Of a stretch of 64,000 nt of DNA, positions 1 through 64,000 are shown piece after piece. The DNA is from Exiguobacterium artemiae 255-15. Lineage in GTDB: Bacteria; Bacillota; Bacilli; Exiguobacteriales; Exiguobacteriaceae. Within the stretch, counting starts at the first letter, position 1; each line of letters opens with the position of its first letter. The notes under the pieces are model-generated. The model made no database searches, was not told the DNA's origin, and saw only the letters and a program-made list of their open reading frames with translations. Position numbers and translations under genes: made by a program. Where the stretch lies: the NCBI RefSeq assembly GCF_000019905.1, contig NC_010556.1, positions 274,001 through 338,000 of the forward strand, read 5' to 3'.

Positions 1-173
1 ATCCGACTTACACAGGTCTGGACGAATTGAATGTCGATGGACGTAAACCGGGTGACAGGTCCTTTGGCTGATTCAGCACTGAATGTGAAGGTTCCGAGAT
101 TCCAAAGTTCGATTTTAAATCGTTTTCCTTTGTTGTCATCGAAGTGTTCTACGAATTCGATTTTCGGTACCAT
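1..173 (-). CDS. hypothetical protein, N-terminal part (runs off window start)
   Basis: An open frame of 57 codons starts at ATG 173-171 and continues past base 1 without a stop. A strong ribosome site (AAGGAGGGG, bases 179-187 on the other strand) lies just upstream of the ATG. The visible product begins MVPKIEFVEHFDD and is rich in beta-prone residues (RFKIELWNLGTFTFSAE). I do not recognise the family. It points away from the IS30 element, whose left end begins only about 55 bases upstream of this start, so the insertion has probably separated this gene from its native promoter region. Confidence 0.55.
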   Translation of the reverse strand, partial: MVPKIEFVEHFDDNKGKRFKIELWNLGTFTFSAESAKGPVTRFTSIDIQFVQTCVSR

Positions 174-222
174 ACGAACCCCTCCTTGTAGAACCATTCC
201 CGTTTTTTTCAAAGACGGTTTG

Positions 223-1161
223 TCAAATTAAGTGCAACACTTCTTCCGTGAAGACCTCGTATGCAGTTTTCCAGTTAAGACATTTTCGTGGTCTCCCATT
301 AATCCAGGCGAGCGCTTGAGCGATTTCAGAACGACTGACCTTTCCGAAATCTGTCCCCTTCGGGAAAAATTCACGGAGAAGACCATTGGCGTTCTCGTTA
401 CTACCACGCTGCCAAGAAGAATACGGATCTGCAAAATACATGGGTAAGCCTAACGTGTCACGAATTCGTTCATGACAGCTAAACTCTTTTCCACGATCTG
501 TCGTCGCAGTTTGGAACGTTCCCAACGGGAAGGAAAGATGTAATGCTTGAATCGCAGACTCCATCGATTGAGCGGACCGATTTTCCATCGGTACAGCGAG
601 ATAAAAACGACTCTTTCGCTCGACGAACGTTGCGACACAGGCTTTTGACGTTCCTCTACCCGATACAACAGTATCAAGCTCCCAATGTCCAAACGTTTGA
701 CGCCCTTTGACGTCGGACGGACGTTTACTGATTGGCAGTCCGACGTTGAAGCGTCCGCGCGTCTCACGTGGTTTCTGACGCTTTCCCTTTTGCCGAAGAA
801 GTCCAGAATCGGCCTCGACGAGGCCACTATAAATCCAACGATAAATTGTCTTGAACGAGAGTCCTTCTTCTTGGAATAATCGTCCGGCAATTTGTTCAGG
901 GGACCACGTCTCCCGTAATTTTTCGAGGATGCAGATTCCTTTTTCGAGCGTAAACTTCGTACGTGCACCGCACTTCTTCTTTCGCTCCACATAACGCTGG
1001 TCAGCATGAGAAGAATCGTAATGAGGATTTCGTTTCAATTCTCGTGAAATCGTAGAAGGTTGACGCCCCAGGCGTCCCGCAATCTTTCGGACAGAGAAAC
1101 CTAGCTCGAGATACGTCTCTATTTTGACTCTTTCTGATATGGTAAGATGAATATAGCTCAT
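223..1161 (-). CDS. IS30-family transposase
   Basis: A 312-residue DDE transposase that cuts and joins the element ends. The N-terminus carries the IS30 helix-turn-helix (about residues 5-45, LTISERVKIETYLELGFSVRKIAGRLGRQPSTISREL) that binds the terminal repeats. The catalytic RNase H-like domain has the expected acidic residues: GHWELDTVVSG (first Asp, about 160), TTDRGKEF (second Asp, about 220) and SSWQRGSNENANGLLREFFPKGTDF (third, Glu, about 255). The length is normal for IS30 and there is no frameshift, so the enzyme may be active. The stop codon TGA at 223-225 lies just outside the left inverted repeat, so termination depends on flanking host bases. Confidence 0.93.
   Translation of the reverse strand: MSYIHLTISERVKIETYLELGFSVRKIAGRLGRQPSTISRELKRNPHYDSSHADQRYVERKKKCGARTKFTLEKGICILEKLRETWSPEQIAGRLFQEEGLSFKTIYRWIYSGLVEADSGLLRQKGKRQKPRETRGRFNVGLPISKRPSDVKGRQTFGHWELDTVVSGRGTSKACVATFVERKSRFYLAVPMENRSAQSMESAIQALHLSFPLGTFQTATTDRGKEFSCHERIRDTLGLPMYFADPYSSWQRGSNENANGLLREFFPKGTDFGKVSRSEIAQALAWINGRPRKCLNWKTAYEVFTEEVLHLI
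227..240 (+). repeat. IS30 terminal inverted repeat, left
   Basis: Fourteen bases identical to the reverse complement of 1242-1255. The transposase reading frame runs through this repeat (its last codons are VLHLI). Confidence 0.8.
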
Positions 1162-1241
1162 AACGAATCCTCCGTTGAATTTTGTGTGGTAACTCTATTC
1201 TACACGAGGCCGTTATGGGTTTTTTTTGTGTTTTCAGCTAG

Positions 1242-1255
1242 GTGTTGCACTTAAT
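1242..1255 (-). repeat. IS30 terminal inverted repeat, right
   Basis: Reverse complement of 227-240, about 80 bases upstream of the transposase start. The transposase promoter should lie between this repeat and 1161. Confidence 0.8.
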
Positions 1256-1274
1256 ATTACAATTCGTCCAAAAT

Positions 1275-1309
1275 AAAAAAGCCAAACTGCATGTTTCACG
1301 CAGTTTGGC
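1275..1309 (-). terminator. terminator of the csoR-copA-copZ operon
   Basis: A perfect 10-bp stem (GCCAAACTGC at 1281-1290 with 1300-1309) and a 9-base loop follow the copZ stop. On the minus strand it is followed by a run of T (A run at 1275-1280). A further A run on the other side makes it potentially bidirectional. Confidence 0.85.
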
Positions 1310-1316
1310 TAAAAAA

Positions 1317-1523
1317 TTATGCGGTCGGAACGTCATAGCCGATTTCTTCAATCGCTTCGACAAGACGTTCTGTCGCGACGTCTTCGTGTGTGACGGTGAC
1401 ATTGTTGTCTGCCAGTGAGACGGTTGCATTCGTGACACCGTCGAGTTCGTTTAACGCCGATTCGACGCTTGCTTTACAGTGATTGCACGTCATTCCGACG
1501 ATAGTTAAAGTTGTTTCTTTCAT
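1317..1523 (-). CDS. copZ: copper chaperone CopZ
   Basis: A 68-residue single heavy-metal-associated domain protein that carries Cu(I) in the cytosol to the CopA exporter and to CsoR. The metal-binding loop is GMTCNHC near residues 10-16 (CxxC), and the protein has the usual small beta-alpha-beta-beta-alpha-beta fold length. I take the ATG at 1523 ([10 protein letters not shown]) as start because it has an AAAGGAGG ribosome site and overlaps the copA stop by four bases (ATGA), indicating translational coupling. A longer open frame upstream is just the other frame of copA. It is the last gene of the operon. Confidence 0.95.
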
Positions 1524-3652
1524 GATTGGTTTCCTCCTTTGGATAGTGGAATACGTTTTAAGCGTAACGCATTTGTGACGACAGAGACAGAGCTGAATGC
1601 CATCGCGGCACCTGCGACCCAAGGGGCAAGCAGTCCGAGGCAGGCAACCGGAATCCCGACTGCATTATAACCGAGGGCGAAAAACAGGTTCTGCCGGATG
1701 TTCTTCATCGTTTGTTCGCTGAGACGGATGGCTGTAATGACTTGCTGCAAATCATGTCCAAGTAACGTGACGTCTGCCGCTTCAAGTGCGACATCGGTCC
1801 CGCTGCCGAGAGCAATCCCGACATTTGCCGTCGCAAGAGCCGGTGCATCATTGATCCCGTCTCCGACCATCGCGACACGCTGTCCGTTTGCTTGAAGCGT
1901 TTTGATGTGATCGGCTTTTTCAATCGGCAAAACGTCGGAAAACACATGGCTGTGTGGTATCTGAAGCTCGGTCGCGAGTTGTAAGGCGACTTCGCGACGG
2001 TCTCCGGTCAGCAGGTAGACCGCTTTTGTCTGCTGAATCTCCTGAATGACCTGTTTGGTAGTCGGTTTCAATTCATCGCGGATGGCATATCCGGCTTCGA
2101 TTATACCGTTGACGGTGACATAGACGACCGTTGCACCGCTTGATGTCCAGTCAGGAAGGGAAAGACCGTGCTCCTGCATCATCCGTACCGATCCGACCAT
2201 GACATCGTGTCCCATAATCGACCCGCGGACACCGCGTCCGGGATCGACGGTGAAATGTTCGATATCAAAGACGACGTCGCGCTCTTCCGTGATTGCATGA
2301 GCGAGTGGATGTTCCGATTTTTTTTCAAGAGCCGCTGCAAAATCCAGTGCCTGTTCCTGTCCGAACGTCTCGATGACGACCGGACGTCCGATCGTCAATG
2401 TTCCTGTTTTGTCAAAGACAACCGCATCGACGTGCTGCAACGATTCGAGTTGGGCACCGCCCTTGAACAGAACACCGTGTTCCGCACCTTTGCCGGTTCC
2501 GACCATGATCGATGTCGGAGTGGCGAGCCCAAGAGCACAAGGACAGGCGATGACAAGAACGGCGATGGCTGGACGAATTGCTTCGGCGAACGAGCCGGTC
2601 GTCCACCACCAGACAGCAAGTGTCACAAGGGCGATGGCGACGACGATTGGGACGAAGATTCCGGAAATCCGGTCCGCCTGACGCTGGATAGGAGCTTTTT
2701 CCGTCTGCGCTTGTTCGACGACACGGATGATGCCGGCAAGCATCGTCTCCTGACCGACTTTCGTCGCTTCAATCGTCAGGTATCCGTTCGTGTTCAAGGT
2801 GCCGCCAATCACGACGTCACCGGTTCCTTTATGAGCCGGAAGCGGTTCGCCGGTCAACATGGATTCATCGAGATAGGCATCACCCGTTGTGATGATGCCG
2901 TCGACCGGGATTTTTTGACCGGGTTTGACGATCAACTGCATACCGGGTTGGACCTGATCGAGCGAAACCGTCCGTTCGACACCTTGTTCCAACACGACGG
3001 CATCCGTCGCTTGTAAGGAAAGGAGGCTTTTGATGGCACCGGTCGTCTGTTGTTTGGCACGATCTTCCAGTACTTTCCCGAGCAGCACGAGCGTAATCAG
3101 GACGGCACTCGTCTCGAAGTAGAGATTCGGCATCAATGGGTGAATCATCATTTCCGCAACGGAATAGAAATAGGCTGCGGACGTTCCGAGTACGACCAGG
3201 ACATCCATGTTGGCACTTCCACTGCGAAGACTTTTATAGGCACCGACATAGAAGGGGGCACCGATGACGAACTGGACCGGCGTCGCCAAAGCGAACTGGA
3301 ACCAGGGATTCATCAGCCAAGGCAGATGGACCGGACTGTTCGGAATGTGGGAGACCATACTGAGCAGTAACGGCAGGGACAAGAAAGCTGCTATCCAAAA
3401 GCGATAGAGCATCCGGCGGTTTTGGACCTGTTCATGTGGTGTCGTCTTGATGGTGGCACCGTATCCGATTTTTTTAATCTTATCTAAAATCAGTTGTTCG
3501 TCCATTTCTTCCGGAACAGCAATCCGTGCTGTTTCGAGCGGCAGGTTGACGGTGGCTTCGACTCCGTCCATCCGGTTCAACACCTTTTCGATCCGGGCCG
3601 AACAGGCGGCACATGTCATGCCTTCGATATTCAGTTCCATTGTTTTCGACAT
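1520..3652 (-). CDS. copA: copper-exporting P1B-type ATPase CopA
   Basis: Membrane ATPase that pumps Cu(I) out of the cell. Visible motifs over 710 residues are: one N-terminal heavy-metal domain (GMTCAAC, 11-17), actuator TGE (267-269), the intramembrane metal site CPC (370-372), the phosphorylated Asp in DKTGT (414-418), the HP motif SEHP (446-449) and the hinge GDGIND (597-602). Eight membrane helices are expected. It is shorter than the roughly 800-residue Bacillus subtilis CopA because it has only one metal-binding domain instead of two. The start at 3652 has AAGGAGGG upstream. It lies 12 bases after csoR and overlaps copZ, so all three are one operon. Confidence 0.96.
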
Positions 3653-3664
3653 TGAAATCCCTCC

Positions 3665-3961
3665 TTACTTCTTAAGACGGGCAATAACGGCCATCAGTTC
3701 ATCAACGTAGACATCAGTATCCTGTTTGCCGGTCGCCGCATCGTGCATACACATTTTGACGTGACGTTCGATGACCTGCAACTCGACTTGGCGGAGCGCC
3801 GCTTGAATCGATGCGGTCTGGGTCAGGATATCGATACAATACCGGTCTTCTGCGACCATGTTGGCAATACCGCGGACCTGACCTTCAATTCGTTTTAATC
3901 GTTTCATCAAAGCATCTTGTTCCTCGGGTGAACGGGGAACAAGGGGATGATCATGTGTCAT
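3665..3961 (-). CDS. csoR: copper-sensing repressor CsoR
   Basis: A 98-residue all-helical repressor of the CsoR/RcnR family that releases DNA when it binds Cu(I). The copper ligands of the family are present as Cys42 (RYCIDIL), His67 and Cys71 (RHVKMCMH). I chose the ATG at 3961 (MTHDHPLVPRS), which has an AGAGGTG ribosome site. A 15-residue upstream extension lacks one and would run into the operator region. It is the first gene of the operon with copA and copZ, and should repress its own transcription through the GGTA-TACC element at 4010-4024. Confidence 0.94.
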   Translation of the reverse strand: MTHDHPLVPRSPEEQDALMKRLKRIEGQVRGIANMVAEDRYCIDILTQTASIQAALRQVELQVIERHVKMCMHDAATGKQDTDVYVDELMAVIARLKK

Positions 3962-4005
3962 GAGGACACCTCTTTTCCGGATTAGTTGATACACCGAGTA
4001 TATCA

Positions 4006-4030
4006 TATAGGTATAGGGGGTACCAGTATA
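4006..4030 (-). promoter_or_regulatory. candidate CsoR operator
   Basis: A G-rich pseudo-palindrome, GGTATAGGGGGTACC at 4010-4024, flanked on both sides by TATA, lies 45-69 bases upstream of csoR. Known CsoR operators have this look: an inverted TACC/GGTA pair around a run of G or C. The position fits autoregulation of the csoR-copA-copZ operon. Confidence 0.7.
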
Positions 4031-4055
4031 AAGGTTGGAGCTTGAAAAAACTAAA

Positions 4056-4084
4056 TGAAAAAGGACTGACTCAAAAGTCAGTCC
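4056..4084 (-). terminator. terminator after the DHA2 transporter gene
   Basis: A 9-bp perfect stem (GGACTGACT at 4063-4071 with 4076-4084), 4-base loop, and a T run on the minus strand. It closes the transporter transcript before the copper promoter. Confidence 0.85.
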
Positions 4085-4122
4085 CTTGCTCTGGTACGCT
4101 GTTGGATCAACAACGAATCATG

Positions 4123-5655
4123 TTATTGATTAGAAACTTGCGGTTTAATGATTTGTTCGTTCAATGAACGATTGCTGATGATATCTTCCGCTTGTGTCGA
4201 CCGTTTGATGAAGAACGAGAGGACAAACGCAAGACCGGCGATGAACGTTGAGATGAAGAACGCATAGTTGATACCGTCAAGCGTTGCCTGCATCACGATT
4301 TGTTGTTTCATCGCTGCAGCAGCTTCCGCTGTTGGTTGGCTCGTCATGTTTTTCGCTGCTTCTTGTGCGAGTTCCGTACCACGCGTTTTTGCATGCGTCG
4401 ACATAATCGTAACGAGCAACGCTGTTCCGATGGCACCCGAGACTTGTTGCAACGTATTATTCATCGCTGTCCCGTGCGGATAGTAACGGGTCGGTAATTG
4501 GTTCAAACCGTTTGTTGAGACCGGCATCATAACCATTGACATCCCGAACATCCGGAGGGAATAAAGGACGATGAGATGAGTATACGTCGTATCCATTTTA
4601 AGTTGGCTGAAAAGATAGGTTGTGACAACCGTAATGAACAGGCCGGTGATGGCGAGTGGACGACCGCCAATTTTATCGAACAGTTTTCCGTTGATTGGTG
4701 ACATGACCGCCATTAGGATCGCACCAGGCAGTAACATCAGACCGGCATCAAGCGGAGAAATACCGCGAATCGTCTGAACATAAATCGGTAACAATAACAT
4801 CCCGGAGAACATGGCGATCGTCACGACGATCGAGATGGCGGACGATAAAGCAAACATTGGATAACGGTAAATCTTGAAGTTGAGCATTGGGCGTTCCATT
4901 CTCAATTGACGCATGATGAACGTCACGAGTGCAACGACCCCGATGACTAACGCTAAAATGACTTGAAGACTATCCCAACCTTTTGAACCGGCAGAGCTGA
5001 AACCGTACAGAAGACCGCCGAATCCGAATGAAGATAAGACGACGGACATAAAGTCGAGTTTTGCGCCAGAACGTTCTTTGACGTCACGAAGCAGGACGAA
5101 GCCGGCGACGAGAACAATCAAAGCAATTGGTGTAATGAAGTGGAACAACATCCGCCAATCGTAATGTTCGATGATCCAACCGGATAGGGTTGGTCCGATC
5201 GCAGGAGCCCCCATCATGATGAGGCCGAAGAAGCCCATCGCCGTTCCGCGTTTTTCAATCGGGAAGCTGACGAGCATGACGTTCATCAGAAGCGGCATCA
5301 TGATTGCAGATCCGGAAGCCTGGATCATCCGTCCGGCAAGCAGGACCGGGAAAGCGTCCGCAAATCCTGCAAGAATCGTACCCGCAGAGAACAGTGTCAT
5401 CGCGAGCAGGAACAGACGGCGGACCGAGAATTTTTGAATCAGGAAAGCAGAAGTCGGAATCAAAATCCCGTTGACAAGCATGAAACCGGTCGATAACCAC
5501 TGGACCGTTGACGTTTCAATCTCCAGATCCTTCATGATCGAAGGTAAGGCGATGTTGAGTAAGGTGTTATTTAAGAATGCAATAAAGGCACCGATCATCA
5601 ATACGGCAAGGATGCCGTAAGGGGGACGAGCGGTAGCAGATTTTTCATGTGACAT
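4123..5655 (-). CDS. DHA2-family drug:H+ antiporter (MFS, EmrB/LmrB-like)
   Basis: A 510-residue major facilitator of the 14-helix DHA2 class, expected to export lipophilic drugs in exchange for protons. Typical features are the start of helix 1 with NNTLLNIALPSI (family LDxTIVNVALP), GRMIQASGSAIMMPLLMNV in helix 4 and the antiporter motif C region GFFGLIMMGAPAIGPTLSGWII in helix 5. The C-terminal tail is charged and cytoplasmic. The start is taken at ATG 5655 (MSHEKS), which has AAGGAGG eight bases upstream; the 11-residue extension to 5688 would bury that site. It is monocistronic, with its own terminator. The substrate cannot be told from sequence. Confidence 0.9.
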   Translation of the reverse strand: MSHEKSATARPPYGILAVLMIGAFIAFLNNTLLNIALPSIMKDLEIETSTVQWLSTGFMLVNGILIPTSAFLIQKFSVRRLFLLAMTLFSAGTILAGFADAFPVLLAGRMIQASGSAIMMPLLMNVMLVSFPIEKRGTAMGFFGLIMMGAPAIGPTLSGWIIEHYDWRMLFHFITPIALIVLVAGFVLLRDVKERSGAKLDFMSVVLSSFGFGGLLYGFSSAGSKGWDSLQVILALVIGVVALVTFIMRQLRMERPMLNFKIYRYPMFALSSAISIVVTIAMFSGMLLLPIYVQTIRGISPLDAGLMLLPGAILMAVMSPINGKLFDKIGGRPLAITGLFITVVTTYLFSQLKMDTTYTHLIVLYSLRMFGMSMVMMPVSTNGLNQLPTRYYPHGTAMNNTLQQVSGAIGTALLVTIMSTHAKTRGTELAQEAAKNMTSQPTAEAAAAMKQQIVMQATLDGINYAFFISTFIAGLAFVLSFFIKRSTQAEDIISNRSLNEQIIKPQVSNQ

Positions 5656-5689
5656 GGTTTTCCTCCTTAATGAACTAACAGTACACAAT

Positions 5690-5717
5690 TCTATACGGTC
5701 GTTATATCTGTTGTCTA
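5690..5717 (-). promoter_or_regulatory. candidate promoter of the DHA2 transporter gene
   Basis: On the minus strand TAGACA (-35) and TATAGA (-10) are separated by 16 bases, about 35 bases upstream of the start codon. The match is fair. The region also holds a short ATA...TAT palindrome that could be a repressor site, but this is weak. Confidence 0.35.
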
Positions 5718-5815
5718 TCTTAATCTGATTTAGCGTGAATTACAAATATTAATAGCTAAGAAAGGTAATTTTATTTTTTGTGAAGGAGACGGGCGTGAAT
5801 CGAACGTTGGTTCAT

Positions 5816-5868
5816 TAAAAAACGTGCGCTTTCTCCTGTGTAAACTGCAACAGGAGATAGCGCACGTT
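5816..5868 (-). terminator. terminator after ytxJ
   Basis: A long hairpin with a 10-bp outer arm (AACGTGCGCT, 5821-5830) and a further 8-bp inner arm (TCTCCTGT/ACAGGAGA) separated by one T-T mismatch. A T-rich run follows on the minus strand. It terminates the minus-strand transcript gabD-like, TPP enzyme, ytxJ. Confidence 0.85.
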
Positions 5869-5886
5869 TGGCGAAATGGGGTCGGA

Positions 5887-6213
5887 TTACCCGACATGTG
5901 TGTGTAAAGCGTCTGATGTGATGTCATAGTGAGAAGTCGTCCAGACTGCTCGTCCATCTTGAATGTACAAGACCTGCGGTGATTCGTGCCGGACGTTGTA
6001 ATGTTCTGCGATGTGATTCGATAACGTCCGTGCTTCCTGAATCAATAAATAGGCAGTCGGAACTGCTGTCTCATCCGCATATTTCGTATAGGCGGAAAAA
6101 CCGGCCGAACTGATCGGGCAGGTCGTACTGTGTTTACAAATCACAAATGTTGGGTGTTCGGAAACGAATTGGTCGAAATCGGAAATCGATTGTAGTTTTC
6201 TGAGTTGAGTCAT
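5887..6213 (-). CDS. ytxJ: YtxJ family protein, bacillithiol-linked thioredoxin-like protein
   Basis: A 108-residue thioredoxin-fold protein of the YtxJ (DUF2847) family, general-stress proteins thought to reduce bacillithiolated proteins. The active-site segment is CKHSTTC (Cys26 and Cys32), followed by the cis-proline strand ESPQVLYI near residues 78-85. It starts five bases after the stop of the TPP enzyme, so it is probably co-transcribed with that gene and the dehydrogenase. The family assignment is strong; the redox partner is family knowledge, not visible here. Confidence 0.88.
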   Translation of the reverse strand: MTQLRKLQSISDFDQFVSEHPTFVICKHSTTCPISSAGFSAYTKYADETAVPTAYLLIQEARTLSNHIAEHYNVRHESPQVLYIQDGRAVWTTSHYDITSDALHTHVG

Positions 6214-6218
6214 TTTTA

Positions 6219-7844
6219 TCAGCCTCCATAAGTCCGTAGACGGTCACTTAACTTCAGATTTTCCCTGTAATCGACCGGACAGTCAATTAAAACGGGTCCG
6301 TCACTCAGAAAAGCCTGTTCGAGACAACTGGATAGAGTACCGTGTTCCCCGACACGCAGACCCAGTGCACCAAAGGCGGTAGCCAGTTGAACGAGATCCG
6401 GATTGTCGAATTCGATATAAGGTGCACGACCGTAAGCTTGCTGTTGTTTCCATTCAATCAACCCGTAGGTACCGTCGCGCCAAATGATGACGACGATCGG
6501 CAACTTGAGCCGGACAGCCGTCTCGAGATCCTGGCCGTTCATTAAAAAGGCACCGTCTCCTGAAGCGCAGAGGACACGTTGTTCCGGATGCAACAGTTTA
6601 GCGGCAATCGCACTCGACAAGCCGTAGCCCATCGAAGAAAACCCGTTAGAGATGAACAATTGATTGGGACGGGTCGTCTGAAAATGTCGTCCGAGCCATA
6701 TTTTATGCGCTCCGACATCGGAAAAAATCATGCCGTCCTCGCCGGTTGCCTGCTCGAGTTCACGTACGATGCTTTGAGGATGGAGCGGGAGAGCGAGGGA
6801 ATACGTCGCCTGGATTTCTTGCCGCAAGCGGTCGCGGTCCTGTTGCCAGCCGGTCCAGGCACGATTCGGAATGCTTTCCGAAAGCAGGTGCAGAATATCC
6901 GGGATCGAGCCGATCAAATTTGCAACAACCGGATAAAATTGATCAATTTCATGCGGATTGGTATCAATGTGCAAAACAGGTGTCCGTTCCGGATTCCATT
7001 TCGAAGGTGGCAGTTCCGTGATATCGTAGCCGACCGCGATAATTAAATCGCTTTGATCAAGAATCCGTTGATTGTAATCAGCGTTCGGCAAGCCGATCGT
7101 ATGGGCGGCCAGCTCGTGTAACGAAGACAAGGCGCCTTTTCCCATCATCGTCTCGACGACGGGAGCCCCCAATCGTTCGGCGAAAGCGCGGAAAGCCTCT
7201 GTCGCCCCGCTGCGGTTGATTCCGAATCCGGCAATCACGACCGGACGTTCTGCCTGTTCGATTCGTAACAGGACATCACTATCAGCCACGGATGTCGGAT
7301 GCAGAAAAGTCGGGGGACTGTCCTGTAAAAAGGACATTTTGGCATCGACATCGGCCTTCGCAATATCTTCCGGGAACGACAGATGGGTCGAACCGGGCTT
7401 TTCGGAAACAGCCTTTGCGAAAGCCTGACGAACGACTTCTGAAATGACTTCGCCGGAAACAATCGATGTGCTGGATTTGGTAATCGGCCGGTACATCTCG
7501 ACCAAATCAAACATTTGATGGGACGCTTTATGCTGGCGCCACGTCGCACCTTGTCCGGTGATGGCGACGACAGGGGAGTGATCCATTGTCGCGCTTGCGA
7601 TCCCCGTCATCATGTTGGTCGCGCCGGGACCGAGCGTCGACAGACAGACACCGGGACGTCCGCTTAACCGACCGAACATCGACGCCATGAAGGCGGCGTT
7701 CGTCTCATGACGTGTCGTGATGAACGTGATATCCGATTTACTTATGGCTTCGAGCAGCGTGATGTTCTCTTCACCGGGCACACCGAAGATATGGGTTACG
7801 CCTTCCGCTTCCAGACACTGGACAAACCGTTCCGCCGCGTTCAT
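6219..7844 (-). CDS. thiamine-diphosphate enzyme, acetolactate-synthase-like; possible 2-oxoglutarate decarboxylase
   Basis: A 541-residue IlvB-like enzyme with the three TPP-enzyme domains. The catalytic Glu47 lies in TRHETNA, the FAD/TPP-fold segment LGPGATNMMTG is at 71-81, and the TPP-Mg motif starts GDG at 429-431 with Asn436. No regulatory IlvN subunit and no ilvC or alsD gene lies nearby, which argues against branched-chain synthesis or acetoin formation. Its ATG overlaps by four bases the stop of a succinate-semialdehyde-dehydrogenase-like gene. The same pairing in Synechococcus forms the 2-oxoglutarate decarboxylase/SSADH bypass, whose decarboxylase was also first annotated as acetolactate synthase. 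The N-terminus (FGVPGEENITLLEA) resembles that enzyme as I remember it. Fold and cofactor are sure; the substrate is inference. Confidence 0.85.
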   Translation of the reverse strand: MNAAERFVQCLEAEGVTHIFGVPGEENITLLEAISKSDITFITTRHETNAAFMASMFGRLSGRPGVCLSTLGPGATNMMTGIASATMDHSPVVAITGQGATWRQHKASHQMFDLVEMYRPITKSSTSIVSGEVISEVVRQAFAKAVSEKPGSTHLSFPEDIAKADVDAKMSFLQDSPPTFLHPTSVADSDVLLRIEQAERPVVIAGFGINRSGATEAFRAFAERLGAPVVETMMGKGALSSLHELAAHTIGLPNADYNQRILDQSDLIIAVGYDITELPPSKWNPERTPVLHIDTNPHEIDQFYPVVANLIGSIPDILHLLSESIPNRAWTGWQQDRDRLRQEIQATYSLALPLHPQSIVRELEQATGEDGMIFSDVGAHKIWLGRHFQTTRPNQLFISNGFSSMGYGLSSAIAAKLLHPEQRVLCASGDGAFLMNGQDLETAVRLKLPIVVIIWRDGTYGLIEWKQQQAYGRAPYIEFDNPDLVQLATAFGALGLRVGEHGTLSSCLEQAFLSDGPVLIDCPVDYRENLKLSDRLRTYGG

Positions 7845-9280
7845 TGATCGAGTCCGCCAATCGATACATATTTGGTCTCGAGGTAGGCTTCGAGACCTTC
7901 CGATCCGCCTTCACGACCGACGCCGGACTGTTTCATGCCGCCGAAAGGAGCCTGGGCAGCTGAAGGCACACCGTCATTCCATCCGACGATTCCGTAATCG
8001 AGATGCTCGATGGCTTTAAAAGCGCGGGCATAGTTGTTCGTAAAGACATAAGAGGCGAGGCCAAACGGCGTTTGATTGGCATAATGAACGGCTTCTTCAT
8101 CTGAACTCACACGCTGGACAGGCGCAACCGGACCAAACGTTTCTTCGTTCATGATCAGCATTTGCGGCGTAACGTCAGCGAGTACAGTTGCTTCATAGTA
8201 GTAGACATCATTGTCGTCGTCGGTTTGTCCGGATCCGCCGGTCACGATGCGGGCACCGGCCGAGGTGGCATCATCGACATGTTTTTTGACCTTATCGTAT
8301 CCGGCCTTATTGATCATCGGACCGATTTTCGTCTCCTGATCGAGTCCGTTGCCGGTTTTCAGTTTTGCTGTTTCCTGACCGAGCTTTTCGACGAATTCGT
8401 CATAAATCGAGTCCGAAACATAAATCCGGTTACCGCAGACACACGTCTGGCCGCCGTTACGGAACTTCGATTTAATCGTTTCTCTGACGGCAAGATCGAG
8501 ATCGCAATCGTCAAAGACAAGAATTGGAGCATGTCCACCGAGTTCGAGAGACATCGCTTTGATGGTCTCCGCACCTTGAGCCATCAACGTCCGACCGACT
8601 TCCGTCGACCCCGTGAACGTGATTTTGGCGACATGCGGATGTGTCGCCAGCGATTCGCCTAAGTCTTTCCCGCTTCCGGTCACGGCATTGACGACGCCGT
8701 CCGGAATCCCGACTTCCTGGCAGAGCTCGAGCAGACGGAGTGCCGTCAATGGAGTAGCCGTCGGTGGTTTTAAGACAAACGTACAGCCTGCGACGAGCGC
8801 CGGGGCTAACTTTCGGGTAATCATCGCAGCCGGGAAGTTCCACGGGGTAATCGCAGCGACGACCCCGACCGGTTGTTTGATGACATGAAGGCGTTTCGTC
8901 GCATCGTGTGACGGGATGATACGCCCGTAGGCCCGCTTTCCTTCTTCCGCAAACCATTTGACGAAGTTTGCTGCGTATTCGACTTCACCTTCCGATTCCG
9001 CAAGCGGTTTTCCCATCTCGAGTGTCATCAAGCGGGCCAATTCGTCTTTTTTCTCGAGCATCTTCGCATACAACTTTTCAAGAAGAGCTGCTCGTTCGTA
9101 CACGGTCCGTTTCGACCAGTCGGGGAAAGCGTTGTGAGCCGCTTCGACGGCATCGTTGACGTCAGATTTCGTTCCGTTTGGTACACTGCCGACGACTTCA
9201 CCTGTCGCCGGATTTTTGACATCCGTCCGTTCACGTCCCTGATCGAGCCACTGTCCATTGATTAAAAACTTCCCATTCAT
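7841..9280 (-). CDS. gabD: NAD(P)-dependent succinate-semialdehyde dehydrogenase-like ALDH
   Basis: A 479-residue aldehyde dehydrogenase of the GabD type, oxidising an aldehyde to the acid. Motifs present are TPWNFPAAMITRK (cofactor), FTGSTEVGR, the catalytic Glu in SLELGGHAP (about 255) and the catalytic Cys in GGQTCVCGNRIYV (about 289), with the double-Cys CVC typical of succinate-semialdehyde dehydrogenases. A ribosome site AAGGGGG precedes ATG 9280. It is the first gene of an operon with the TPP enzyme (4-base overlap) and ytxJ. No GABA transaminase or permease gene is present, so the substrate is more likely supplied by the overlapping decarboxylase. Confidence 0.88.
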   Translation of the reverse strand: MNGKFLINGQWLDQGRERTDVKNPATGEVVGSVPNGTKSDVNDAVEAAHNAFPDWSKRTVYERAALLEKLYAKMLEKKDELARLMTLEMGKPLAESEGEVEYAANFVKWFAEEGKRAYGRIIPSHDATKRLHVIKQPVGVVAAITPWNFPAAMITRKLAPALVAGCTFVLKPPTATPLTALRLLELCQEVGIPDGVVNAVTGSGKDLGESLATHPHVAKITFTGSTEVGRTLMAQGAETIKAMSLELGGHAPILVFDDCDLDLAVRETIKSKFRNGGQTCVCGNRIYVSDSIYDEFVEKLGQETAKLKTGNGLDQETKIGPMINKAGYDKVKKHVDDATSAGARIVTGGSGQTDDDNDVYYYEATVLADVTPQMLIMNEETFGPVAPVQRVSSDEEAVHYANQTPFGLASYVFTNNYARAFKAIEHLDYGIVGWNDGVPSAAQAPFGGMKQSGVGREGGSEGLEAYLETKYVSIGGLDQ

Positions 9281-9496
9281 CTTACAGAATCCCCCTTTTT
9301 AATTCGCATTGTTAAGGATATACCCGAAGATTGAAAAAAAGATTCTCTTTTCCGAAAAAGGTTGTGCAAAAGGCTAGAAATTGATCGATAAACAGTGTAG
9401 GATAATTCAGTAAATGTAATGTATTTTCTCGATAATAATTCGTAAAGAAATGAAATTTCTGCATGTATGTGAAGTGATGGAGAATGTCTTGAATCA

Positions 9497-9556
9497 TTGA
9501 CATTCCAACTAGGTTTGATAAGATGAATATAGGGTAATTGCGCAATCGGTTGCGCT
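9497..9556 (+). promoter_or_regulatory. promoter and LacI-type operator of the alpha-glucosidase gene
   Basis: TTGACA at 9497-9502 and TAAGAT at 9519-9524 (16-base spacing) form a candidate promoter. Just downstream, GCGCAA-TCGG-TTGCGC at 9540-9555 is a perfect inverted repeat with the central-CG character of LacI/GalR-family (MalR-like) operators. It sits where a bound repressor would block transcription. The rest of 9281-9649 holds no gene that I can support. Confidence 0.65.
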
Positions 9557-9649
9557 TAAATGAAATCTACCGAGAAACGATATAAAACATCGAGAATTAC
9601 TATAAAAAAACGGACAACAAAGACTGAAATACGAGAGGATTTATCCATA

Positions 9650-11350
9650 ATGACACAAATGATACCGCGTCCGGAAACGGCACAAAAAACACTTACACGA
9701 GCTTGGTGGAAAGAAGCCGTTGCTTACCAAATCTATCCGCGCAGCTTTTATGATGCAAACAATGATGGAATCGGCGATATCCCGGGTATCATTGCCAAGT
9801 TGGATTATCTAAAAGATCTCGGAGTCGATGTATTATGGATTTGCCCAATGTTTAAATCACCGAATGATGACAACGGATATGACATCAGTGATTATGAAGA
9901 CATCATGGACGAATTCGGAACGATGGCCGATTTTGATTTATTAATGGAAGAAGCACATAAACGTGACATTAAAGTATTACTCGATTTGGTCGTCAACCAC
10001 ACGTCGGATGAACACCCGTGGTTCCTCGAATCCCGTTCGTCAAAAGACAACGACAAACGGGATTGGTACATCTGGAAAGATGCCGTCAACGGTGGCGAAC
10101 CGAACAACTGGGAAAGTATTTTCGGAGGATCGGCTTGGGAATACGACGAAAAAACGGAACAATACTTCCTCCACGTTTTCTCACGCCGTCAGCCGGACTT
10201 GAACTGGCGTAATAAAGACATGCGTCAGGCCGTCTATACGATGATCAACTGGTGGCTCGATAAAGGGGTCGACGGATTCCGGATCGATGCCATCAGCCAC
10301 ATTAACAAAGATCAATCGTACGCGGATCTTCCGAATCCACTCGGGATGCCGCATGTGCCATCGTTTGAGATGCACATGAATGTCGAAGGAATCCACGAAT
10401 ACCTTGAAGAATTGAAAAACGAGACGTTCTCAAAATACGACATCATGACAGTCGGTGAAGCGAACGGTGTAACGCCTGAAGAAGCCGATCTTTGGGTCGG
10501 AGAAGAAAACGGTAAGATGAACATGGTCTTCCAGTTTGAACACATGGACCTGTGGCGGGCTGACGCGGAAAAAGGCGTCGACGTTGTCAAACTGAAACAA
10601 GTTTTGACGAAATGGCAAAAAGGACTTGAAGAAACAGGCTGGAACGCACTGTATCTTGAAAACCACGATAAGGTCCGCTCCGTCTCCCTTTGGGGTGATG
10701 AAGGACAATACTGGAAACAAAGCGCGAAGTCACTTGCGATGATGTATTTCTTCATGCAAGGAACACCGTTCATCTATCAAGGACAAGAAATCGGGATGAC
10801 GAACGTCCAGTTCCCGGATATCTCCGACTACGATGATGTCGCGACGAAAAACATGTACAACATGCAACTGGCATCAGGGAAAACACATGAAGAGATCATG
10901 GAAGTCATCTGGAACTCGTCGCGTGATAACTCCCGGACACCGATGCAGTGGACAAATGAACAAAACGGCGGTTTCTCGGAACAATCCCCATGGTTCGGTG
11001 TCAATCCGAACTTTGCCGACATCAACGTGGCGGCGCAGCAAGCCGATGAGGATTCGATCCTGAACTTCTATAAACGGATGATTCAAATCCGGAAGATGGA
11101 AGAGACGTTGATTTACGGAGAATACGATCTCATTCTTCCGGAAGATACAAAAGTCTATGGTTACACGCGGACGCTCGGAAACGAACAGTTCCTGATTGTG
11201 ACGAACCTGAAAGACGAAGTGGCGGAAGTCGACACCGACATCATCCTCCATTCGGATAACATCATGCTTGCGAACTATGAGACAACGTATCATGAAGGAA
11301 CCGAACTCACGCTTCAACCTTTTGAAGCACGCCTGTACCGCGTACGTTAA
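9650..11350 (+). CDS. malL: alpha-glucosidase / oligo-glucosidase, GH13
   Basis: A cytoplasmic 566-residue glycoside hydrolase of family 13 (subfamily 31) that cleaves glucose from the non-reducing end of maltose- or isomaltose-type sugars. Typical features are WWKEAVAYQIYPRSF at the N-terminus, the calcium-loop-like DANNDGIGD, region I DLVVNHTSDEH, nucleophile Asp in GFRIDAISHI, acid/base Glu in TVGEANG and transition-state Asp in LENHDKVR. Ala follows the nucleophile where isomaltases usually have Val, which points toward alpha-1,4 preference, but only weakly. The start is ATG 9650 (MTQMIPRPETA) with GAGAGG upstream; an open frame from 9560 lies directly behind the operator and is likely 5' leader. 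No transporter gene is adjacent. Confidence 0.9.
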   Translation: MTQMIPRPETAQKTLTRAWWKEAVAYQIYPRSFYDANNDGIGDIPGIIAKLDYLKDLGVDVLWICPMFKSPNDDNGYDISDYEDIMDEFGTMADFDLLMEEAHKRDIKVLLDLVVNHTSDEHPWFLESRSSKDNDKRDWYIWKDAVNGGEPNNWESIFGGSAWEYDEKTEQYFLHVFSRRQPDLNWRNKDMRQAVYTMINWWLDKGVDGFRIDAISHINKDQSYADLPNPLGMPHVPSFEMHMNVEGIHEYLEELKNETFSKYDIMTVGEANGVTPEEADLWVGEENGKMNMVFQFEHMDLWRADAEKGVDVVKLKQVLTKWQKGLEETGWNALYLENHDKVRSVSLWGDEGQYWKQSAKSLAMMYFFMQGTPFIYQGQEIGMTNVQFPDISDYDDVATKNMYNMQLASGKTHEEIMEVIWNSSRDNSRTPMQWTNEQNGGFSEQSPWFGVNPNFADINVAAQQADEDSILNFYKRMIQIRKMEETLIYGEYDLILPEDTKVYGYTRTLGNEQFLIVTNLKDEVAEVDTDIILHSDNIMLANYETTYHEGTELTLQPFEARLYRVR

Positions 11351-11355
11351 AACAA

Positions 11356-11388
11356 GGCTGGATTTGGCAGATGCCGAATCCAGCTTTT
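11356..11388 (+). terminator. terminator after the alpha-glucosidase gene
   Basis: Stem GCTGGATT (11357-11364) with AATCCAGC (11377-11384), extended by an inner GGC/GCC, followed by TTTT. The T run is short, so some read-through to the next gene is possible. Confidence 0.65.
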
Positions 11389-11463
11389 GCTGTCGCTAAA
11401 AAAGAAATCAAGAAGATGCAGGACAGAAGAAAATCGTGTACGCTAGACGATGAGGTGATAGAA

Positions 11464-11886
11464 GTGAAACCAGTACGTTATCCGGTCCGCCTGCGACAAG
11501 TGACATCGATTCAGGATGACGCGATGCGGGAGTCCGTTGAATTAGAAGCAGACGGGACTTTGTTTGAAACAAAAGACGGGTTTGCCCTGAAGTTCATGCA
11601 AGAAGATGAACAACCGATTGATACGACCATCAAGTGGTCGCACGATCAAGTTGCCCTGAACCGGAAAGGTCCGGTCTCAATGCACCATGTCTTCATTTTG
11701 GGTCAAAAAACCAAAAGTGGTTATGAGAGTCAGTTTGGTCAGATGGTGATGGAGACGGAAACGGCAACGATTGAAATGACAGAACAACGTATGCAATTCC
11801 AATACGATCTGATGATGAATCATCAGCCGGTCGGTCTGTATACGATTGAATTAACTTGGGAACGGAGTGAAACACATGGCGTTTGA
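11464..11886 (+). CDS. ywiB: DUF1934 family protein (YwiB-like)
   Basis: A 140-residue predicted beta-barrel protein of the DUF1934 family, similar in size to YwiB of Bacillus subtilis, function unknown. The family pattern is visible: paired strands with ADGTLFETKDGFALKFMQ, VALNRKGPVSMHHVF and TATIEMTEQRMQFQYDLMMNHQPVGLYTIELTW near the C-terminus. The start is GTG 11464 (VKPVRYPVRLRQ), with GAGGTG six bases upstream; the frame remains open to an ATG at 11371 that lies within the preceding terminator. It overlaps the next gene by 11 bases, so the two are probably co-translated. Confidence 0.75.
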   Translation: MKPVRYPVRLRQVTSIQDDAMRESVELEADGTLFETKDGFALKFMQEDEQPIDTTIKWSHDQVALNRKGPVSMHHVFILGQKTKSGYESQFGQMVMETETATIEMTEQRMQFQYDLMMNHQPVGLYTIELTWERSETHGV

Positions 11887-12295
11887 ACAAACCGTAAAAG
11901 AAATGGAACAGATGCTCGAAGAAGATTGGTTTGAATGGTTAGAGAATGACGAGCCGAAATACAATGAATGGCGCGATCAACTCGAAGCACTGGCAGAACA
12001 GGTCATGACGGAATACAATTCGAAAGTCGATTCCGATGCGATTGATTCGTTATTATTGATCAACGAAGATTTACCGGTCTTGTACGGAGAAGATACGGTC
12101 ATGCTCTACACAGCGTTACTTCATGCACGCAAGGAAGATGATTCGGTCTACGAACGTTACTTGACGATTTTAGGGGCGTTTTCAGAAGAAAATCATCCGG
12201 CGCTCCGTGAAGTCGAACAGGCCGTGTCGAAAAAAGATTACAAAACAGCATATGCACGTGCCGTTAAATTACCGCAATCGCTTGGATTAGAATAA
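11876..12295 (+). CDS. conserved hypothetical acidic helical protein
   Basis: A 139-residue acidic, mostly helical protein starting MAFEQTVKEMEQMLEEDWFEWLEND. No signal peptide or membrane segment is visible. ATG 11876 has a CGGAGTG ribosome site and lies inside the end of ywiB. I do not recognise a domain; the second half (YERYLTILGAFSEENHPALREVEQAVSKKDYKTAYARAVKLPQSLGLE) looks like a pair of helical hairpins. It is closed by its own terminator and likely forms a two-gene operon with ywiB. Confidence 0.7.
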   Translation: MAFEQTVKEMEQMLEEDWFEWLENDEPKYNEWRDQLEALAEQVMTEYNSKVDSDAIDSLLLINEDLPVLYGEDTVMLYTALLHARKEDDSVYERYLTILGAFSEENHPALREVEQAVSKKDYKTAYARAVKLPQSLGLE

Positions 12296-12304
12296 GTACG
12301 TGCC

Positions 12305-12348
12305 AGAGCAGTTCCATTCAAAGGATATTTGAACGGGCTGCTTTTTTT
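12305..12348 (+). terminator. terminator after the ywiB operon
   Basis: Nested hairpin AGCAG...TTCAAA-GGATA-TTTGAA...CTGCT followed by seven T. Confidence 0.8.
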
Positions 12349-12375
12349 GATGTTCATGACAAAGGGGGAATCAGC

Positions 12376-12816
12376 ATGAGAACGTTATACCGGATTGTCG
12401 TCGGGATTGTCAGACAGGGGGATCAGTTGCTGTTGGTCAAAAATCAGGCGGATGGGGAAAGAGCGGTGTGGAGTCTGCCGGGTGGTGTGATTGAAGCTGG
12501 CGAGACGCTGGCGGACGCTTTAAAACGGGAGATGGCAGAAGAAACCGGACTGTCCGTCGAGACGTTCGAACTGGCATACGTGACAGAAAACTTCATCGAA
12601 CAGTTTGACGCCCACAGTCTCGTTACCTATTTTGAATGTACGATCAGAGGCGAATTGTTACCAAATGATCCTGACCGAGAAGTCGTCGACAGTCAGTGGG
12701 TGCCGATCGAACAGTTGGGGGACTATCTCCTGAATCGTGATGTGCTTGAACCGTTGCAGGATTATTTGAATAAAGCATCTAAATCTTATTATTTGTATGA
12801 ACAGATGGTCTGGTAA
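12376..12816 (+). CDS. Nudix hydrolase
   Basis: A 146-residue Nudix protein with a complete box: GGVIEAGETLADALKREMAEETGL at about residues 36-59, giving the Mg2+-binding REMAEE. Nudix enzymes hydrolyse nucleoside diphosphates linked to another group; the substrate here cannot be told. AAAGGGGGA precedes the ATG. The next gene begins 43 bases after the stop, so they may be co-transcribed. Confidence 0.9.
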   Translation: MRTLYRIVVGIVRQGDQLLLVKNQADGERAVWSLPGGVIEAGETLADALKREMAEETGLSVETFELAYVTENFIEQFDAHSLVTYFECTIRGELLPNDPDREVVDSQWVPIEQLGDYLLNRDVLEPLQDYLNKASKSYYLYEQMVW

Positions 12817-12859
12817 TCGGGTAAAAGAGATAGAAAAGTTAAGCGATGGAGGCGATGAG

Positions 12860-13903
12860 ATGAAAGCTGTTCAAGTCAATGGATATGGTGGTGTCGAGCA
12901 ACTCGAAGTCGTGGAACGTCCGGTCCCGACACCGCGCGCTGGGGAAGTCCTGGTCGAAGTGAAAGCATGCGGCATCAACAACACAGAAATTTGGATGCGA
13001 GAAGGCGCCTACGGAACGGATGACAAATCGGGTTGGAAACCGGAGGGCGTTCAGTTTCCCCGTGTCCCGGGTTCCGATATCAGCGGCCGGATCATTGAAG
13101 TCGGGAGCGGTGTTGATCCCTCCCGGGTTGGTCAAGATGTCGTCCTGTTTCCGTTTACTTCAAGTGGCGCCGATGGAACGGAACACATCAGTGAAGATAT
13201 GTCGTTCATCGGATCGGAGTATGACGGGGGATATGCCGAGTATGTCGTCTGGCCGGCAACGCTCTGTTACGACATGCCGCTTGACGATTACGTCAAAAGT
13301 GCTGTTTTTTCCGTCAGTGGCTTGACGGCATGGCATATGAACGAACAACTCCAGTTACAGCCGGGACAAACCGTCCTCGTAACCGGAGCAAGCGGCGGTG
13401 TCGGCTCGTTGAACGTTCAAATCGCCTCGCGGGTGTTTGGAGCAACTGTGATTGCCGTCGTCGGCGACATGAAGATCGAACAGGAATTGAAGCGTCTTGG
13501 GGCGAAATACGTCGTGTCTTACCGTTCCGATCAATTGACAGAAGACATCCTAGCTGTTAACAGCGGACCAGTTGACGCCGTACTCGATGTCGTCGGGGAT
13601 GCGTTATTTAAGACGGCTTTGGTGGTTCTGAAAAACGGCGGTAAATTCTGTATTTCCGGTTCTGCCGGCGGACAACAGACGAACCTCGATTTTCGGATGC
13701 TGTACCTGAAGCACTTAACATTTTACGGCTCAGTGCTTGGAACGCGTGACGAGTTCGGACGGATGCTTGAAGCGATTGCTGACGGTAAACTCGAACCGGT
13801 CATTGATCGGACGTTTCCGCTTGAGGAAGCGGCGGCAGCCCAGTCGTATTTTAAAGAGACAGGCAAACTCGGGAAAATCGTGTTGATACTGAAGGCGGAT
13901 TGA
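12860..13903 (+). CDS. MDR-family zinc-type alcohol dehydrogenase/quinone reductase-like protein
   Basis: A 347-residue medium-chain dehydrogenase/reductase. The N-terminal GroES-like domain (MKAVQVNGYGGVEQLEVVERPVPTP) is followed by the cofactor domain with VLVTGASGGVGSLNVQIA (about 170-187), the NADPH-binding AxxGxxG-type loop of quinone oxidoreductases. The structural-zinc four-cysteine lobe is absent; an unusual acidic loop with GADGTEHISEDMSFIGSEYDGGYAEY replaces it. ATG 12860 is chosen for GGAGGCGATGAG upstream. The substrate is unknown. Confidence 0.85.
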   Translation: MKAVQVNGYGGVEQLEVVERPVPTPRAGEVLVEVKACGINNTEIWMREGAYGTDDKSGWKPEGVQFPRVPGSDISGRIIEVGSGVDPSRVGQDVVLFPFTSSGADGTEHISEDMSFIGSEYDGGYAEYVVWPATLCYDMPLDDYVKSAVFSVSGLTAWHMNEQLQLQPGQTVLVTGASGGVGSLNVQIASRVFGATVIAVVGDMKIEQELKRLGAKYVVSYRSDQLTEDILAVNSGPVDAVLDVVGDALFKTALVVLKNGGKFCISGSAGGQQTNLDFRMLYLKHLTFYGSVLGTRDEFGRMLEAIADGKLEPVIDRTFPLEEAAAAQSYFKETGKLGKIVLILKAD

Positions 13904-13955
13904 AGCATATAGTTTTTTTCTGGAGTAGTCTTGGGAAGCGAATAAATTCTCGATA

Positions 13956-14000
13956 ATTCAAAGAGGACACCGGAATTGAAATCCGGTGTCCTCTTTGAAT
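13956..14000 (+). terminator. long perfect hairpin, likely terminator
   Basis: A perfect 19-bp stem (13956-13974 with 13982-14000) and a 7-base loop. There is no U run after the stem; instead the base of the stem itself is AT-rich (CTTTGAAT), which can serve as the terminator tail in either direction. It lies between convergent genes. Confidence 0.6.
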
Positions 14001-14057
14001 ATGAAGAGTGACGCATCCGTCATCCTTATTTTTTAGAGATAGTTACAGGAAAGAGTA

Positions 14058-14408
14058 TTACACTGCTGATTGTGAAGTCGGAGTTTCAGATAACAACTTT
14101 GCATGAATTCCACGTTGTTTTAATGCTTGTTGGAATGAATGGTCAATCGGACGATAGCCTTTTTCGATTAAATCATTGATGTAAATTTTATTGTATAAGA
14201 AAGAAAAGACGATATTGACAATCCATCCCCCGAAACCGGCAGTCAAAAGTGTAGTGACGATACCGACAATCAATTGAATCAATCCCCATTTAATATCGCC
14301 TCGGAAAAATGCTGGAAAGAATCCAAAAAAGAATGTTGTCCATGAGAATCCTGCTTTTACTTCTTTAATTAAGCCGCTTGAATGTTGTAAAATTCCGTTC
14401 AAAGCCAA
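14058..14408 (-). CDS. small membrane protein, DUF2628-like
   Basis: A 116-residue protein with a hydrophobic core: [65 protein letters not shown], about two to three membrane helices, with soluble ends. The segment resembles the DUF2628 family; function unknown. No ATG exists at the front. TTG 14408 lies only two bases after GGAGGT; a second TTG at 14402 (starting LNGILQ) has better spacing and may be the true start. It is monocistronic. Confidence 0.7.
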
Positions 14409-14530
14409 TTACCTCCTATAAAATATACATATATTAGAACTTTTTAATTTTAACCTACTTATTTTTCAATTTAAACGGTTTTTTTGTAAGGTATAGTCAA
14501 TGATTAAGATAGAAGAAAAAACAGTAAAAT

Positions 14531-14564
14531 AATGAATGAATAGTCATTCATTATATGCTATACT
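14531..14564 (+). promoter_or_regulatory. FadR operator and -10 of the fadF-like gene
   Basis: AATGAATGA-ATAG-TCATTCATT (14531-14552) is a perfect 9-bp-arm palindrome. Its core TGAATGAATAGTCATTCA (14533-14550) matches the published Bacillus subtilis FadR consensus TGAATGAMTANTCATTCA at every position. A -10 box TATACT follows at 14559-14564, so the repressor would cover the -35 region and relieve repression when long-chain acyl-CoA is present. Confidence 0.88.
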
Positions 14565-14604
14565 CATATCAAATAATGGCTTTAGGGGGAAAGGGGCTTG
14601 TTTT

Positions 14605-16737
14605 ATGGGGACATTTTTACTGATTAACTGGATCGCCTTCCTGCTTGTCGCAGGGTACGCGGGCTATTTATTCGTGACGCTTGTCAAGAGTCGGTACGAG
14701 GCGATTCGCCGGGGGAAAAAAGCGGAATGGACGCTGACGAACAAAGAACGTCTGAACGCGGTTCTCGTCAATGTCTTTGGGCAAAAGAAACTGCTGAAGG
14801 ACAAGAAAAGCGGGACGATTCATGTCATGATGTTTTACGGATTTTTACTCGTTCAATTTGGAGCGATTGATTTCATCTGGAAGGGGCTCGCAGTCGGACA
14901 ACGCTTCCCGCACATCCCGCTCGGTCCACTGTATCCGATTTTTACATTTTTCCAGGAAATCGTTATGCTCGTCATTCTGGTGGCGGTCGTTTGGGGATTC
15001 TACCGCCGCTATGTTGAAAAATTGGTCCGTCTAAAACGAAATTTCATGGCCGGACTGGCCTTGATTTTCATCGGTGGATTAATGATCGCGGTCCTATTTG
15101 GAAACGGATTTTTCCTCGTCTATGAAAATCATTCAACGTTCGGTGAACCGGTGGCATCGGCGATTGCGTTTTTATTCAGCTGGGTACCGCAACAAGTCGC
15201 CTTTGGATTGTTTGTCTTCTTCTGGTGGGCGCACTTACTGTTCTTACTCAGCTTCATGGTCTATATCCCGCAAGGCAAACACGCCCACCTGATTGCAGGA
15301 ACAGCCAACGTCTGGCTCGGCCGGACGTCAAAAGTCGGACGCCTCGCACCGATTGATCTGTCAGTCATGGAAGAAGCAGAAGACGACGAGGCAGAATTCA
15401 GCTTTGGTGTTAACCGGATTGAAGATTTTAATCAAAAGCAACTCGTTGACTTGTATGCCTGTGTCGAATGCGGCCGCTGTACGAATATGTGTCCGGCCAG
15501 CGGAACCGGAAAAATGCTGTCACCGATGGACCTGATCGTTAAACTGCGTGATCACCTGAATATGAAGACGGCGGCGATCACCCAAAAATCTCCGTGGGCA
15601 CCAGCGTTTGCCTTTGAAGGGTCACAGGGAAATCAGATTGCGTCACTTGCTGCGGCCGGACAGATGGATGTCGTTCCGGATTCGTTGATCGGTAACGTCA
15701 TCACTGAAGAAGAGATTTGGGCTTGCACGACATGCCGGAATTGTGAAGACCAATGTCCGGTCATGAACGAACACGTTGATAAAATCATCGACCTCCGTCG
15801 TCACCTTGTGATGATGGAAGGGAAAATGGATCCCGAGATGCAGCGGACGATGGCGAACATCGAACGCCAGGGGAATCCATGGGGGATGAACCGGAAAGAA
15901 CGCGAAAACTGGCGCAAAACGCGCGAAGAGCTGGTCGTCCCGACTGCAAAAGAAAAGAAAAAAGCCGGTGAAGAGTTCGAGTACCTCTTCTGGGTCGGCG
16001 CGATGGGCTCGTACGACAGCCGCAGTCAAAAAATCGCGATGGCGTTTGCACGGATCCTGAATGAAGCGGACATCTCGTTTGCGATTCTCGGAAATGATGA
16101 GAAAAACTCCGGTGATACACCACGCCGCATCGGGAATGAAGTTCTGTTCCAAGAACTCGCGGAAGCAAACATCAAATCGTTTGAGAAATACGATGTTAAA
16201 AAAATCGTCACGATTGATCCGCATGCGTACAATACGTTCAAAAACGAGTACCCGGACTTTGGTCTCAGCCCGGACGTCGAAGTGTATCACCATACGGAGC
16301 TGCTCGCCCGGTTGATTGATGATCAACGGATTAAACCGGTTCATGAGGTCAGTGAACGGGTCGTCTACCATGATTCGTGTTACCTCGGGCGTTACAATGA
16401 CATTTATGATGCACCACGTTATATCTTAGAGAAAATTCCGGGTATCACGCTTGTCGAAACGGAACGCAACCGGGAAAAAGGAATGTGTTGTGGAGCCGGC
16501 GGTGGGATGATGTGGCAGGAAGAAAAAGTCGGCGCACGGGTCAACGTCGCACGGACCGAACAGTTGTTGACGGTGCAACCATCCGTCATCGGATCAGCTT
16601 GTCCGTACTGCCTGACGATGCTCAGCGACGGAACGAAGGCGAAAGAGGTCGACGAGCAAGTCGCGACCTATGATGTCGTCGAACTGCTCGAACGGTCAAT
16701 CGTCGGAACACCAATGAAGGAAGCGGTAACAAACTAA
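14605..16737 (+). CDS. fadF: membrane iron-sulphur reductase, FadF/HdrD-like
   Basis: A 710-residue protein with an N-terminal membrane part of about five to six helices (nitrate-reductase gamma-like) and a cytoplasmic redox part. Two 4Fe-4S clusters are given by CVECGRCTNMCP (from about 286) and CTTCRNCEDQCP (from about 374). Two heterodisulfide-reductase CCG-type segments follow: HDSCYLGR (about 592) and GMCCGAGGGMMW (about 627). This architecture and size match Bacillus FadF (YwjF), thought to pass electrons from acyl-CoA oxidation via ETF to menaquinone. The perfect FadR box upstream supports a role in fatty-acid degradation. The start MGTFLLINWI (ATG 14605, AAAGGGG upstream) is chosen over an upstream frame that lies in the operator. 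Confidence 0.9.
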   Translation: MGTFLLINWIAFLLVAGYAGYLFVTLVKSRYEAIRRGKKAEWTLTNKERLNAVLVNVFGQKKLLKDKKSGTIHVMMFYGFLLVQFGAIDFIWKGLAVGQRFPHIPLGPLYPIFTFFQEIVMLVILVAVVWGFYRRYVEKLVRLKRNFMAGLALIFIGGLMIAVLFGNGFFLVYENHSTFGEPVASAIAFLFSWVPQQVAFGLFVFFWWAHLLFLLSFMVYIPQGKHAHLIAGTANVWLGRTSKVGRLAPIDLSVMEEAEDDEAEFSFGVNRIEDFNQKQLVDLYACVECGRCTNMCPASGTGKMLSPMDLIVKLRDHLNMKTAAITQKSPWAPAFAFEGSQGNQIASLAAAGQMDVVPDSLIGNVITEEEIWACTTCRNCEDQCPVMNEHVDKIIDLRRHLVMMEGKMDPEMQRTMANIERQGNPWGMNRKERENWRKTREELVVPTAKEKKKAGEEFEYLFWVGAMGSYDSRSQKIAMAFARILNEADISFAILGNDEKNSGDTPRRIGNEVLFQELAEANIKSFEKYDVKKIVTIDPHAYNTFKNEYPDFGLSPDVEVYHHTELLARLIDDQRIKPVHEVSERVVYHDSCYLGRYNDIYDAPRYILEKIPGITLVETERNREKGMCCGAGGGMMWQEEKVGARVNVARTEQLLTVQPSVIGSACPYCLTMLSDGTKAKEVDEQVATYDVVELLERSIVGTPMKEAVTN

Positions 16738-16763
16738 GTTTAAAAAATAGCTTGAGCAAACGG

Positions 16764-16796
16764 AACGTCTCCTCTAAGAAAGAGGGGGCGTTTTTT
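16764..16796 (+). terminator. terminator after fadF
   Basis: Stem AACGTCTCCTCT with AGAGGGGGCGTT (one bulge) and a T run, 27 bases after the fadF stop. Confidence 0.75.
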
Positions 16797-16874
16797 AAAG
16801 GTGCCTAATAAGCATAACGTTGTTGTGTACGGTTTAACCGTGGTATGATAAAAGCATTATTTAATGAGAGGGAG

Positions 16875-17273
16875 GTGAGGATCTTTGGGAAGGCGTTGCT
16901 TAAAATCGGTCAGGTCGCGGAGGCCACCGGCTTATCAAAACGGACCATCGACTACTATACATCGCTCGGTTTATTAACAACAGAGCGGACACCAGCTGGT
17001 TATCGTTTGTATACGGAAGATGTCGTCCAGCATATTCAAAAGATTGAGTATTTAAAGACACAACGGCTTTCCCTGCAAGAGATTCTTGCTTTCTTCACCG
17101 AGCGTGAAGTCAAAACGGGTGATGCCATTTATCAAGAAGTACAGCAGCTTCAAGAAAGCGTCAACGGTCTCGAACAGCGTTTATTGCAATCGACCGACTA
17201 TGAGAAACAGGAGATTCGTCTCGAACTGTCTCAACGTCTGACATTGATTGCTTCCCTGATTGCGCAGCTGTAA
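16875..17273 (+). CDS. MerR-family transcriptional regulator
   Basis: A MerR-type winged-helix regulator: LKIGQVAEATGLSKRTIDYYTSLGLLTTERTPAGYRLYTEDVVQHIQKIEYLKTQRLSLQEI is the complete DNA-binding domain, followed by a short coiled-coil dimerisation helix and no effector domain. The start is uncertain. An upstream ATG (16845) overlaps a good -10 box (TATGAT 16844-16849), so it is probably not translated. Candidates are GTG 16875 and TTG 16896 (MLKIGQV). The best-spaced codon after GGAGGTGAGG is a TTG at 16885 that is out of frame, so a one-base error or frameshift cannot be excluded. The CNNM gene follows 34 bases on, suggesting an operon. Confidence 0.8.
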   Translation: MRIFGKALLKIGQVAEATGLSKRTIDYYTSLGLLTTERTPAGYRLYTEDVVQHIQKIEYLKTQRLSLQEILAFFTEREVKTGDAIYQEVQQLQESVNGLEQRLLQSTDYEKQEIRLELSQRLTLIASLIAQL

Positions 17274-17283
17274 CAACAAAATG

Positions 17284-17310
17284 GAGGTGACCCCTGTTTA
17301 GGGGATTTTG
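17284..17310 (+). promoter_or_regulatory. ribosome site separated from TTG start by a small hairpin
   Basis: GGAGGTGA is followed immediately by CCCC-TGTTTA-GGGG, then ATTT and the TTG start. Folding the 4-bp GC stem reduces the spacing to a normal value. It may tune translation of the CNNM gene. Confidence 0.45.
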
Positions 17311-18621
17311 GATACTATATTATTTATCAATTTATTTTTAGTGGTGTTATTGATCGTGTTGACCGCGTTTTTTGTTGGATCAGAGTTTGCGGTCGTCAAG
17401 GTACGGATGTCGCGTCTGGATCAAATGATTCAGGAAGGAAATAAGAGTGCCGTCCTCGCGAAGAAGATTGCCGGGGACCTGGACTATTACTTGTCTGCCT
17501 GTCAGCTTGGCATCACGGTAACGGCACTTGGTCTTGGTGCACTCGGTGAACCGACCGTCGAAAAAATCCTGCACCCGGTGTTTGATGAATTCGGCGTCTC
17601 GGCTGCCGTCTCGACTTTGTTGTCATTCGGGATTGCCTTTGTTTCCGTGACGTTCCTACACGTCGTCATCGGAGAACTTGCTCCGAAGACGTTAGCGATT
17701 CAATATGCGGAAAAAATGACCTTATTGTTTGCCCGTCCCCTGTATATCTTCGGGAAAATCCTGTATCCGTTCATTTGGTTACTCAATGGTTCAGCCCGCT
17801 TTTTCCTTGGATTATTCGGTGTCAAACCGGCTGGTCACGAACAAGCCCACTCAGAAGATGAATTGAAAATCATCATGGCACAAAGTTTTCAAAGCGGAGA
17901 AATCAATCAGACGGAACTCGCACTGATGCAGAATGTTTTTGCATTTGACGAGCATATCGTCAAAGATTTGATGGTTCCACGGATGCGAATGGCGACGATC
18001 TCAGAACGATTGTCAAAAGACGAGCTGATGGAAATATTCATGGATAATCCGTTTACCCGTTATCCGGTCACGGAAGAAAATGATAAGGACCGGATTCTCG
18101 GTTATGTCAACGTCAAGGAGATGTTGACGGACTTCGCCAATGGAAACCATCATCCGGTCACACATTACGTGAAGGATTTACCGGTCGTCTCGGAAGTCAC
18201 TTCGCTCCAGGACACGTTACGGAAGATGAAAAAGACGCGGTCACATATCGTCCTCGTCGTTGATGAGTATGGCGGAACAGCCGGCATCGTCGCGATGGAA
18301 GACTTACTCGAAGAAATCGTCGGTGAGATTCGGGACGAGTTTGATACGGATGAAGTCGAAGAAATTCAAGAGTTGCCGAACAATGAGTATTTGGTCGCGG
18401 GAACCGTTTTGCTTGAAGATCTCGAAGCCCGGTTCGGTATGACGTTTACGAACGACGAAGACGTCGATACGATCGGCGGTTGGATCCAAATGCATAACAT
18501 CGACCTGCAACCGGGAGAACACATTGATACGGAAGCCTTCTCGGTCGAAGTGATCGAGATGGAGAACTATCAAATCAATCAGATCAAATTATGGTTACAT
18601 CCGCTTGAACAAGCGGAATAA
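17308..18621 (+). CDS. mpfA: CNNM/CorC-family magnesium transport protein (MpfA-like, hemolysin family)
   Basis: A 437-residue protein with an N-terminal DUF21/CNNM membrane domain (three to four helices; GSEFAVVKVRMSRLDQM, LGITVTALGLGALGEPT and GELAPKTLAIQYA are family signatures). Two CBS domains follow (MVPRMRMATI..., VLVVDEYGGTAGIVAMEDLLEEIVGEIRDE) with a C-terminal CorC/HlyC domain. Relatives such as Bacillus MpfA (YhdP) and bacterial CNNM proteins export Mg2+. It begins with TTG at 17308. The ribosome site GGAGGTGA is unusually far (about 17 bases) but a CCCC-TGTTTA-GGGG hairpin between them would bring it close. It is probably co-transcribed with the MerR gene. Confidence 0.9.
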   Translation: MDTILFINLFLVVLLIVLTAFFVGSEFAVVKVRMSRLDQMIQEGNKSAVLAKKIAGDLDYYLSACQLGITVTALGLGALGEPTVEKILHPVFDEFGVSAAVSTLLSFGIAFVSVTFLHVVIGELAPKTLAIQYAEKMTLLFARPLYIFGKILYPFIWLLNGSARFFLGLFGVKPAGHEQAHSEDELKIIMAQSFQSGEINQTELALMQNVFAFDEHIVKDLMVPRMRMATISERLSKDELMEIFMDNPFTRYPVTEENDKDRILGYVNVKEMLTDFANGNHHPVTHYVKDLPVVSEVTSLQDTLRKMKKTRSHIVLVVDEYGGTAGIVAMEDLLEEIVGEIRDEFDTDEVEEIQELPNNEYLVAGTVLLEDLEARFGMTFTNDEDVDTIGGWIQMHNIDLQPGEHIDTEAFSVEVIEMENYQINQIKLWLHPLEQAE

Positions 18622-18626
18622 CCGAC

Positions 18627-18664
18627 AGCATCTTTCGTCCTGTACGAAAGGTGCTTTTTTTTTT
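18627..18664 (+). terminator. terminator after the CNNM gene
   Basis: Stem AGCATCTTTCGT with ACGAAAGGTGCT (one G-T pair), followed by a T run of ten or more. Confidence 0.9.
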
Positions 18665-18800
18665 AGGACAAGTCATCAGTCAAAAATTGAAAATCCGACT
18701 GATTGTGTAAAGAAGACAAATCGTAGTAGGGAAACGAGGGAGGAAGCGGGAAAGAGTAAAGAGACGAGAGATTATTTTTTTTTGAGAAGGGAGACGTCCA

Positions 18801-20483
18801 GTGCTTGAGCAAATCCCGTTTTTACTCAGCCGTTTAGGCATGTTAGCCTTATTGGCTTTTTTATTGTCGCAATGGCGGATATCACGCCATTTGTTTCAAA
18901 CGTCATCGCGCCGCAGTCATCGTTTTATTTTGCTGGGTGTGTTTGTCGTATCGGGTATTCTGATGAACTATGCCGGAATCGGTCTTTCGACGGACGAAAC
19001 GATTGATCCGTTGATCGGATTAGCCGTTTCACCGGAACAGTGGGTTATCGATACGCGGTTGACGATCATCGTCACGAGCGGTCTGCTCGGTGGTCCGCTC
19101 ATCGGCGGTCTGACCGGAGTACTCGTCGGATTTCACCGCTACTATCTCGGTGCATTCGGTGCGGAATCGGCCTGGATCATTGCGGTCGGAACCGGATTGT
19201 TGAGTGGACTGTACAGCCGCCAGTGGCGCAGGAAAGACGGTTATTCCTTGCTCCAACCGATTGGTATCGTCTTAACTGCTGTCATCCTCGACATTGGTGT
19301 AGCATTGATGTTGGCGCCGGACCAAGCCCTTGTACTGGAATTGACACGTCAAGCCGTCTTTCCGATGTTGTTTACGAATGCAGTCGGAATCAGTGTCTTC
19401 ATTGCGATCTTACGGACGCAGTTGAAAATTGAGAATGAATTGTTCGTTCGCGAATCCGCACGTTCCTATCGTTTATTGGATGCGATTCGTCCGTTGCGTA
19501 AAAGTGGCATGACGGTTGATGTCGCCCGGAAAATCGGATCGACAATCTTGGAAGAAACGAAAATCAACCGTGTCGTTTTACTTGGACCGGATGGGATTTT
19601 GGCCGATGTCCGGACGGGACACGATACAGCGGATTTATTCCAGCATCAGACGATTTTGGAATGGGTGGAGACGGCTGCCGTTTACCGGTCGGAAGATGAG
19701 CTGACGCGTCAAATCATCTCGTTTCATCCTTTACAGGTCGAGGGGAAGAAAGCTGGCATTGTCTGTTGGTTTCCGGTCCATCTGTTCGATGATACGATGG
19801 AGCGAACGATGGAACAGTTGGTGGATCTTTTGGCACGCGAACTTGTCGTTCACCAAGAGGAACAACTGAATCAATTTCCGAACACCAGTATTAAACCGAT
19901 CCTGAGTCCGAACTACCTCCTCGGGATCGTCGATGAAATCCATCAGACGGCTGATCCGGATACCCCGGTCAAACAACAGCTCGGAGCTTTGCGACAACTG
20001 CTTACGACAGCACGACGACTCGACATGTATCCCTTACGTGAAGAATTACTGACCTTAAAATCTTACTTGTCGCTGGAAGGAATCCGCCGGCATCATCCAT
20101 TGACACCGGCTGCGGTCACGATTGATTTAGATATCGAAACGGCCGTTGAAGAACATTTTGTCTTTCCGTTGCTCGTGACACAGCTTGTCGATAATGCGTT
20201 ACGCCATGCCTTTCCCCAAAGCGGTCCGTATCACCGGATTGATGTCCGGGCATTTCAGGAAGAGACACACTGGGTGCTTGAAGTGTCGGACAACGGAGTC
20301 GGCATACCGGCCGAATTCTTAAAACGCTGGGAGCAGGATAAAAAGACGCAAACGAGTAATTTGTTTTTATTACGACGTGCTCTTCACCGGCGATACGGTG
20401 AGCAGGCGGGGTGTACGATTTATTCCCGACCGGGTGGAACACGCCTGAAACTGACGTTGCCCCTTACGACCGATCAGATGTAA
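18801..20483 (+). CDS. LytS-like sensor protein lacking the phospho-acceptor histidine
   Basis: A 560-residue protein with the LytS layout: an N-terminal 5TM-5TMR membrane sensor (LLGGPLIGGLTGVLVGFHRYYLGAFGAESAWIIAVGTGLLSG), a GAF-like middle domain (about 225-350) and a C-terminal HATPase with N box LVDNALRHAF (about 461) and G box SDNGVGIP (about 495). In LytS kinases the histidine lies in NPHFLFNALNTI. Here the aligned segment is SPNYLLGIVDEI, with Asn371 in place of His and the FLFN core lost. No response-regulator gene is adjacent (galM follows). It is probably a pseudo-kinase or a kinase using another residue. GTG 18801 has GAAGGGAGA upstream. Confidence 0.85.
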   Translation: MLEQIPFLLSRLGMLALLAFLLSQWRISRHLFQTSSRRSHRFILLGVFVVSGILMNYAGIGLSTDETIDPLIGLAVSPEQWVIDTRLTIIVTSGLLGGPLIGGLTGVLVGFHRYYLGAFGAESAWIIAVGTGLLSGLYSRQWRRKDGYSLLQPIGIVLTAVILDIGVALMLAPDQALVLELTRQAVFPMLFTNAVGISVFIAILRTQLKIENELFVRESARSYRLLDAIRPLRKSGMTVDVARKIGSTILEETKINRVVLLGPDGILADVRTGHDTADLFQHQTILEWVETAAVYRSEDELTRQIISFHPLQVEGKKAGIVCWFPVHLFDDTMERTMEQLVDLLARELVVHQEEQLNQFPNTSIKPILSPNYLLGIVDEIHQTADPDTPVKQQLGALRQLLTTARRLDMYPLREELLTLKSYLSLEGIRRHHPLTPAAVTIDLDIETAVEEHFVFPLLVTQLVDNALRHAFPQSGPYHRIDVRAFQEETHWVLEVSDNGVGIPAEFLKRWEQDKKTQTSNLFLLRRALHRRYGEQAGCTIYSRPGGTRLKLTLPLTTDQM

Positions 20484-20529
20484 CAATCGTTCGATTCGGA
20501 TTACCGGAATCGAACGATTGTTTTTTTTT
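20484..20529 (+). terminator. terminator after the LytS-like gene
   Basis: A perfect 14-bp stem (CAATCGTTCGATTC with its complement) and nine T. Confidence 0.93.
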
Positions 20530-20585
20530 AGCCAATCCTGGGTAAAAATGAAAGCAAGAGTAGATCGATACAGGAGGATAAGCGC

Positions 20586-21614
20586 ATGATTACAACAAAA
20601 GAAGTCGGTTTTTCCGGCGAGCAGCCGATCATCGCTTTTACATTGATGAATCGTAACGGACACAGCGTGGAATTACTCAATTTGGGCGGGAAAATCACGG
20701 CAATCCGTGTTCCGGATCAACACGGGACAATTGAGAATGTCGTCTTAGCCTTTGATGATATGGAAGAATATTTAGAAGATCCCCACCATTTAGGGGCAAC
20801 AATCGGACGGGTCGGCGGGCGGATCGCCAACGGAGCGTTTGCATTAGAAGGGATGAACTATATCCTGGAGCAAAACGAAGGAGAGCATCACCTTCATGGA
20901 GGGAGCGTCAACTGGTCGAATCGTTTTTTTGATTATGAAATCGACGGTGAGCTGTTACATCTGCTCTTGACGAGTCCGGATGGAGAAAACGGCTATCCGG
21001 GTCAACTGGATGTCCGGTTGACGATTGACTGGACGGACGAAGATGTACTGATTTTGACGTATCACGCGACGACGACGGCATCGACACCATTCAGTCCGAC
21101 GAATCATACGTATTTTAATTTGACAGGAAATGCGAAAACGACGATTGAGCAACATCGTCTCCGGATGGATGCACCGTTTTACGTACCGCTAAATGAAGAG
21201 TCGGTTCCGACGGGCGAGATTTTATCCGTCAACGAGACCGTCTTTGACTTCCGCAAAGCGCGTTCTCTGTATGAAGTGACGCATGCGAGTGACGAAGCGT
21301 TGCGCCAGGCCGGCAGTGGTGTTGACCACCCGTTTTTACTGAAAGAAGGCGGAGAAATCGTCTTAGAGGAACCGGTCAGTGGCCGGATTTTACGTGTGGA
21401 AACCGATCAACCGGGTGTCGTCGTCTATACGGGAAATCATTTGGCAGGAGACTTTACAATCGCCGGGCGCCGGGCGACACCCTATCTCGGGATTTGTCTT
21501 GAGACACAAGGATTGCCGGACGCGATCAATCAACCGGATTTTCCGTCTGTCGTTTTGCGGGCAGGCGAGGTCTATGAAAAGCGGACAACCTTCCAATTTA
21601 GTCGAGTGCAGTAA
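20586..21614 (+). CDS. galM: aldose 1-epimerase (mutarotase)
   Basis: A 342-residue GalM-family enzyme that interconverts alpha and beta anomers of glucose or galactose. Family signatures are LGATIGRVGGRIANGAF (about 68-84), EHHLHGG (substrate His), the catalytic His in SPTNHTYFNL (about 180) and the catalytic Glu in CLETQGLPDAINQPDFPS near residue 310. ACAGGAGGATAA precedes the ATG. It has its own upstream terminator, so it is transcribed separately from the sensor gene; no other galactose genes are next to it. Confidence 0.95.
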   Translation: MITTKEVGFSGEQPIIAFTLMNRNGHSVELLNLGGKITAIRVPDQHGTIENVVLAFDDMEEYLEDPHHLGATIGRVGGRIANGAFALEGMNYILEQNEGEHHLHGGSVNWSNRFFDYEIDGELLHLLLTSPDGENGYPGQLDVRLTIDWTDEDVLILTYHATTTASTPFSPTNHTYFNLTGNAKTTIEQHRLRMDAPFYVPLNEESVPTGEILSVNETVFDFRKARSLYEVTHASDEALRQAGSGVDHPFLLKEGGEIVLEEPVSGRILRVETDQPGVVVYTGNHLAGDFTIAGRRATPYLGICLETQGLPDAINQPDFPSVVLRAGEVYEKRTTFQFSRVQ

Positions 21615-21685
21615 CGTTTTTTTGCTAACATCCGAAGCGAATGTGGTAGGATAAAGCGAGAAGAATCTAACGGAGGCATAGGAAA

Positions 21686-22540
21686 ATGACTAAAATAGCA
21701 TGGGTGACCGATAGTATGGCCTATTTCAAAAAGGAAGAAGCGGAAGCCATCGGTGTCAATGTCGTACCAATTCAAATTTTACTTGGTGAGACAGCCTACA
21801 ATGAAGACACGATTACCGTCGAACGGTTATTCCGGGCGCTTGAGGCAGACAAGAAGTTAGTCGCCAAAACCTCACAACCGATTTTCGGGGAATTCGTTGG
21901 AACGTATGAACGCTTGAAAGAAGAAGGATACGACTGTGCGATTGCGGTTCACTGTACGAACGGTCTGTCGAGTACAGTCCAAAGTTCCGCTTCAGCAGCG
22001 GAAGCAGCGAGCTTCCCGGTCCATATCATCGATTCCCATACGGCGTTTGAGAACCAGCAGGAATTCATCCGGATCGGAATGGCGCTTGAAGCAGAAGGCA
22101 AGTCAGTCGAGGAAATTACGGCTGCCTTGCATGCATTGGCAAAGAAGACACATTTTTATATGATCGTCGGGAACATGGAGACGATGCGCCGGGGTGGACG
22201 TGTCTCGTCCGGTGATTTGTTCCTTGCTAACCTGCTCAGCATCAAACCAATCATCACGACGGATGAAGCGGGAAAAATCGTCCCGTTTAAAAAAGCGCGG
22301 TCGCTGAAAAAGGCGTACATCGAAATCATCAAACAGGTCGAAGAAGCGATGCGTCAGCATACGTTTTATAAAAACCGGATTTATGTCGCGACGACGATGG
22401 CACCAGAGATGGCAGCCGATTTACGGACACAAGTCGCAGCAAAATTCCCGGAACTGACGGTGCTCGACGGCACGTTCGGTCCGGCAATCGGAACACACGC
22501 CGGAGCAGAAACAGTCGGCTTGTTCTGGCTGAATGACTAA
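21686..22540 (+). CDS. DegV family fatty-acid-binding protein
   Basis: A 284-residue DegV protein, a family that binds a fatty acid between two alpha/beta domains; FakB members present it to the FakA kinase. Family features are the N-terminal IAWVTDSMAYF, the loop KTSQPIFGEF (Thr-Ser-Gln-Pro lipid-head contact), NGLSSTVQSS, VHIIDSHTAF and the C-terminal GPAIGTHAGAETVGLFWL. No fakA is adjacent. A weak CGGAGG site lies upstream. Confidence 0.9.
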   Translation: MTKIAWVTDSMAYFKKEEAEAIGVNVVPIQILLGETAYNEDTITVERLFRALEADKKLVAKTSQPIFGEFVGTYERLKEEGYDCAIAVHCTNGLSSTVQSSASAAEAASFPVHIIDSHTAFENQQEFIRIGMALEAEGKSVEEITAALHALAKKTHFYMIVGNMETMRRGGRVSSGDLFLANLLSIKPIITTDEAGKIVPFKKARSLKKAYIEIIKQVEEAMRQHTFYKNRIYVATTMAPEMAADLRTQVAAKFPELTVLDGTFGPAIGTHAGAETVGLFWLND

Positions 22541-22550
22541 AAAACAATGA

Positions 22551-22598
22551 AAAACCAGAATCGATTCCTTGAGACAGGGAACAGATTCTGGTTTTTTT
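22551..22598 (+). terminator. bidirectional terminator between degV and crcB
   Basis: Stem AACCAGAATC...GATTCTGGTT with extra inner pairs, flanked by A run on one side and T run on the other, between convergent genes. Confidence 0.88.
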
Positions 22599-22606
22599 CT
22601 TGTATT

Positions 22607-22954
22607 TCAGGCAAGAATAATTCCTAAAAAAGCGGCACCAATTCCGCAGAGGTAACTGAGTCCGAGATACAAAACCAGTGTCTTTCGATTTTGATTCTGG
22701 ATGAGCTGTAACGTTTCCAGCTTAAAGGTCGAAAACGTCGTAAATGAGCCGAGAAATCCTGTCCCGAGCAACAACGTCCAGGTCGAATCGAGGTGGGAGC
22801 CGATGACAAGACCGAGTAAAAACGAACCGAGCACATTGATGATGAAGGTCGCCAGCGGAAAATCCTTTTTCCAAACCGTTTTGGTCCATTGGCTTAAGGC
22901 GAAGCGGCTGATTGCCCCAAAAAAGGCACCGGTCGCAAGCGCGAGGAAATTCAT
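22607..22954 (-). CDS. crcB: fluoride channel CrcB/FluC, second subunit gene
   Basis: A 115-residue four-helix membrane protein of the fluoride-channel family, which exports toxic F-. The signature GAFFGAISRFAL near the start, NVLGSFLLG in helix 2 and the Na+/F- site GFLGSFTTFSTF in helix 3 are all present. Its ATG overlaps by four bases the stop of the upstream crcB gene, so the two are translationally coupled. Tandem pairs in Gram-positive bacteria probably form heterodimers with opposite membrane orientation. No fluoride riboswitch was seen. Confidence 0.93.
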   Translation of the reverse strand: MNFLALATGAFFGAISRFALSQWTKTVWKKDFPLATFIINVLGSFLLGLVIGSHLDSTWTLLLGTGFLGSFTTFSTFKLETLQLIQNQNRKTLVLYLGLSYLCGIGAAFLGIILA

Positions 22955-23352
22955 GAGACCTCCTCCTTTTGAAAGCGGCGTAACCGGCGTGTTCCAAGTA
23001 GATAACCAACGTAAGACAACAATAAGCCCCCAAACAAACTGAGACTGATATAGGCGAACGCATAACTATAGACACCAGCCCGCAACAATTCAACCGATTC
23101 GACACTGAACGTCGAGAAGGTCGTGAAGGAACCGACAAAACCGGTTCCGAGTGCCGTCATTGCATACTGATGCAGTAAGGTCGTCTTAAATAAAAAATGT
23201 GTCGCGTAACCTAATACGAAGCAACCGATTAAATTGATGGTTAACGTCGTCCACGGGAACGCACCCACCACCACATTTCCGATGAGAAGACCAAGACCAT
23301 ACCGGGCAGAGGCGCCGAGTATGCCGGCGAGCCCGACTAATAGATAGAGCAT
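22951..23352 (-). CDS. crcB: fluoride channel CrcB/FluC, first subunit gene
   Basis: A 133-residue paralogue of the next gene with the same signatures: GLAGILGASARYGLG, NLIGCFVLGY and GFVGSFTTFSTFSVE. The C-terminus is basic (GTRRLRRFQKEE), unlike its partner, which fits the opposite-topology model of dual crcB genes. ATG 23352 (MLYLLVGLAGI) has AAGGGGG upstream and is preferred over an 18-residue extension. Confidence 0.92.
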   Translation of the reverse strand: MLYLLVGLAGILGASARYGLGLLIGNVVVGAFPWTTLTINLIGCFVLGYATHFLFKTTLLHQYAMTALGTGFVGSFTTFSTFSVESVELLRAGVYSYAFAYISLSLFGGLLLSYVGYLLGTRRLRRFQKEEVS

Positions 23353-23500
23353 AAGGAGCCCCCTTCCACTCATTTTTGTATTCAACATACGCTTTTCAGA
23401 AATCATGCGTCAAGTCATGAAAATTTTCATAGAGACTAAACGTCATCTTAAAATTGGACGATAAGAAAAGTGTACGAATCTAATAGAAGGAGTTTTGCAG

Positions 23501-24973
23501 ATGGTCTCACCGCTTGAACGATTGAGTACAAAAATACTCTCTCGTCTGATTCCTGTATTGATCACAGTTGCCCATCCCTTGATTTTTATTTTTGCCCAAA
23601 TCGGCTATGTCCCGATGAGCGTCTTTTACCAATTTTTAGCCGGTGGACTGTTATTAACAATCGCGTTGCTTGCCGGAAATCAGTTTTTTGGTGAAAAGCC
23701 AAGTGGGAAATACATTCAAATCGTCTTGACGTACCTTGTCCTGGCACTGGTGCTTATCACCTTACCGTCCCAAAGCATCTGGACGATTGCCTATCTCTAT
23801 CTGACGATCTCGATTGTCTATCTCATCCCGCACCTGGTCGTGCTCGCAGGTGTCCTCGGATTGTTTGAACTGGTTCTCTTTACGCTGCTCGGAACGATCG
23901 TCTTTACGAACACGTTTGACATGATCGTCGCTTTCGTTATCTACTTGATGATCTTTTCGGCAGCGACGTTCGTCGCCGTATTTGGGCGAAACGTCATGCG
24001 GGAAGTCAAACGTCAACAAGAAAAAGCCGAACATTACGCGGAGACGTCTCAACTGACGCTTCGTCAGTCAGCGGCGACCGCGACGGATGTCACGACGTTC
24101 ACGGAAGAGATGAGTGAAACGGTCGATACGGCAAAAGTCTCGTTTGAGAAAATTGATCAGGCGATGCAGATGTTGGCTGATAATTCTTCGAAAAATGCCC
24201 AATCCGTCCGACAGATCAAACGGATGAACACCGATAACGTCGAGTTGATGACGGATGTCGCGACAGCCGTCGACCGGGCACTTGTCCTCAGTTCGTCATC
24301 AAAAGTCACGGCCGAGCAAAGCCAGGCTACGATCAGCGAGGCCGGCGAGTCGTTACAGCAATTAACCGAAAGTATGGATGAATCGGTCACCGCCTTTGGA
24401 CAGCTCGCCGGACGCTTCAAAGAGATCGTCAGCATCACCTCGAGCATCAATGCGATTGCGACACAAACCAATCTATTGAGCTTAAATGCCTCAATCGAAG
24501 CGGCACGTGCCGGTGAATTCGGTAAAGGGTTCACCGTCGTCGCCCAGGAAATCCGGAATTTGTCCGCGCAGACGGCAGCGGCTTCGACGGAAATCAATCA
24601 GATCATCGAACGGGTTGATCGTGATGTCATGCAGACCGGTAATTCGATTGATGCCAGCACCAATTTACTGCGGGAGCAGGAAGCGCGGATGCAACGGAGT
24701 CAAATCGCGTTGCAGACGATTGCGGCAGACTCCAATGATTCCGTGCAGGCGATCAGCGGAGCGCAACAGCAATTCGCGACGATTACAAATAGTCTCTCGA
24801 ATATCGCACAGGCTACCGGACAACTCGACGCCTTCATGGATCTGTTACTGACGAGCAGTGATCAACTGTCCGGTCTGACGCGGTCGCAAGTCGAACAAAT
24901 TGGTGATTTACAGCAAGCGATTCATACACTAAACGAGACCGCATTAACCCTTCAACAGACGGCCCATGCCTGA
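23501..24973 (+). CDS. methyl-accepting chemotaxis-like transducer with multi-helix membrane sensor
   Basis: A 490-residue transducer. The N-terminal third is about six membrane helices with almost no extracellular domain, so it probably senses something in or at the membrane. There is no HAMP domain that I can see. The cytoplasmic helical part has the signalling hairpin: [41 protein letters not shown] (about 325-365), the site that contacts CheA and CheW. ATG 23501 has AAGGAG eight bases upstream. It is monocistronic, with a terminator. Confidence 0.9.
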
Positions 24974-24979
24974 CACCTG

Positions 24980-25012
24980 TGTACCGATTCTTAAGAGTCG
25001 GTGCACTTTTTT
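24980..25012 (+). terminator. terminator after the chemoreceptor gene
   Basis: Stem TGTACCGATTCT with AGAGTCGGTGCA (two G-T pairs), loop of two bases, then T run. Confidence 0.75.
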
Positions 25013-25074
25013 CGTTTGTCGCAAGTGGTGAACGGGAACAACTAAGAGGTACAACAATCAGAGGAGGAAATCAC

Positions 25075-26004
25075 ATGAAAGCAGCCTATATTGAACAGTA
25101 CGGTGGATCGGAACAATTTAAAGTGGGGGAACTGGACCGTCCGATCGTCGGAGCAGATGACGTCTTGATTGCGGTGCATGCAGCAAGTGTTAATCCCGTT
25201 GATTGGAAGTTGCGTGAAGGATACTTAAAGGAAATGCTCAGTTACGATATGCCGCTCGTCATTGGTTGGGATGTCTCCGGTGTCATCGAAGAAGTCGGAG
25301 AGAACGTGACAGACTTGAAGGTCGGTGATGAAGTGTTCAGCCGTCCGGATATTGCCCGTCAAGGGACTTATGCGGAATATGTCGCCGTCGACGCCCATCT
25401 TGTCGTCAAGAAACCGGAAGCGCTGACGTTTGAGGAGGCAGCATCACTGCCGCTCGTCGCCCACACGGCATGGCAGGTCATGTTTGAAGTGATGGACGCG
25501 AAAGCAGGGGATAAAATCTTTATCGGTGCCGGTTCAGGCGGTGTCGGAACAGTCGCGATTCAACTCGCGAAAGCGCACGGGCTGCATGTCATCACCTCGA
25601 CGAGCACAAAAAACGTCGACTGGGTCAAAGCGCTCGGAGCAGACGAAGTCATCGATTACAAACAGGAAGATCCGGCAGATCGTGTCCGTGATCTTGATTT
25701 TGTGTTTGATACGATGGGCGGCGACGGACAAGCAAAGCTGTACCAGATGCTTAAACCAAACGGAATGCTCGTCTCGATTTCAACACCACCGGACGAAGAT
25801 CAGGCGAAGGAAGCACAGGCACGCGTCGCCTATGTCTTCATGCAACCGACAGGCGAGCGGCTGCAACATATCGCTCAAGCAGTGGAACGGGGAGAGTTGA
25901 AACCGGTTGTCGATCGGATTTTTGATTTAGATCAAATTAAAGAAGCGCATGATTACGGAGAAGAAGGTCATGCGAAAGGGAAAATCGTCATTAAAGTGAA
26001 GTGA
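25075..26004 (+). CDS. NADP-dependent oxidoreductase, MDR quinone-reductase type
   Basis: A 309-residue zinc-free medium-chain dehydrogenase. GroES domain: MKAAYIEQYGGSEQF, ASVNPVDWKLREGYL and GWDVSGVIEEVGENV. The cofactor loop is IFIGAGSGGVGTVAIQLAKAHG (about 147-168). Members reduce quinones or enones with NADPH; the substrate is not visible. ATG 25075 has GAGGAGG upstream; a longer frame from 24979 overlaps the preceding terminator and is not real. Confidence 0.88.
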   Translation: MKAAYIEQYGGSEQFKVGELDRPIVGADDVLIAVHAASVNPVDWKLREGYLKEMLSYDMPLVIGWDVSGVIEEVGENVTDLKVGDEVFSRPDIARQGTYAEYVAVDAHLVVKKPEALTFEEAASLPLVAHTAWQVMFEVMDAKAGDKIFIGAGSGGVGTVAIQLAKAHGLHVITSTSTKNVDWVKALGADEVIDYKQEDPADRVRDLDFVFDTMGGDGQAKLYQMLKPNGMLVSISTPPDEDQAKEAQARVAYVFMQPTGERLQHIAQAVERGELKPVVDRIFDLDQIKEAHDYGEEGHAKGKIVIKVK

Positions 26005-26040
26005 GCAAGAAAACAGAACGCGCTCTCAAATAGACGAAAG

Positions 26041-26198
26041 TCAATAGCTTACGTAATCTATGAGATACACAGGCAAGACTTCGCTTTCCTCGGGCGAAAC
26101 GTGAGCCTCCTCGTCGCATGCGCGACTTGCGGGGTCTCACCGGTTCCGCTTTTCCCGTAGGAGTCTTCGTTTTGCCTGCTTCTCTAACAAGCTATTGA
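26041..26198. repeat. palindromic intergenic repeat element, copy A
   Basis: The ends form a perfect 10-bp inverted repeat, TCAATAGCTT (26041-26050) and AAGCTATTGA (26189-26198), with further pairing inside (CAGGCA/TGCCTG). The interior shares blocks with copy B at 39695-39825: TCGCTTT-CTC-GGCG-AACG, GGGTCTC-CC-GTTCC and TTTTCC-GTAG-AGTC. Similar elements are common between genes in Bacillales, from memory. No coding potential is seen. Confidence 0.75.
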
Positions 26199-26210
26199 AA
26201 ATCACACAAG

Positions 26211-26253
26211 AAAGCCGATCCCTTTTTTTCAAAAGAAGAGGGATCGGCTTTTT
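26211..26253 (+). terminator. bidirectional terminator
   Basis: A 13-bp stem AAAGCCGATCCCT with its complement, A run before and T run after, between the convergent MDR and nucleotidyltransferase genes. Confidence 0.88.
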
Positions 26254-26277
26254 GCATAAAGCTGGATTTTGATGGTC

Positions 26278-27048
26278 TCAATACACCTGTTCGGATGCCA
26301 ACAGTCGGTCGAGTAACTGTAACGTGTCCGGTTGATTAATCAGCATCTGTTGCAAGTGCGACCGTTCTTCCTGTAAGAATTCCCGGTAGAGACGTGCCGC
26401 TTCGATATGCGTTGCCGGGACGAGGACGTTATAAATCGCTTCAAGACGTAGACGTGGAGATTCCGGTAAATAGTCAGGAACCGTTTTTAAACCGAGTTGC
26501 GCCCGGTCAGGAACATACCGGTGCAACAGGACTTTGGCAAATTTGATTAGTGCACTCCGTAACATCTCGACCGCCCATAATCCATTCCCGCGACCGGCTG
26601 CTTTTTGATACTGGAACAGAAACCAGACGGAATCAATCGCTTCATCCGCAGCTTCTTGTGTCCCGAGTGCCAAAGAAGAAGTCTCGACGTACGCATCGAG
26701 TTGTCTTTTCGGATCATACAAGACACGAATCGTATCGGAATGGTTCAACGATTCGCGCGTCACCGTAAACAGGTCGACATGCAGGAGATCATCGTACACG
26801 ACAATTAGTTGCGGTGCGACAATGAAGATATCGTCTTTCCAGATGATCGGGCGATAGACGGACAGATGCGTCAGTCGACGGGTTAGAAATTTCGCCATCC
26901 GTTCTTCGGATACTAAACAGTAAAGATCGATATCCGAATAGACATCTTCTTCACCGCGTCCAAATGAACCTTTCAAAAAAATCGCTTCGACAGCCGGATC
27001 TTGCCGTAAACGTGCTACTAACTGTTCAATCGCATGAAGTTGATGCAT
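26278..27048 (-). CDS. nucleotidyltransferase-domain protein (aminoglycoside-adenylyltransferase-like)
   Basis: A 256-residue protein with a polymerase-beta-type nucleotidyltransferase fold at the N-terminus: KGSFGRGEEDVYSDIDLYCLV (about 26-46) has the GS and DxD metal-binding signature, and a third acidic residue in DLLHVDLFTV (about 90). The C-terminal half is helical, as in kanamycin and streptomycin adenylyltransferases. Resistance is possible but not shown; many such chromosomal proteins have unknown targets. It is monocistronic. Confidence 0.8.
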   Translation of the reverse strand: MHQLHAIEQLVARLRQDPAVEAIFLKGSFGRGEEDVYSDIDLYCLVSEERMAKFLTRRLTHLSVYRPIIWKDDIFIVAPQLIVVYDDLLHVDLFTVTRESLNHSDTIRVLYDPKRQLDAYVETSSLALGTQEAADEAIDSVWFLFQYQKAAGRGNGLWAVEMLRSALIKFAKVLLHRYVPDRAQLGLKTVPDYLPESPRLRLEAIYNVLVPATHIEAARLYREFLQEERSHLQQMLINQPDTLQLLDRLLASEQVY

Positions 27049-27128
27049 GGGGCTCGCTCCCTTATATAGTCTATTCCGTCAGTATACGTGAAATAAGGGA
27101 GATTATTCCATTAAAAAGAGCGATTCGT

Positions 27129-27509
27129 TCAAAATGAATCGCTGGTACTAGAAGCAAGTGTTGGTGTCGTATCTTGAAGCATGTCTTTCTGCGCCAAATG
27201 TTCTACGTGTTTTTCGCCCCAGGCATTGATAGCGTTCAGAACAGGAATCAATGTTTTTCCGTAATCCGTCAGCGAGTATTCAACTCGCGGCGGGACCACC
27301 TGATAGATTTCGCGATGGACGATATCGTTCAGCTCGAGTTCCCGAAGCTGGGCTGTCAGCATTTTTTGCGTGATGTTCGGGAGATTCCGTTTCAGTTCAC
27401 TGAATCGGAGCGTGTCATGCGTGATCAGTTCGAGCAAAATCGAGGGTTTCCATTTCCCGGTCAGAATTTCGAGTGCCGTCTCGACGCGGCAGCTTGGTGT
27501 CTCTTCCAT
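27129..27509 (-). CDS. HxlR-family redox/quinone-sensing repressor (CatR/YodB-like)
   Basis: A 126-residue winged-helix regulator. The N-terminal ETPSCRVETALEILTGKWKPSILLEL contains the single conserved Cys (residue 6) that senses quinones and electrophiles in YodB and CatR. The wing region is TAQLRELELNDIVHREIYQVVPPRVEYSLTDYG. It is divergent from a catE-like dioxygenase gene with a palindrome at 27527-27549 in between, the same arrangement as the Bacillus catechol-stress regulon. The C-terminal tail is longer than usual and Ser/Thr rich. Confidence 0.88.
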   Translation of the reverse strand: MEETPSCRVETALEILTGKWKPSILLELITHDTLRFSELKRNLPNITQKMLTAQLRELELNDIVHREIYQVVPPRVEYSLTDYGKTLIPVLNAINAWGEKHVEHLAQKDMLQDTTPTLASSTSDSF

Positions 27510-27526
27510 GGCGGTTCCTCCTTCAT

Positions 27527-27549
27527 GGTATCGTTTAGGATACTATACC
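27527..27549. promoter_or_regulatory. candidate HxlR-regulator operator
   Basis: GTATC-GTTTAG-GATAC (27528-27532 with 27539-27543) nested in GGTAT...ATACC, located between the divergent regulator and catE-like genes, near the regulator start. The assignment to this regulator is inferred from position. Confidence 0.5.
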
Positions 27550-27629
27550 ACTTCTTTGTGCCTACTTCCGTTCCTGTCACTTCTGATTGATAATGAAGAT
27601 ACGAAGCGAACTTATGAGGAGGAAGCAAA

Positions 27630-28484
27630 ATGAACATCAATCCAAACATTACACTCGGACCGGTCAGCTTACGGATTACCAATCTGGAACAATCGATTGC
27701 GTTTTACCGGGATGCACTAGGCTTAACGGTTTTAAGACAAGACGAACAGACGGCAACACTTGGTGCGAAGACGACACCGCTCGTCATTCTGGAGCAACAC
27801 AGTACGGCAAAACAACTCCCGAAAAATTCAGTGGCGGGTCTGTATCATTTCGCGATTTTATTACCGAACCGGAAAGAACTCGGATTCGTCATTCGTAACT
27901 TGATTGCCCAAGGAATTGAACTCGGGCAAGGGGATCATCTCGTCAGCGAAGCGTTTTATTTATCAGATCCGGACGGAAACGGGATTGAGATTTATGCCGA
28001 TCGTCCGCGTGATACATGGACGTATGAAGCAAATGGAGACGTCAAAATGACGACGGATCCGGTCGACTGGCAAAGTATGCTCGTCGAGGCGGGAGAGGAA
28101 GACTGGTACGGCATGCCGGCAGAGACCGTCATGGGACATGTCCATTTCCATGTGAAGTCACTTGAAGCAGCGCGGAAGTTTTATGTGGAGACACTCGGAT
28201 TTGATGTCGCAGCGGATGCTTCCCGGATGCGTGCATTGTTCCTTGCTGCCGGCGGCTACCACCACCATATCGGAACGAACGTCTGGTCAGGGGTTGATGC
28301 ACCGAAAACACCGGCTGATGCGGTTGGCTTAAAATACTGGACGTTAATTTATCCAGACGCGGCTTCGCGTGAAACGGCAGTCGCAGCACTCGAACAATCT
28401 CCTTACGAAGTCAACCGGCAAGAGGATGCAGTCTACGTCACGGATGATGCCGGCATTACCGCCCGTTTACTCTCTAAAGGATAA
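27630..28484 (+). CDS. catE: two-domain VOC dioxygenase, catechol-2,3-dioxygenase-like (CatE)
   Basis: A 284-residue protein with two glyoxalase/VOC modules. Module 1: LGPVSLRITNLEQSIAFYRDALGL through SDPDGNGIEIYADR. Module 2: MGHVHFHVKSLEAARKFYVETLGF through YHHHIGTNVW. Metal ligands are likely His in GHVHFHV, His in YHHHIGTN and a C-terminal acidic residue. The length equals that of Bacillus CatE, an extradiol catechol dioxygenase detoxifying quinone precursors. GAGGAGG lies before the ATG. The divergent HxlR regulator supports the assignment. Confidence 0.87.
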   Translation: MNINPNITLGPVSLRITNLEQSIAFYRDALGLTVLRQDEQTATLGAKTTPLVILEQHSTAKQLPKNSVAGLYHFAILLPNRKELGFVIRNLIAQGIELGQGDHLVSEAFYLSDPDGNGIEIYADRPRDTWTYEANGDVKMTTDPVDWQSMLVEAGEEDWYGMPAETVMGHVHFHVKSLEAARKFYVETLGFDVAADASRMRALFLAAGGYHHHIGTNVWSGVDAPKTPADAVGLKYWTLIYPDAASRETAVAALEQSPYEVNRQEDAVYVTDDAGITARLLSKG

Positions 28485-28493
28485 TCACCATAG

Positions 28494-28527
28494 AAAAAAG
28501 CGATTTCGATAACGAAATCGCTTTTTT
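28494..28527 (+). terminator. bidirectional terminator after catE
   Basis: Stem AGCGATTTCG with CGAAATCGCT, A run before and T run after, between convergent genes. Confidence 0.9.
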
Positions 28528-28535
28528 GACGTCTT

Positions 28536-29330
28536 TTAATTTTGACCGGATAAAGCTGATGGGGCATTGCCGTCATAACGGCTGATCAGTTCGTAAGGAC
28601 GGACTTTATAAAGGGCATGCGGGAAGTAATGCGGATCCATCGCGTCAAGCGTCCGCAACTGGAAGTGTTCCCGTTTGATATACGTGTCGATGTTCTCCCG
28701 GTTCAAGTCGAAGAAACCGACTTCTGCCGTTTCCCCTTCTTGCGGACGGAGTTCTCCGCCGGTATACGTACCGCGGAAGGCGACACACAGGACGTGGCTT
28801 GAGACGTTTTGATAAATACCGGTAATGCCTTCAATCGTGACATCCGCTCCAGTTTCTTCTTTGACTTCCCGTTTAACAGCATCGAGAATCGATTCATGGT
28901 TCTCGACCTGGCCGCCCGGCATTTCATACGTGTCACCACGATGGAGATTGCGGACGAGCAGGACTTCGCCGGCTTCATTTGTAATATAAGCGGTGACACT
29001 GACGATGGCGCGTGGCGGAGCATAGACGCCGGTTGCTGTCAAAAAATCTTCCGTTGATTTAATATAAAGGTTTTTTCCGAGACGGGCGCGTTTTTTCATG
29101 GCTTCGCGGCGTAACGTACTGCCACGGACGTCCCGGTCGACTTGTTCGTAATGTTCGCGATCACGGTATTCCCAGATGGCGATGACTTCATCTTCTGCTT
29201 CATTCACCCAACGACCGACAAGGCGGGCGCCGTGGCTGATTTGTAAAGGGTAGAGATACGTGTGAAAGAACTCGGTAAATTCCTGCAGTCGTTCCGGGCG
29301 GATTGTGTAGGTCTTCCGGCGATGTAACAT
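28536..29330 (-). CDS. NIPSNAP-Nudix fusion protein
   Basis: A 264-residue two-domain protein. Residues 1 to about 100 (MLHRRKTYTIRPERLQEFTEFFHTYLYPLQISHGARLVGRWV...WEYRDREHYEQVD) are a NIPSNAP-type dimeric alpha/beta-barrel. Residues about 105-245 are a Nudix hydrolase with an intact box, GGQVENHESILDAVKREVKEETGADV (about 140-165). The Nudix substrate is unknown. Monocistronic; it is divergent from the dedA gene, whose start lies about 190 bases away. Confidence 0.85.
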   Translation of the reverse strand: MLHRRKTYTIRPERLQEFTEFFHTYLYPLQISHGARLVGRWVNEAEDEVIAIWEYRDREHYEQVDRDVRGSTLRREAMKKRARLGKNLYIKSTEDFLTATGVYAPPRAIVSVTAYITNEAGEVLLVRNLHRGDTYEMPGGQVENHESILDAVKREVKEETGADVTIEGITGIYQNVSSHVLCVAFRGTYTGGELRPQEGETAEVGFFDLNRENIDTYIKREHFQLRTLDAMDPHYFPHALYKVRPYELISRYDGNAPSALSGQN

Positions 29331-29523
29331 GGAAATTCCTCCTCTATCTTTTAAGCAGTTAGGTTCCTTGACTACCTTCTCGCATCAGGTGGCATATCCC
29401 TGCCTGTTCCTCCAATTCGACATACATTTTGCGAGAAAAGAAAAACTAAAGAAAAGAAGAGGGCTCAACTCAAGGAAATTCGGGCATACTTTAATTATAG
29501 AGAGAAAAAAAGGACGTGAGAGA

Positions 29524-30114
29524 ATGGTGGATGTTATGGCATTGGTCCGGTTGGCAGGAGGTATCATGTTTACGCCGCTATCCGACGATGTATTGATGAT
29601 GGGATATGCCGCATTACGGATCCGCGAAGGCATGCATCCGGTTTTGATTTGGTTAGCCGCATGGCCTGTCTTTTTCATTGCCTTTGCTTGGTTTTACTTA
29701 TTGGCACGCTTTTTCCGTGAAATTCCACTCGTCAAACGGTTGATGAAATCGAAATTCCTGGAGCAGGCTGAATCGATTTTAGAACGCCGTGGATTATGGG
29801 CGATCGGTTTGTCCTTTTTCTTACCTGGAGTCCGCCATCCGATCCATTATGTTGCCGGATTACTCGGTTATCCGTTATCCCGTTATTTGGCGATGACATT
29901 CGTTGCGGCAGGGCTGTACACCGGATTATGGACTTTTTTAATCGTACGAATCGGGCAGACGGTCACTTGGTCGGAACTGGGAATGTGGTTAAGTGAACAT
30001 CCAAGTATGGTACTTCTGATTATTGCGGCATTATTGACGATTATTATTTCCGGTGTCGTGCACGCGAAACGACGCAATCGTTTAAAAAAAGAAGAAGAAT
30101 TTGTCACGGAATAA
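29524..30114 (+). CDS. DedA-family membrane protein
   Basis: A 196-residue protein with four to five hydrophobic segments and the DedA/VTT signature SFFLPGVRHPIHYVAGLLGYPLSRYLAMTF (about 99-128; family F-x-PG-x-R). DedA proteins include flippases for undecaprenyl phosphate or phosphatidylethanolamine and affect envelope stress resistance. The C-terminal tail is charged (HAKRRNRLKKEEEF). ATG 29524 follows AAGGACGTGAGAGA; the open frame back to 29329 lacks hydrophobic character and overlaps the divergent start, so I do not include it. Confidence 0.87.
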   Translation: MVDVMALVRLAGGIMFTPLSDDVLMMGYAALRIREGMHPVLIWLAAWPVFFIAFAWFYLLARFFREIPLVKRLMKSKFLEQAESILERRGLWAIGLSFFLPGVRHPIHYVAGLLGYPLSRYLAMTFVAAGLYTGLWTFLIVRIGQTVTWSELGMWLSEHPSMVLLIIAALLTIIISGVVHAKRRNRLKKEEEFVTE

Positions 30115-30159
30115 TGCTGTTGAATACTGTTTACATCCAGGATTCGACAGGATTGTTCT

Positions 30160-30212
30160 GTACAAAACAACATCCCCTTCAGAAATGAGTTCTGAAGGGG
30201 ATGTTTATTGTT
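30160..30212 (+). terminator. bidirectional terminator after dedA and the repeat surface protein
   Basis: A perfect 15-bp stem (30170-30184 with 30190-30204), loop of five, AT-rich flanks, between convergent genes. Confidence 0.88.
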
Positions 30213-30225
30213 TAGGTGTACATTC

Positions 30226-31596
30226 TTATGCGTTTTGACGTTTGCGTGCGAGGACGATTCCGGCTGCACCGAGTGCGAGACCGAAGAGTGCGATCGCACC
30301 AGTCGTACCTGCTGTATTGTTGTCGCTCATGCCGCCGTTACCTGTGTTCGGCATTGAACCTGGTGTACCGTCCATGAATTTCTCAGGTGATTGTTTGACG
30401 ATCGCTTCACCGAGGTTTTCACCGACGCCGTACATGTAAGCATACGACTCACGGAATGTGTCAGCTGATCCTTTGTAGTCGCCTTCGACATACTGCATGA
30501 ATGTATCTTGGACGTATGTCTCATGACCAGAGACTGCTTCTTGTGCTGCTTTTGTCGGAAGGTTTTCTTCTGTTGCTGCGCCAAGGAATGCACCAAAGTC
30601 ATTTGAGAACATTTTAAGCATGTCTTGCGCGTCACCCATCAATTTCTTGTCATCGTTAATCGCTGCTGTGACGAGGTTTGCTTGCGCTTCGATGTGGTTT
30701 TTCGTCCAAACTTGCTCGAATTGATCCGCGCCCGCTTGACCGTAGACTGATTTCATAGCCGCTTTGAAGTCAGCTGTGTGCATGTCTTCTGCCCAGTTTG
30801 CTGCATCGTAGTCTTTCGCTTGGTCGACGCCGGCTGTCATGCTGATGTTGGCAAGTGCCACGTGTTCAGCTGCGAGGCTGTTGAGTGTTGACCGGAGGTC
30901 AGCGGCTTTTGTGTCCGCTTTCGTGTTGTCGAACTTCTCAGGCATCTGTGTTGTGATCGCGACGGAGAGTGCTTTTGAGATATCATACATGCGGCTGTAA
31001 CCTTCACGGAACGTGTTGTACGATCCTTCGTAGTCACCAGCTGCATATTGTTGGAATGTTTTATAGACGTCCGCTTCATGGGCACGGAGAACTTCTTCCG
31101 CTGCTGCCTTCGGCAGTTTACCTTCTGTTGCTGTGTCGAGGAAGCTCGAAAGGTCCTGGACGAACCCTTCTGTTTCCGCTTTCGACGCGTTGATGCCGTC
31201 TTGATCGTCCGCTTTGACGGCTTTGACGAGATCCGTTGTGTATTTGTTGTGGTCAACGAAGATTTTTTCGAATTGTTTTGCGCCTTCGTCGCCGTACACA
31301 GAAGCGATCGCCGGTGTCATGTCGAGTGCGTTCTGTTTCAGTGCCGCTTCATAATACTGAGCATCTTTTGATCCGTCATATTGTTTTTTCATGTCCATGA
31401 CGGCAAGCACGAAGTGCTCTGAGAGTAACTGATCGAGTGTTGCACGGAGGTCAGCGGCTTTTGTTTTGACCGTGACGTTCTTCGCGCTCTCCTCGTGTTT
31501 CATGTCGTCTCCGCCACCGGAAGCGAATGCTGCCGTTCCTGGTAATACGAGTGCTGCTGCCATGGCTGTTGCTGCGAATTTTTTCGTGTTTTTCAT
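30226..31596 (-). CDS. secreted two-repeat helical protein with atypical LPXTG-like anchor
   Basis: A 456-residue exported protein. An N-terminal signal peptide (MKNTKKFAATAMAAALVLPGTAAFA) is followed by two repeats of about 178 residues, each running from AADLR(A/S)TL to (M/S)PEKF (about 45-222 and 228-405). Repeats share SVYG-x-x-GA-x-QFE, A-TE-x-LP-x-AA-E and Y-x-GDY-x-GS-x-TFRE. The C-terminus has MPNTG, a spacer, a hydrophobic helix and ARKRQNA, like a sortase anchor but with the spacer unusually long. I do not know the domain's function. A truncated paralogue lies at 34136. GAGAGGATGAG precedes the ATG. The leader is about 170 bases if the promoter at 31771-31798 is right. Confidence 0.8.
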   Translation of the reverse strand: MKNTKKFAATAMAAALVLPGTAAFASGGGDDMKHEESAKNVTVKTKAADLRATLDQLLSEHFVLAVMDMKKQYDGSKDAQYYEAALKQNALDMTPAIASVYGDEGAKQFEKIFVDHNKYTTDLVKAVKADDQDGINASKAETEGFVQDLSSFLDTATEGKLPKAAAEEVLRAHEADVYKTFQQYAAGDYEGSYNTFREGYSRMYDISKALSVAITTQMPEKFDNTKADTKAADLRSTLNSLAAEHVALANISMTAGVDQAKDYDAANWAEDMHTADFKAAMKSVYGQAGADQFEQVWTKNHIEAQANLVTAAINDDKKLMGDAQDMLKMFSNDFGAFLGAATEENLPTKAAQEAVSGHETYVQDTFMQYVEGDYKGSADTFRESYAYMYGVGENLGEAIVKQSPEKFMDGTPGSMPNTGNGGMSDNNTAGTTGAIALFGLALGAAGIVLARKRQNA

Positions 31597-31770
31597 CTTG
31601 TCTCATCCTCTCAAATTTAGGTGTTTATTTTAACCAATCTGGTAATTCATTTCCTCATCGTTCTGAACAGCATACGCACCCGGTTTTGAATTGGATTTAA
31701 AAAAGATTAAAAAATATGAAAAAATTTCAAAATCATTTAACTCACTTGTAAAGAAACTAAGTGTTTTCTT

Positions 31771-31798
31771 ATTATATGTACGAAATTATTGTGTGGAA
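31771..31798 (-). promoter_or_regulatory. candidate promoter of the two-repeat surface protein
   Basis: On the minus strand TTCCAC and TATAAT separated by 16 bases. The gap 31597-32085 between divergent genes holds this promoter, an AT-rich leader and the inverted repeat at 31890-31908; I see no gene in it. Confidence 0.4.
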
Positions 31799-31889
31799 TT
31801 TAACGAAGCAACTACTTAATTAACACGCAGAGATATCACCGGATTGGCAAAAAATCGCCATAGTGTCAGCGGTCCGCAAATTGTGTAAC

Positions 31890-31908
31890 CGCTTATACTT
31901 AATAAGCG
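31890..31908 (+). promoter_or_regulatory. inverted repeat overlapping a -10 box upstream of the PepSY gene
   Basis: CGCTTAT-ACTTA-ATAAGCG, a perfect 7-bp-arm repeat. A TATACT (31894-31899) inside it could be the -10 of the PepSY operon. The regulator is unknown; it does not look like a Fur box. Confidence 0.45.
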
Positions 31909-32085
31909 TTCACCAGCTGGACATATTTTTCACGGATGTACGGAAAACTGAAATCACTGAAGGGGTGGGGAGAGAAAAGAACACGTAGAATAAGACAGCA
32001 GACTCGTGACAACACGTGTGCCATCATAACTCATCTTACATATTGTCATGAGAACATCTACTTAACGAAGAAGCGGGGATTGAAC

Positions 32086-33465
32086 ATGAATCAACTCGAG
32101 ACGAGGGGAACAGAACAGAAAACGGAAAACCGTTCCGCATCATCATTTTACCGGACGGTTTGGCGCTGGCACTTTTATGCCGGACTGATTTTTGCACCAT
32201 TTCTTGTCATGCTTGCCGTGACGGGATCGATTTACTTATTCAAACCACAAATCGAGAATGTGTTATATCAGAAGTATTATGAAGTGACACCGCAAGAAAA
32301 CCGGATTTCAGCGACGGCACAAATCAATGCTGTCAAAGCAAACTATCCGGACGCAAGTATTACGAAGTACCGCCCCGGAGAAACCGATGCACGGTCGAGT
32401 GAAGTGAAGATTGCGACGGCAGAGGCCTCGTCGACGGTCTTCATCAATCCGTACACCGGAAAAATTATCGGCGAACTGGCGGATGATGACCGGATCATGA
32501 ATAAAGTCGAAGAAATCCACGGCGAATTGATGGCCGGGACAATCGGAGACCGGATCGTTGAACTTGTTGCCTGTTGGGCGATTGTCTTAATCGTAACAGG
32601 ATTATTTTTATGGTTCCCGCGTAAAAAAGCAGCCGGTTGGAGTGGTGTCTTGATTCCGCGTCTGCGCCAGGGGAAAAAAATCTTCCGACGTGATTTGCAC
32701 GCGGTGCCGGCCTTTTGGATTACGGCCGGGATGTTATTCCTGATTTTGACGGGATTGCCGTGGTCCGGTTTTTGGGGCGCCAATTTCCAATCAGTTGCAA
32801 CCAATCAAGGACTTGGTTATCCACCATCGATTTGGGGAGGAGATGCGCCGGTATCAGCCGTTCAAACGAAAGATGTGGCAGAAGTCCCGTGGGCAGCGGA
32901 GACGCTTGACGTGCCGAAATCAAACGTCGAAGGACTTGTTCCGGCATCAATCGATGACATTGTATCAATCGCCAAACAACAGGGGATGGATCCAAGCTTC
33001 GCGATCAGCATTCCGAGTGATCCGGCAGGTGTCTACACACTGTCGGCCTACCCGGCGAAAGCGGAAAATGAAGCGACGATTCATCTCGATCAATATTCTG
33101 GTGCTGTTTTAGCGGATTACCGGTTTGCTAACTATGGGCTTGTCGGTAAAATCGTTGCACTCGGTATCACGCTGCACAAAGGAACTGAATTCGGTCTGAT
33201 CAATCAATTGATCAGTTTAGCCATTTGTCTTGGAATCATCTTGGTAGCGGTCAGTGGATTCTATCTATGGTTGAAACGGAAACCGGGCAAAGGGATGGGG
33301 GCACCGAAAGGACCGCCGGCGAAATCCATCAAATGGTTTATTCTCGTGCTGATTATCCTCGGTGTCCTGTTCCCGCTGGTTGGTCTGTCGTTAATTGTGG
33401 TCTGGCTGGTGGATTTCATCATCATCCGGCGAATTGCGGTTCTAAGGAGGTTTTTGAATGCGTAA
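32086..33465 (+). CDS. PepSY-associated transmembrane protein
   Basis: A 459-residue membrane protein of the PepSY_TM (PiuB-like) family. It has an N-terminal helix (WRWHFYAGLIFAPFLVMLAVTGSIYLF) with the family WHFYAG-F, a PepSY-like extracytoplasmic part, IVELVACWAIVLIVTGLFLWFPRK, DLHAVPAFWITAGMLFLILTGLPWSGFWG, and a C-terminal pair of helices. Relatives link to siderophore iron reduction or metal handling. The start is ATG 32086 (GGGGATTGAAC upstream); a 50-residue extension lacks a ribosome site. It overlaps the next gene by eight bases. Confidence 0.88.
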   Translation: MNQLETRGTEQKTENRSASSFYRTVWRWHFYAGLIFAPFLVMLAVTGSIYLFKPQIENVLYQKYYEVTPQENRISATAQINAVKANYPDASITKYRPGETDARSSEVKIATAEASSTVFINPYTGKIIGELADDDRIMNKVEEIHGELMAGTIGDRIVELVACWAIVLIVTGLFLWFPRKKAAGWSGVLIPRLRQGKKIFRRDLHAVPAFWITAGMLFLILTGLPWSGFWGANFQSVATNQGLGYPPSIWGGDAPVSAVQTKDVAEVPWAAETLDVPKSNVEGLVPASIDDIVSIAKQQGMDPSFAISIPSDPAGVYTLSAYPAKAENEATIHLDQYSGAVLADYRFANYGLVGKIVALGITLHKGTEFGLINQLISLAICLGIILVAVSGFYLWLKRKPGKGMGAPKGPPAKSIKWFILVLIILGVLFPLVGLSLIVVWLVDFIIIRRIAVLRRFLNA

Positions 33466-33943
33466 GTCCATCCAAGGTCTTTTAGTAAGTGGACTGATTG
33501 TCACCAGTACCGGTCTTGCAGGATGTAGTGTTACGTCTGACGCGGCAGAACATTACGCAGTCTCAGCACCGCTGTCTGTAAAGTTTGAAATTCCGAAAGT
33601 ACTGAAAGCTGATCAGGAAAAACAGTACCGATTCGGAGCAACACTGTGGCAGGATCAAAAAGCAGTTAAAGAAGCGGAATATGTCCATTTTGAAATCTGG
33701 AAAGCAGATGGAACACTTCGGTACAGTATGGAACCGGCAGATGAAACGAAACCGGGAGTTTACTCGATTGAGAAGAAATTGCCGAAGGAAGGTCTGTATT
33801 ACATCAAAGTTCACGCCAGCAGTAACGGGGCGATGATTATGCCGACCAGACAGTTTATTGTCGGCGAACTGTCCGCCAACGACTTAAAAATCTTGCAAGG
33901 CGGTGCGAAACCGGCTGGTGGAAGCAGCGGGCATCATCATTAA
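33458..33943 (+). CDS. YtkA/FixH-like lipoprotein with His-rich C-terminus
   Basis: A 161-residue lipoprotein. The signal peptide ends at a lipobox LAGC (Cys23). The body is an immunoglobulin-like YtkA/FixH-type domain (LSVKFEIPKVLKADQEKQYRFGATLWQDQKAVKEAEYVHFEIWKADGT...YYIKVHASSNGAMIMPTRQF). The last residues are GGSSGHHHH-like (three His at the very end), a possible metal site. TAAGGAGG lies before the ATG and it overlaps the PepSY gene, so both act together at the membrane surface. Confidence 0.82.
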   Translation: MRKSIQGLLVSGLIVTSTGLAGCSVTSDAAEHYAVSAPLSVKFEIPKVLKADQEKQYRFGATLWQDQKAVKEAEYVHFEIWKADGTLRYSMEPADETKPGVYSIEKKLPKEGLYYIKVHASSNGAMIMPTRQFIVGELSANDLKILQGGAKPAGGSSGHHH

Positions 33944-33965
33944 AAAAATAGAACAGTCAAACAGG

Positions 33966-34000
33966 GTAATGGATTTGAATCCATCATCCTGTTTTTTTTA
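33966..34000 (+). terminator. terminator of the PepSY operon
   Basis: Interrupted stem AACAGG..ATGGA/TCCAT..CCTGTT and a run of eight T. Confidence 0.75.
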
Positions 34001-34135
34001 ATGGAAATCTGAAGTTAAAAGTATTTGTTTTTCGAATAAAAATATTTCGAATAAAAAAATTAAAAACATAAAACTATTTGTGAACTCCTTACGTTATCTG
34101 TGTGTAGTTTAAAAAAACAAAGGGGTGTTCATAAG

Positions 34136-34333
34136 ATGAAGATGAAAAAGTCGTATCTCGCCGTCCCACTCAGTGCCGCATTATTGATTCCGGCAGCAGG
34201 CGTCAGTGCCCATGGTCATGAAGATCATAGCAAGATGTCCCACAGTTCAGGCAAAGTATCTCTAGATTTCTCGTCTCCCGCATCGGATTTGCGAGCGACG
34301 CTCGATCAGCTTCTATCTGAACATGCGTACTAG
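34136..34333 (+). pseudogene. truncated 5' part of a paralogue of the two-repeat surface protein
   Basis: A 65-codon frame with a good ribosome site (AAAGGGGTG), a signal peptide (MKMKKSYLAVPLSAALLIPAAGVSAHG), a His-rich stretch (HGHEDHSKMSHSS) and then SDLRATLDQLLSEHAY and a stop. The last part matches AADLRATLDQLLSEHFV in the first repeat of the 30226-31596 protein, so the gene stops 16 residues into its first domain. The sequence that follows belongs to another gene, so this is a deletion remnant rather than a true short gene. Confidence 0.75.
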
Positions 34334-34527
34334 AATCGCCGGATTTGAACACGCTTGGAGCAGTCAAGCCGATTCTTTGGTCGAACCGTGTCCTGCTCTT
34401 ATCGGGTTGCGTCAGTATCGGACTGTTGCTGTTGACCTATCAAAAACGCCTGCCGTTCCTGCTCGGCAGTCTGTTCTGTCTCCTTGGTGTCAGCCTGCTC
34501 TACATCGGACTCGTGTATACGTTCTAA
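34321..34527 (+). pseudogene. 3' remnant of an unrelated membrane-protein gene
   Basis: In the next frame, right after the truncation point, an open stretch reads TCVLESPDLNTLGAVKPILWSNRVLLLSGC... and encodes two membrane helices ending LLYIGLVYTF and a stop. It has no ribosome site. A terminator follows at once, as expected for the natural 3' end of a gene. I do not recognise the parent. The junction with the truncated paralogue lies at about 34318-34333. Confidence 0.55.
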
Positions 34528-34528
34528 A

Positions 34529-34565
34529 ACAGCCACCTTCTCAACGATCGGAGAATGGTGGCTGT
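34529..34565 (-). terminator. bidirectional terminator after the OatA-like gene
   Basis: Stem ACAGCCACCTTCTC with GAGAATGGTGGCTGT and TTTT on the minus side. Confidence 0.78.
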
Positions 34566-34571
34566 GTTCTG

Positions 34572-36362
34572 TCATTTTGTTGTAGGGGCACACCCTGTCG
34601 CTTTGGCAAGCAGCTTCGAGTAAGCCCGGGCACCTTTGATGTTCAAGTGGACACCGTCCTGTTCGAAGTACGACGGATGTTTGACGGCAACGGCATGCCA
34701 ATCAATGAGCGTCACCCGTTTGCGTTCAGCGGCTTGCTTCAGCATTGTGTTGACCTCTCGTTCCCACGGACGCGGCACCCGTGTCGTCACCAGATACACC
34801 TGATCGGCATTGGCGAACCGGTCGAGTAATTCCTCTAACTGTTCGGGACGGAAACTGCCGTTTGTCCCGAGGTGCAGGATGACTTGATGGTCGGTGTGAT
34901 TGTACGCCGCATACTTCGTGCTGAGCGGAATGGCTTCCCGGAGCTGACGTCCGAGCTTGGCGTCAATCGTCACTTGCTGAAGCTTACTGCCAAGGTAATC
35001 TTCCACTCCGAGCAACACCGAGTCGCCGATCGCGAGCGTCGGGCGGCACATCGACCGTGTACGTTTCTCCGGCACCGGGTTCGTCGGTTTTTTGACAAGT
35101 ACCGGTTTGGAATGCGGCGCCGCGACTGTCGGAATCGATTGTTGAGCCGGTTCGTCCGACACGGCAAGAATCGATAAATTCCCGATGAAGCTGAGGAGAA
35201 GCAGACTGGCAAGGGAAACAGAGACCCACTTCGTCCGGGAAAACTGCCGGAAGGTCCGCGGGTGAATCTGAAATTGCCGGATGTATCCAAGCAGACCAAG
35301 CCGGCGGACCGGACGTTCGACGAACTGATAGGACAGTTCGGTCACGATGACCAGGATGACGAGAATCCCGAGATTCCGGAGCCAGGAAAATGTTCCGGTT
35401 TGTTCAATGGGCGTCATCAAGGTGATCAGCGGGAAATGCCATAAATACAGACCGTATGACCGTTTACCGATGGCGATCAGCCACTGGGCTGCGAATAACC
35501 GGCTCCAAAAAGACGCCGGATGAGCAACAACGGCGATCAGTAACGCCGCAAGAACAGCGACGAATACAAATCCGCCATAATACAGAAAACGACCGTACTC
35601 ACTTGTCACGAGCATCAGCACAACAAGCACCGGGACAATCACGGCACCGGTCACGTTCAATAACCGGACACCCCGTGACGGAATCTCTTTCTTAAACCGT
35701 TCCGGTCGCCAAGCAAAGGCAAGCAGACTGCCGATCAACAAGGCAAACAACCGGGTATCGGTTCCGTAATAGACACGGCTTGGATCCATTCCCGGTGTAA
35801 ACAAAATCGCCATCAGGAGTGCGGACAGCAGGGCAAGCAGTGCGATTCCCCGGAGCAACAGCCGTTTTGATGCGAGCCCAAAACTGAGCACAATCGGAAA
35901 TATCAAGTAAAACTGTTCCTCGATCGCAAGCGACCATAGGTTTTGAATCGGTGACGGTTTGCCGAACGATTCGAAATAAGAGACGTCATGGACGATATAC
36001 CACCAGTTCGTCATGTAGACGAGGGCAGCCATGATGTCCTGGCGAAGCATATGTAACAAGTCCCGCTCAAACACTGTGACATAACTGAGGACAAGAACGA
36101 GCAGGACGAACAGCGGCGGGAATAACCGGCGGAACCGGTGCACCCAAAACCGTTTTAAATCGATGCGACCGGTCTGTTGCCACTCACTGAGCAACAAGCC
36201 GGTAATCAAGTAACCCGACAGGACAAAAAACACATCCACGCCGAGAAACCCGCCGGTCAGCATCGGTACTGACAGATGGTACAAAATAACAGCGATGACA
36301 GCGAACGCACGCAGACCATCGAGTCCGGGCATATATGTGGTCGAACGGTTGAATGATTTCAT
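34572..36362 (-). CDS. oatA: OatA-type acyltransferase (peptidoglycan or polysaccharide O-acetylation)
   Basis: A 596-residue protein with an N-terminal acyltransferase-3 domain of about ten to eleven membrane helices and an extracytoplasmic SGNH esterase-like domain. Helix 1 region: MPGLDGLRAFAVIAVILYHL (catalytic His of AT3), then GVDVFFVLSGYLIT and RRLFPPLF. The SGNH part has IGDSVLLG (Ser), GTNGS (Asn/Gly) and DGVHLN (Asp-His), about residues 455-580. OatA O-acetylates MurNAc and gives lysozyme resistance; related enzymes acetylate teichoic acids, so the substrate is not certain. AGGAGCTCC lies before the ATG. Confidence 0.88.
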   Translation of the reverse strand: MKSFNRSTTYMPGLDGLRAFAVIAVILYHLSVPMLTGGFLGVDVFFVLSGYLITGLLLSEWQQTGRIDLKRFWVHRFRRLFPPLFVLLVLVLSYVTVFERDLLHMLRQDIMAALVYMTNWWYIVHDVSYFESFGKPSPIQNLWSLAIEEQFYLIFPIVLSFGLASKRLLLRGIALLALLSALLMAILFTPGMDPSRVYYGTDTRLFALLIGSLLAFAWRPERFKKEIPSRGVRLLNVTGAVIVPVLVVLMLVTSEYGRFLYYGGFVFVAVLAALLIAVVAHPASFWSRLFAAQWLIAIGKRSYGLYLWHFPLITLMTPIEQTGTFSWLRNLGILVILVIVTELSYQFVERPVRRLGLLGYIRQFQIHPRTFRQFSRTKWVSVSLASLLLLSFIGNLSILAVSDEPAQQSIPTVAAPHSKPVLVKKPTNPVPEKRTRSMCRPTLAIGDSVLLGVEDYLGSKLQQVTIDAKLGRQLREAIPLSTKYAAYNHTDHQVILHLGTNGSFRPEQLEELLDRFANADQVYLVTTRVPRPWEREVNTMLKQAAERKRVTLIDWHAVAVKHPSYFEQDGVHLNIKGARAYSKLLAKATGCAPTTK

Positions 36363-36454
36363 AAGTAAGGAGCTCCTCCATGGCTGTGCCTAAAGAATGA
36401 TATTCTCTAGTATATCGAATTCCATTTCAGAAGGAGTGTCGAACCAGTAACAAC

Positions 36455-36490
36455 CAAAAAAAGATGAACTCAAATTTTTGTGAGTTCATC
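36455..36490 (-). terminator. terminator after the chimeric gene
   Basis: Stem GATGAACTCA (36463-36472) with TGAGTTCATC (36481-36490), then seven T on the minus strand. Confidence 0.9.
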
Positions 36491-36498
36491 CTGTACCG

Positions 36499-37065
36499 TC
36501 ATCCCTCTTTATAAGCATCCGGCAAGACAACCGAGACGATAAACCGGTTTTGTTCCGACGTTAGTTGCATCGTCCCGTTGTGCCGGGCAACGATTTGTTC
36601 GATGATCGACAGACCAATGCCGGATCCACCATTGGACCGTGACATGTCGGACGTGACGAAAGGGGTTGCCAGTTCCGTGAGTTGATGAGGCGTTAAGGTC
36701 TCCGGAATGGCATTGGAGCAACGGAAGGTCAAGTGACCGCTTTCTTGGAGCACTTCGAACGACAAATCACCTGTTCCGTGAAGTGTCGCATTACGTACAA
36801 GATTTTCGATCAAGCGCCGCAACAGGTTCGGGGCAGCTTGAACGCTCAAATGAGCCGGTCCTGCGTACCGATAAGTCGTTTCCGGGTGACGCGCGCGCAA
36901 TAGGGCTTGGGTAATCGCCCCGTCACCGGCGCCGACTTCGATGATGACGTCCGGATGATCGGCGACTGCCCGCTGTGCCATCATTTGTGCTAAACGGGGA
37001 CTGCTTGGGGCAATCGCGCCAATCGTTTTGGGTGATTGGATGGCTTCCTTTAAAAAATCAAACAT
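36499..37065 (-). pseudogene. chimera: SAM-methyltransferase N-terminus fused to histidine-kinase ATPase domain
   Basis: A 188-codon frame made of two unrelated parts. Residues 1 to about 58 (MFDFLKEAIQSPKTIGAIAPSSPRLAQMM... DVIIEVGAGDGAITQALL) are the start of a PmtA-like class I methyltransferase including its SAM loop. From about residue 62 onward it is the end of a sensor kinase: NLLRRLIENLVRNATLHG (N box), TPFVTSDMSRSNGGSGIGLSIIEQIV (F/G boxes). Both halves lack the rest of their domains (no methyltransferase core, no DHp histidine). The junction is near 36875-36890 in a GC-rich CGCGCGC tract. An in-frame deletion is the simplest explanation. Confidence 0.75.
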
Positions 37066-37230
37066 ATGAAACCTACTTTCTTCTTGAGTATATCACCGAT
37101 GATACAGGTCATATCTTTCACAAACAGGAGAGAATTCTTAAGTTTGTCTTAAGAAAACATCCGTGCCTGATTTTCGGCGACATGACTAACGGCAAACTCG
37201 GTATACTGAGGAAAAGAAGGGGAGGGACAC

Positions 37231-38286
37231 ATGATGAATACCTTACCGGAAACGGATTATTATGAAGCGCTCGTCCGTCGTGATGGTTCGTACGAGGGGA
37301 CATTTTTTGTCGGGGTCAAGACGACGGGGATTTTTTGCCGGCCGACCTGTCCGGCACGGAAACCGAAGCAGGAGAATTGTGAGTTTTTTGAGACGGCGAA
37401 AGAGGCGTTACTGGCTTCGTACCGGCCGTGTTTACGCTGTAAACCGCTCGCTTACCCGGGGGACAGTGAGGTCATCACCCGCTTGATTGCAGCGGTCGAA
37501 GCAAATCCCGAAAAACGCTTCAAAGACGCCGACTTTCGTGAACTGGGACTCGATGCCTCGACCGCACGACGGCAGTTCAAAAAAAGATTCGGGATGACGT
37601 TCGTCGAATATGCTCGGTCACGCCGGATGGGACTGGCGATGAAGGAAATCCGGAAGGGGCAACCGGTCATCGAGGTCCAACTGGCAAGCGGTTATGAATC
37701 GAGCAGCGGTTTCCGCGATGCCTTTGCCCGCATTTTGGGCGAGACACCGAAACGTTGGAGTGGAGCCTATCTGCAGGCGAAGTGGCTCGATACGCCGCTC
37801 GGACCGATGCTGGCGATTGCCGATGAAGGAGGACTGCACTTACTCGAGTTCGTCGATCGACGCGGACTGGAACGGGAAGTGGAACGGTTGCGGCTGACAG
37901 CCCGGGCTGTGATCATTCCCGGTGACGCCCCGGTGTTTGAACAGGTGACGGTTCAACTGGAAGAATACTTTGCCGGAACGCGCGACCGATTTGATCTTCC
38001 GCTCGTTCTCTACGGGACGCCGTTTCAACGGCAGGTCTGGGAGCAATTGTGTTTAATTCCGGCGGGCGAGACAATTTCGTATCAGGAACTGGCCGTCCGT
38101 GTCGGAAATCCGGCAGCCGTCCGCGCCGTCGCCCGGGCGAACGGTGCCAATCAACTGGCGATTCTGATTCCCTGTCACCGGGTCATCCGGCTGGCCGGAG
38201 ATCTTGGCGGTTACGCCGGCGGCTTGGCGCGAAAAGCTGCGTTACTCAAACTAGAACGGACGAAGAGAGGATTGAATCATAGATGA
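37231..38286 (+). CDS. ada: bifunctional Ada: alkylation-response regulator and O6-methylguanine methyltransferase
   Basis: A 351-residue full-length Ada. The zinc/phosphotriester domain has Cys36, Cys40, Cys67 and Cys70 (FCRPTCPARKP, PCLRCKP). An AraC-type helix-turn-helix follows (about 85-185; LGLDASTARRQFKKRFGMTFVEYARSRRM). The C-terminal suicide methyltransferase has IPCHRVI with acceptor Cys315. Ada takes methyl groups from DNA and then activates repair genes. The ATG has GGGGAGGG upstream, and the next gene overlaps by four bases, so ada leads a three-gene repair operon and probably controls it. Confidence 0.95.
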   Translation: MMNTLPETDYYEALVRRDGSYEGTFFVGVKTTGIFCRPTCPARKPKQENCEFFETAKEALLASYRPCLRCKPLAYPGDSEVITRLIAAVEANPEKRFKDADFRELGLDASTARRQFKKRFGMTFVEYARSRRMGLAMKEIRKGQPVIEVQLASGYESSSGFRDAFARILGETPKRWSGAYLQAKWLDTPLGPMLAIADEGGLHLLEFVDRRGLEREVERLRLTARAVIIPGDAPVFEQVTVQLEEYFAGTRDRFDLPLVLYGTPFQRQVWEQLCLIPAGETISYQELAVRVGNPAAVRAVARANGANQLAILIPCHRVIRLAGDLGGYAGGLARKAALLKLERTKRGLNHR

Positions 38287-39338
38287 GTTTGATTAAAGAT
38301 GTCTTTACGGACGAGTGGCTCGACCGGTTGGGCAAGGCGTTAAACGCTACCGATTTTAGAAAAACGGTGCAACAGGAGGACTGGGAGGAACTGGCGTTTA
38401 AACAACGGGTCCGTCGGATTGCGACCCGACTGGAGCATCATCTACCGGCTGAATTTGAACAGGCGGCGACCCGGCTCGAGACGATTGCTCCGGACTTTCC
38501 GGGATTACCCGGAATTGTGTTTCCGGATTATATTGAAATCCAGGCGGAAGAAGGCGACTGGGACCGGGCTATGTTGGCGCTCGAACGATTAACACCGCAT
38601 TCGACATCGGAATTTGCCGTCCGTCGGTTTTTGCTCGATGATCAGGACCGGTTTTTAGAGGGGGCGACGCGATGGAGTCAGTCGAGTGACGAACATGTCC
38701 GACGTTTAGCGTCGGAAGGAACCCGTCCGCGTTTGCCGTGGGGACAGATGATTCCCTCACTGATTGCCGATCCGCGACCGGTCCTGCCGATTCTCGATTC
38801 ATTGCTTGAAGACGACGCCTTATACGTCCGAAAAAGTGTTGCCAATCACTTGAATGATATCGCAAAGACCCATCCGGAACTCGTCATTGAACGATTGGAG
38901 CGGCTCGGAACGCATTCGCATACGGACTGGATTTTACGGCATGCCTCACGAACTCTGTTGAAACAAGGCCACCGGGATGTCTTAAAAGCCTTTGGTCTCG
39001 TTACGCGGGGAACCGTGACCGTCGACGAACTGACGGTCACACCGACACTGGCAATTGGCGGAGAACTGGCTTTTTCCTTTCACGTGACGACAACCGAACC
39101 GCAAGTCCTACGGATTGAATATGCGATCGACTACGTCAAAAAACGGGGGACGAGTCAAAAAGTCTTTCGGATCAGTGAGCGGCAGGTAACGGGACGGGAG
39201 ACGTTTGCGAAGCGGCAGTCGTTCCGGAATTTGACGACACGGGTCCATTATCCGGGAACACATCAAGTGACGATTTTAATTAACGGAGAAGCCTATGCGA
39301 CGACGGAGTTTGATGTCACGAAGGAGGAAACAACATGA
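38283..39338 (+). CDS. AlkC-like DNA alkylation-repair glycosylase
   Basis: A 351-residue HEAT-repeat protein of the AlkC/AlkD class, which excises N3-methyladenine-type bases. The first 245 residues are HEAT-like helices (SLLEDDALYVRKSVANHLNDIAKTHPELVIERLERLG, TDWILRHASRTLLKQGHRDVL). Residues about 250-345 form an Ig-like beta domain, the mark of AlkC-beta proteins. It overlaps ada (ATGA) and the next gene (ATGA). Its coupling to ada fits an adaptive response to methylating agents. Confidence 0.88.
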   Translation: MSLIKDVFTDEWLDRLGKALNATDFRKTVQQEDWEELAFKQRVRRIATRLEHHLPAEFEQAATRLETIAPDFPGLPGIVFPDYIEIQAEEGDWDRAMLALERLTPHSTSEFAVRRFLLDDQDRFLEGATRWSQSSDEHVRRLASEGTRPRLPWGQMIPSLIADPRPVLPILDSLLEDDALYVRKSVANHLNDIAKTHPELVIERLERLGTHSHTDWILRHASRTLLKQGHRDVLKAFGLVTRGTVTVDELTVTPTLAIGGELAFSFHVTTTEPQVLRIEYAIDYVKKRGTSQKVFRISERQVTGRETFAKRQSFRNLTTRVHYPGTHQVTILINGEAYATTEFDVTKEETT

Positions 39339-39661
39339 AAGGTCGCCATCCGGACTTTACGACATCCCGGTTATCGATTACAGCTACGGATACTGCCAAC
39401 GGATGTATCTGGGTACTGAAGAAAAGAGAGAACGAACAGGTCGCTCTGATTCAATTAACCGGTCAGCAGCTCAGCTCTGACGCAATTGATCCGTCCGACC
39501 GTGACGGCTATATCCAAGAAGCCTTGACCGTCATCCTTTCGTATCTCGCGCGGACGTTGCTGTTGCCATTCGTGACAGGAGAGGGCGGAGAAGCAGAGAT
39601 TTGGCTTGAAAATGGATTTTATAAGGACGGTCCGGTTTTTCGTCGTGACTTGACGCATTGA
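39335..39661 (+). CDS. hypothetical protein, third gene of the ada operon
   Basis: A 108-residue soluble protein (MKGRHPDFTTSRLSITATDTANGCIWVLKKRENEQVALIQLTGQQLSSDAIDPSDRDGYIQEAL...). I do not recognise it. The start overlaps the alkC stop by four bases with AAGGAGG upstream, so it is certainly translated with the repair genes and may take part in alkylation repair. Confidence 0.7.
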   Translation: MKGRHPDFTTSRLSITATDTANGCIWVLKKRENEQVALIQLTGQQLSSDAIDPSDRDGYIQEALTVILSYLARTLLLPFVTGEGGEAEIWLENGFYKDGPVFRRDLTH

Positions 39662-39694
39662 AGTGGTGAAAATCATTAAACAAAGAGAGCCCAG

Positions 39695-39825
39695 AATCGT
39701 TTTTCCACCACTCGCTTTTCTCAGGCGGAACGCAAGCCGCGGTCGTCCTCGGACGACCGGGTCTCGCCTGTTCCTGACGGAAGCGCGCTTCCTTTTCCTG
39801 TAGAAGTCGAGTGGAGTCGACGATT
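39695..39825. repeat. palindromic intergenic repeat element, copy B
   Basis: Ends pair as AATCGT (39695-39700)/ACGATT (39820-39825) and CCACTCG (39708-39714)/CGAGTGG (39808-39814). The middle holds a GGTCGTCC-TC-GGACGACC hairpin. It shares three sequence blocks with copy A at 26041-26198, where the outer stem sequence is different, so stems are conserved more by pairing than by sequence. Confidence 0.72.
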
Positions 39826-39843
39826 TTTTTGAATCGATCAAAA

Positions 39844-39888
39844 TAAAACCGTCTCTTCAGAAAATAAGCTTCTGAACAGACGGTTTTT
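39844..39888 (-). terminator. bidirectional terminator
   Basis: Stem AAAACCGTCT-TTCAGAA with TTCTGAA-AGACGGTTTT, A run before and T run after; serves the small membrane gene at 39900. Confidence 0.87.
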
Positions 39889-39899
39889 CGTGTGCAGTA

Positions 39900-40196
39900 T
39901 TAAGGCTCTGAAATGCCGTTTGCGAGTAATAACATAAAGGTGATGACCGATAGTGACAGCAAAAAGGCGGTGTTCGCCAACATACTGAACCATTTGACGT
40001 AGTTATTTGTCGACCGGAGACCCATTACCAGCGAAACGATATAGCCGAGTCCGACCAACACGTTGAGACCGATCGGCACCCACAGGCTCAGGTTCGGAAA
40101 AAATTGTCCGCTCAGTAAGTAGGACGTCAGCATATTGAACAGAAGCAAACCAAGCGTCAAGAAAACCGGCAAGTATGTCTGCTTGGATTGATTCAT
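39900..40196 (-). CDS. small three-helix membrane protein
   Basis: A 98-residue protein, MNQSKQTYLPVFLTLGLLLFNMLTSYLLSG..., with three membrane helices. Family not recognised. The ATG at 40196 overlaps the stop of the preceding P-loop gene (ATGA), so translation is coupled; it has no strong ribosome site of its own. Confidence 0.72.
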   Translation of the reverse strand: MNQSKQTYLPVFLTLGLLLFNMLTSYLLSGQFFPNLSLWVPIGLNVLVGLGYIVSLVMGLRSTNNYVKWFSMLANTAFLLSLSVITFMLLLANGISEP

Positions 40197-40777
40197 CGTT
40201 CGACCAGATTCGTCGACCAATTAAAGTGTCGGCAAATCGTTTCGGCACTTTCGCCGGCCGAACGTCCCTCGGTATCAAGACGGAGATAGTTGGGATACGG
40301 AAGTTCTCCCGGAAGTGAATGCGTCCGGTAATGTTCGGCTGTTTCAAGCAGGTTGGCTTCCGACGCGGCAATGTCCCGTTTCGTAAACTTATGTAGTAAG
40401 CGGTTTTCCGTCTGATTCCGGGCAAGACGGGTCGACAAGGCAGCTTCGAGTTCAACGATGAACACTTCGGCACCAGCTTCTTCAAATAGTTGAACGGTCT
40501 CTTCGATGAATTCGATCCCTCCGCCTTCGACGCCGAACAGGCACAAAAACGTAAAGATCACCCCTTCGAGGTCACTGACGGCCATCTCTTTAAACATCTC
40601 CCGCCGGATCAAGTCCTTCAGTTTATGGTGCGCCGGTTTCGTAAAGTCAAAGTACGGATGCAGCAGGTCAATCGTCTGGTGGTTATGGAATAATTTCATT
40701 CCTGTTTTTTGCTCGAGTTCCTGACCAATCGTCATTTTGCCGACGGCTTGCGGACCAAGTAACATGACAAACTTCAT
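40193..40777 (-). CDS. P-loop kinase-like protein (shikimate/gluconate-kinase-type AAA)
   Basis: A 194-residue single-domain P-loop protein: MKFVMLLGPQAVGKMTIGQEL carries the Walker A loop (GPQAVGKMT). A conserved-looking FHNHQTIDLLHPYF and a basic lid region (RLARNQTENRLLHKFTKRD) suggest a small-molecule or nucleoside kinase. The substrate is unknown. ATG 40777 has GAGGTG six bases upstream. Operon with the following membrane protein. Confidence 0.75.
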   Translation of the reverse strand: MKFVMLLGPQAVGKMTIGQELEQKTGMKLFHNHQTIDLLHPYFDFTKPAHHKLKDLIRREMFKEMAVSDLEGVIFTFLCLFGVEGGGIEFIEETVQLFEEAGAEVFIVELEAALSTRLARNQTENRLLHKFTKRDIAASEANLLETAEHYRTHSLPGELPYPNYLRLDTEGRSAGESAETICRHFNWSTNLVER

Positions 40778-40917
40778 CCCTGACACCTCTTCCTTTTTTT
40801 GTTAATACTAGCATAGAAAAACAGAGTGTTCATATTAGAACGTTTGTTCGTAAAATGATATAATGACAGTAAGAAATGCTGCTGTTTTTTTTCGACCGAA
40901 TGGAGGTCATTTATCAT

Positions 40918-41442
40918 ATGGAACACTGGAAGATGATAGAAGGATATGAAGGCATGTATCAGGTCTCGACAGCAGGGAACGTCCGCTCGCTCGACCGGAT
41001 CATCGAGACGAGCCGGGGGGTTAAACAACGACGGAAAGGCGTCGTCTTACGGCCGCGGATCAATCAGGAAGGTTACCGGAAAGTCACGTTATACCAGCAA
41101 GGACGGGGCGAACGGTATTATGTCGGAGAACTTGTCGTAAAAACATTTATTGATGGTGAGGCAGTGCAGGAGCGGATTATCCGGGCAGACGGCAATCGAC
41201 TGAACGACCAGGTTGACAATCTGACGGTCAAACCGACCGTGAGTCAAGCGTACGCGTCACTGCTCGACGAATTCGAATCATTGCTCAGTCAACACATCGA
41301 ATTATCTCCCCGGCAGATTCGGGCTATCCGCTACCGTTACCAAACAGGACAGTCAATCCGACGCTTGGCACTGACGTATCAGGTGACGGAAAATCGGATC
41401 CGCAATATTATCGACAAAAAGGAAGCGCAGTATGTCATCTGA
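40918..41442 (+). CDS. NUMOD4 protein with degenerate HNH and C-terminal helix-turn-helix
   Basis: A 174-residue protein. Residues 1 to about 50 (MEHWKMIEGYEGMYQVSTAGNVRSLDRIIETSRG) are a textbook NUMOD4 DNA-binding module from homing endonucleases. The HNH region that should read like VNHIDGNKxNN reads IIRADGNRLNDQVDNLTV, with the metal and catalytic His missing. The C-terminus (RQIRAIRYRYQTGQSIRRLALTYQVTENRIRNII) is a helix-turn-helix. It is free-standing, not in an intron, so it may be a domesticated DNA-binding protein. ATG 40918 has GGAGGTC upstream. Confidence 0.78.
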   Translation: MEHWKMIEGYEGMYQVSTAGNVRSLDRIIETSRGVKQRRKGVVLRPRINQEGYRKVTLYQQGRGERYYVGELVVKTFIDGEAVQERIIRADGNRLNDQVDNLTVKPTVSQAYASLLDEFESLLSQHIELSPRQIRAIRYRYQTGQSIRRLALTYQVTENRIRNIIDKKEAQYVI

Positions 41443-41458
41443 ATCCGAAACAAACATC

Positions 41459-41494
41459 AAAAAAGGCGGACCCGAATCAATCGAGTCTGCCTTC
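41459..41494 (-). terminator. terminator between NUMOD4 and small membrane genes
   Basis: Stem AAGGCGGAC-CGA with TCG-GTCTGCCTT type pairing and A run giving T run on the minus strand. Confidence 0.75.
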
Positions 41495-41508
41495 TACTTT
41501 ATAAGAAA

Positions 41509-41694
41509 TTAGCTTGCGACAGGCAGATAAGCCGAGACGAAACTCGTCGTCATTTGCATGAACTGAAGAGTTTCTTCTTTTGGTTCGGACGTAACATAAA
41601 TAATCAGGGCAGCGGCGACGGCGACAAAAATGATGATGACGAGAATGACGAAAAATGGCATCTTGCTTTTCTTTTTTTCCTCTTTCATATCCAT
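41509..41694 (-). CDS. small single-pass membrane protein
   Basis: A 61-residue protein: basic N-terminus (MDMKEEKKKSKMPF), one helix (FFVILVIIIFVAVAAALIIYV) and a short outer tail (TSEPKEETLQFMQMTTSFVSAYLPVAS). AAGGGGGTAA precedes the ATG and a terminator follows the stop, which argues for a real gene. Function unknown. Confidence 0.7.
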   Translation of the reverse strand: MDMKEEKKKSKMPFFVILVIIIFVAVAAALIIYVTSEPKEETLQFMQMTTSFVSAYLPVAS

Positions 41695-41852
41695 GATGCG
41701 ATTACCCCCTTATGAAGTAGAAACAGTCTCTTTGAAGTGATTCCCTGATGCAAAAAATGGAAACCTGTCAGAGTGCTTGAAACAGGTAAGAAACCGTCCG
41801 ATAAAGAACTATAACGTGTAGGGAATTAGTTTTACATTAAGGGGCGTGCAGC

Positions 41853-42938
41853 ATGTTGAGTCAGTTTAATCAGTTTCTGTTAAATTTTTCGTTATTGATC
41901 ACATCACTGTTATTTGCCTTTTTACCACTCCGCCACGTCAAACTCATTTCACCGGCGTCACCGGTCAAGCTTCGTATCCTGATCGGATTCATTGCCGGAT
42001 TTATCAGTGTATTACTTGTCCTGAACAGTATTACGTATGACGGGGCAAAAATTGATTTACGGCTCGTCGCGCTTGTCACGGCATATTATTATGGCGGCTG
42101 GGTCAGTGGCGGGATTACGACACTCTCCATTCTCGGTGCCCGGTTTGCGGTTACACCGCCTGGGGCTTACGAAGGGTTGATCCTGACCGGCTTGATTTGT
42201 ATCGCGTTACTCATCACGGCAAGTATTTACCGCCGCTTTGCGTCGCATACATTGAAAGATTATTTAGTCCTGATCGGGATCGGAATTGGCTACAGTTTAC
42301 CCGCCCTTTATCTATTGACGGAGACGTTTAACCGATTTCTTGAAATTGCCTTGGTTTATATCATTTTCATTTTACTGGGCGGTTACGTCACGTACAGTTT
42401 CCTGCAGGAATTACGCAAACACTTCCAATTCGTCCAAACCCAGCAGGAGCTTGCTTTGACGGACGGTCTGACGAATCTCGCCAACCGGCGGAAACTCGAC
42501 GAGACCCTAGCGTCTTATGACAAATATGGTTTTGCCTTTTCCGTCTTGATCGTCGATATCGACTTTTTTAAGTCGGTCAATGATACATATGGCCATGACG
42601 GGGGCGATGTCGTCTTACGTCAATTGAGCCACTTGCTCGAACACTGTTGTCCGGATCAGGCGCTCGTCGGCAGATACGGCGGGGAAGAGTTTGTCGTCCT
42701 GTTACCGGACACACCGCTTAAAGATGCCGTCCGGCTCGGCGAAACAATCCGCTTGGCCTGTGCCGATCAACATTTTGTCTTCAGTACGTATCCGGCATTC
42801 CATGTCACGTTATCGATTGGGGCGGCCTCGTCGGACCAAGGCGAGACATCATTTGAAGTCATCCAAAAGGCCGATCAGTCCCTTTATCAAGCAAAACAGA
42901 CAGGACGGAATAAGGTCGTCGCATACAGTGAAGAATAA
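41853..42938 (+). CDS. membrane diguanylate cyclase (5TMR-LYT sensor + GGDEF)
   Basis: A 361-residue protein. The first 180 residues form about six helices with the LytS-type 5TMR pattern (YYYGGWVSGGITTLSILGARFAVTPPGAYEGLI). The GGDEF domain begins at ALTDGLTNLANRRKLDE and has RYGGEEF, an active-type signature that makes c-di-GMP. The inhibitory RxxD site is missing (PDQA at the aligned place), so product inhibition at that site is not expected. Monocistronic. Confidence 0.92.
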   Translation: MLSQFNQFLLNFSLLITSLLFAFLPLRHVKLISPASPVKLRILIGFIAGFISVLLVLNSITYDGAKIDLRLVALVTAYYYGGWVSGGITTLSILGARFAVTPPGAYEGLILTGLICIALLITASIYRRFASHTLKDYLVLIGIGIGYSLPALYLLTETFNRFLEIALVYIIFILLGGYVTYSFLQELRKHFQFVQTQQELALTDGLTNLANRRKLDETLASYDKYGFAFSVLIVDIDFFKSVNDTYGHDGGDVVLRQLSHLLEHCCPDQALVGRYGGEEFVVLLPDTPLKDAVRLGETIRLACADQHFVFSTYPAFHVTLSIGAASSDQGETSFEVIQKADQSLYQAKQTGRNKVVAYSEE

Positions 42939-42946
42939 TCCAATAC

Positions 42947-42979
42947 AAACAGGCGGACTCCGGGGAGCCCGCCTGTTTT
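42947..42979 (+). terminator. bidirectional terminator after the GGDEF gene
   Basis: Stem AAACAGGCGG-CTCC with GAG-CCGCCTGTTT, T run after; convergent genes. Confidence 0.85.
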
Positions 42980-42995
42980 ATGCTGCACGTAAAAA

Positions 42996-43982
42996 TTATT
43001 CACCGACCATGCCGTCATGGTCATTGTCCCGCATATAGGGATAAAGCCAATGGTCATCCGTGATCGGCATGCTGAATCCGGCGTCCTTTGCTTCCTGAAT
43101 TGTGACTTGTCCGTTGCCGTTCGTATCAACGGTCGAGACGTCACCCGTTGTGTCCGAAGTCAGTTCCGGATCAGCAGGGGCTGGTGCCGGTTCTTCTTTG
43201 TTTTCGGTCAGACCGAGTTCGGCATTCACTTCATCTGGGTTGACGTTATCGAAATCATCGACGATTTTATTTCCGCGCAACGTATACGTATAGTGATAAT
43301 GCGACGGGATTTGTGTTGTCGTATCCGGATACGTGATGGTCGCTTCAAAGTCCGTCACCGCACCGGCCTTACGGATGGTGTTTTCCATATACGCCTGATC
43401 GCCGTGCCGGTTGAGCGTACTGTCCTGCGGGGTGATGTTATAAGCGTTTGAGACTCCGCCGAGTGAGTCGGCAATGACGTGTCCCTCGTCAAGCTGCGGA
43501 CTCTCGACACCGGGAACCTTCGCTTCATCCGAATAATAACGGCCGGAAGATGTCGTCTCCTCGGCATCATTTTGTAAGGTGATTTTTTTGGCGACGACTT
43601 TAACCAGTTGTGCATGTTCGTTCGTAAAGGCCCAGTACTCGCGGTCGCCAAAACCGATGTTGACGACGACGTTCGGTTCCCGGTCACCGGACAAGTCACC
43701 GCCGTCGACTTGAATCTGTTTGTAACCGGAAAAAAGAGCTTCTTTTGCAGACGGCTTTGCCGCCGGACTGGCCGGTTTCAATGATGCTGCGCCCGTTGTC
43801 TGTTCAGAATCAGCATCCGTCGTCTTCGGCTTTTCCTGGACAGGTTTTGTCTGCTCAGGAATTTTTTTCTGTTCGCTCTGTTGTTCAACTTTCAGCTCTT
43901 GCGATACCGGTTCTTCCGCCGCGCATCCCGTTAACAGAAGGGCAGCTAACGGTAAACTGAGATATGTAAGTGTGTGTTTCAT
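42996..43982 (-). CDS. secreted DNA/RNA non-specific nuclease lipoprotein with EF-hand-like tail
   Basis: A 328-residue lipoprotein: signal peptide with lipobox LTGC (Cys20), then a low-complexity Glu/Lys/Pro/Thr linker to about 80. The nuclease domain (about 85-265) has DEGHVIADSLGG (165-176, equivalent to the DRGH catalytic motif) and NITPQDSTLNRHG (second metal-site Asn). The C-terminus carries calcium-loop motifs DTNGNGQVTIQE and DNDHDGMVGE. It probably degrades external nucleic acid at the cell surface in a Ca2+-dependent way. The start at 43982 (AAAGGAG) is preferred over a 28-residue extension without signal-peptide features. Confidence 0.85.
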   Translation of the reverse strand: MKHTLTYLSLPLAALLLTGCAAEEPVSQELKVEQQSEQKKIPEQTKPVQEKPKTTDADSEQTTGAASLKPASPAAKPSAKEALFSGYKQIQVDGGDLSGDREPNVVVNIGFGDREYWAFTNEHAQLVKVVAKKITLQNDAEETTSSGRYYSDEAKVPGVESPQLDEGHVIADSLGGVSNAYNITPQDSTLNRHGDQAYMENTIRKAGAVTDFEATITYPDTTTQIPSHYHYTYTLRGNKIVDDFDNVNPDEVNAELGLTENKEEPAPAPADPELTSDTTGDVSTVDTNGNGQVTIQEAKDAGFSMPITDDHWLYPYMRDNDHDGMVGE

Positions 43983-44143
43983 GATTCGACTCCTTTGACA
44001 TGACATTCTTGTCCATTCTAGGAATCTTTCCCTTCGAATACAAGGTGATTTTGAATAATGAACCAAATTAAATATATGATAAAAGCCGTTTCGCCAAAAA
44101 TGCCGGTGTTTTAGGATACTGGTTCAAAAATAAAGTACACGCC

Positions 44144-44172
44144 AAAAACACGCCGCAGACAGCTGACGTGTT
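44144..44172 (-). terminator. terminator after the Nudix gene
   Basis: AACACG/CGTGTT arms (44147-44152 with 44167-44172) and five T on the minus strand. The rest of 43983-44217 shows no gene. Confidence 0.6.
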
Positions 44173-44217
44173 GGAACGGGTATTCCAGTGTTGGACGTAG
44201 TTCAGGCAGTAGGACCG

Positions 44218-44628
44218 TTAAGACAAAAGCAGCTTCCGGAAAATGTGATGTTGTTCAAAATCAGTCAGGATATTGGGCGCGATGTTCTGACGAAACATCG
44301 CGTCATCTGCCCACAAATAATCGTCATGTTCGTCGGATAGTTGGACAGCATCGTTTGTTGCCGTACAGAAGTAAACGAGCAGGATGACTTGCCGGTCAGG
44401 ATGCGTCATCAGGCTTGAGGCATAAGCAATCCGGTCGACAGTGACCGCCAGTCCCGTTTCTTCCTCGATTTCCCGTTTCAGACTGTCTTCCGGTTGCTCA
44501 CCGAAATCAATTTTCCCACCTGGACATTCCCATGTTCCGCCACCGGAGTCGGCAGCGGCGCGTTGGACGATTAAGATCCGGTTGTCGTACTGCACGATGC
44601 CTTTGACAGCTGTTACGATCGTTGTCAT
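44218..44628 (-). CDS. Nudix hydrolase (MutT-like)
   Basis: A 136-residue Nudix protein: GGGTWECPGGKIDFGEQPEDSLKREIEEETGL (about 29-60) is a complete box. The ATG overlaps the end of the S51 peptidase gene by four bases, so they are co-translated. The substrate is unknown. Confidence 0.9.
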   Translation of the reverse strand: MTTIVTAVKGIVQYDNRILIVQRAAADSGGGTWECPGGKIDFGEQPEDSLKREIEEETGLAVTVDRIAYASSLMTHPDRQVILLVYFCTATNDAVQLSDEHDDYLWADDAMFRQNIAPNILTDFEQHHIFRKLLLS

Positions 44629-45284
44629 ATGTATTCCCCCTTTTGTCTGAGTAGAACAACTTCCGGACCTTCCTGTTGCATCAGCTGACCATTCTTCAGA
44701 TGAATGCCGCTTCGTTCCGGTAAACCGTAGCCGAAATTACTTGCTGTCTTCATGAACGCATCGGACAAGTTTGTCTCTTCCTGCCATGTATCGTAATGGA
44801 CGGAAATCACAGCGTCCGTTAACAGTCCGAGACCCTTCAGGACTAACGCTTGACCGTTTCGTTGATCGATTACCGGAATCCGACACTCGTCCGGTGTCAG
44901 TAAGGCACCGGCTGAAAACCCGGCGACCGGAACACCGTGCTGAAACCGTTCTTGAATGATGGTGCCGATCGGCGTACCGACGATGAACTGTTGATACCGT
45001 TCCGTTTCTCCGCCCGAGATGATGATCCCGGCACTTCCGGCTAATTGTTCGAGTTGTTCAGATGTCGGACGCGCAGACAATGGAAAGTGGAAAAAATCTG
45101 TTACACCATTTGCTGTTAAGGCATCTGTATAAATCGGGGCATAATCGTCCCAGTTTGAGCCGGGACGCGGTACATATAGTAAGGCAACCGGTCCTGACTG
45201 TTTGAGACAAGAGACGAATTGTCGGCAAAGCATTGGGGTGAACGGCGGACCGCCGCCAAAGAGAAACAGTTGTTGATCTCTCAT
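44625..45284 (-). CDS. peptidase S51 / type 1 glutamine amidotransferase-like protein
   Basis: A 219-residue protein of the dipeptidase E/cyanophycinase class: LFGGGPPFTP near the start, IIISGGETERY (about 87-97) and the nucleophile elbow GFSAGALL (Ser near 125), with His in VISVHYD. S51 enzymes cleave aspartyl dipeptides. It is coupled to the Nudix gene. Confidence 0.85.
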   Translation of the reverse strand: MRDQQLFLFGGGPPFTPMLCRQFVSCLKQSGPVALLYVPRPGSNWDDYAPIYTDALTANGVTDFFHFPLSARPTSEQLEQLAGSAGIIISGGETERYQQFIVGTPIGTIIQERFQHGVPVAGFSAGALLTPDECRIPVIDQRNGQALVLKGLGLLTDAVISVHYDTWQEETNLSDAFMKTASNFGYGLPERSGIHLKNGQLMQQEGPEVVLLRQKGEYI

Positions 45285-45301
45285 GAAAAAACCTCCTCTG
45301 T

Positions 45302-45811
45302 TTAAAATGATTTCATCTGCAAAGCGGTCTGATACCGTTCAAAAAGTTGGGCCGTCATGAAAAAGAACAGCAGACCGAATCCGATGTGAAGTGCTGTATA
45401 GATAAGACCAAACGAAGAGATTTCATACAGCAGGACCGGTAACTTGACCGTCGTGAACGCTCCGAGGAAAAAGACGACATACCGGACGCTGGCTCCTTTT
45501 TCGAGCAGGAGGACGGCGACGGGGAAAGCGACATAGAGCGGACCGGCGGCGATGGCAGCGAGTAATAAGATATATAGATATCCTTGAGCCCCAGCATCTG
45601 GTCCCATGTATTTCAGCAGGGTGTCTTTTTTGATCCATTGATCGAGTAGACCGACCAAGACGAGGATCGGCGGTAACAGAAGCAGCATATCAAGCAGACT
45701 CTTCAAACTGAGCCGGGCGGCATGCTGACCGCGTACGGGATCAATCAGCAGAAGTCCGAGTAAGAGAACGGCCATCGTAAGGAAGAAGCGATATGGTTTG
45801 AGTCGTTTCAT
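45302..45811 (-). CDS. permease half-protein (COG0701-like), second gene
   Basis: A 169-residue membrane protein with four to five helices, containing KDTLLKYMGPDAGAQGYLYILLLAAIAAGPLYVAFPVAVLLLEKGASVRYVVFFLGAFTTVKLPVLLYE. The pattern fits one half of the DUF318/COG0701 permeases. ATG 45811 overlaps the stop of the first half-gene (ATGA). Together they resemble a normal-size permease split in two; the substrate is unknown. Confidence 0.78.
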   Translation of the reverse strand: MKRLKPYRFFLTMAVLLLGLLLIDPVRGQHAARLSLKSLLDMLLLLPPILVLVGLLDQWIKKDTLLKYMGPDAGAQGYLYILLLAAIAAGPLYVAFPVAVLLLEKGASVRYVVFFLGAFTTVKLPVLLYEISSFGLIYTALHIGFGLLFFFMTAQLFERYQTALQMKSF

Positions 45812-46290
45812 CCAAGCACCTCCATGACGAGTAACGAAAAGAACAGGCACATCATAAGGGCGGACAGATTGCGCGCATAAGCAAACCGTTTGCCGAACAG
45901 GCGGCTCTCGAGCGGAATCGTCATGATTCCGACAGCCATCAGTGAAGCCATTAAAGCCGAGACTTGCGCCAGTCCGGCACCGTTTTCAAGTAAGGTCGCG
46001 CCGAGCGGAAAGACGACAAAGCTCGGAATCAGAGCAATCACTCCGATGACGAGCGACAGTATGATACCAAGAAATCCGGCATCCTGTCCGAGTAAGGCCG
46101 AGATTTGAGCAGGCGACAGAATCGATAACGACAAACCGACGAACAACAGGATGGCCAGGAGGTCCGGCAACAGGTTCGTAAAGATTTTCCAGGCTTTCGC
46201 AAACGCCGCCTGTGTCTTTTGTTTGTCCTTGTAGAAGGAGAAACTGGACAGAAGAAGCACCAGTCCATAGAGCACGATGCTGTTACCCAT
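45808..46290 (-). CDS. permease half-protein (COG0701-like), first gene
   Basis: A 160-residue membrane protein, about four helices, with SPAQISALLGQDAGFLGIILSLVIGVIALIPSFVVFPLGATLLENGAGLAQVSALMASLMAVG, aligned in pattern to the next gene (LLG-DAG, P-Y/F-V-FP, LLE-GA). It overlaps the end of the PadR gene by eight bases and the next permease gene by four, giving a three-gene operon controlled presumably by PadR. Confidence 0.78.
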   Translation of the reverse strand: MGNSIVLYGLVLLLSSFSFYKDKQKTQAAFAKAWKIFTNLLPDLLAILLFVGLSLSILSPAQISALLGQDAGFLGIILSLVIGVIALIPSFVVFPLGATLLENGAGLAQVSALMASLMAVGIMTIPLESRLFGKRFAYARNLSALMMCLFFSLLVMEVLG

Positions 46291-46621
46291 CGGATTTCAC
46301 CTGTTTTGCATAATGCGTCTGGAAATACAGCAGATTTTGGAGTTTTTGTTCGATGTCCTCATGAAAGCGATCGAGCTGTGCCCGACCGGACGATGTTATC
46401 TGATACATTTTCACCATCTTGTTTCGAGGAGACGTCGTGAGGATAGAGGTGACAAAACCTTCTTCTTCAAGTTTTTTGAGTGTCCGGTAGAGAATCGCAC
46501 TGTCGATTGGATTAAACGGCAATTCCTGCTCGCAGCGTTGGAGCAGATCCCCGCCATAGGTGGGACCTTTCGCAAGGAATAAGAGTAAAAAAGCGCCTGT
46601 GTGGCGACCGGTATGTTTCAA
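46283..46621 (-). CDS. PadR-family transcriptional regulator
   Basis: A 112-residue PadR-type winged-helix protein: GAFLLLFLAKGPTYGGDLLQRCEQELPFNPIDSAILYRTLKKLEEEGFVTS is the DNA-binding domain, with a short C-terminal dimer helix (ECF...LQNLLYFQTHYAKQ region). The start is TTG 46621 (LKHTGRHTG) with AGGAGGG seven bases upstream; the upstream ATG at 46666 lies in the operator palindromes. First gene of the permease operon. Confidence 0.85.
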   Translation of the reverse strand: MKHTGRHTGAFLLLFLAKGPTYGGDLLQRCEQELPFNPIDSAILYRTLKKLEEEGFVTSILTTSPRNKMVKMYQITSSGRAQLDRFHEDIEQKLQNLLYFQTHYAKQVKSDG

Positions 46622-46650
46622 TGTAAATCCCTCCTGATCGGTTATATTTA

Positions 46651-46684
46651 TAACTGTTATTAACACTTAACTGTCGTTAACAGT
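46651..46684 (-). promoter_or_regulatory. candidate PadR operator with repeated AACTGT/ACAGTT-like half-sites
   Basis: ACTGT-CGTTA-ACAGT (46670-46684) is a perfect 5-bp-arm palindrome next to a related AACTGTTATTAACA. PadR operators typically contain an inverted repeat of this type, and the site lies 30-63 bases upstream of the padR start. Confidence 0.5.
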
Positions 46685-46819
46685 ATAGGGTTAGAAAGAT
46701 GGAAATGCAACTGCCGATTGGAAATCAATCCATTAGCAGCACCTAATCATTTTTTGAGATAGGTAGAAAACGGAAAATGAATTATACTGGAAATAACAGG
46801 AGTGAACGAGGAAGGACAG

Positions 46820-47191
46820 ATGACAATGAGCGACAATCACATCCATCAATTCCGCTACCGGGAGTCCGGTATGGGAGAAGAACAACTATTTACGTGGACG
46901 GTTGCGACCCGGGAATTGCAGCTAGAAGAGGGGACGGGAGAAGAAACGATTGTTCTCTTGTCAGGACGGCAACAGCAGGAACTGACACGTCGTTTAGAGA
47001 AAGCCGGGGTCATCGACTGGCAACCGGAATACACGACGGAATGGCTGATTCTCGATGGGACCTATTGGGAAATCAGTTGGAGCGGATCAGAGGGAAACGG
47101 AGCGTCTCAGGGCAATAACGCCTATCCGGAACACTGGGAACTGCTTCGGGATTGGCTGTACCGTCAGTTTGAAAAGGAGGAGTTTAGATGA
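46820..47191 (+). CDS. hypothetical soluble protein
   Basis: A 123-residue protein, rich in Glu and Trp (QFRYRESGMGEEQLFTWTVATRELQLEE...EWLILDGTYWEISWSG...HWELLRDWLYRQFEKEEFR). No signal peptide; family not recognised. ATG 46820 has GAGGAAGGA upstream; a GTG at 46802 is an alternative. It overlaps the next gene by four bases. Confidence 0.68.
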   Translation: MTMSDNHIHQFRYRESGMGEEQLFTWTVATRELQLEEGTGEETIVLLSGRQQQELTRRLEKAGVIDWQPEYTTEWLILDGTYWEISWSGSEGNGASQGNNAYPEHWELLRDWLYRQFEKEEFR

Positions 47192-47568
47192 AGAAGTGGT
47201 GGATCGGGTTAGCTGTCTTAGGCGGCTATTGTATTCCATTCGTCTACCTGGCATTGCTCGAAGACTTCAGGACAGGGACATTACTTGGTTATCTACTGTT
47301 ACTTGTCGGATTCACGGTTCTTGCTTTTATCGGTCAGCGGTGGGGTCATCTGCTGTTTGTGGTTGCCGGTAATATCGTGTCTTATTTCATATCGATATAC
47401 TTTGCAGGTCGGATGGATACTTTCGGATGGGACGGTTATTTCAAACCGTTGACGGCGGAACAACTGATTCTGCTCGTCAGTCTCTTGATGCTTATTCCAC
47501 AGTTGATTGCGATAGTGGTAGCGATGTCACTGGAGGCGAAAAAGCGGATAAAGAAAATAACAAAGTAA
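47188..47568 (+). CDS. four-helix membrane protein, unknown
   Basis: A 126-residue protein with four membrane helices and a basic C-terminus (LEAKKRIKKITK). AAGGAGG lies before the ATG, which overlaps the previous stop (ATGA). Function unknown; the pair may work together. Confidence 0.72.
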   Translation: MKKWWIGLAVLGGYCIPFVYLALLEDFRTGTLLGYLLLLVGFTVLAFIGQRWGHLLFVVAGNIVSYFISIYFAGRMDTFGWDGYFKPLTAEQLILLVSLLMLIPQLIAIVVAMSLEAKKRIKKITK

Positions 47569-47598
47569 TAAAAAACACGCCACCAAACGTGACGTGTT
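47568..47598 (-). terminator. bidirectional terminator between membrane gene and ridA
   Basis: AACACG-CAC/GTG-CGTGTT arms with A run, giving a T run after ridA on the minus strand. Confidence 0.78.
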
Positions 47599-47606
47599 CC
47601 AAAGTA

Positions 47607-47996
47607 TTAGACTAATCCTAAAATCTCAACTTCAACCAAAGCACCTTTCGGCAACTCTTTGACGGCGATACAAGATCGTGCCGGGAAATGGTTGTGCGGA
47701 GCAAAGTAATCGGAGTAGATATCATTAAATGCAGCGAAATGATCCATGCTCGTTAAGTAACACGTCGTTTTGACGACACGATTCGGTGTCAGACCGGCTT
47801 CTTTTAAGATGGCATCGACATTTTTCATGACCTGCTCCGTCTGCTCCGTAATGCCACCGGCGACCATTTCACCCGTCGCAGGATTGATCGGGATTTGACC
47901 GGATGCATATAACGTACCGTTTGCGATGAAGCCTTGCGAATAAGGACCGATTGCAGCGGGTGCGTTAGTTGTTTCGATTTTCTGGAATGAACTCAT
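47607..47996 (-). CDS. ridA: RidA family reactive-imine deaminase
   Basis: A 129-residue trimeric RidA (YjgF) protein that hydrolyses 2-aminoacrylate and related enamines to keto acids. Family signatures are AIGPYSQGF, LYASGQIPINPATGEM, the key Arg in FPARSCIAVKELPKGALVEVEILG (Arg near 107) and C-terminal Glu. AGGAGGAG precedes the ATG. Confidence 0.95.
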   Translation of the reverse strand: MSSFQKIETTNAPAAIGPYSQGFIANGTLYASGQIPINPATGEMVAGGITEQTEQVMKNVDAILKEAGLTPNRVVKTTCYLTSMDHFAAFNDIYSDYFAPHNHFPARSCIAVKELPKGALVEVEILGLV

Positions 47997-48106
47997 GAAA
48001 ACTCCTCCTCTAATTTAAAATAAATCGTATGTAGAACGTGCTATCTGCCTTGAACTATAGGATAATTTTTACAACATCATCACCATACTTACAAGGAGTG
48101 AATCCA

Positions 48107-48430
48107 ATGCCTCTTTATCATAAATTAGTCCGGGATCAGATTCCAACTATCATTGCTCGGAACGGAAAAAAAGCAACATTCCGGACCCTTAACGAGGAAG
48201 AGTTCCTCGTCGAAGCGAAACGGAAATTGCATGAAGAAGTAGCCGAATATGAAGAAGCAACGACGACTGAAGAAGCAGTTGAAGAACTTGCTGATTTATT
48301 GGAACTAATTCACGTGCTGGCTCGGACGCATGGAACAACACCGGAACAACTTGAAGCAATCCGGCTTAAGAAAAACGATAAGCGCGGTGGCTTTGATGAC
48401 AAGTTGTACTTGATTGAGGTCGAAGATTGA
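48107..48430 (+). CDS. MazG-like NTP pyrophosphohydrolase
   Basis: A 107-residue all-alpha pyrophosphatase-like protein: YHKLVRDQIPTIIARNGKKATFRTL then EFLVEAKRKLHEEVAEYEEA and EEAVEELADLLELIHVLA, with the metal-binding ExxE and EExxD motifs of the MazG/COG4997 class. The stop overlaps the TTG start of the helicase gene (TTGA), so the two are coupled. ATG 48107 has CAAGGAG upstream. Confidence 0.85.
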   Translation: MPLYHKLVRDQIPTIIARNGKKATFRTLNEEEFLVEAKRKLHEEVAEYEEATTTEEAVEELADLLELIHVLARTHGTTPEQLEAIRLKKNDKRGGFDDKLYLIEVED

Positions 48431-50751
48431 TTCCGGCCGCAAAACTGACGACACACGATTTGTATGCGTCGTTGGTCGATGCCATTGACCAAGCGGATGA
48501 AGTCTATATCGTCGCTGCCTTCGCGCAACGTTCTGGTGTCGAACTGTTGTTACCGGCGTTACGTCACGCCGTCGAACGGGGCGCTGATGTTCATTTTTTG
48601 ATTGGTGACTACTTACATATTACGGACCCGGAGGCGTTGGCAGAATTATTGAAACTGGACGGTCTGTCGATCCGGTTTTATCGCTCCGGCGGACGGGCGT
48701 TTCATCCGAAAGCCTATCTGTTCCGCAACGCAGAGACCGGTCTGTCGATTGTCGGCTCATCGAATATCTCAAAAAGCGCTTTTCGGACCGGTGTTGAGTG
48801 GAATCTCCATTTGCCGCAAGCCGTGGCACCGCATATCTTGGATGAGGCGATTGAGGCATTCATGGATCTTTATTTAAGTGAAGCAGCCCAAGACCTGAAT
48901 CCGATTGTCCTCGAAGCGTACCGGCAAGAACATGACGCACGGCAATATGTTGCGGAACCGGAAGTTGATTATGCGGAGCAACAGCTCGTCATGTCCGAAG
49001 AAATTCTACCGCACCGGGTGCAGGAGGAAGCCTTACGTGCACTCCGGGAAACGATGGAAGAAGGACGGACGCGTGCCTTGACCGTACTTGCGACCGGACT
49101 TGGGAAAACGTATCTCAGTGCGTTCTTTGCGCGTGATTTTAAACGAATTCTGTTCCTCGCACATCAACGTGAGTTGCTGGAACAAGCGGAACGTTCGTTT
49201 AAGAAGGTCGAATCCAATTGGCAGACAGCCTTTTATATCGGATCAGACCGCACGAATGATGAACAGACGGACGTGCTGTTTGGATCAGTCCAGACGTTAT
49301 CCCAAAACCGGCATCTTGAACGGTTCGCACAAGATTATTTTGATTTGATCATCATCGATGAGTTTCACCACGCAGCAGCTAAAAGCTATCAAAAAGTTCT
49401 GGCGCATTTCGAACCCCGTTTTTTGCTCGGACTGACAGCGACGCCGGACCGGATGGACGGAGCGGACGTCTATGCACTGTGCGACAATAATGTTGCGTTT
49501 CAAATGCACTTCACGTCAGCGATCAATGAAGGATTCCTGACACCGTTCCATTATTACGGGATTCATGACGTCATCGACTATTCGCAATTGCGGCGGATGG
49601 GACGGAAATATGATGCGATGGAACTGGAACAGGCGCAGATTGATCGGACAGTTTCTGAAAACATCTATGCCGCCTGGTCGAAGCACCGGCAGACGAAGAC
49701 GATCGGCTTTTGTTCGTCGATCCGTCAAGCCGAATACTTAGCGCAGACGTTCCGGGAAATGGGACACCAAGTGATTGCCTTGACCGGACAGACCATCAAT
49801 CGACGGGAGCGGATCCAAGAGTTTGAACAGGGAACGGTAGAGATCGTCTTTACGGTCGATTTGTTTAATGAAGGAGTCGACATTCCGAAAGTCGATACGT
49901 TACTGTTTTGCCGGCCGACGGAATCAATCGCAATCTACACCCAGCAAATTGGACGGGGCTTACGTTTAGCGAATGAGAAATCACATTGTGTCATCATCGA
50001 TTTGATTGGGAACTATAAAAACGTCGAAACGAAGCTGATGTTGCTTGGAACAGTAAAAGACAAGCTCAAGCGGGGGGATAAGGAGCCGATTACCCCACCA
50101 AAGGGATGCATCATCGAGTTCGATACACAAGCGCTGAATATCATTCATCGGATGCGTCAACCGAATCAGCGGAAACTCCGATTGATTGAGAGTTACGAAC
50201 AATTGAAGCTCGATCTCGGGCGTCGTCCAACCTACATTGAGATTGGTCAACTGACAGCCGTGCCGACTGGCTATAAACAAGAGTGGAGCTCGTACGTTGG
50301 TTTCCTGAAGGAACAAGGTGAATTGACGGATGAAGAAATCGAGACTTACGATGCTAACCGTGAACTGATTGAACAGGTCGAAAAGACGGTGATGAACCGG
50401 AGTTACAAGATGGTTGTCTTGCTGGCGATGCTTGAGCGGGGGGAAGGACGTTGGATGGAGCCGATTACGGCTGAAGAAGTGGCGCCATTTTTTTATGAGT
50501 ATTTGCATGCAGAGAAGTATCGGGAAGTGAAGGATGCGCAAGGAAAAGTATTTGAAAATGGATACAATGAATCCAAAATAGTGACATTGCTGAAGCAACA
50601 ACCGTTTCCGAAGATGGTATATCCGTTTGAAACGACGGAAGATCAGAAAACGTTATATATCCAAAAGGACCTTAAAACCACCAATAGGATATTAATGAAA
50701 TGGATAACGGATATCGTTCATTTTCGAATTGAAAGTTATTTTTCAAGCTAG
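48427..50751 (+). CDS. PLD-nuclease/SF2 helicase fusion protein
   Basis: A 774-residue DNA-processing protein. The N-terminal phospholipase-D-type nuclease domain (about 10-170) has the HxK motif FHPKAYLF and GSSNISKSAF. The SF2 helicase has Walker A TGLGKTYLSAFF (about 221), motif II DEFHH, motif III LTATPDR and motif VI QQIGRGLR. The C-terminal part (about 570-774) is unassigned and winged-helix-like. COG3886/COG1061-type fusions occur in repair and defence contexts. TTG start coupled to the MazG-like gene. The last 250 bases become AT-rich, as if near an island border. Confidence 0.87.
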   Translation: MIPAAKLTTHDLYASLVDAIDQADEVYIVAAFAQRSGVELLLPALRHAVERGADVHFLIGDYLHITDPEALAELLKLDGLSIRFYRSGGRAFHPKAYLFRNAETGLSIVGSSNISKSAFRTGVEWNLHLPQAVAPHILDEAIEAFMDLYLSEAAQDLNPIVLEAYRQEHDARQYVAEPEVDYAEQQLVMSEEILPHRVQEEALRALRETMEEGRTRALTVLATGLGKTYLSAFFARDFKRILFLAHQRELLEQAERSFKKVESNWQTAFYIGSDRTNDEQTDVLFGSVQTLSQNRHLERFAQDYFDLIIIDEFHHAAAKSYQKVLAHFEPRFLLGLTATPDRMDGADVYALCDNNVAFQMHFTSAINEGFLTPFHYYGIHDVIDYSQLRRMGRKYDAMELEQAQIDRTVSENIYAAWSKHRQTKTIGFCSSIRQAEYLAQTFREMGHQVIALTGQTINRRERIQEFEQGTVEIVFTVDLFNEGVDIPKVDTLLFCRPTESIAIYTQQIGRGLRLANEKSHCVIIDLIGNYKNVETKLMLLGTVKDKLKRGDKEPITPPKGCIIEFDTQALNIIHRMRQPNQRKLRLIESYEQLKLDLGRRPTYIEIGQLTAVPTGYKQEWSSYVGFLKEQGELTDEEIETYDANRELIEQVEKTVMNRSYKMVVLLAMLERGEGRWMEPITAEEVAPFFYEYLHAEKYREVKDAQGKVFENGYNESKIVTLLKQQPFPKMVYPFETTEDQKTLYIQKDLKTTNRILMKWITDIVHFRIESYFSS

Positions 50752-50840
50752 GCTAATAAAGTTAGTAAAAATGATAACATAGTAATACATATTTGATTTT
50801 TAATAAAATAATTCACTAAACGTGACGGGGAGTTTTATAG

Positions 50841-51269
50841 ATGTTGATACCAGAAAAAGAAACTGTTGTTAAAATGATTAGTGAAAGATACAATTGTGCA
50901 CTTACAATTATGAAACAAAAGAAAATCATGTACGAAGGAACAACGCGTAATGACAAATCAGTAGTCTTATGTACACCAGAAACGAAACTGCACAATCAAG
51001 AGCACGGTTGGTTTGACTTGTCGACGAAGCAAGTTGAAATTTTGGATGGTGCAGATATGGCGATCATGGCCGTTCGAATTGAAGGTAACAAGGTGTATTT
51101 TGTAGAATTCAAAAATTTGAGACGTTTAATGACAGCGGATATGATTTTGGATTATTCAAAAGATGAAAAATGGAGATTTTATATCTGGGAAGATCATATC
51201 AAGGTTCGAGGAAATGATGAAAAATTTTATGTGAGTGGGGAAGTCGTTAAAACTGTAGAACATGTATAA
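50841..51269 (+). CDS. hypothetical protein at the BREX island edge
   Basis: A 142-residue soluble protein in AT-rich DNA (MLIPEKETVVKMISERYNCALTIMKQKKIMYEGTTRNDKSVVLCTPETKLHNQEHGWFDLSTKQVEILDGADMAIMAVRIEGNKVYFVEFKNLRRLMTADMILDYS...). I do not recognise it. An acidic strand followed by FVEFKN resembles a PD-(D/E)xK nuclease core (E-x-K), but only faintly. GGGGAG lies before the ATG. The next gene is brxA, 592 bases on. Confidence 0.65.
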   Translation: MLIPEKETVVKMISERYNCALTIMKQKKIMYEGTTRNDKSVVLCTPETKLHNQEHGWFDLSTKQVEILDGADMAIMAVRIEGNKVYFVEFKNLRRLMTADMILDYSKDEKWRFYIWEDHIKVRGNDEKFYVSGEVVKTVEHV

Positions 51270-51363
51270 ATTAAAACGTGATTAAGGCTAGTATCACTTC
51301 TGAGGAAACAGACTTTTATAGTTATGAGAACGATAAAATTAAGAGCAGTATAAAAATACACGG

Positions 51364-51421
51364 AAATAACGATATATCTGGACGGGTGAGAAGACCGTGA
51401 TAGATATATCGTTATTTTTAT
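51364..51421 (+). terminator. long perfect hairpin after the hypothetical gene
   Basis: A perfect 16-bp stem (51364-51379 with 51402-51417), 22-base loop with a nested ACGG/CCGT stem, followed by TTTA. Likely a terminator. It begins the gene-free AT-rich stretch 51270-51861, in which I find no supportable gene. Confidence 0.6.
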
Positions 51422-51552
51422 GAGAACGGGCTATTAAATGGTCCCCTCGATCATCATTTTTTCATTGAAGCGTATTTTCATAAGTAATTTAGCTATATCC
51501 TGACTCTCTTAAAGAATTCGGAAGAAAATGTTTTACAGTGGTTTCTGTTAAT

Positions 51553-51600
51553 TGAAGTGTTAACTTCATTTTGACTAGGATGGTACCTACTTCATGAAGT
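51553..51600 (+). promoter_or_regulatory. two palindromes sharing TGAAGT half-sites upstream of brxA
   Basis: TGAAGT-GTTA-ACTTCA (51553-51568) and ACTTCATGAAGT (51589-51600) use the same half-site in opposite arrangement, 20 bases apart. They lie about 260 bases before brxA. They could be the operator of a BREX regulator, but no regulator gene is in the window. Confidence 0.4.
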
Positions 51601-51861
51601 CGTTCTATTTTTATGTATTCATTATTAATTTACTACTTTTAAAATATATGATATAGCTAAAAGACTACCTTGACCTCCATTGTCTATAATGAAGTAAGAC
51701 TAAAATGAGAAATAAGTAAAAATGGAAGACAAAGGTCAAATTTTGAGGAAATAAAGCGTTATAAAACTTTTTAGCGAAAAACAGAAAAATAAGATTAGTT
51801 ATTATGAAACGGATTTTGTAAAATAATGAGATTTGTAGTCTTGTATGAAAGGATTGGTTAG

Positions 51862-52458
51862 ATGACAATAGAATTAGAATATTCTTCAAGTATGAACGGG
51901 GCGTCGTACTTACTGTTTGAACTGAAACAAGTAGTCAAATTGAAACAAGAAGGTTTTTCTATTGAAGAAATTCGAAGCAAAGTAGTGGATGAAAATTTAT
52001 TTCAGTTTGAAAATAAAGGGAGAATCAAGCGCACATTACCATCAGTGATGAAAAGAGCTCATGTAATTGACTCGGCTCTAGCAATTCTTATGCTAGAGGG
52101 TTCTATTGAAATGAGTAAAGTAATTAATTTGTATGCAATTATGAAGACCGATCTTCTTTTTTTTGAATTTATGGATGAAGTAATTAGTGAAAAGTTACGC
52201 AATGGCGATTATTTGATTGAGAAGAAGGATATCAACCTCTTTTTCGAAGCAAAGTTAGAGCAGAGTGAAAAAATATCGAGTTGGAGCGATATTAATATCG
52301 AAAAGTTAAAGCGAGCGTTTATGCAGGTCCTTTTCGAAAGTGGATTTCTCAAAAGTCGACAAAGCAAAGAACTAGGACACATCATCATCGACGAACAAAT
52401 CAAAGAATACCTTAACCGTATAGGCGATGTTCGATATGTACGAGCGATGGGTGAATGA
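51862..52458 (+). CDS. brxA: BREX protein BrxA (DUF1819)
   Basis: A 198-residue DUF1819 protein, the usual first gene of type 1 BREX. Visible: N-terminal GASYLLFELKQVVKLKQEGFSIEEIRSKVVDENLFQFENKGRIKRTL (family winged-helix region) and C-terminal LGHIIIDEQIKEYLNRIGDVRYVRAM. BrxA binds DNA and is needed for phage restriction in some systems. AAAGGATTGG precedes the ATG. The next gene starts nine bases after its stop. Confidence 0.93.
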   Translation: MTIELEYSSSMNGASYLLFELKQVVKLKQEGFSIEEIRSKVVDENLFQFENKGRIKRTLPSVMKRAHVIDSALAILMLEGSIEMSKVINLYAIMKTDLLFFEFMDEVISEKLRNGDYLIEKKDINLFFEAKLEQSEKISSWSDINIEKLKRAFMQVLFESGFLKSRQSKELGHIIIDEQIKEYLNRIGDVRYVRAMGE

Positions 52459-52467
52459 GGAGAAAGT

Positions 52468-53034
52468 ATGGCGAATTTAAATGCAAGACTAGATAGTATC
52501 ATTCCAAAAATCAAAGAAGAAAAATTTATTGATGGGCGCGGCTTAGGGAATGAAATTAGTTTTTATGTTTTTGATTATGAAGCAAAGGATGAACTTATTG
52601 TTAGAGATTATGTAAAACACATAAAAAAAGAGTTCAATTATGAGGGAACTGATAGAAGTATCATTGAATTCGATTTGTACAAAATGCTTATCGAGATTAC
52701 AAAAGAAAAGCGTATCTTTGATCGCGTCTTTGATATGGAAGAACATCAAGGAAAAGATGCCTTATTTAGAGCTATGACCGCGTTTGCCAAACCGGAAGTA
52801 TTTGTACAGAAAATCAAGGAACAGCTAGACGATCACAATGTTGTATTTCTCACTGGCATCGGGAAAGTGTATCCATTTGTACGTTCGCACAATATTTTAA
52901 ATAACCTTCAAGAAGTATTGGATAAGACACCCGTGGTAATGTTTTTCCCTGGAACATACGATGGTCAATCATTGCAATTATTCAGTAAGTTTAAAGACGA
53001 TAATTATTATAGAGCATTTCGCTTAGTTGATTAA
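52468..53034 (+). CDS. brxB: BREX protein BrxB (DUF1788)
   Basis: A 188-residue DUF1788 protein: RLDSIIPKIKEEKFIDGRGLGNEISFYVFDYEAKDELIVRDYV at the front, VVFLTGIGKVYPFVRSHNILNNLQEVLDKTPVVMFFPGTYDGQSLQLF at the end, as in BrxB. Essential BREX core component of unknown chemistry. GAGGAGAAAG upstream; 49 bases to brxC. Confidence 0.93.
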   Translation: MANLNARLDSIIPKIKEEKFIDGRGLGNEISFYVFDYEAKDELIVRDYVKHIKKEFNYEGTDRSIIEFDLYKMLIEITKEKRIFDRVFDMEEHQGKDALFRAMTAFAKPEVFVQKIKEQLDDHNVVFLTGIGKVYPFVRSHNILNNLQEVLDKTPVVMFFPGTYDGQSLQLFSKFKDDNYYRAFRLVD

Positions 53035-53083
53035 GAAAATACAGTAATTAATTGATTTTTATATAAGACGAGGAGGATTTTAC

Positions 53084-56000
53084 ATGCTACTAAAAGAGAT
53101 GTTCTTAAAGGACATTGAACGTGATATACGTGGCGTTATTAAAGTCGCACAAACGAATGAAAAGGATATTTATCAAGAACTTGATGAATATGTGGTCACT
53201 CAAGAGTTGCACAAACATTTCTCGAAGTTCTACGACAATTACCAAAAAGGAATTAACGGCAAGACAGATAAAATGGGTGTTTGGATTAGTGGATTCTTCG
53301 GATCCGGTAAATCTCACTTTCTTAAAATTCTCGCATACCTATTAGAGAATCAGTCTGTTAAAGGAAAACATCCAATCGATTTCTTTGAAAACAAAGTACA
53401 AGATACATTAGTCTATTCCAACATGAAACGTACTGCTGATGTGGACACAGAAGTAATTTTGTTTAACATCGATTCTAAAAGTTCTTTAGGTAGCAAATCA
53501 AAAGAAGATGCTATTTTGCGCGTTTTTATGAAAGTATTTTACGATCATAGAGGCTACTATGGGGATATTCCAGGGGTCGCTGAAATGGAGAAATACCTGG
53601 ATAAACGAGGTTTTTATGAAACGTTTAAACAAGAATTCTATACGTTAGCAGGTGAGATGTGGGATGAACGTCGTAACAGCTTCTACTTCGATGCAGATTA
53701 TATCATTGGGGCATTAACCAAAGCGACAGATATGTCGGAAGAAACTGCACGTGACTGGTTTAATGAAGGTGTAAACAATTTTGAAATTAGTATTGAAAAA
53801 TTCTCAAGAGACGTAAAAGAGTATATCGATGAAAAAGGACCAAAATTTCATTTGGTATTTTTAGTTGATGAGATTGGTCAATACATAGGAGACAGTCGTG
53901 ATTTAATGCTTAACTTGCAAACACTAACAGAGGATTTAGGGACACATGCGCAAGGAAAAGTGTGGATCATGGTGACATCACAAGAAAGTATTGATTCCAT
54001 CGTAAAAGTTAAAGGTGATGATTTTTCTCGTATTCAAGGACGCTTTGATACAAGACTATCGTTATCTTCGATATCAGTCGATGAAGTTATTAAAAAGCGG
54101 ATTTTGGAGAAGCATAAGCACGTTAATGACAAATTAAAAGTGCTATACCCTGAAAAAAGCGCAATTTTAAAAAACCTCATCAGTTTTACTGGTAGTACAG
54201 CGGACCTTAGAGGATACAATAATGAGCAAGAGTTTGCTGAAGTTTACCCGTTCGTCCCGTACCAATTTAAGTTATTGCAAAATGTATTTGAACAAGTACG
54301 TAAACATGGCTCATCGGGCAAGCATTTATCTGAAGGTGAACGCTCGATGCTTTCTGCTTTTAAAGAAGCAGGACTACGGTATAAAGACGAAGAGGAAGGC
54401 TCTCTAATCCCTTTTTATGCCTTCTACGATACAATCAAAGAATTTTTAAACCCGTCGATATCGAGAGTTATCGAAGGGGCAACAGAGAATTCGGTTTTGA
54501 AAGATGATCGATTTAATCAGGATTTATTGAAAGTATTGTTCATGATTAAATACATTAAAGAATTGCCAGCAAGCATTGATAATATTGCAACACTTATGGT
54601 TGCCCATATTGATGAAGATAAGCTTCAACTTAAAGAAAAAATTAAAGCTTCTTTGAGAAAGCTAATCGGGCAAACCTTGATTCAAAAAAATGGCGATCAT
54701 TATCTCTTTTTAACAGATGATGAACAAGATATTAACCGTGAAATTAAACAAATGAATATTGATGAAGACATTATTAAACGTGAGTTAGCCAACTATATAT
54801 TCCAAGATTTATACGAGGATAAACGATTCACTTATAATAAATTTCACTCCTTTAGTTTTAATCAAAAAATGGACGAAAAAAATTATGGAGCTCAGACATC
54901 TAGTATCGGGTTGCATATCTTATCTCCACTATCAGACAACTATCAAAAGTCAGATCAGGAAATGATGATGATAACTTCAGACAGTAGTGAAATGATAATT
55001 AAATTAGGTGGTAGTGAAGCATACATTGAGGAAATAGAAGAAGCACTTAAAATAGAAGAATTTCGTAAGAAAAAGAACATTACACAGCTTCCAGAAAATA
55101 TTCAAAACATTTTAAACAACAAGCAAGCTGAAGTACGTGAAAGAAGACGAAGAGTACGTGAACTGTTAGATGATGCGATTAAAAACGGGTCTTTCTTTGT
55201 CAATGGAGACAAAATGGATAGTAAAGGCTCTTCCGTAAAAGAAAAAATTAACTTTGCCTTTAAACAATTAATCGATAATGTATATTTCAAATTAGGATAT
55301 ATAAAAGAGCATATAGAGAATGAGCAGCAATTGATCGTTATTTTAGCTTCAATCAATGATCAGCTGTCTCTAGACGATAGCATTGTGACAAAACCAAATG
55401 AATTAGCTAAACGAGAAGTCTATGAATTTATCGATATGCAAAATCAGGCCCAAAAACAAAATTATGTGAAAGCGATATATGAGCGTTTCCAAGATAAACC
55501 CTTTGGATGGAAGCAGCTAGATATTGCTGGGTTGCTTGTAGAGTTATTAAAAGAACAGCGTATTCGTATTCGCTATCATTCAGAGTACTTAGAACCTGAG
55601 GTAGATACAGATAAATTAATAAAAGTCTTAGGAAAAGCAAGCGAATTAGGAAAAGGACTAATCTTTAAACGGGTGAAAGTTGACGGTGCACTCATTCAGA
55701 CAGCTAAACGGGTATGTAGAGAAGTTTTTAATACAACTGATTTAGCAGATGATGAAGATGGTCTTGTCAAAGATATTCGTGTACTCATTGGCAAACAAAT
55801 AGACGAAATTAATTTATATAAAGTACGTTACGAAGGACGGAAATATCCAGGAATGAGTTTGCTTGATAAAGGGCTGGAGTATTTTACTCAATTTGAGCAA
55901 AAGATTGATAACGCTACATTTTTCACCAAATTAACAGAGCTTGAAGAAGAATTGATTGACTGGGAAGAAGATATTTTTTATGTGAAAAGTTTCTTTGACA

Positions 56001-56662
56001 CAAACCAGAAAGAAATTTTTGATCAAGGTTTAGCTGGATTGAATAAGTACGAAGAAAATAAAGCATATTTGACAGACTCAATCGTAACAGTGGCTATGAC
56101 GAGTCTCGAGTCTATTATCCAAAATCCAATTCCTTATCGTAAGATTAAAGAAATTCCAGAATTGATTTACAAATTAGAAAAGCAAATGACGTCTCTTTTA
56201 TCTGAGAAAAAGAATAACGTTCAAGAAAAGCTAAAAGCCGATAATGATGAATTGTCTCTACATGCAAGACAATACGGAGTATCTAACGAAACAACGCAGC
56301 AAATCGAAGAACGTTATACTAGCTTTCAAACTAATTTAGATGCATTTACCGATATTTATAAAGTTGATGCAACTATTGCCCAAAGTACAAGTTTTAAAGA
56401 ACGAAGTATCCTTAGCATTAAACGAGAAATTGCTGAATGGCAACGTAAGAAAGAAGAAGAGCATCAAGGAGGACATGGCGATGAGGTTGTTGATCCACCA
56501 ATTAGCCCACTAGAAATTCGTACAGAAAGTGTAAAAGTAAAAAACTTAGTTGATATAAATACATTAAAGACAGAACAAGATGTAGACAAGTATATTAATG
56601 CCTTATCTCATAAGTTAAAACAAATCATTAAATCAAATAAAGAGATCAAATTTATAGATTAA
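53084..56662 (+). CDS. brxC: BREX ATPase BrxC
   Basis: A 1192-residue P-loop ATPase. Walker A is GFFGSGKSHF (about 70-79) and the likely Walker B/sensor is FHLVFLVDEIGQYIG (about 252-266). The large remainder is helical and coiled-coil-rich, matching the 1200-residue BrxC family (also called PglY-like). It is the ATP-driven core of the complex that blocks phage replication. CGAGGAGG precedes the ATG. Confidence 0.95.
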   Translation: MLLKEMFLKDIERDIRGVIKVAQTNEKDIYQELDEYVVTQELHKHFSKFYDNYQKGINGKTDKMGVWISGFFGSGKSHFLKILAYLLENQSVKGKHPIDFFENKVQDTLVYSNMKRTADVDTEVILFNIDSKSSLGSKSKEDAILRVFMKVFYDHRGYYGDIPGVAEMEKYLDKRGFYETFKQEFYTLAGEMWDERRNSFYFDADYIIGALTKATDMSEETARDWFNEGVNNFEISIEKFSRDVKEYIDEKGPKFHLVFLVDEIGQYIGDSRDLMLNLQTLTEDLGTHAQGKVWIMVTSQESIDSIVKVKGDDFSRIQGRFDTRLSLSSISVDEVIKKRILEKHKHVNDKLKVLYPEKSAILKNLISFTGSTADLRGYNNEQEFAEVYPFVPYQFKLLQNVFEQVRKHGSSGKHLSEGERSMLSAFKEAGLRYKDEEEGSLIPFYAFYDTIKEFLNPSISRVIEGATENSVLKDDRFNQDLLKVLFMIKYIKELPASIDNIATLMVAHIDEDKLQLKEKIKASLRKLIGQTLIQKNGDHYLFLTDDEQDINREIKQMNIDEDIIKRELANYIFQDLYEDKRFTYNKFHSFSFNQKMDEKNYGAQTSSIGLHILSPLSDNYQKSDQEMMMITSDSSEMIIKLGGSEAYIEEIEEALKIEEFRKKKNITQLPENIQNILNNKQAEVRERRRRVRELLDDAIKNGSFFVNGDKMDSKGSSVKEKINFAFKQLIDNVYFKLGYIKEHIENEQQLIVILASINDQLSLDDSIVTKPNELAKREVYEFIDMQNQAQKQNYVKAIYERFQDKPFGWKQLDIAGLLVELLKEQRIRIRYHSEYLEPEVDTDKLIKVLGKASELGKGLIFKRVKVDGALIQTAKRVCREVFNTTDLADDEDGLVKDIRVLIGKQIDEINLYKVRYEGRKYPGMSLLDKGLEYFTQFEQKIDNATFFTKLTELEEELIDWEEDIFYVKSFFDTNQKEIFDQGLAGLNKYEENKAYLTDSIVTVAMTSLESIIQNPIPYRKIKEIPELIYKLEKQMTSLLSEKKNNVQEKLKADNDELSLHARQYGVSNETTQQIEERYTSFQTNLDAFTDIYKVDATIAQSTSFKERSILSIKREIAEWQRKKEEEHQGGHGDEVVDPPISPLEIRTESVKVKNLVDINTLKTEQDVDKYINALSHKLKQIIKSNKEIKFID

Positions 56663-56686
56663 CGCATGGAATTCTAGCAGACATCA

Positions 56687-56714
56687 ACACCGACAAAATT
56701 TAGTTTGTCGGTGT
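56687..56714 (+). other. hairpin between brxC and pglX
   Basis: ACACCGACAAA with TTTGTCGGTGT (11-bp stem, loop of six) 25 bases after the brxC stop. Only a weak T-rich tail follows, so it may be a partial terminator or an mRNA-processing or stability element lowering pglX expression. Confidence 0.55.
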
Positions 56715-56741
56715 CTGTAATTTTCATAAGGAGTGAATGTA

Positions 56742-59700
56742 TTGAATAAATCGGCATTAAAAAAATTTGCAATTGAAGCAAGAAGAGAATTACTTGAAAA
56801 AGTAGAACTTCAAGCTAGAAAACTGGGTATTACTGCGGAGTCAATTCAAAAAGTAAGTGTAGAAAGTTCAGACGCTGTCTTTATCGAAGGTAGACAGCTT
56901 TCAGATACAGAAAGAAAGCAAAGAAACAAACTTATTGCTCGAATCAATGATATAGGCTTTGACCGTGTGATGGGTGAAACAGCATACACATGGTTCAATC
57001 GTTTTGTTGCATTGCGTTATATGGAAGTAAATGAATACCTTCCAACAAAAGTCCGTGTGCTTTCTTCCAATTCAGATAGCGCAGAACCCGACATGATGAA
57101 AGAAGCATTGTCTTTAAATTTAAATTTGGATAAAGACTATGTGTATGACTTAAAACTGAATAATAAAACAGATGAGTTATTTAAATACTTGATCAAAATG
57201 CATTGCAATGACTTGAATCGCTATATGCCATTTATGTTCGAGACGATTGAAGATTATTCTGAAATTCTTTTCCCTGAAGGATTACTTGGAACAGATTCAT
57301 TCATTAGTCAAATGATAAATTTAGAATTTATACCAGAAGAGAATTGGAAACAAACAGAGGTCATTGGGTGGCTGTACCAATACTATATTGCAGAAGAAAA
57401 AGATCGAGTTTTCAAAGCTAAAAATAAGTATAAAGCAGAAGAAATCCCTTTTGCGACACAACTGTTTACACCCGATTGGATTGTTCAATATATGGTGCAA
57501 AATTCACTCGGACGTTATTGGACAGAAGCTCATCCTGAACATAACTACTTAATAGCGAATTGGGAGTTTTTCTTGAAACATGAACAAGAAGATTTCCAAG
57601 AAAAAATTGCTCCGTATGTAAATAAAGAATTAAACGTAGAAGAAATTAAATGTTTCGATCCAGCAATGGGCAGTGGGCATATTCTGTTGTACATGTTTGA
57701 TGTGTTATATGAGATTTATAGTAAGTGCGGTTACACAGAACGAGAAATCCCAAGACTAATCCTTGAAAACAATTTGTATGGGTTAGATATTGATGATCGT
57801 GCTTATCAATTAGCAAGTTTTTCAATGGTTATGAAAGCATTACAATACAATAGACGCTTCCTAAGAAGTATTGAAAAAGAAGGACTTATATTAAACTTAG
57901 CAGCTATACAGGAAACGAATAGCTGGAGTGACGATGTCATTTCTTATGTGGCTGGAGACGATAAAGAGACGAGGATTTCCTCAACTAAAGCATTTTTTGA
58001 AGAATATAAAAATGCCAAAACCTTTGGTTCGCTTATTCAAGCGAAAGAAACTGATTTGACGTATTTAGAAAAGAGACTACAAGAAATCAAAGAAAATCCG
58101 ATAGCAGATATCTTTGAGACTAAAAAGCGTGATCAAGTAATAACTGCACTACCACTTCTGATTAAGCAAACGAAAATTATGAGTAAACAATACGATATCG
58201 TTGTTATGAATCCACCATATATGGGGTCAGGTAGTATGAACAAAGAATTATCAGACTTTCTTATAAAAAACTATCCTGATTCAAAAGCAGATTTATTTGC
58301 TGCTTTTATGGAAGTAGATCATTACTTAAAACAGAATGCGTTTTATGCTGCGATTAATCAACAATCTTGGATGTTTTTGTCCAGCTACGAGAAACTACGA
58401 GAAAAAGTCATTAAAAGAAAATCCATCGACACAATGTTACATTTAGGACCAAGAGCATTTGAGGAAATCGGTGGAGAAGTTGTTCAATCGACAGCATTTG
58501 TACTAAGAAATACTGAAATACGAGATTATAAAGGTACGTATTTAAGATTAATTGGAAATAGAGCAGCGGATGAGAAAAGAGACAAAGTGATTGGAGCTGT
58601 TCAAAATTCTTCTATAGCATATCGCTATTCTTTCAGCCAAGAGAACTTTAGAAAAATCCCGGGAAGTCCCATTGCATATTGGGTGGGAAATAAAATAGCG
58701 GAAAGTTTTGTTCAAAATACTTTGCTTGGAGAAATAGCTAATCCGAGAATAGGTCTGGTTACGGGTGATACAGGTAGATTTCTTAGGATGTGGTTTGAAG
58801 TTGCGGATGAGAAAATAAATTTTGGAGCAAGTAGCTCATTAGATGCAAAAAAATCAAAAAGAAAATGGTTTCCGTATCAAAAGGGCGGAACGTATAGAAA
58901 ATGGTATGGTAACAATGAATATATTGTTAATTGGGAGAATGATGGGCATGAAATAATACACGATAACTCTGTTAATGGAAGAGTGAAGTCGCATAATTAT
59001 AATGGTATGTATGCTTTCAATGAAGCAATTACTTGGACAAAGATTACCTCAGGAGCACCTGCATTTAGATTTGTACCGTTTGGATATCTTTTTGATGATG
59101 CCGGACCTTTATGTTCGGTAAATAATAAGTTAAACTTTTTTCCTATATTGGCATTGTTAAATTCGGTAGTTGGAGAATTTTATCTTTCTTTAACAAATCA
59201 AACAATGAATATACTCCCAGGGAGTATAATAAAGACTCCTTTTTATAAAGAAGTAATGGAGAAGCACAATATTATTGAAAAATTAGTTACAAATAGCATA
59301 GCTATTTCCAAACGAAATTGGGACTGTTATGAAACTTCCTGGGATTATAAAAAACATCCGTTGATAGAATATGATACTAAATCATTTAGATTATCATTTG
59401 AGCAGTGGGAGCGGATTGCAGAAACTGAATTTAATCAATTAAAGTTAAATGAAGAAGAAATTGATTATATCTTCATTGAAATTTATGGCTTAGAAGACGA
59501 GCTTACATCTAAAATAGAGGATAATGATATAACCATTCATAAAGCAGATTTAGGAAGAGACACTAAAAGCTTCATATCCTATGCAATTGGGTGTTCTTTT
59601 GGTCGCTATTCACTAGATAAAGATAGTTTAATCTATGCTGGTGGAGAGTTTAATATGTCTCAATACAAGATATTCCCAGCAGATGAAGACAATATTATTC

Positions 59701-60266
59701 CCATTCTATCCGGTACTTATTTCGAAGATGATATCGTTACAAAATTTGTCGACTTTGTTCGAATAACGTTTAGTGAAGAGACACTTGAAGAAAATCTAGA
59801 CTTTATTGCAGTGGCAATCGGTCGAAAGAAAAATGAAACAGCAAGAGAGGCTTTGCGTCGCTACTTCCTAAATGATTTTTATAAAGATCATGTGCAAGTA
59901 TATAAGAAACGACCAATTTACTGGTTATTCACATCAGGTAAGGAAAAGGCATTCAACTGCTTAATCTATATGCACCGCTATGATAAAACGACGCTTTCTC
60001 GCATGCGAACGGACTATTTACACGAAGTTCAAATTCGCTTAGATGCGGAAAAGAAAGACTTGCTTAATGTTATTGAAGGAGATTTGACTACGAAGGAAAT
60101 TAGTAGTGCTAAGAAAGCACTTAAGTCGCTCGACAAAAAAATAGATGAACTGAAAGCTTACGACGAGTTACTTCATCACATGGCAGATATGCAAATTGAA
60201 ATTGACCTAGATGATGGTGTGAAAGTGAACTATGAAAAATTTAAGGGTTTAGTGGCAAAGATATAG
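56742..60266 (+). CDS. pglX: BREX adenine methyltransferase PglX (BrxX)
   Basis: A 1174-residue N6-adenine methyltransferase that marks host DNA. SAM motif I is FDPAMGSGHIL (about 305-315) and catalytic motif IV is NPPYMGSG (490-497). The N-terminus NKSALKKFAIEARRELLEKVELQARKLGI is highly typical. I take TTG 56742 as the start because AAGGAG is eight bases upstream; a GTG at 56733 overlaps that site. The C-terminal half should hold target recognition. No frameshift or repeat tract suggesting phase variation is seen. Confidence 0.95.
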   Translation: MNKSALKKFAIEARRELLEKVELQARKLGITAESIQKVSVESSDAVFIEGRQLSDTERKQRNKLIARINDIGFDRVMGETAYTWFNRFVALRYMEVNEYLPTKVRVLSSNSDSAEPDMMKEALSLNLNLDKDYVYDLKLNNKTDELFKYLIKMHCNDLNRYMPFMFETIEDYSEILFPEGLLGTDSFISQMINLEFIPEENWKQTEVIGWLYQYYIAEEKDRVFKAKNKYKAEEIPFATQLFTPDWIVQYMVQNSLGRYWTEAHPEHNYLIANWEFFLKHEQEDFQEKIAPYVNKELNVEEIKCFDPAMGSGHILLYMFDVLYEIYSKCGYTEREIPRLILENNLYGLDIDDRAYQLASFSMVMKALQYNRRFLRSIEKEGLILNLAAIQETNSWSDDVISYVAGDDKETRISSTKAFFEEYKNAKTFGSLIQAKETDLTYLEKRLQEIKENPIADIFETKKRDQVITALPLLIKQTKIMSKQYDIVVMNPPYMGSGSMNKELSDFLIKNYPDSKADLFAAFMEVDHYLKQNAFYAAINQQSWMFLSSYEKLREKVIKRKSIDTMLHLGPRAFEEIGGEVVQSTAFVLRNTEIRDYKGTYLRLIGNRAADEKRDKVIGAVQNSSIAYRYSFSQENFRKIPGSPIAYWVGNKIAESFVQNTLLGEIANPRIGLVTGDTGRFLRMWFEVADEKINFGASSSLDAKKSKRKWFPYQKGGTYRKWYGNNEYIVNWENDGHEIIHDNSVNGRVKSHNYNGMYAFNEAITWTKITSGAPAFRFVPFGYLFDDAGPLCSVNNKLNFFPILALLNSVVGEFYLSLTNQTMNILPGSIIKTPFYKEVMEKHNIIEKLVTNSIAISKRNWDCYETSWDYKKHPLIEYDTKSFRLSFEQWERIAETEFNQLKLNEEEIDYIFIEIYGLEDELTSKIEDNDITIHKADLGRDTKSFISYAIGCSFGRYSLDKDSLIYAGGEFNMSQYKIFPADEDNIIPILSGTYFEDDIVTKFVDFVRITFSEETLEENLDFIAVAIGRKKNETAREALRRYFLNDFYKDHVQVYKKRPIYWLFTSGKEKAFNCLIYMHRYDKTTLSRMRTDYLHEVQIRLDAEKKDLLNVIEGDLTTKEISSAKKALKSLDKKIDELKAYDELLHHMADMQIEIDLDDGVKVNYEKFKGLVAKI

Positions 60267-60296
60267 TCTGAAGTAATTAAAAGGCAGGTAAATGCT

Positions 60297-62855
60297 ATGA
60301 ACATGGCACAAATTGAGTCCACACTACAAGACATTTTTAATGAACCGTTAAAAGATGGCGAACAACGAAAGCTTGTGTTTTGGGTGGATAAGGATGAAGA
60401 ATTTACGGAGGAAATTGGTCAATTAGCATTACCAAATGTTAAAGTCCAAGCATTATCTGATCGAAATTCATTTTATATAAAGCATTTGTTGGAAGAAGAA
60501 GATTCGACGTCCTTTTATCTGATCTATACCACCCTAGAACTAAGTGTAGAAGACAATTGGTTAGTAGATACAGTACTTTATTCTAAGACATTTTTCGCAG
60601 ATCGAATTTCACTTATCTTAAATGAACTTCAGATAGATTCTTCTCTTAGAGCGATTATTAAGAAACACGAACGATTTTTTAACAATAAAGAACGCTTCCG
60701 TAAATTTCAGTCATTTGCTATTGAGTCTTACTCGGAAGAAACGATTGAATTGGCGATTATGAGCGTACTGTGTAATGTAAAAACACCAGATTTTGAAGCG
60801 GTGTTAAAAGAAGTTTTAATAGATACGCTTGACGAGGGTGAAAACAAACTCTTATCTCAGTTAGAACGATTTTTTGATATGGATATATTTTGGCGATATG
60901 TCGCAAATTACTATGGCTATGTGCGCGAAACCAAGACCTTGAAGACTTTGTTTATTCATTTAACCGTCACAGCGTTCACACATTCTATAAGCGATGAATA
61001 TTTAACGAGTGTAAAGGATTTTATAGCTGTACGAAACAAAGCAAATGCATTGGTGTTTATCGATCACTGGATGCATCATAAAACAGATAGTATAGTATTT
61101 GATCAGTATGCTGAAATGGTAGAGCAGGAAATTAAACTGCCAAGTATTCTACAAGATATTCCGGTAGATGAGTTTAAACAAGCTGATACATTCCCTTATA
61201 TCGATAAAGTCATTATTATCTACATTGCGAATAACTTAATGGAGAGGCTTGAAGATTATGAGGAGTACACGAAGCTGATTAAATTGAGACGTGTAAAACA
61301 TTATTACGAAAAGTATGCATCGATATATGAAGCTCTTTATTACACAGTAAAAATGCAGGAGTTTTATAAAGCACATCAACAAGGAATTTCACAAGGGTCA
61401 GTTATTGATTTGTACAAAGCTTATCGTGATGAGTATTTCGTTATGGATACATATTACCGGAAATTCTATGTGGCCTATGATGAAGAAAGTAATCACGAGT
61501 TAGTGAAAAAGTTAAAAGAACTTGTTGAACACTTGTATACCAACTGGTTTATCGGTGAATTGAGCTCTCATTGGTCACAATCAGTTAAGTCAGAAATGGT
61601 TGAGGAATGGTCGCTTCCAGGAATTACAAGTCAGCAAAGTTTTTATTCGTCAGCGGTTGCTCCGCATGTTCGAAAAGGTGAACGTGTTTTCGTTATTGTT
61701 TCAGATGCTATGCGTTATGAAGTGGGATTGGAACTAATAGATCTTTTAAACTTTGAAACGACAGGTATTTGTGAGATGCAATCCATGCTTGGCGTAGTTC
61801 CTTCTGTAACGAAGTTAGGTATGGCAGCACTATTACCACATCGTAAGTTAGATTTTGATGAAAATGGTCGCGTCTTAGTAGACGGAAAGGATTCAGCAGG
61901 ACTCGAAAATCGCAAAAAAATTATCGAGTCTTATGTAGAAGATAGTCTAGCCATTCATTTCCAAGATATGCTTGCCATGAATAAAGCGGCTCGTCGAGAA
62001 ACGTTTAAAGGGAAACGCGTTGTATATATTTACCACGACACAATTGATGCGATGGGCGATAAAGCTTCTACTGAAATTTATACGTTCAATGCGGTTGAAA
62101 CATCCCTAAATCAGTTAAAGGCATTAGTTAAAATGATTCGCGATGACTTAGGTGGAACGAACATCTACGTCACTGCTGACCATGGTTTTTTATATCAACG
62201 TGATGCCTTAGAAGACAGCGATAAAATAAGTAATGAAGTATTAAATGCGGTCGAAGTAAAACGTCGTTATGTATTGTCGAAAGAAAAACGCAAAATTTCT
62301 GGACAGCTTGGTATTAACTTGTCTTCAATTGTGGATAATGAAGAGCAACTGACAGCCTATGTACCAAATGGGACGATTCGAAATCGCATGCAAGGAACTG
62401 GCGTCAACTTTGTTCATGGTGGTGCAAGTTTACAAGAAGTTGTGGTTCCGTTAGTTGTCTACAAAAACAAAAGAGCTGGTCAAAAGGGATCTTATGCTCT
62501 CCAAAAAGTAGACATTAAACTCACAAGTTCGACACGCAAAATTACGAATAGTATTTTCAATTTGAATTTTTTCCAAACAGAAAAAGTTGAAGATAAGATG
62601 ATTCCGCGTACAGTGGTTATTTGTATCGAAGATATCGATGGAACGGTGTTGTCCAATGAAGAAACAATTATTGGAGATCGTACATTTGATAACCCTGGAG
62701 ATCGTATATTTAAGCTTCAATTTGTCTTAAAAAGTATTTCGTATGATCGTAACAAAATGTATTATTTACTTGTAAAAGATTTAGAAACAGGAGTTGTAAC
62801 AGAGAAGATACCATTCTCCATTAGTCTAGGAATTGTCAGTGATTTTGACTTTTAA
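60297..62855 (+). CDS. pglZ: BREX alkaline-phosphatase-domain protein PglZ
   Basis: An 852-residue BREX-1 type PglZ. The phosphatase-fold metal motifs are VSDAMRYE (Asp470 region) and TADHGFLYQR (Asp628-His629), and a C-terminal Ig-like region follows (ITNSIFNLNFFQTEKVEDKMIPRTV). In type 1 systems PglZ can act as a nuclease/phosphodiesterase and forms a complex with PglX. The ATG at 60297 follows AAAGGCAGG; 30 bases after pglX. Confidence 0.94.
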   Translation: MNMAQIESTLQDIFNEPLKDGEQRKLVFWVDKDEEFTEEIGQLALPNVKVQALSDRNSFYIKHLLEEEDSTSFYLIYTTLELSVEDNWLVDTVLYSKTFFADRISLILNELQIDSSLRAIIKKHERFFNNKERFRKFQSFAIESYSEETIELAIMSVLCNVKTPDFEAVLKEVLIDTLDEGENKLLSQLERFFDMDIFWRYVANYYGYVRETKTLKTLFIHLTVTAFTHSISDEYLTSVKDFIAVRNKANALVFIDHWMHHKTDSIVFDQYAEMVEQEIKLPSILQDIPVDEFKQADTFPYIDKVIIIYIANNLMERLEDYEEYTKLIKLRRVKHYYEKYASIYEALYYTVKMQEFYKAHQQGISQGSVIDLYKAYRDEYFVMDTYYRKFYVAYDEESNHELVKKLKELVEHLYTNWFIGELSSHWSQSVKSEMVEEWSLPGITSQQSFYSSAVAPHVRKGERVFVIVSDAMRYEVGLELIDLLNFETTGICEMQSMLGVVPSVTKLGMAALLPHRKLDFDENGRVLVDGKDSAGLENRKKIIESYVEDSLAIHFQDMLAMNKAARRETFKGKRVVYIYHDTIDAMGDKASTEIYTFNAVETSLNQLKALVKMIRDDLGGTNIYVTADHGFLYQRDALEDSDKISNEVLNAVEVKRRYVLSKEKRKISGQLGINLSSIVDNEEQLTAYVPNGTIRNRMQGTGVNFVHGGASLQEVVVPLVVYKNKRAGQKGSYALQKVDIKLTSSTRKITNSIFNLNFFQTEKVEDKMIPRTVVICIEDIDGTVLSNEETIIGDRTFDNPGDRIFKLQFVLKSISYDRNKMYYLLVKDLETGVVTEKIPFSISLGIVSDFDF

Positions 62856-62871
62856 TTGAGGAGGTGTACTT

Positions 62872-64000
62872 GTGGCAGAAGAAACAGATGGGACTTCGAC
62901 ATTAGATCTTGATAAGAAATTAAATGATATATTTGCTGGGCGAGTTGTTCGTAAAGACTTAACTAAACTCATTAAAGAAGGTGCAAATGTTCCTGTATAT
63001 GTACTTGAGTATTTGTTAGGAATGTATGCAGCGACTGATGATGAGCAGAGCATTCAAGAAGGTGTGGACCGGGTAAAAAAAATCTTGACTGACAACTTTG
63101 TTCGTCCAGACGAATCAGAAAAGATCAAATCTAGAATTCGTGAATTGGGACAATATTCAATTATTGATAAAGTGACAGTAGCTTTAAATCCGAAGATTGA
63201 TACGTATGAAGCAGAGTTTTCGAATCTTGGATTAAAAGGTGTTCCGATTCCTTCTAATTTTGTAAAAGAGTTTGATAAACTTCTTGTCGGTGGCATTTGG
63301 TGTATGGTCAAGATTGATTATTATTACGATGAAGAAGGGCGAGCTTCAAATCCATTTAGTGTTAGCAGTCTTCAGCCAATTCAAATGCCGAATATGGACA
63401 TGAATGAGGTATTTGAAGGGCGCAAGCAATTTACAAAAAATGAATGGATCGATGCATTGATTCGATCGACTGGGATGGAACCGACACAATTAGAGGAACG
63501 TGTAAAGTGGCATTTACTTTTACGACTGGTACCTCTCGTAGAAAACAACTACAACATGTGTGAACTTGGACCTCGTGGAACAGGAAAATCACATGTATAC
63601 AAAGAAATTTCACCTAACTCCATCTTAGTATCGGGTGGACAGTCAACAGTAGCCAATTTGTTCTATAATATGTCTACTCGAAAAGTTGGACTGGTTGGAA
63701 TGTGGGATTGCGTCGCATTTGATGAAGTCGCAGGTATTCGATTTAAAGACAAAGATGGCATTCAAATTATGAAGGATTACATGGCTTCAGGATCGTTTGC
63801 CAGAGGTAAAGAAGAAAAAAATGCTTCGGCCTCTATGGTGTTTGTTGGTAATATCAATCAAAGTTTAGATGTCTTATTAAAAACCTCACATTTATTTGCA
63901 CCATTCCCTGAAGAAATGGCAAATGATACGGCATTTTTTGATCGAATGCATTATTATATGCCGGGCTGGGAAATTCCCAAAATGCGACCAGACTTCTTTA
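62872..64000 (+). CDS. brxL: BREX Lon-like AAA+ protein BrxL, N-terminal part (cut by window end)
   Basis: A 376-codon frame still open at base 64000. It begins GTG 62872 (MAEETDGTSTLDLDKKLNDIFAGRVVRKDLTKLIKEGANVPVYVLEYLLG) with GAGGAGGTG upstream, 16 bases after pglZ. The AAA+ part has Walker A ELGPRGTGKSHVYKEI (Gly233 on) and Walker B-like WDCVAFDEVAG (about 278-288), as in BrxL. The Lon-like protease domain should lie beyond the window. Its presence as the sixth gene completes the type 1 BREX order. Confidence 0.94.
   Translation, partial: MAEETDGTSTLDLDKKLNDIFAGRVVRKDLTKLIKEGANVPVYVLEYLLGMYAATDDEQSIQEGVDRVKKILTDNFVRPDESEKIKSRIRELGQYSIIDKVTVALNPKIDTYEAEFSNLGLKGVPIPSNFVKEFDKLLVGGIWCMVKIDYYYDEEGRASNPFSVSSLQPIQMPNMDMNEVFEGRKQFTKNEWIDALIRSTGMEPTQLEERVKWHLLLRLVPLVENNYNMCELGPRGTGKSHVYKEISPNSILVSGGQSTVANLFYNMSTRKVGLVGMWDCVAFDEVAGIRFKDKDGIQIMKDYMASGSFARGKEEKNASASMVFVGNINQSLDVLLKTSHLFAPFPEEMANDTAFFDRMHYYMPGWEIPKMRPDFF

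Follow-up and report, generated by a model that had tools for sequence, protein, structure and literature searches.

A probable 2-oxoglutarate decarboxylase and succinate-semialdehyde dehydrogenase gene unit parallel to OdhAB in Exiguobacterium

The closest described counterpart of the locus analysed here is the cyanobacterial OgdA/SsaD bypass, represented by A2770/A2771 of Synechococcus PCC 7002 and by the 2-oxoglutarate decarboxylase (KGD) of Microcystis, in which a related ThDP enzyme carries the same docked lysines and for which the same reactions are predicted. The enzyme of M. aeruginosa NIES-4325 (MiKGD) has been purified and is active on 2-oxoglutarate, and that of strain NIES-843 (MaKGD) is described as giving no aldehyde from pyruvate or from four other 2-oxoacids (PMC10418658). 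In phylogenetic analysis, the Synechococcus 2-oxoglutarate decarboxylase groups with acetolactate synthases (PMC4224347). Two further systems invite comparison. The AlsS-AlsD acetoin pathway employs an enzyme of the same ThDP superfamily (the AlsS of the genome under study is 35% identical to the ThDP enzyme described below), but its active-site letters and its partner gene are unlike those of the present locus. E. coli GabD (3jz4) is the closest solved relative of the aldehyde dehydrogenase described below, with which it has a C-x-C loop and an MITRK segment in common; it differs in carrying KPAS instead of KPPT in the cofactor segment, and there is no gab operon at the present locus.

The window, a 64-kb stretch of an Exiguobacterium genome, contains a three-gene unit with the following features (residues of the ThDP enzyme are given in window numbering):

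7841-9280, minus strand: succinate-semialdehyde dehydrogenase (SSADH) gene of the GabD/ALDH5 type, first of the unit; intact open reading frame of 479 amino acids, Pfam Aldedh
7841-7844, minus strand: ATGA overlap of 4 bases joining the SSADH stop and the ThDP-enzyme start, as read in the sequence
6219-7844, minus strand: ThDP-enzyme gene, the KGD candidate, second of the unit; intact open reading frame of 541 amino acids with Pfam N, M and C TPP_enzyme domains
within 6219-7844, minus strand: ThDP-enzyme residues E47, H380, K381, M405, D430, D457, Y460, L462 and K466
5887-6213, minus strand: YtxJ/BrxC monothiol bacilliredoxin gene, third of the unit; TIGR04019 at 115.6 bits (cut-off 77.25), PF11009, motif CKHSTTCPIS

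The initial annotation had described an IlvB-like TPP-enzyme gene lacking an IlvN partner and overlapping a GabD-like gene by four bases, with no ilv, als or gab genes nearby. Indeed, the overlap is present between two intact reading frames, no IlvN-like gene adjoins the unit, and the AlsS gene and the other SSADH-like genes of this genome lie outside the window. The junction between the SSADH and ThDP-enzyme genes is a 4-nt overlap in 18 of the 19 same-genus genomes examined (the window genome included) and a 2-nt gap in the remaining one; because it is kept across all 19, the arrangement is not due to chance. The bacilliredoxin gene, which had not been remarked upon previously and which has no equivalent at the end of the cyanobacterial pair, begins 5 nt downstream of the ThDP-enzyme gene in the window. 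The three genes stay together in all 19 of these genomes, with a gap of 4-6 nt between the second and the third in every case. Scans for regulatory signals returned 4 promoter-like sites, with 4.3 expected, and 3 terminator-like sites, with 4.8 expected.

The NCBIfam model that best fits the ThDP enzyme is NF006187, named 'acetolactate synthase large subunit' (643.1 bits, cut-off 509), and the PDB sequences nearest to it are AlsS enzymes. On both AlsS models, however, the enzyme falls below the cut-off (482.8 versus 510 and 456.7 versus 551.1 bits); the AlsS found elsewhere in this genome reaches 900.7 and 835.6 bits, respectively. NF006187 is also the best of the scanned models for the M. aeruginosa NIES-4325 sequence L063 (877.8 bits), which we infer to be MiKGD itself from its strain, its length and the fit of 15 of 15 residue numbers; database models do give such enzymes the acetolactate synthase name, in line with the initial remark that the Synechococcus decarboxylase was first mis-annotated in this way. 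The same sequence passes the AlsS model NF006378 (521.2 bits), which alone cannot separate KGD from AlsS. NF006187 itself is not a clean marker, as its cut-off is exceeded in 2 of 14 control genomes; its control matches at E 1e-150 belong to Bacillus subtilis and Methanosarcina acetivorans.

Aligned to L063, the ThDP enzyme is 46.0% identical over 546 positions. Its identity to 73 cyanobacterial rows is 43.6-47.6%, to 24 rows from other Bacilli (NF006187 matches at E 1e-150, minus 7 set aside as AlsS-like) 38.8-49.6%, and to 11 other relatives 41.0-47.1%. The corresponding values are 34.9% for the genome's own AlsS, 32.7-37.6% for 18 AlsS-like rows overall (32.7-35.3% for 11 AlsS of the same genus and 35.2-37.6% for 7 AlsS-like Bacilli rows) and 26.8-31.5% for 8 IlvB rows.

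The active sites were compared at 15 positions that were docked or mutated in MaKGD, whose numbering is used here and for which the substrate docking is a model and not a structure (PMC10418658). The ThDP enzyme is identical to MaKGD at 12 of them and differs by Q254P, A408S and G437A. Both docked lysines, K386 and K471, which were placed on 2-oxoglutarate by docking and are not among the MaKGD mutants considered here, are Lys in all 19 same-genus rows and all 73 cyanobacterial rows. None of the 18 AlsS-like or 8 IlvB rows carries Lys at these places, the former having Tyr or Ala at the first and Gln at the second, the latter Gln and Trp, respectively. The letters at 384, 386, 408, 410, 467 and 471 likewise set the ThDP enzyme apart from the AlsS-like rows. 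An alignment check against AlsS and IlvB had been proposed initially, and by identity, model scores and active-site letters alike it places the ThDP enzyme nearer to the Microcystis KGD. K386 is also Lys in 24/24 other Bacilli and 11/11 other relatives, even where the adjacent ALDH is of a different type or absent, and is therefore a sign of family membership, not of the substrate used. The K471 place is Lys in 9 of the 11 other relatives and is divided among K (13), H (7), E (3) and M (1) in the 24 other Bacilli; it is Glu in L173 and L174, both of which have a GabD-type partner. Within the genus, the docked Gln254 is replaced by Pro in all 19 rows, and position 408, Ala in MaKGD, is Ser in 10 of them.

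A first tree, built from 70 of the 153 collected rows, contains a starred same-genus clade (100). It joins L166, which comes from a different family of Bacilli, at 96 (starred) and the wider Bacilli set at 89; the AlsS rows stand apart on a long branch as a starred clade of their own. In a more careful 41-row tree, the window clade and L166 are united at 98/92 (starred) with AlsS outside, and the base of the family toward AlsS is left open. With four long rows removed, a 66-row tree has all 54 KGD-like rows on one side of a branch supported at 75.9, not starred. AU tests rejected neither a core KGD group without some of the Bacilli (p 0.2) nor a grouping of the window clade with AlsS (p 0.191). 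Overall, the trees favour the KGD reading without settling it.

The partner, initially called GabD-like, is a GabD/ALDH5-type SSADH by its best model, its closest PDB chain and its residue set. It scores 636.8 bits on TIGR01780, narrowly below the cut-off of 646.35, which the partner in L166, the nearest outside the genus, passes with 655 bits; the closest PDB chain is 3jz4 (E 8.4e-164). R156, R274, C280, C282 and S452, which include the C280-x-C282 loop, are present in all 19 same-genus copies, and the window protein also has K157. By motif, we take these five residues to be human Arg213, Arg334, Cys340, Cys342 and Ser498. In human SSADH, two arginines and a serine bind the semialdehyde, and only the ALDH5 family, one of two SSADH families that are distinguished, has Cys342, Lys214 and Arg334 (PMC11681614). 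The cyanobacterial SSADH has one active-site cysteine (PMC7510979), and in the 59 cyanobacterial ALDHs measured here Arg334 is replaced by L, M or I and the second cysteine by A, S or G, whereas the SSADH of the unit, being of the ALDH5 type, has both cysteines and an Arg at the Arg334 position. A KGD-like enzyme is thus paired here with the other SSADH family.

The cofactor segment of the SSADH reads KPPT (171-174) in all 19 same-genus copies, and that of the genome's second SSADH reads KPSE. Since a Ser to Glu change at the last place of this segment lowers the NADP+ affinity of a cyanobacterial SSADH 30-fold (PMC7510979), the conservation of KPPT in the genus makes NADP+ the likely cofactor. 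The second SSADH-like gene, next to which no gab-like neighbour was recognised by eye, passes TIGR01780 with 647.2 bits, so that SSADH activity is predicted not to be unique to this unit.

Beyond the genus, relatives of the ThDP enzyme adjoin three unlike types of ALDH, in either gene order. As in the present unit, the SSADH gene lies upstream on the same strand at 60 of the 73 cyanobacterial loci; at the other 13, NIES-4325 included and some of them on cut contigs, the fetched flank holds no ALDH. The third type, which has His at the first Arg place and is closest to lactaldehyde-dehydrogenase models, occurs at 11 Bacilli loci and in 3 of the 4 other relatives whose ALDH was measured. That three unlike aldehyde dehydrogenases accompany these enzymes in either order argues for an aldehyde as the product of the ThDP enzyme, whose substrate may vary between lineages.

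The pair had been put forward as an oxygen- and lipoate-independent closure of the TCA cycle. A check for odhA and odhB found both in the genome, side by side: a full-length odhA with 1127.4 bits (cut-off 770) and an odhB with 577.2 bits (cut-off 378.65). These scores rule out the pair as the sole closure of the cycle; it would instead be a parallel shunt, and 'oxygen- and lipoate-independent' can describe at most this second route. The contrast with cyanobacteria, in which 2-oxoglutarate dehydrogenase was reported missing (PMC5160925), is evident. Across a survey of 61 genomes, odhA is present in 48, namely in all 19 of the genus, all 18 of the sister genus and 11 of the 24 other Bacilli. In 19 genomes of the sister genus, 18 of which belong to the odhA survey, NF006187 had no match at E 1e-150. 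The other Bacilli with a GabD-type partner (G332, G299 and G365), the nearest such relatives outside the genus, lack odhA in all three cases, and odhA is absent from 4 of the 11 with the third ALDH type. The absence of odhA alongside a GabD-type partner is suggestive in a sample that is small and non-independent.

Elsewhere the genome has an AlsS-AlsD pair (G000:C1:2226376), whose AlsD was identified by Pfam PF03306 and gave no NCBIfam match at E 1e-80. No IlvB match in the genome exceeds the family cut-off, nor does any IlvC match (best 20.7 bits versus 226.15). An acetolactate role is therefore not needed at the unit. The search for a GABA route found no glutamate decarboxylase in the genome at E 0.001 and no GABA transaminase above the cut-off (best 153.5 versus 506.65 bits), which speaks against GABA catabolism as the purpose of the SSADH. 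This exclusion is weak because other class-III aminotransferases are present and ArgD can serve as a GABA aminotransferase (PMC5160925).

Considering the sequences together, we regard it as probable that the ThDP-enzyme and SSADH genes are coupled in translation and that their products turn 2-oxoglutarate into succinate in parallel to OdhAB. The ThDP enzyme would remove CO2 from 2-oxoglutarate non-oxidatively, leaving succinate semialdehyde, which the co-translated SSADH would then oxidise to succinate with NADP+ as the probable cofactor. Running beside the OdhA/OdhB route, such a shunt would bypass succinyl-CoA and trade NADH and a nucleoside triphosphate for NADPH; with OdhAB present, its benefit may lie in being an adjustable succinyl-CoA bypass that yields NADPH. 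Of the bypass proposed in the initial annotation, the enzyme call is probably right, and the replacement of 2-oxoglutarate dehydrogenase does not stand.

The GabD-type partner could also oxidise a different semialdehyde, made by a ThDP enzyme that decarboxylates another 2-oxoacid, such as 2-oxoadipate or a further dicarboxylic one. Some relatives of GabD-type enzymes can accept longer semialdehydes, the unlike ALDH partners within the family imply that substrates probably vary, and two of the MaKGD positions have changed in the genus (Pro at 254 throughout and Ser at 408 in 10/19). However, the enzyme agrees with KGD at the two docked lysines and at the ThDP contacts, and its ALDH partner carries the residues that have been described for succinate semialdehyde in the ALDH5 family; we consider this alternative quite unlikely. 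Still further behind is a carboligase that uses 2-oxoglutarate as donor, the SSADH merely clearing leaked semialdehyde. Carboligation is common in the ThDP-enzyme superfamily. A precedent is M. tuberculosis Rv1248c, which forms 2-hydroxy-3-oxoadipate from 2-oxoglutarate as donor and glyoxylate; the Microcystis KGD, on the other hand, releases the aldehyde (PMC10418658). The tight coupling to the SSADH gene in 19/19 genomes points to the semialdehyde being mainly released free, and a carboligase seems very improbable.

An equally slim chance is left to an acetolactate synthase, catabolic or biosynthetic, that is merely adjacent to the SSADH. The name of NF006187, the AlsS enzymes nearest in the PDB and the AU test that did not reject the window clade with AlsS all speak for it. 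They are countered by the identities, by scores on the AlsS models below cut-off and far from those of the genome's own AlsS, by the six active-site letters unlike those of AlsS, by the 41-row tree in which AlsS is excluded from the window clade and L166, and by the separate AlsS-AlsD pair in a genome with no IlvC above the cut-off.

The probable 2-oxoglutarate shunt could in addition be connected to the third gene of the unit. The bacilliredoxin gene is the only YtxJ match in the genome, and its motif CKHSTTCPIS is found in 19/19 same-genus proteins. Human SSADH is described as closed by a disulfide between its C-x-C cysteines, and the bacilliredoxin may reset the C-x-C loop of the present SSADH. 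In a redox-gated shunt, oxidative stress would shut the loop through a disulfide or through bacillithiol and the bacilliredoxin would open it again, toggling the NADPH-yielding flux while the lipoate-dependent OdhAB is vulnerable. We hold this to be a rather doubtful proposal: C-x-C is also found in E. coli GabD and by itself is no sign of a switch, and the sole bacilliredoxin of the genome presumably has many clients, which counts against a dedicated role at the SSADH. No paper naming a redox-gated 2-oxoglutarate shunt was listed in searches of an open-licence literature library.

A search of the same literature found no paper on a 2-oxoglutarate decarboxylase in Exiguobacterium, none on topic by title among the matches listed for Firmicutes, and nothing on this route by title for Exiguobacterium combined with SSADH or TCA terms. 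The unit is likely a new occurrence, in variant form, of a known bypass. If so, the 2-oxoglutarate decarboxylase/SSADH route would extend to a heterotroph among the Bacilli in which 2-oxoglutarate dehydrogenase is present as well, and the purpose of the shunt could be asked genetically where closure of the cycle does not need it. The best fit of an 'acetolactate synthase large subunit' model to the Microcystis decarboxylase points to widespread misnaming of such enzymes, and their recurrence next to aldehyde dehydrogenases of unlike types suggests repeated assembly of the route.

Besides the three-gene unit of the SSADH, the ThDP enzyme and the bacilliredoxin, the window also includes:

223-1161, HTH_38 protein, resembling an IS30-type transposase
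within 1317-4006, metal-responsive repressor (PF02583), adjoining the unit
within 1317-4006, copper P-type ATPase (called by eye), adjoining the unit
within 1317-4006, small heavy-metal-binding protein (called by eye), adjoining the unit

A Haloarcula plasmid (L139) carries an SSADH and a ThDP-enzyme relative at 2604-5587. The two genes overlap by 4 bases, and the SSADH is of the cyanobacterial residue type. The sole ALDH trace found adjoining the ThDP gene of genome G339 is a short ALDH-like open frame (L172, 3499-3912) with 68% identity across 60 amino acids; this ALDH gene may be broken or cut.

The enzymes of three Clostridia-type records (L110, L112, L114) cluster with cyanobacterial KGD (support 100, starred, in a tree of 70 of the 153 collected rows), and an adjoining ALDH was not found at these loci, L110 giving only a weak, distant match. 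This clustering without an adjoining ALDH hints at inter-phylum transfer of the KGD-like enzyme.

The Microcystis decarboxylase fits NCBIfam NF006187, a model titled 'acetolactate synthase large subunit', at 877.8 bits, and KGD-like decarboxylase genes are therefore probably misnamed in many genomes. Other ThDP-enzyme relatives (L163-L168, L144-L148, L169, L170, L118, L140, L141) adjoin an ALDH of a different type, which has H in place of the first of the SSADH arginines and is lactaldehyde-dehydrogenase-like at L164 and L140. This different partner suggests related two-gene pathways acting on another 2-oxoacid.
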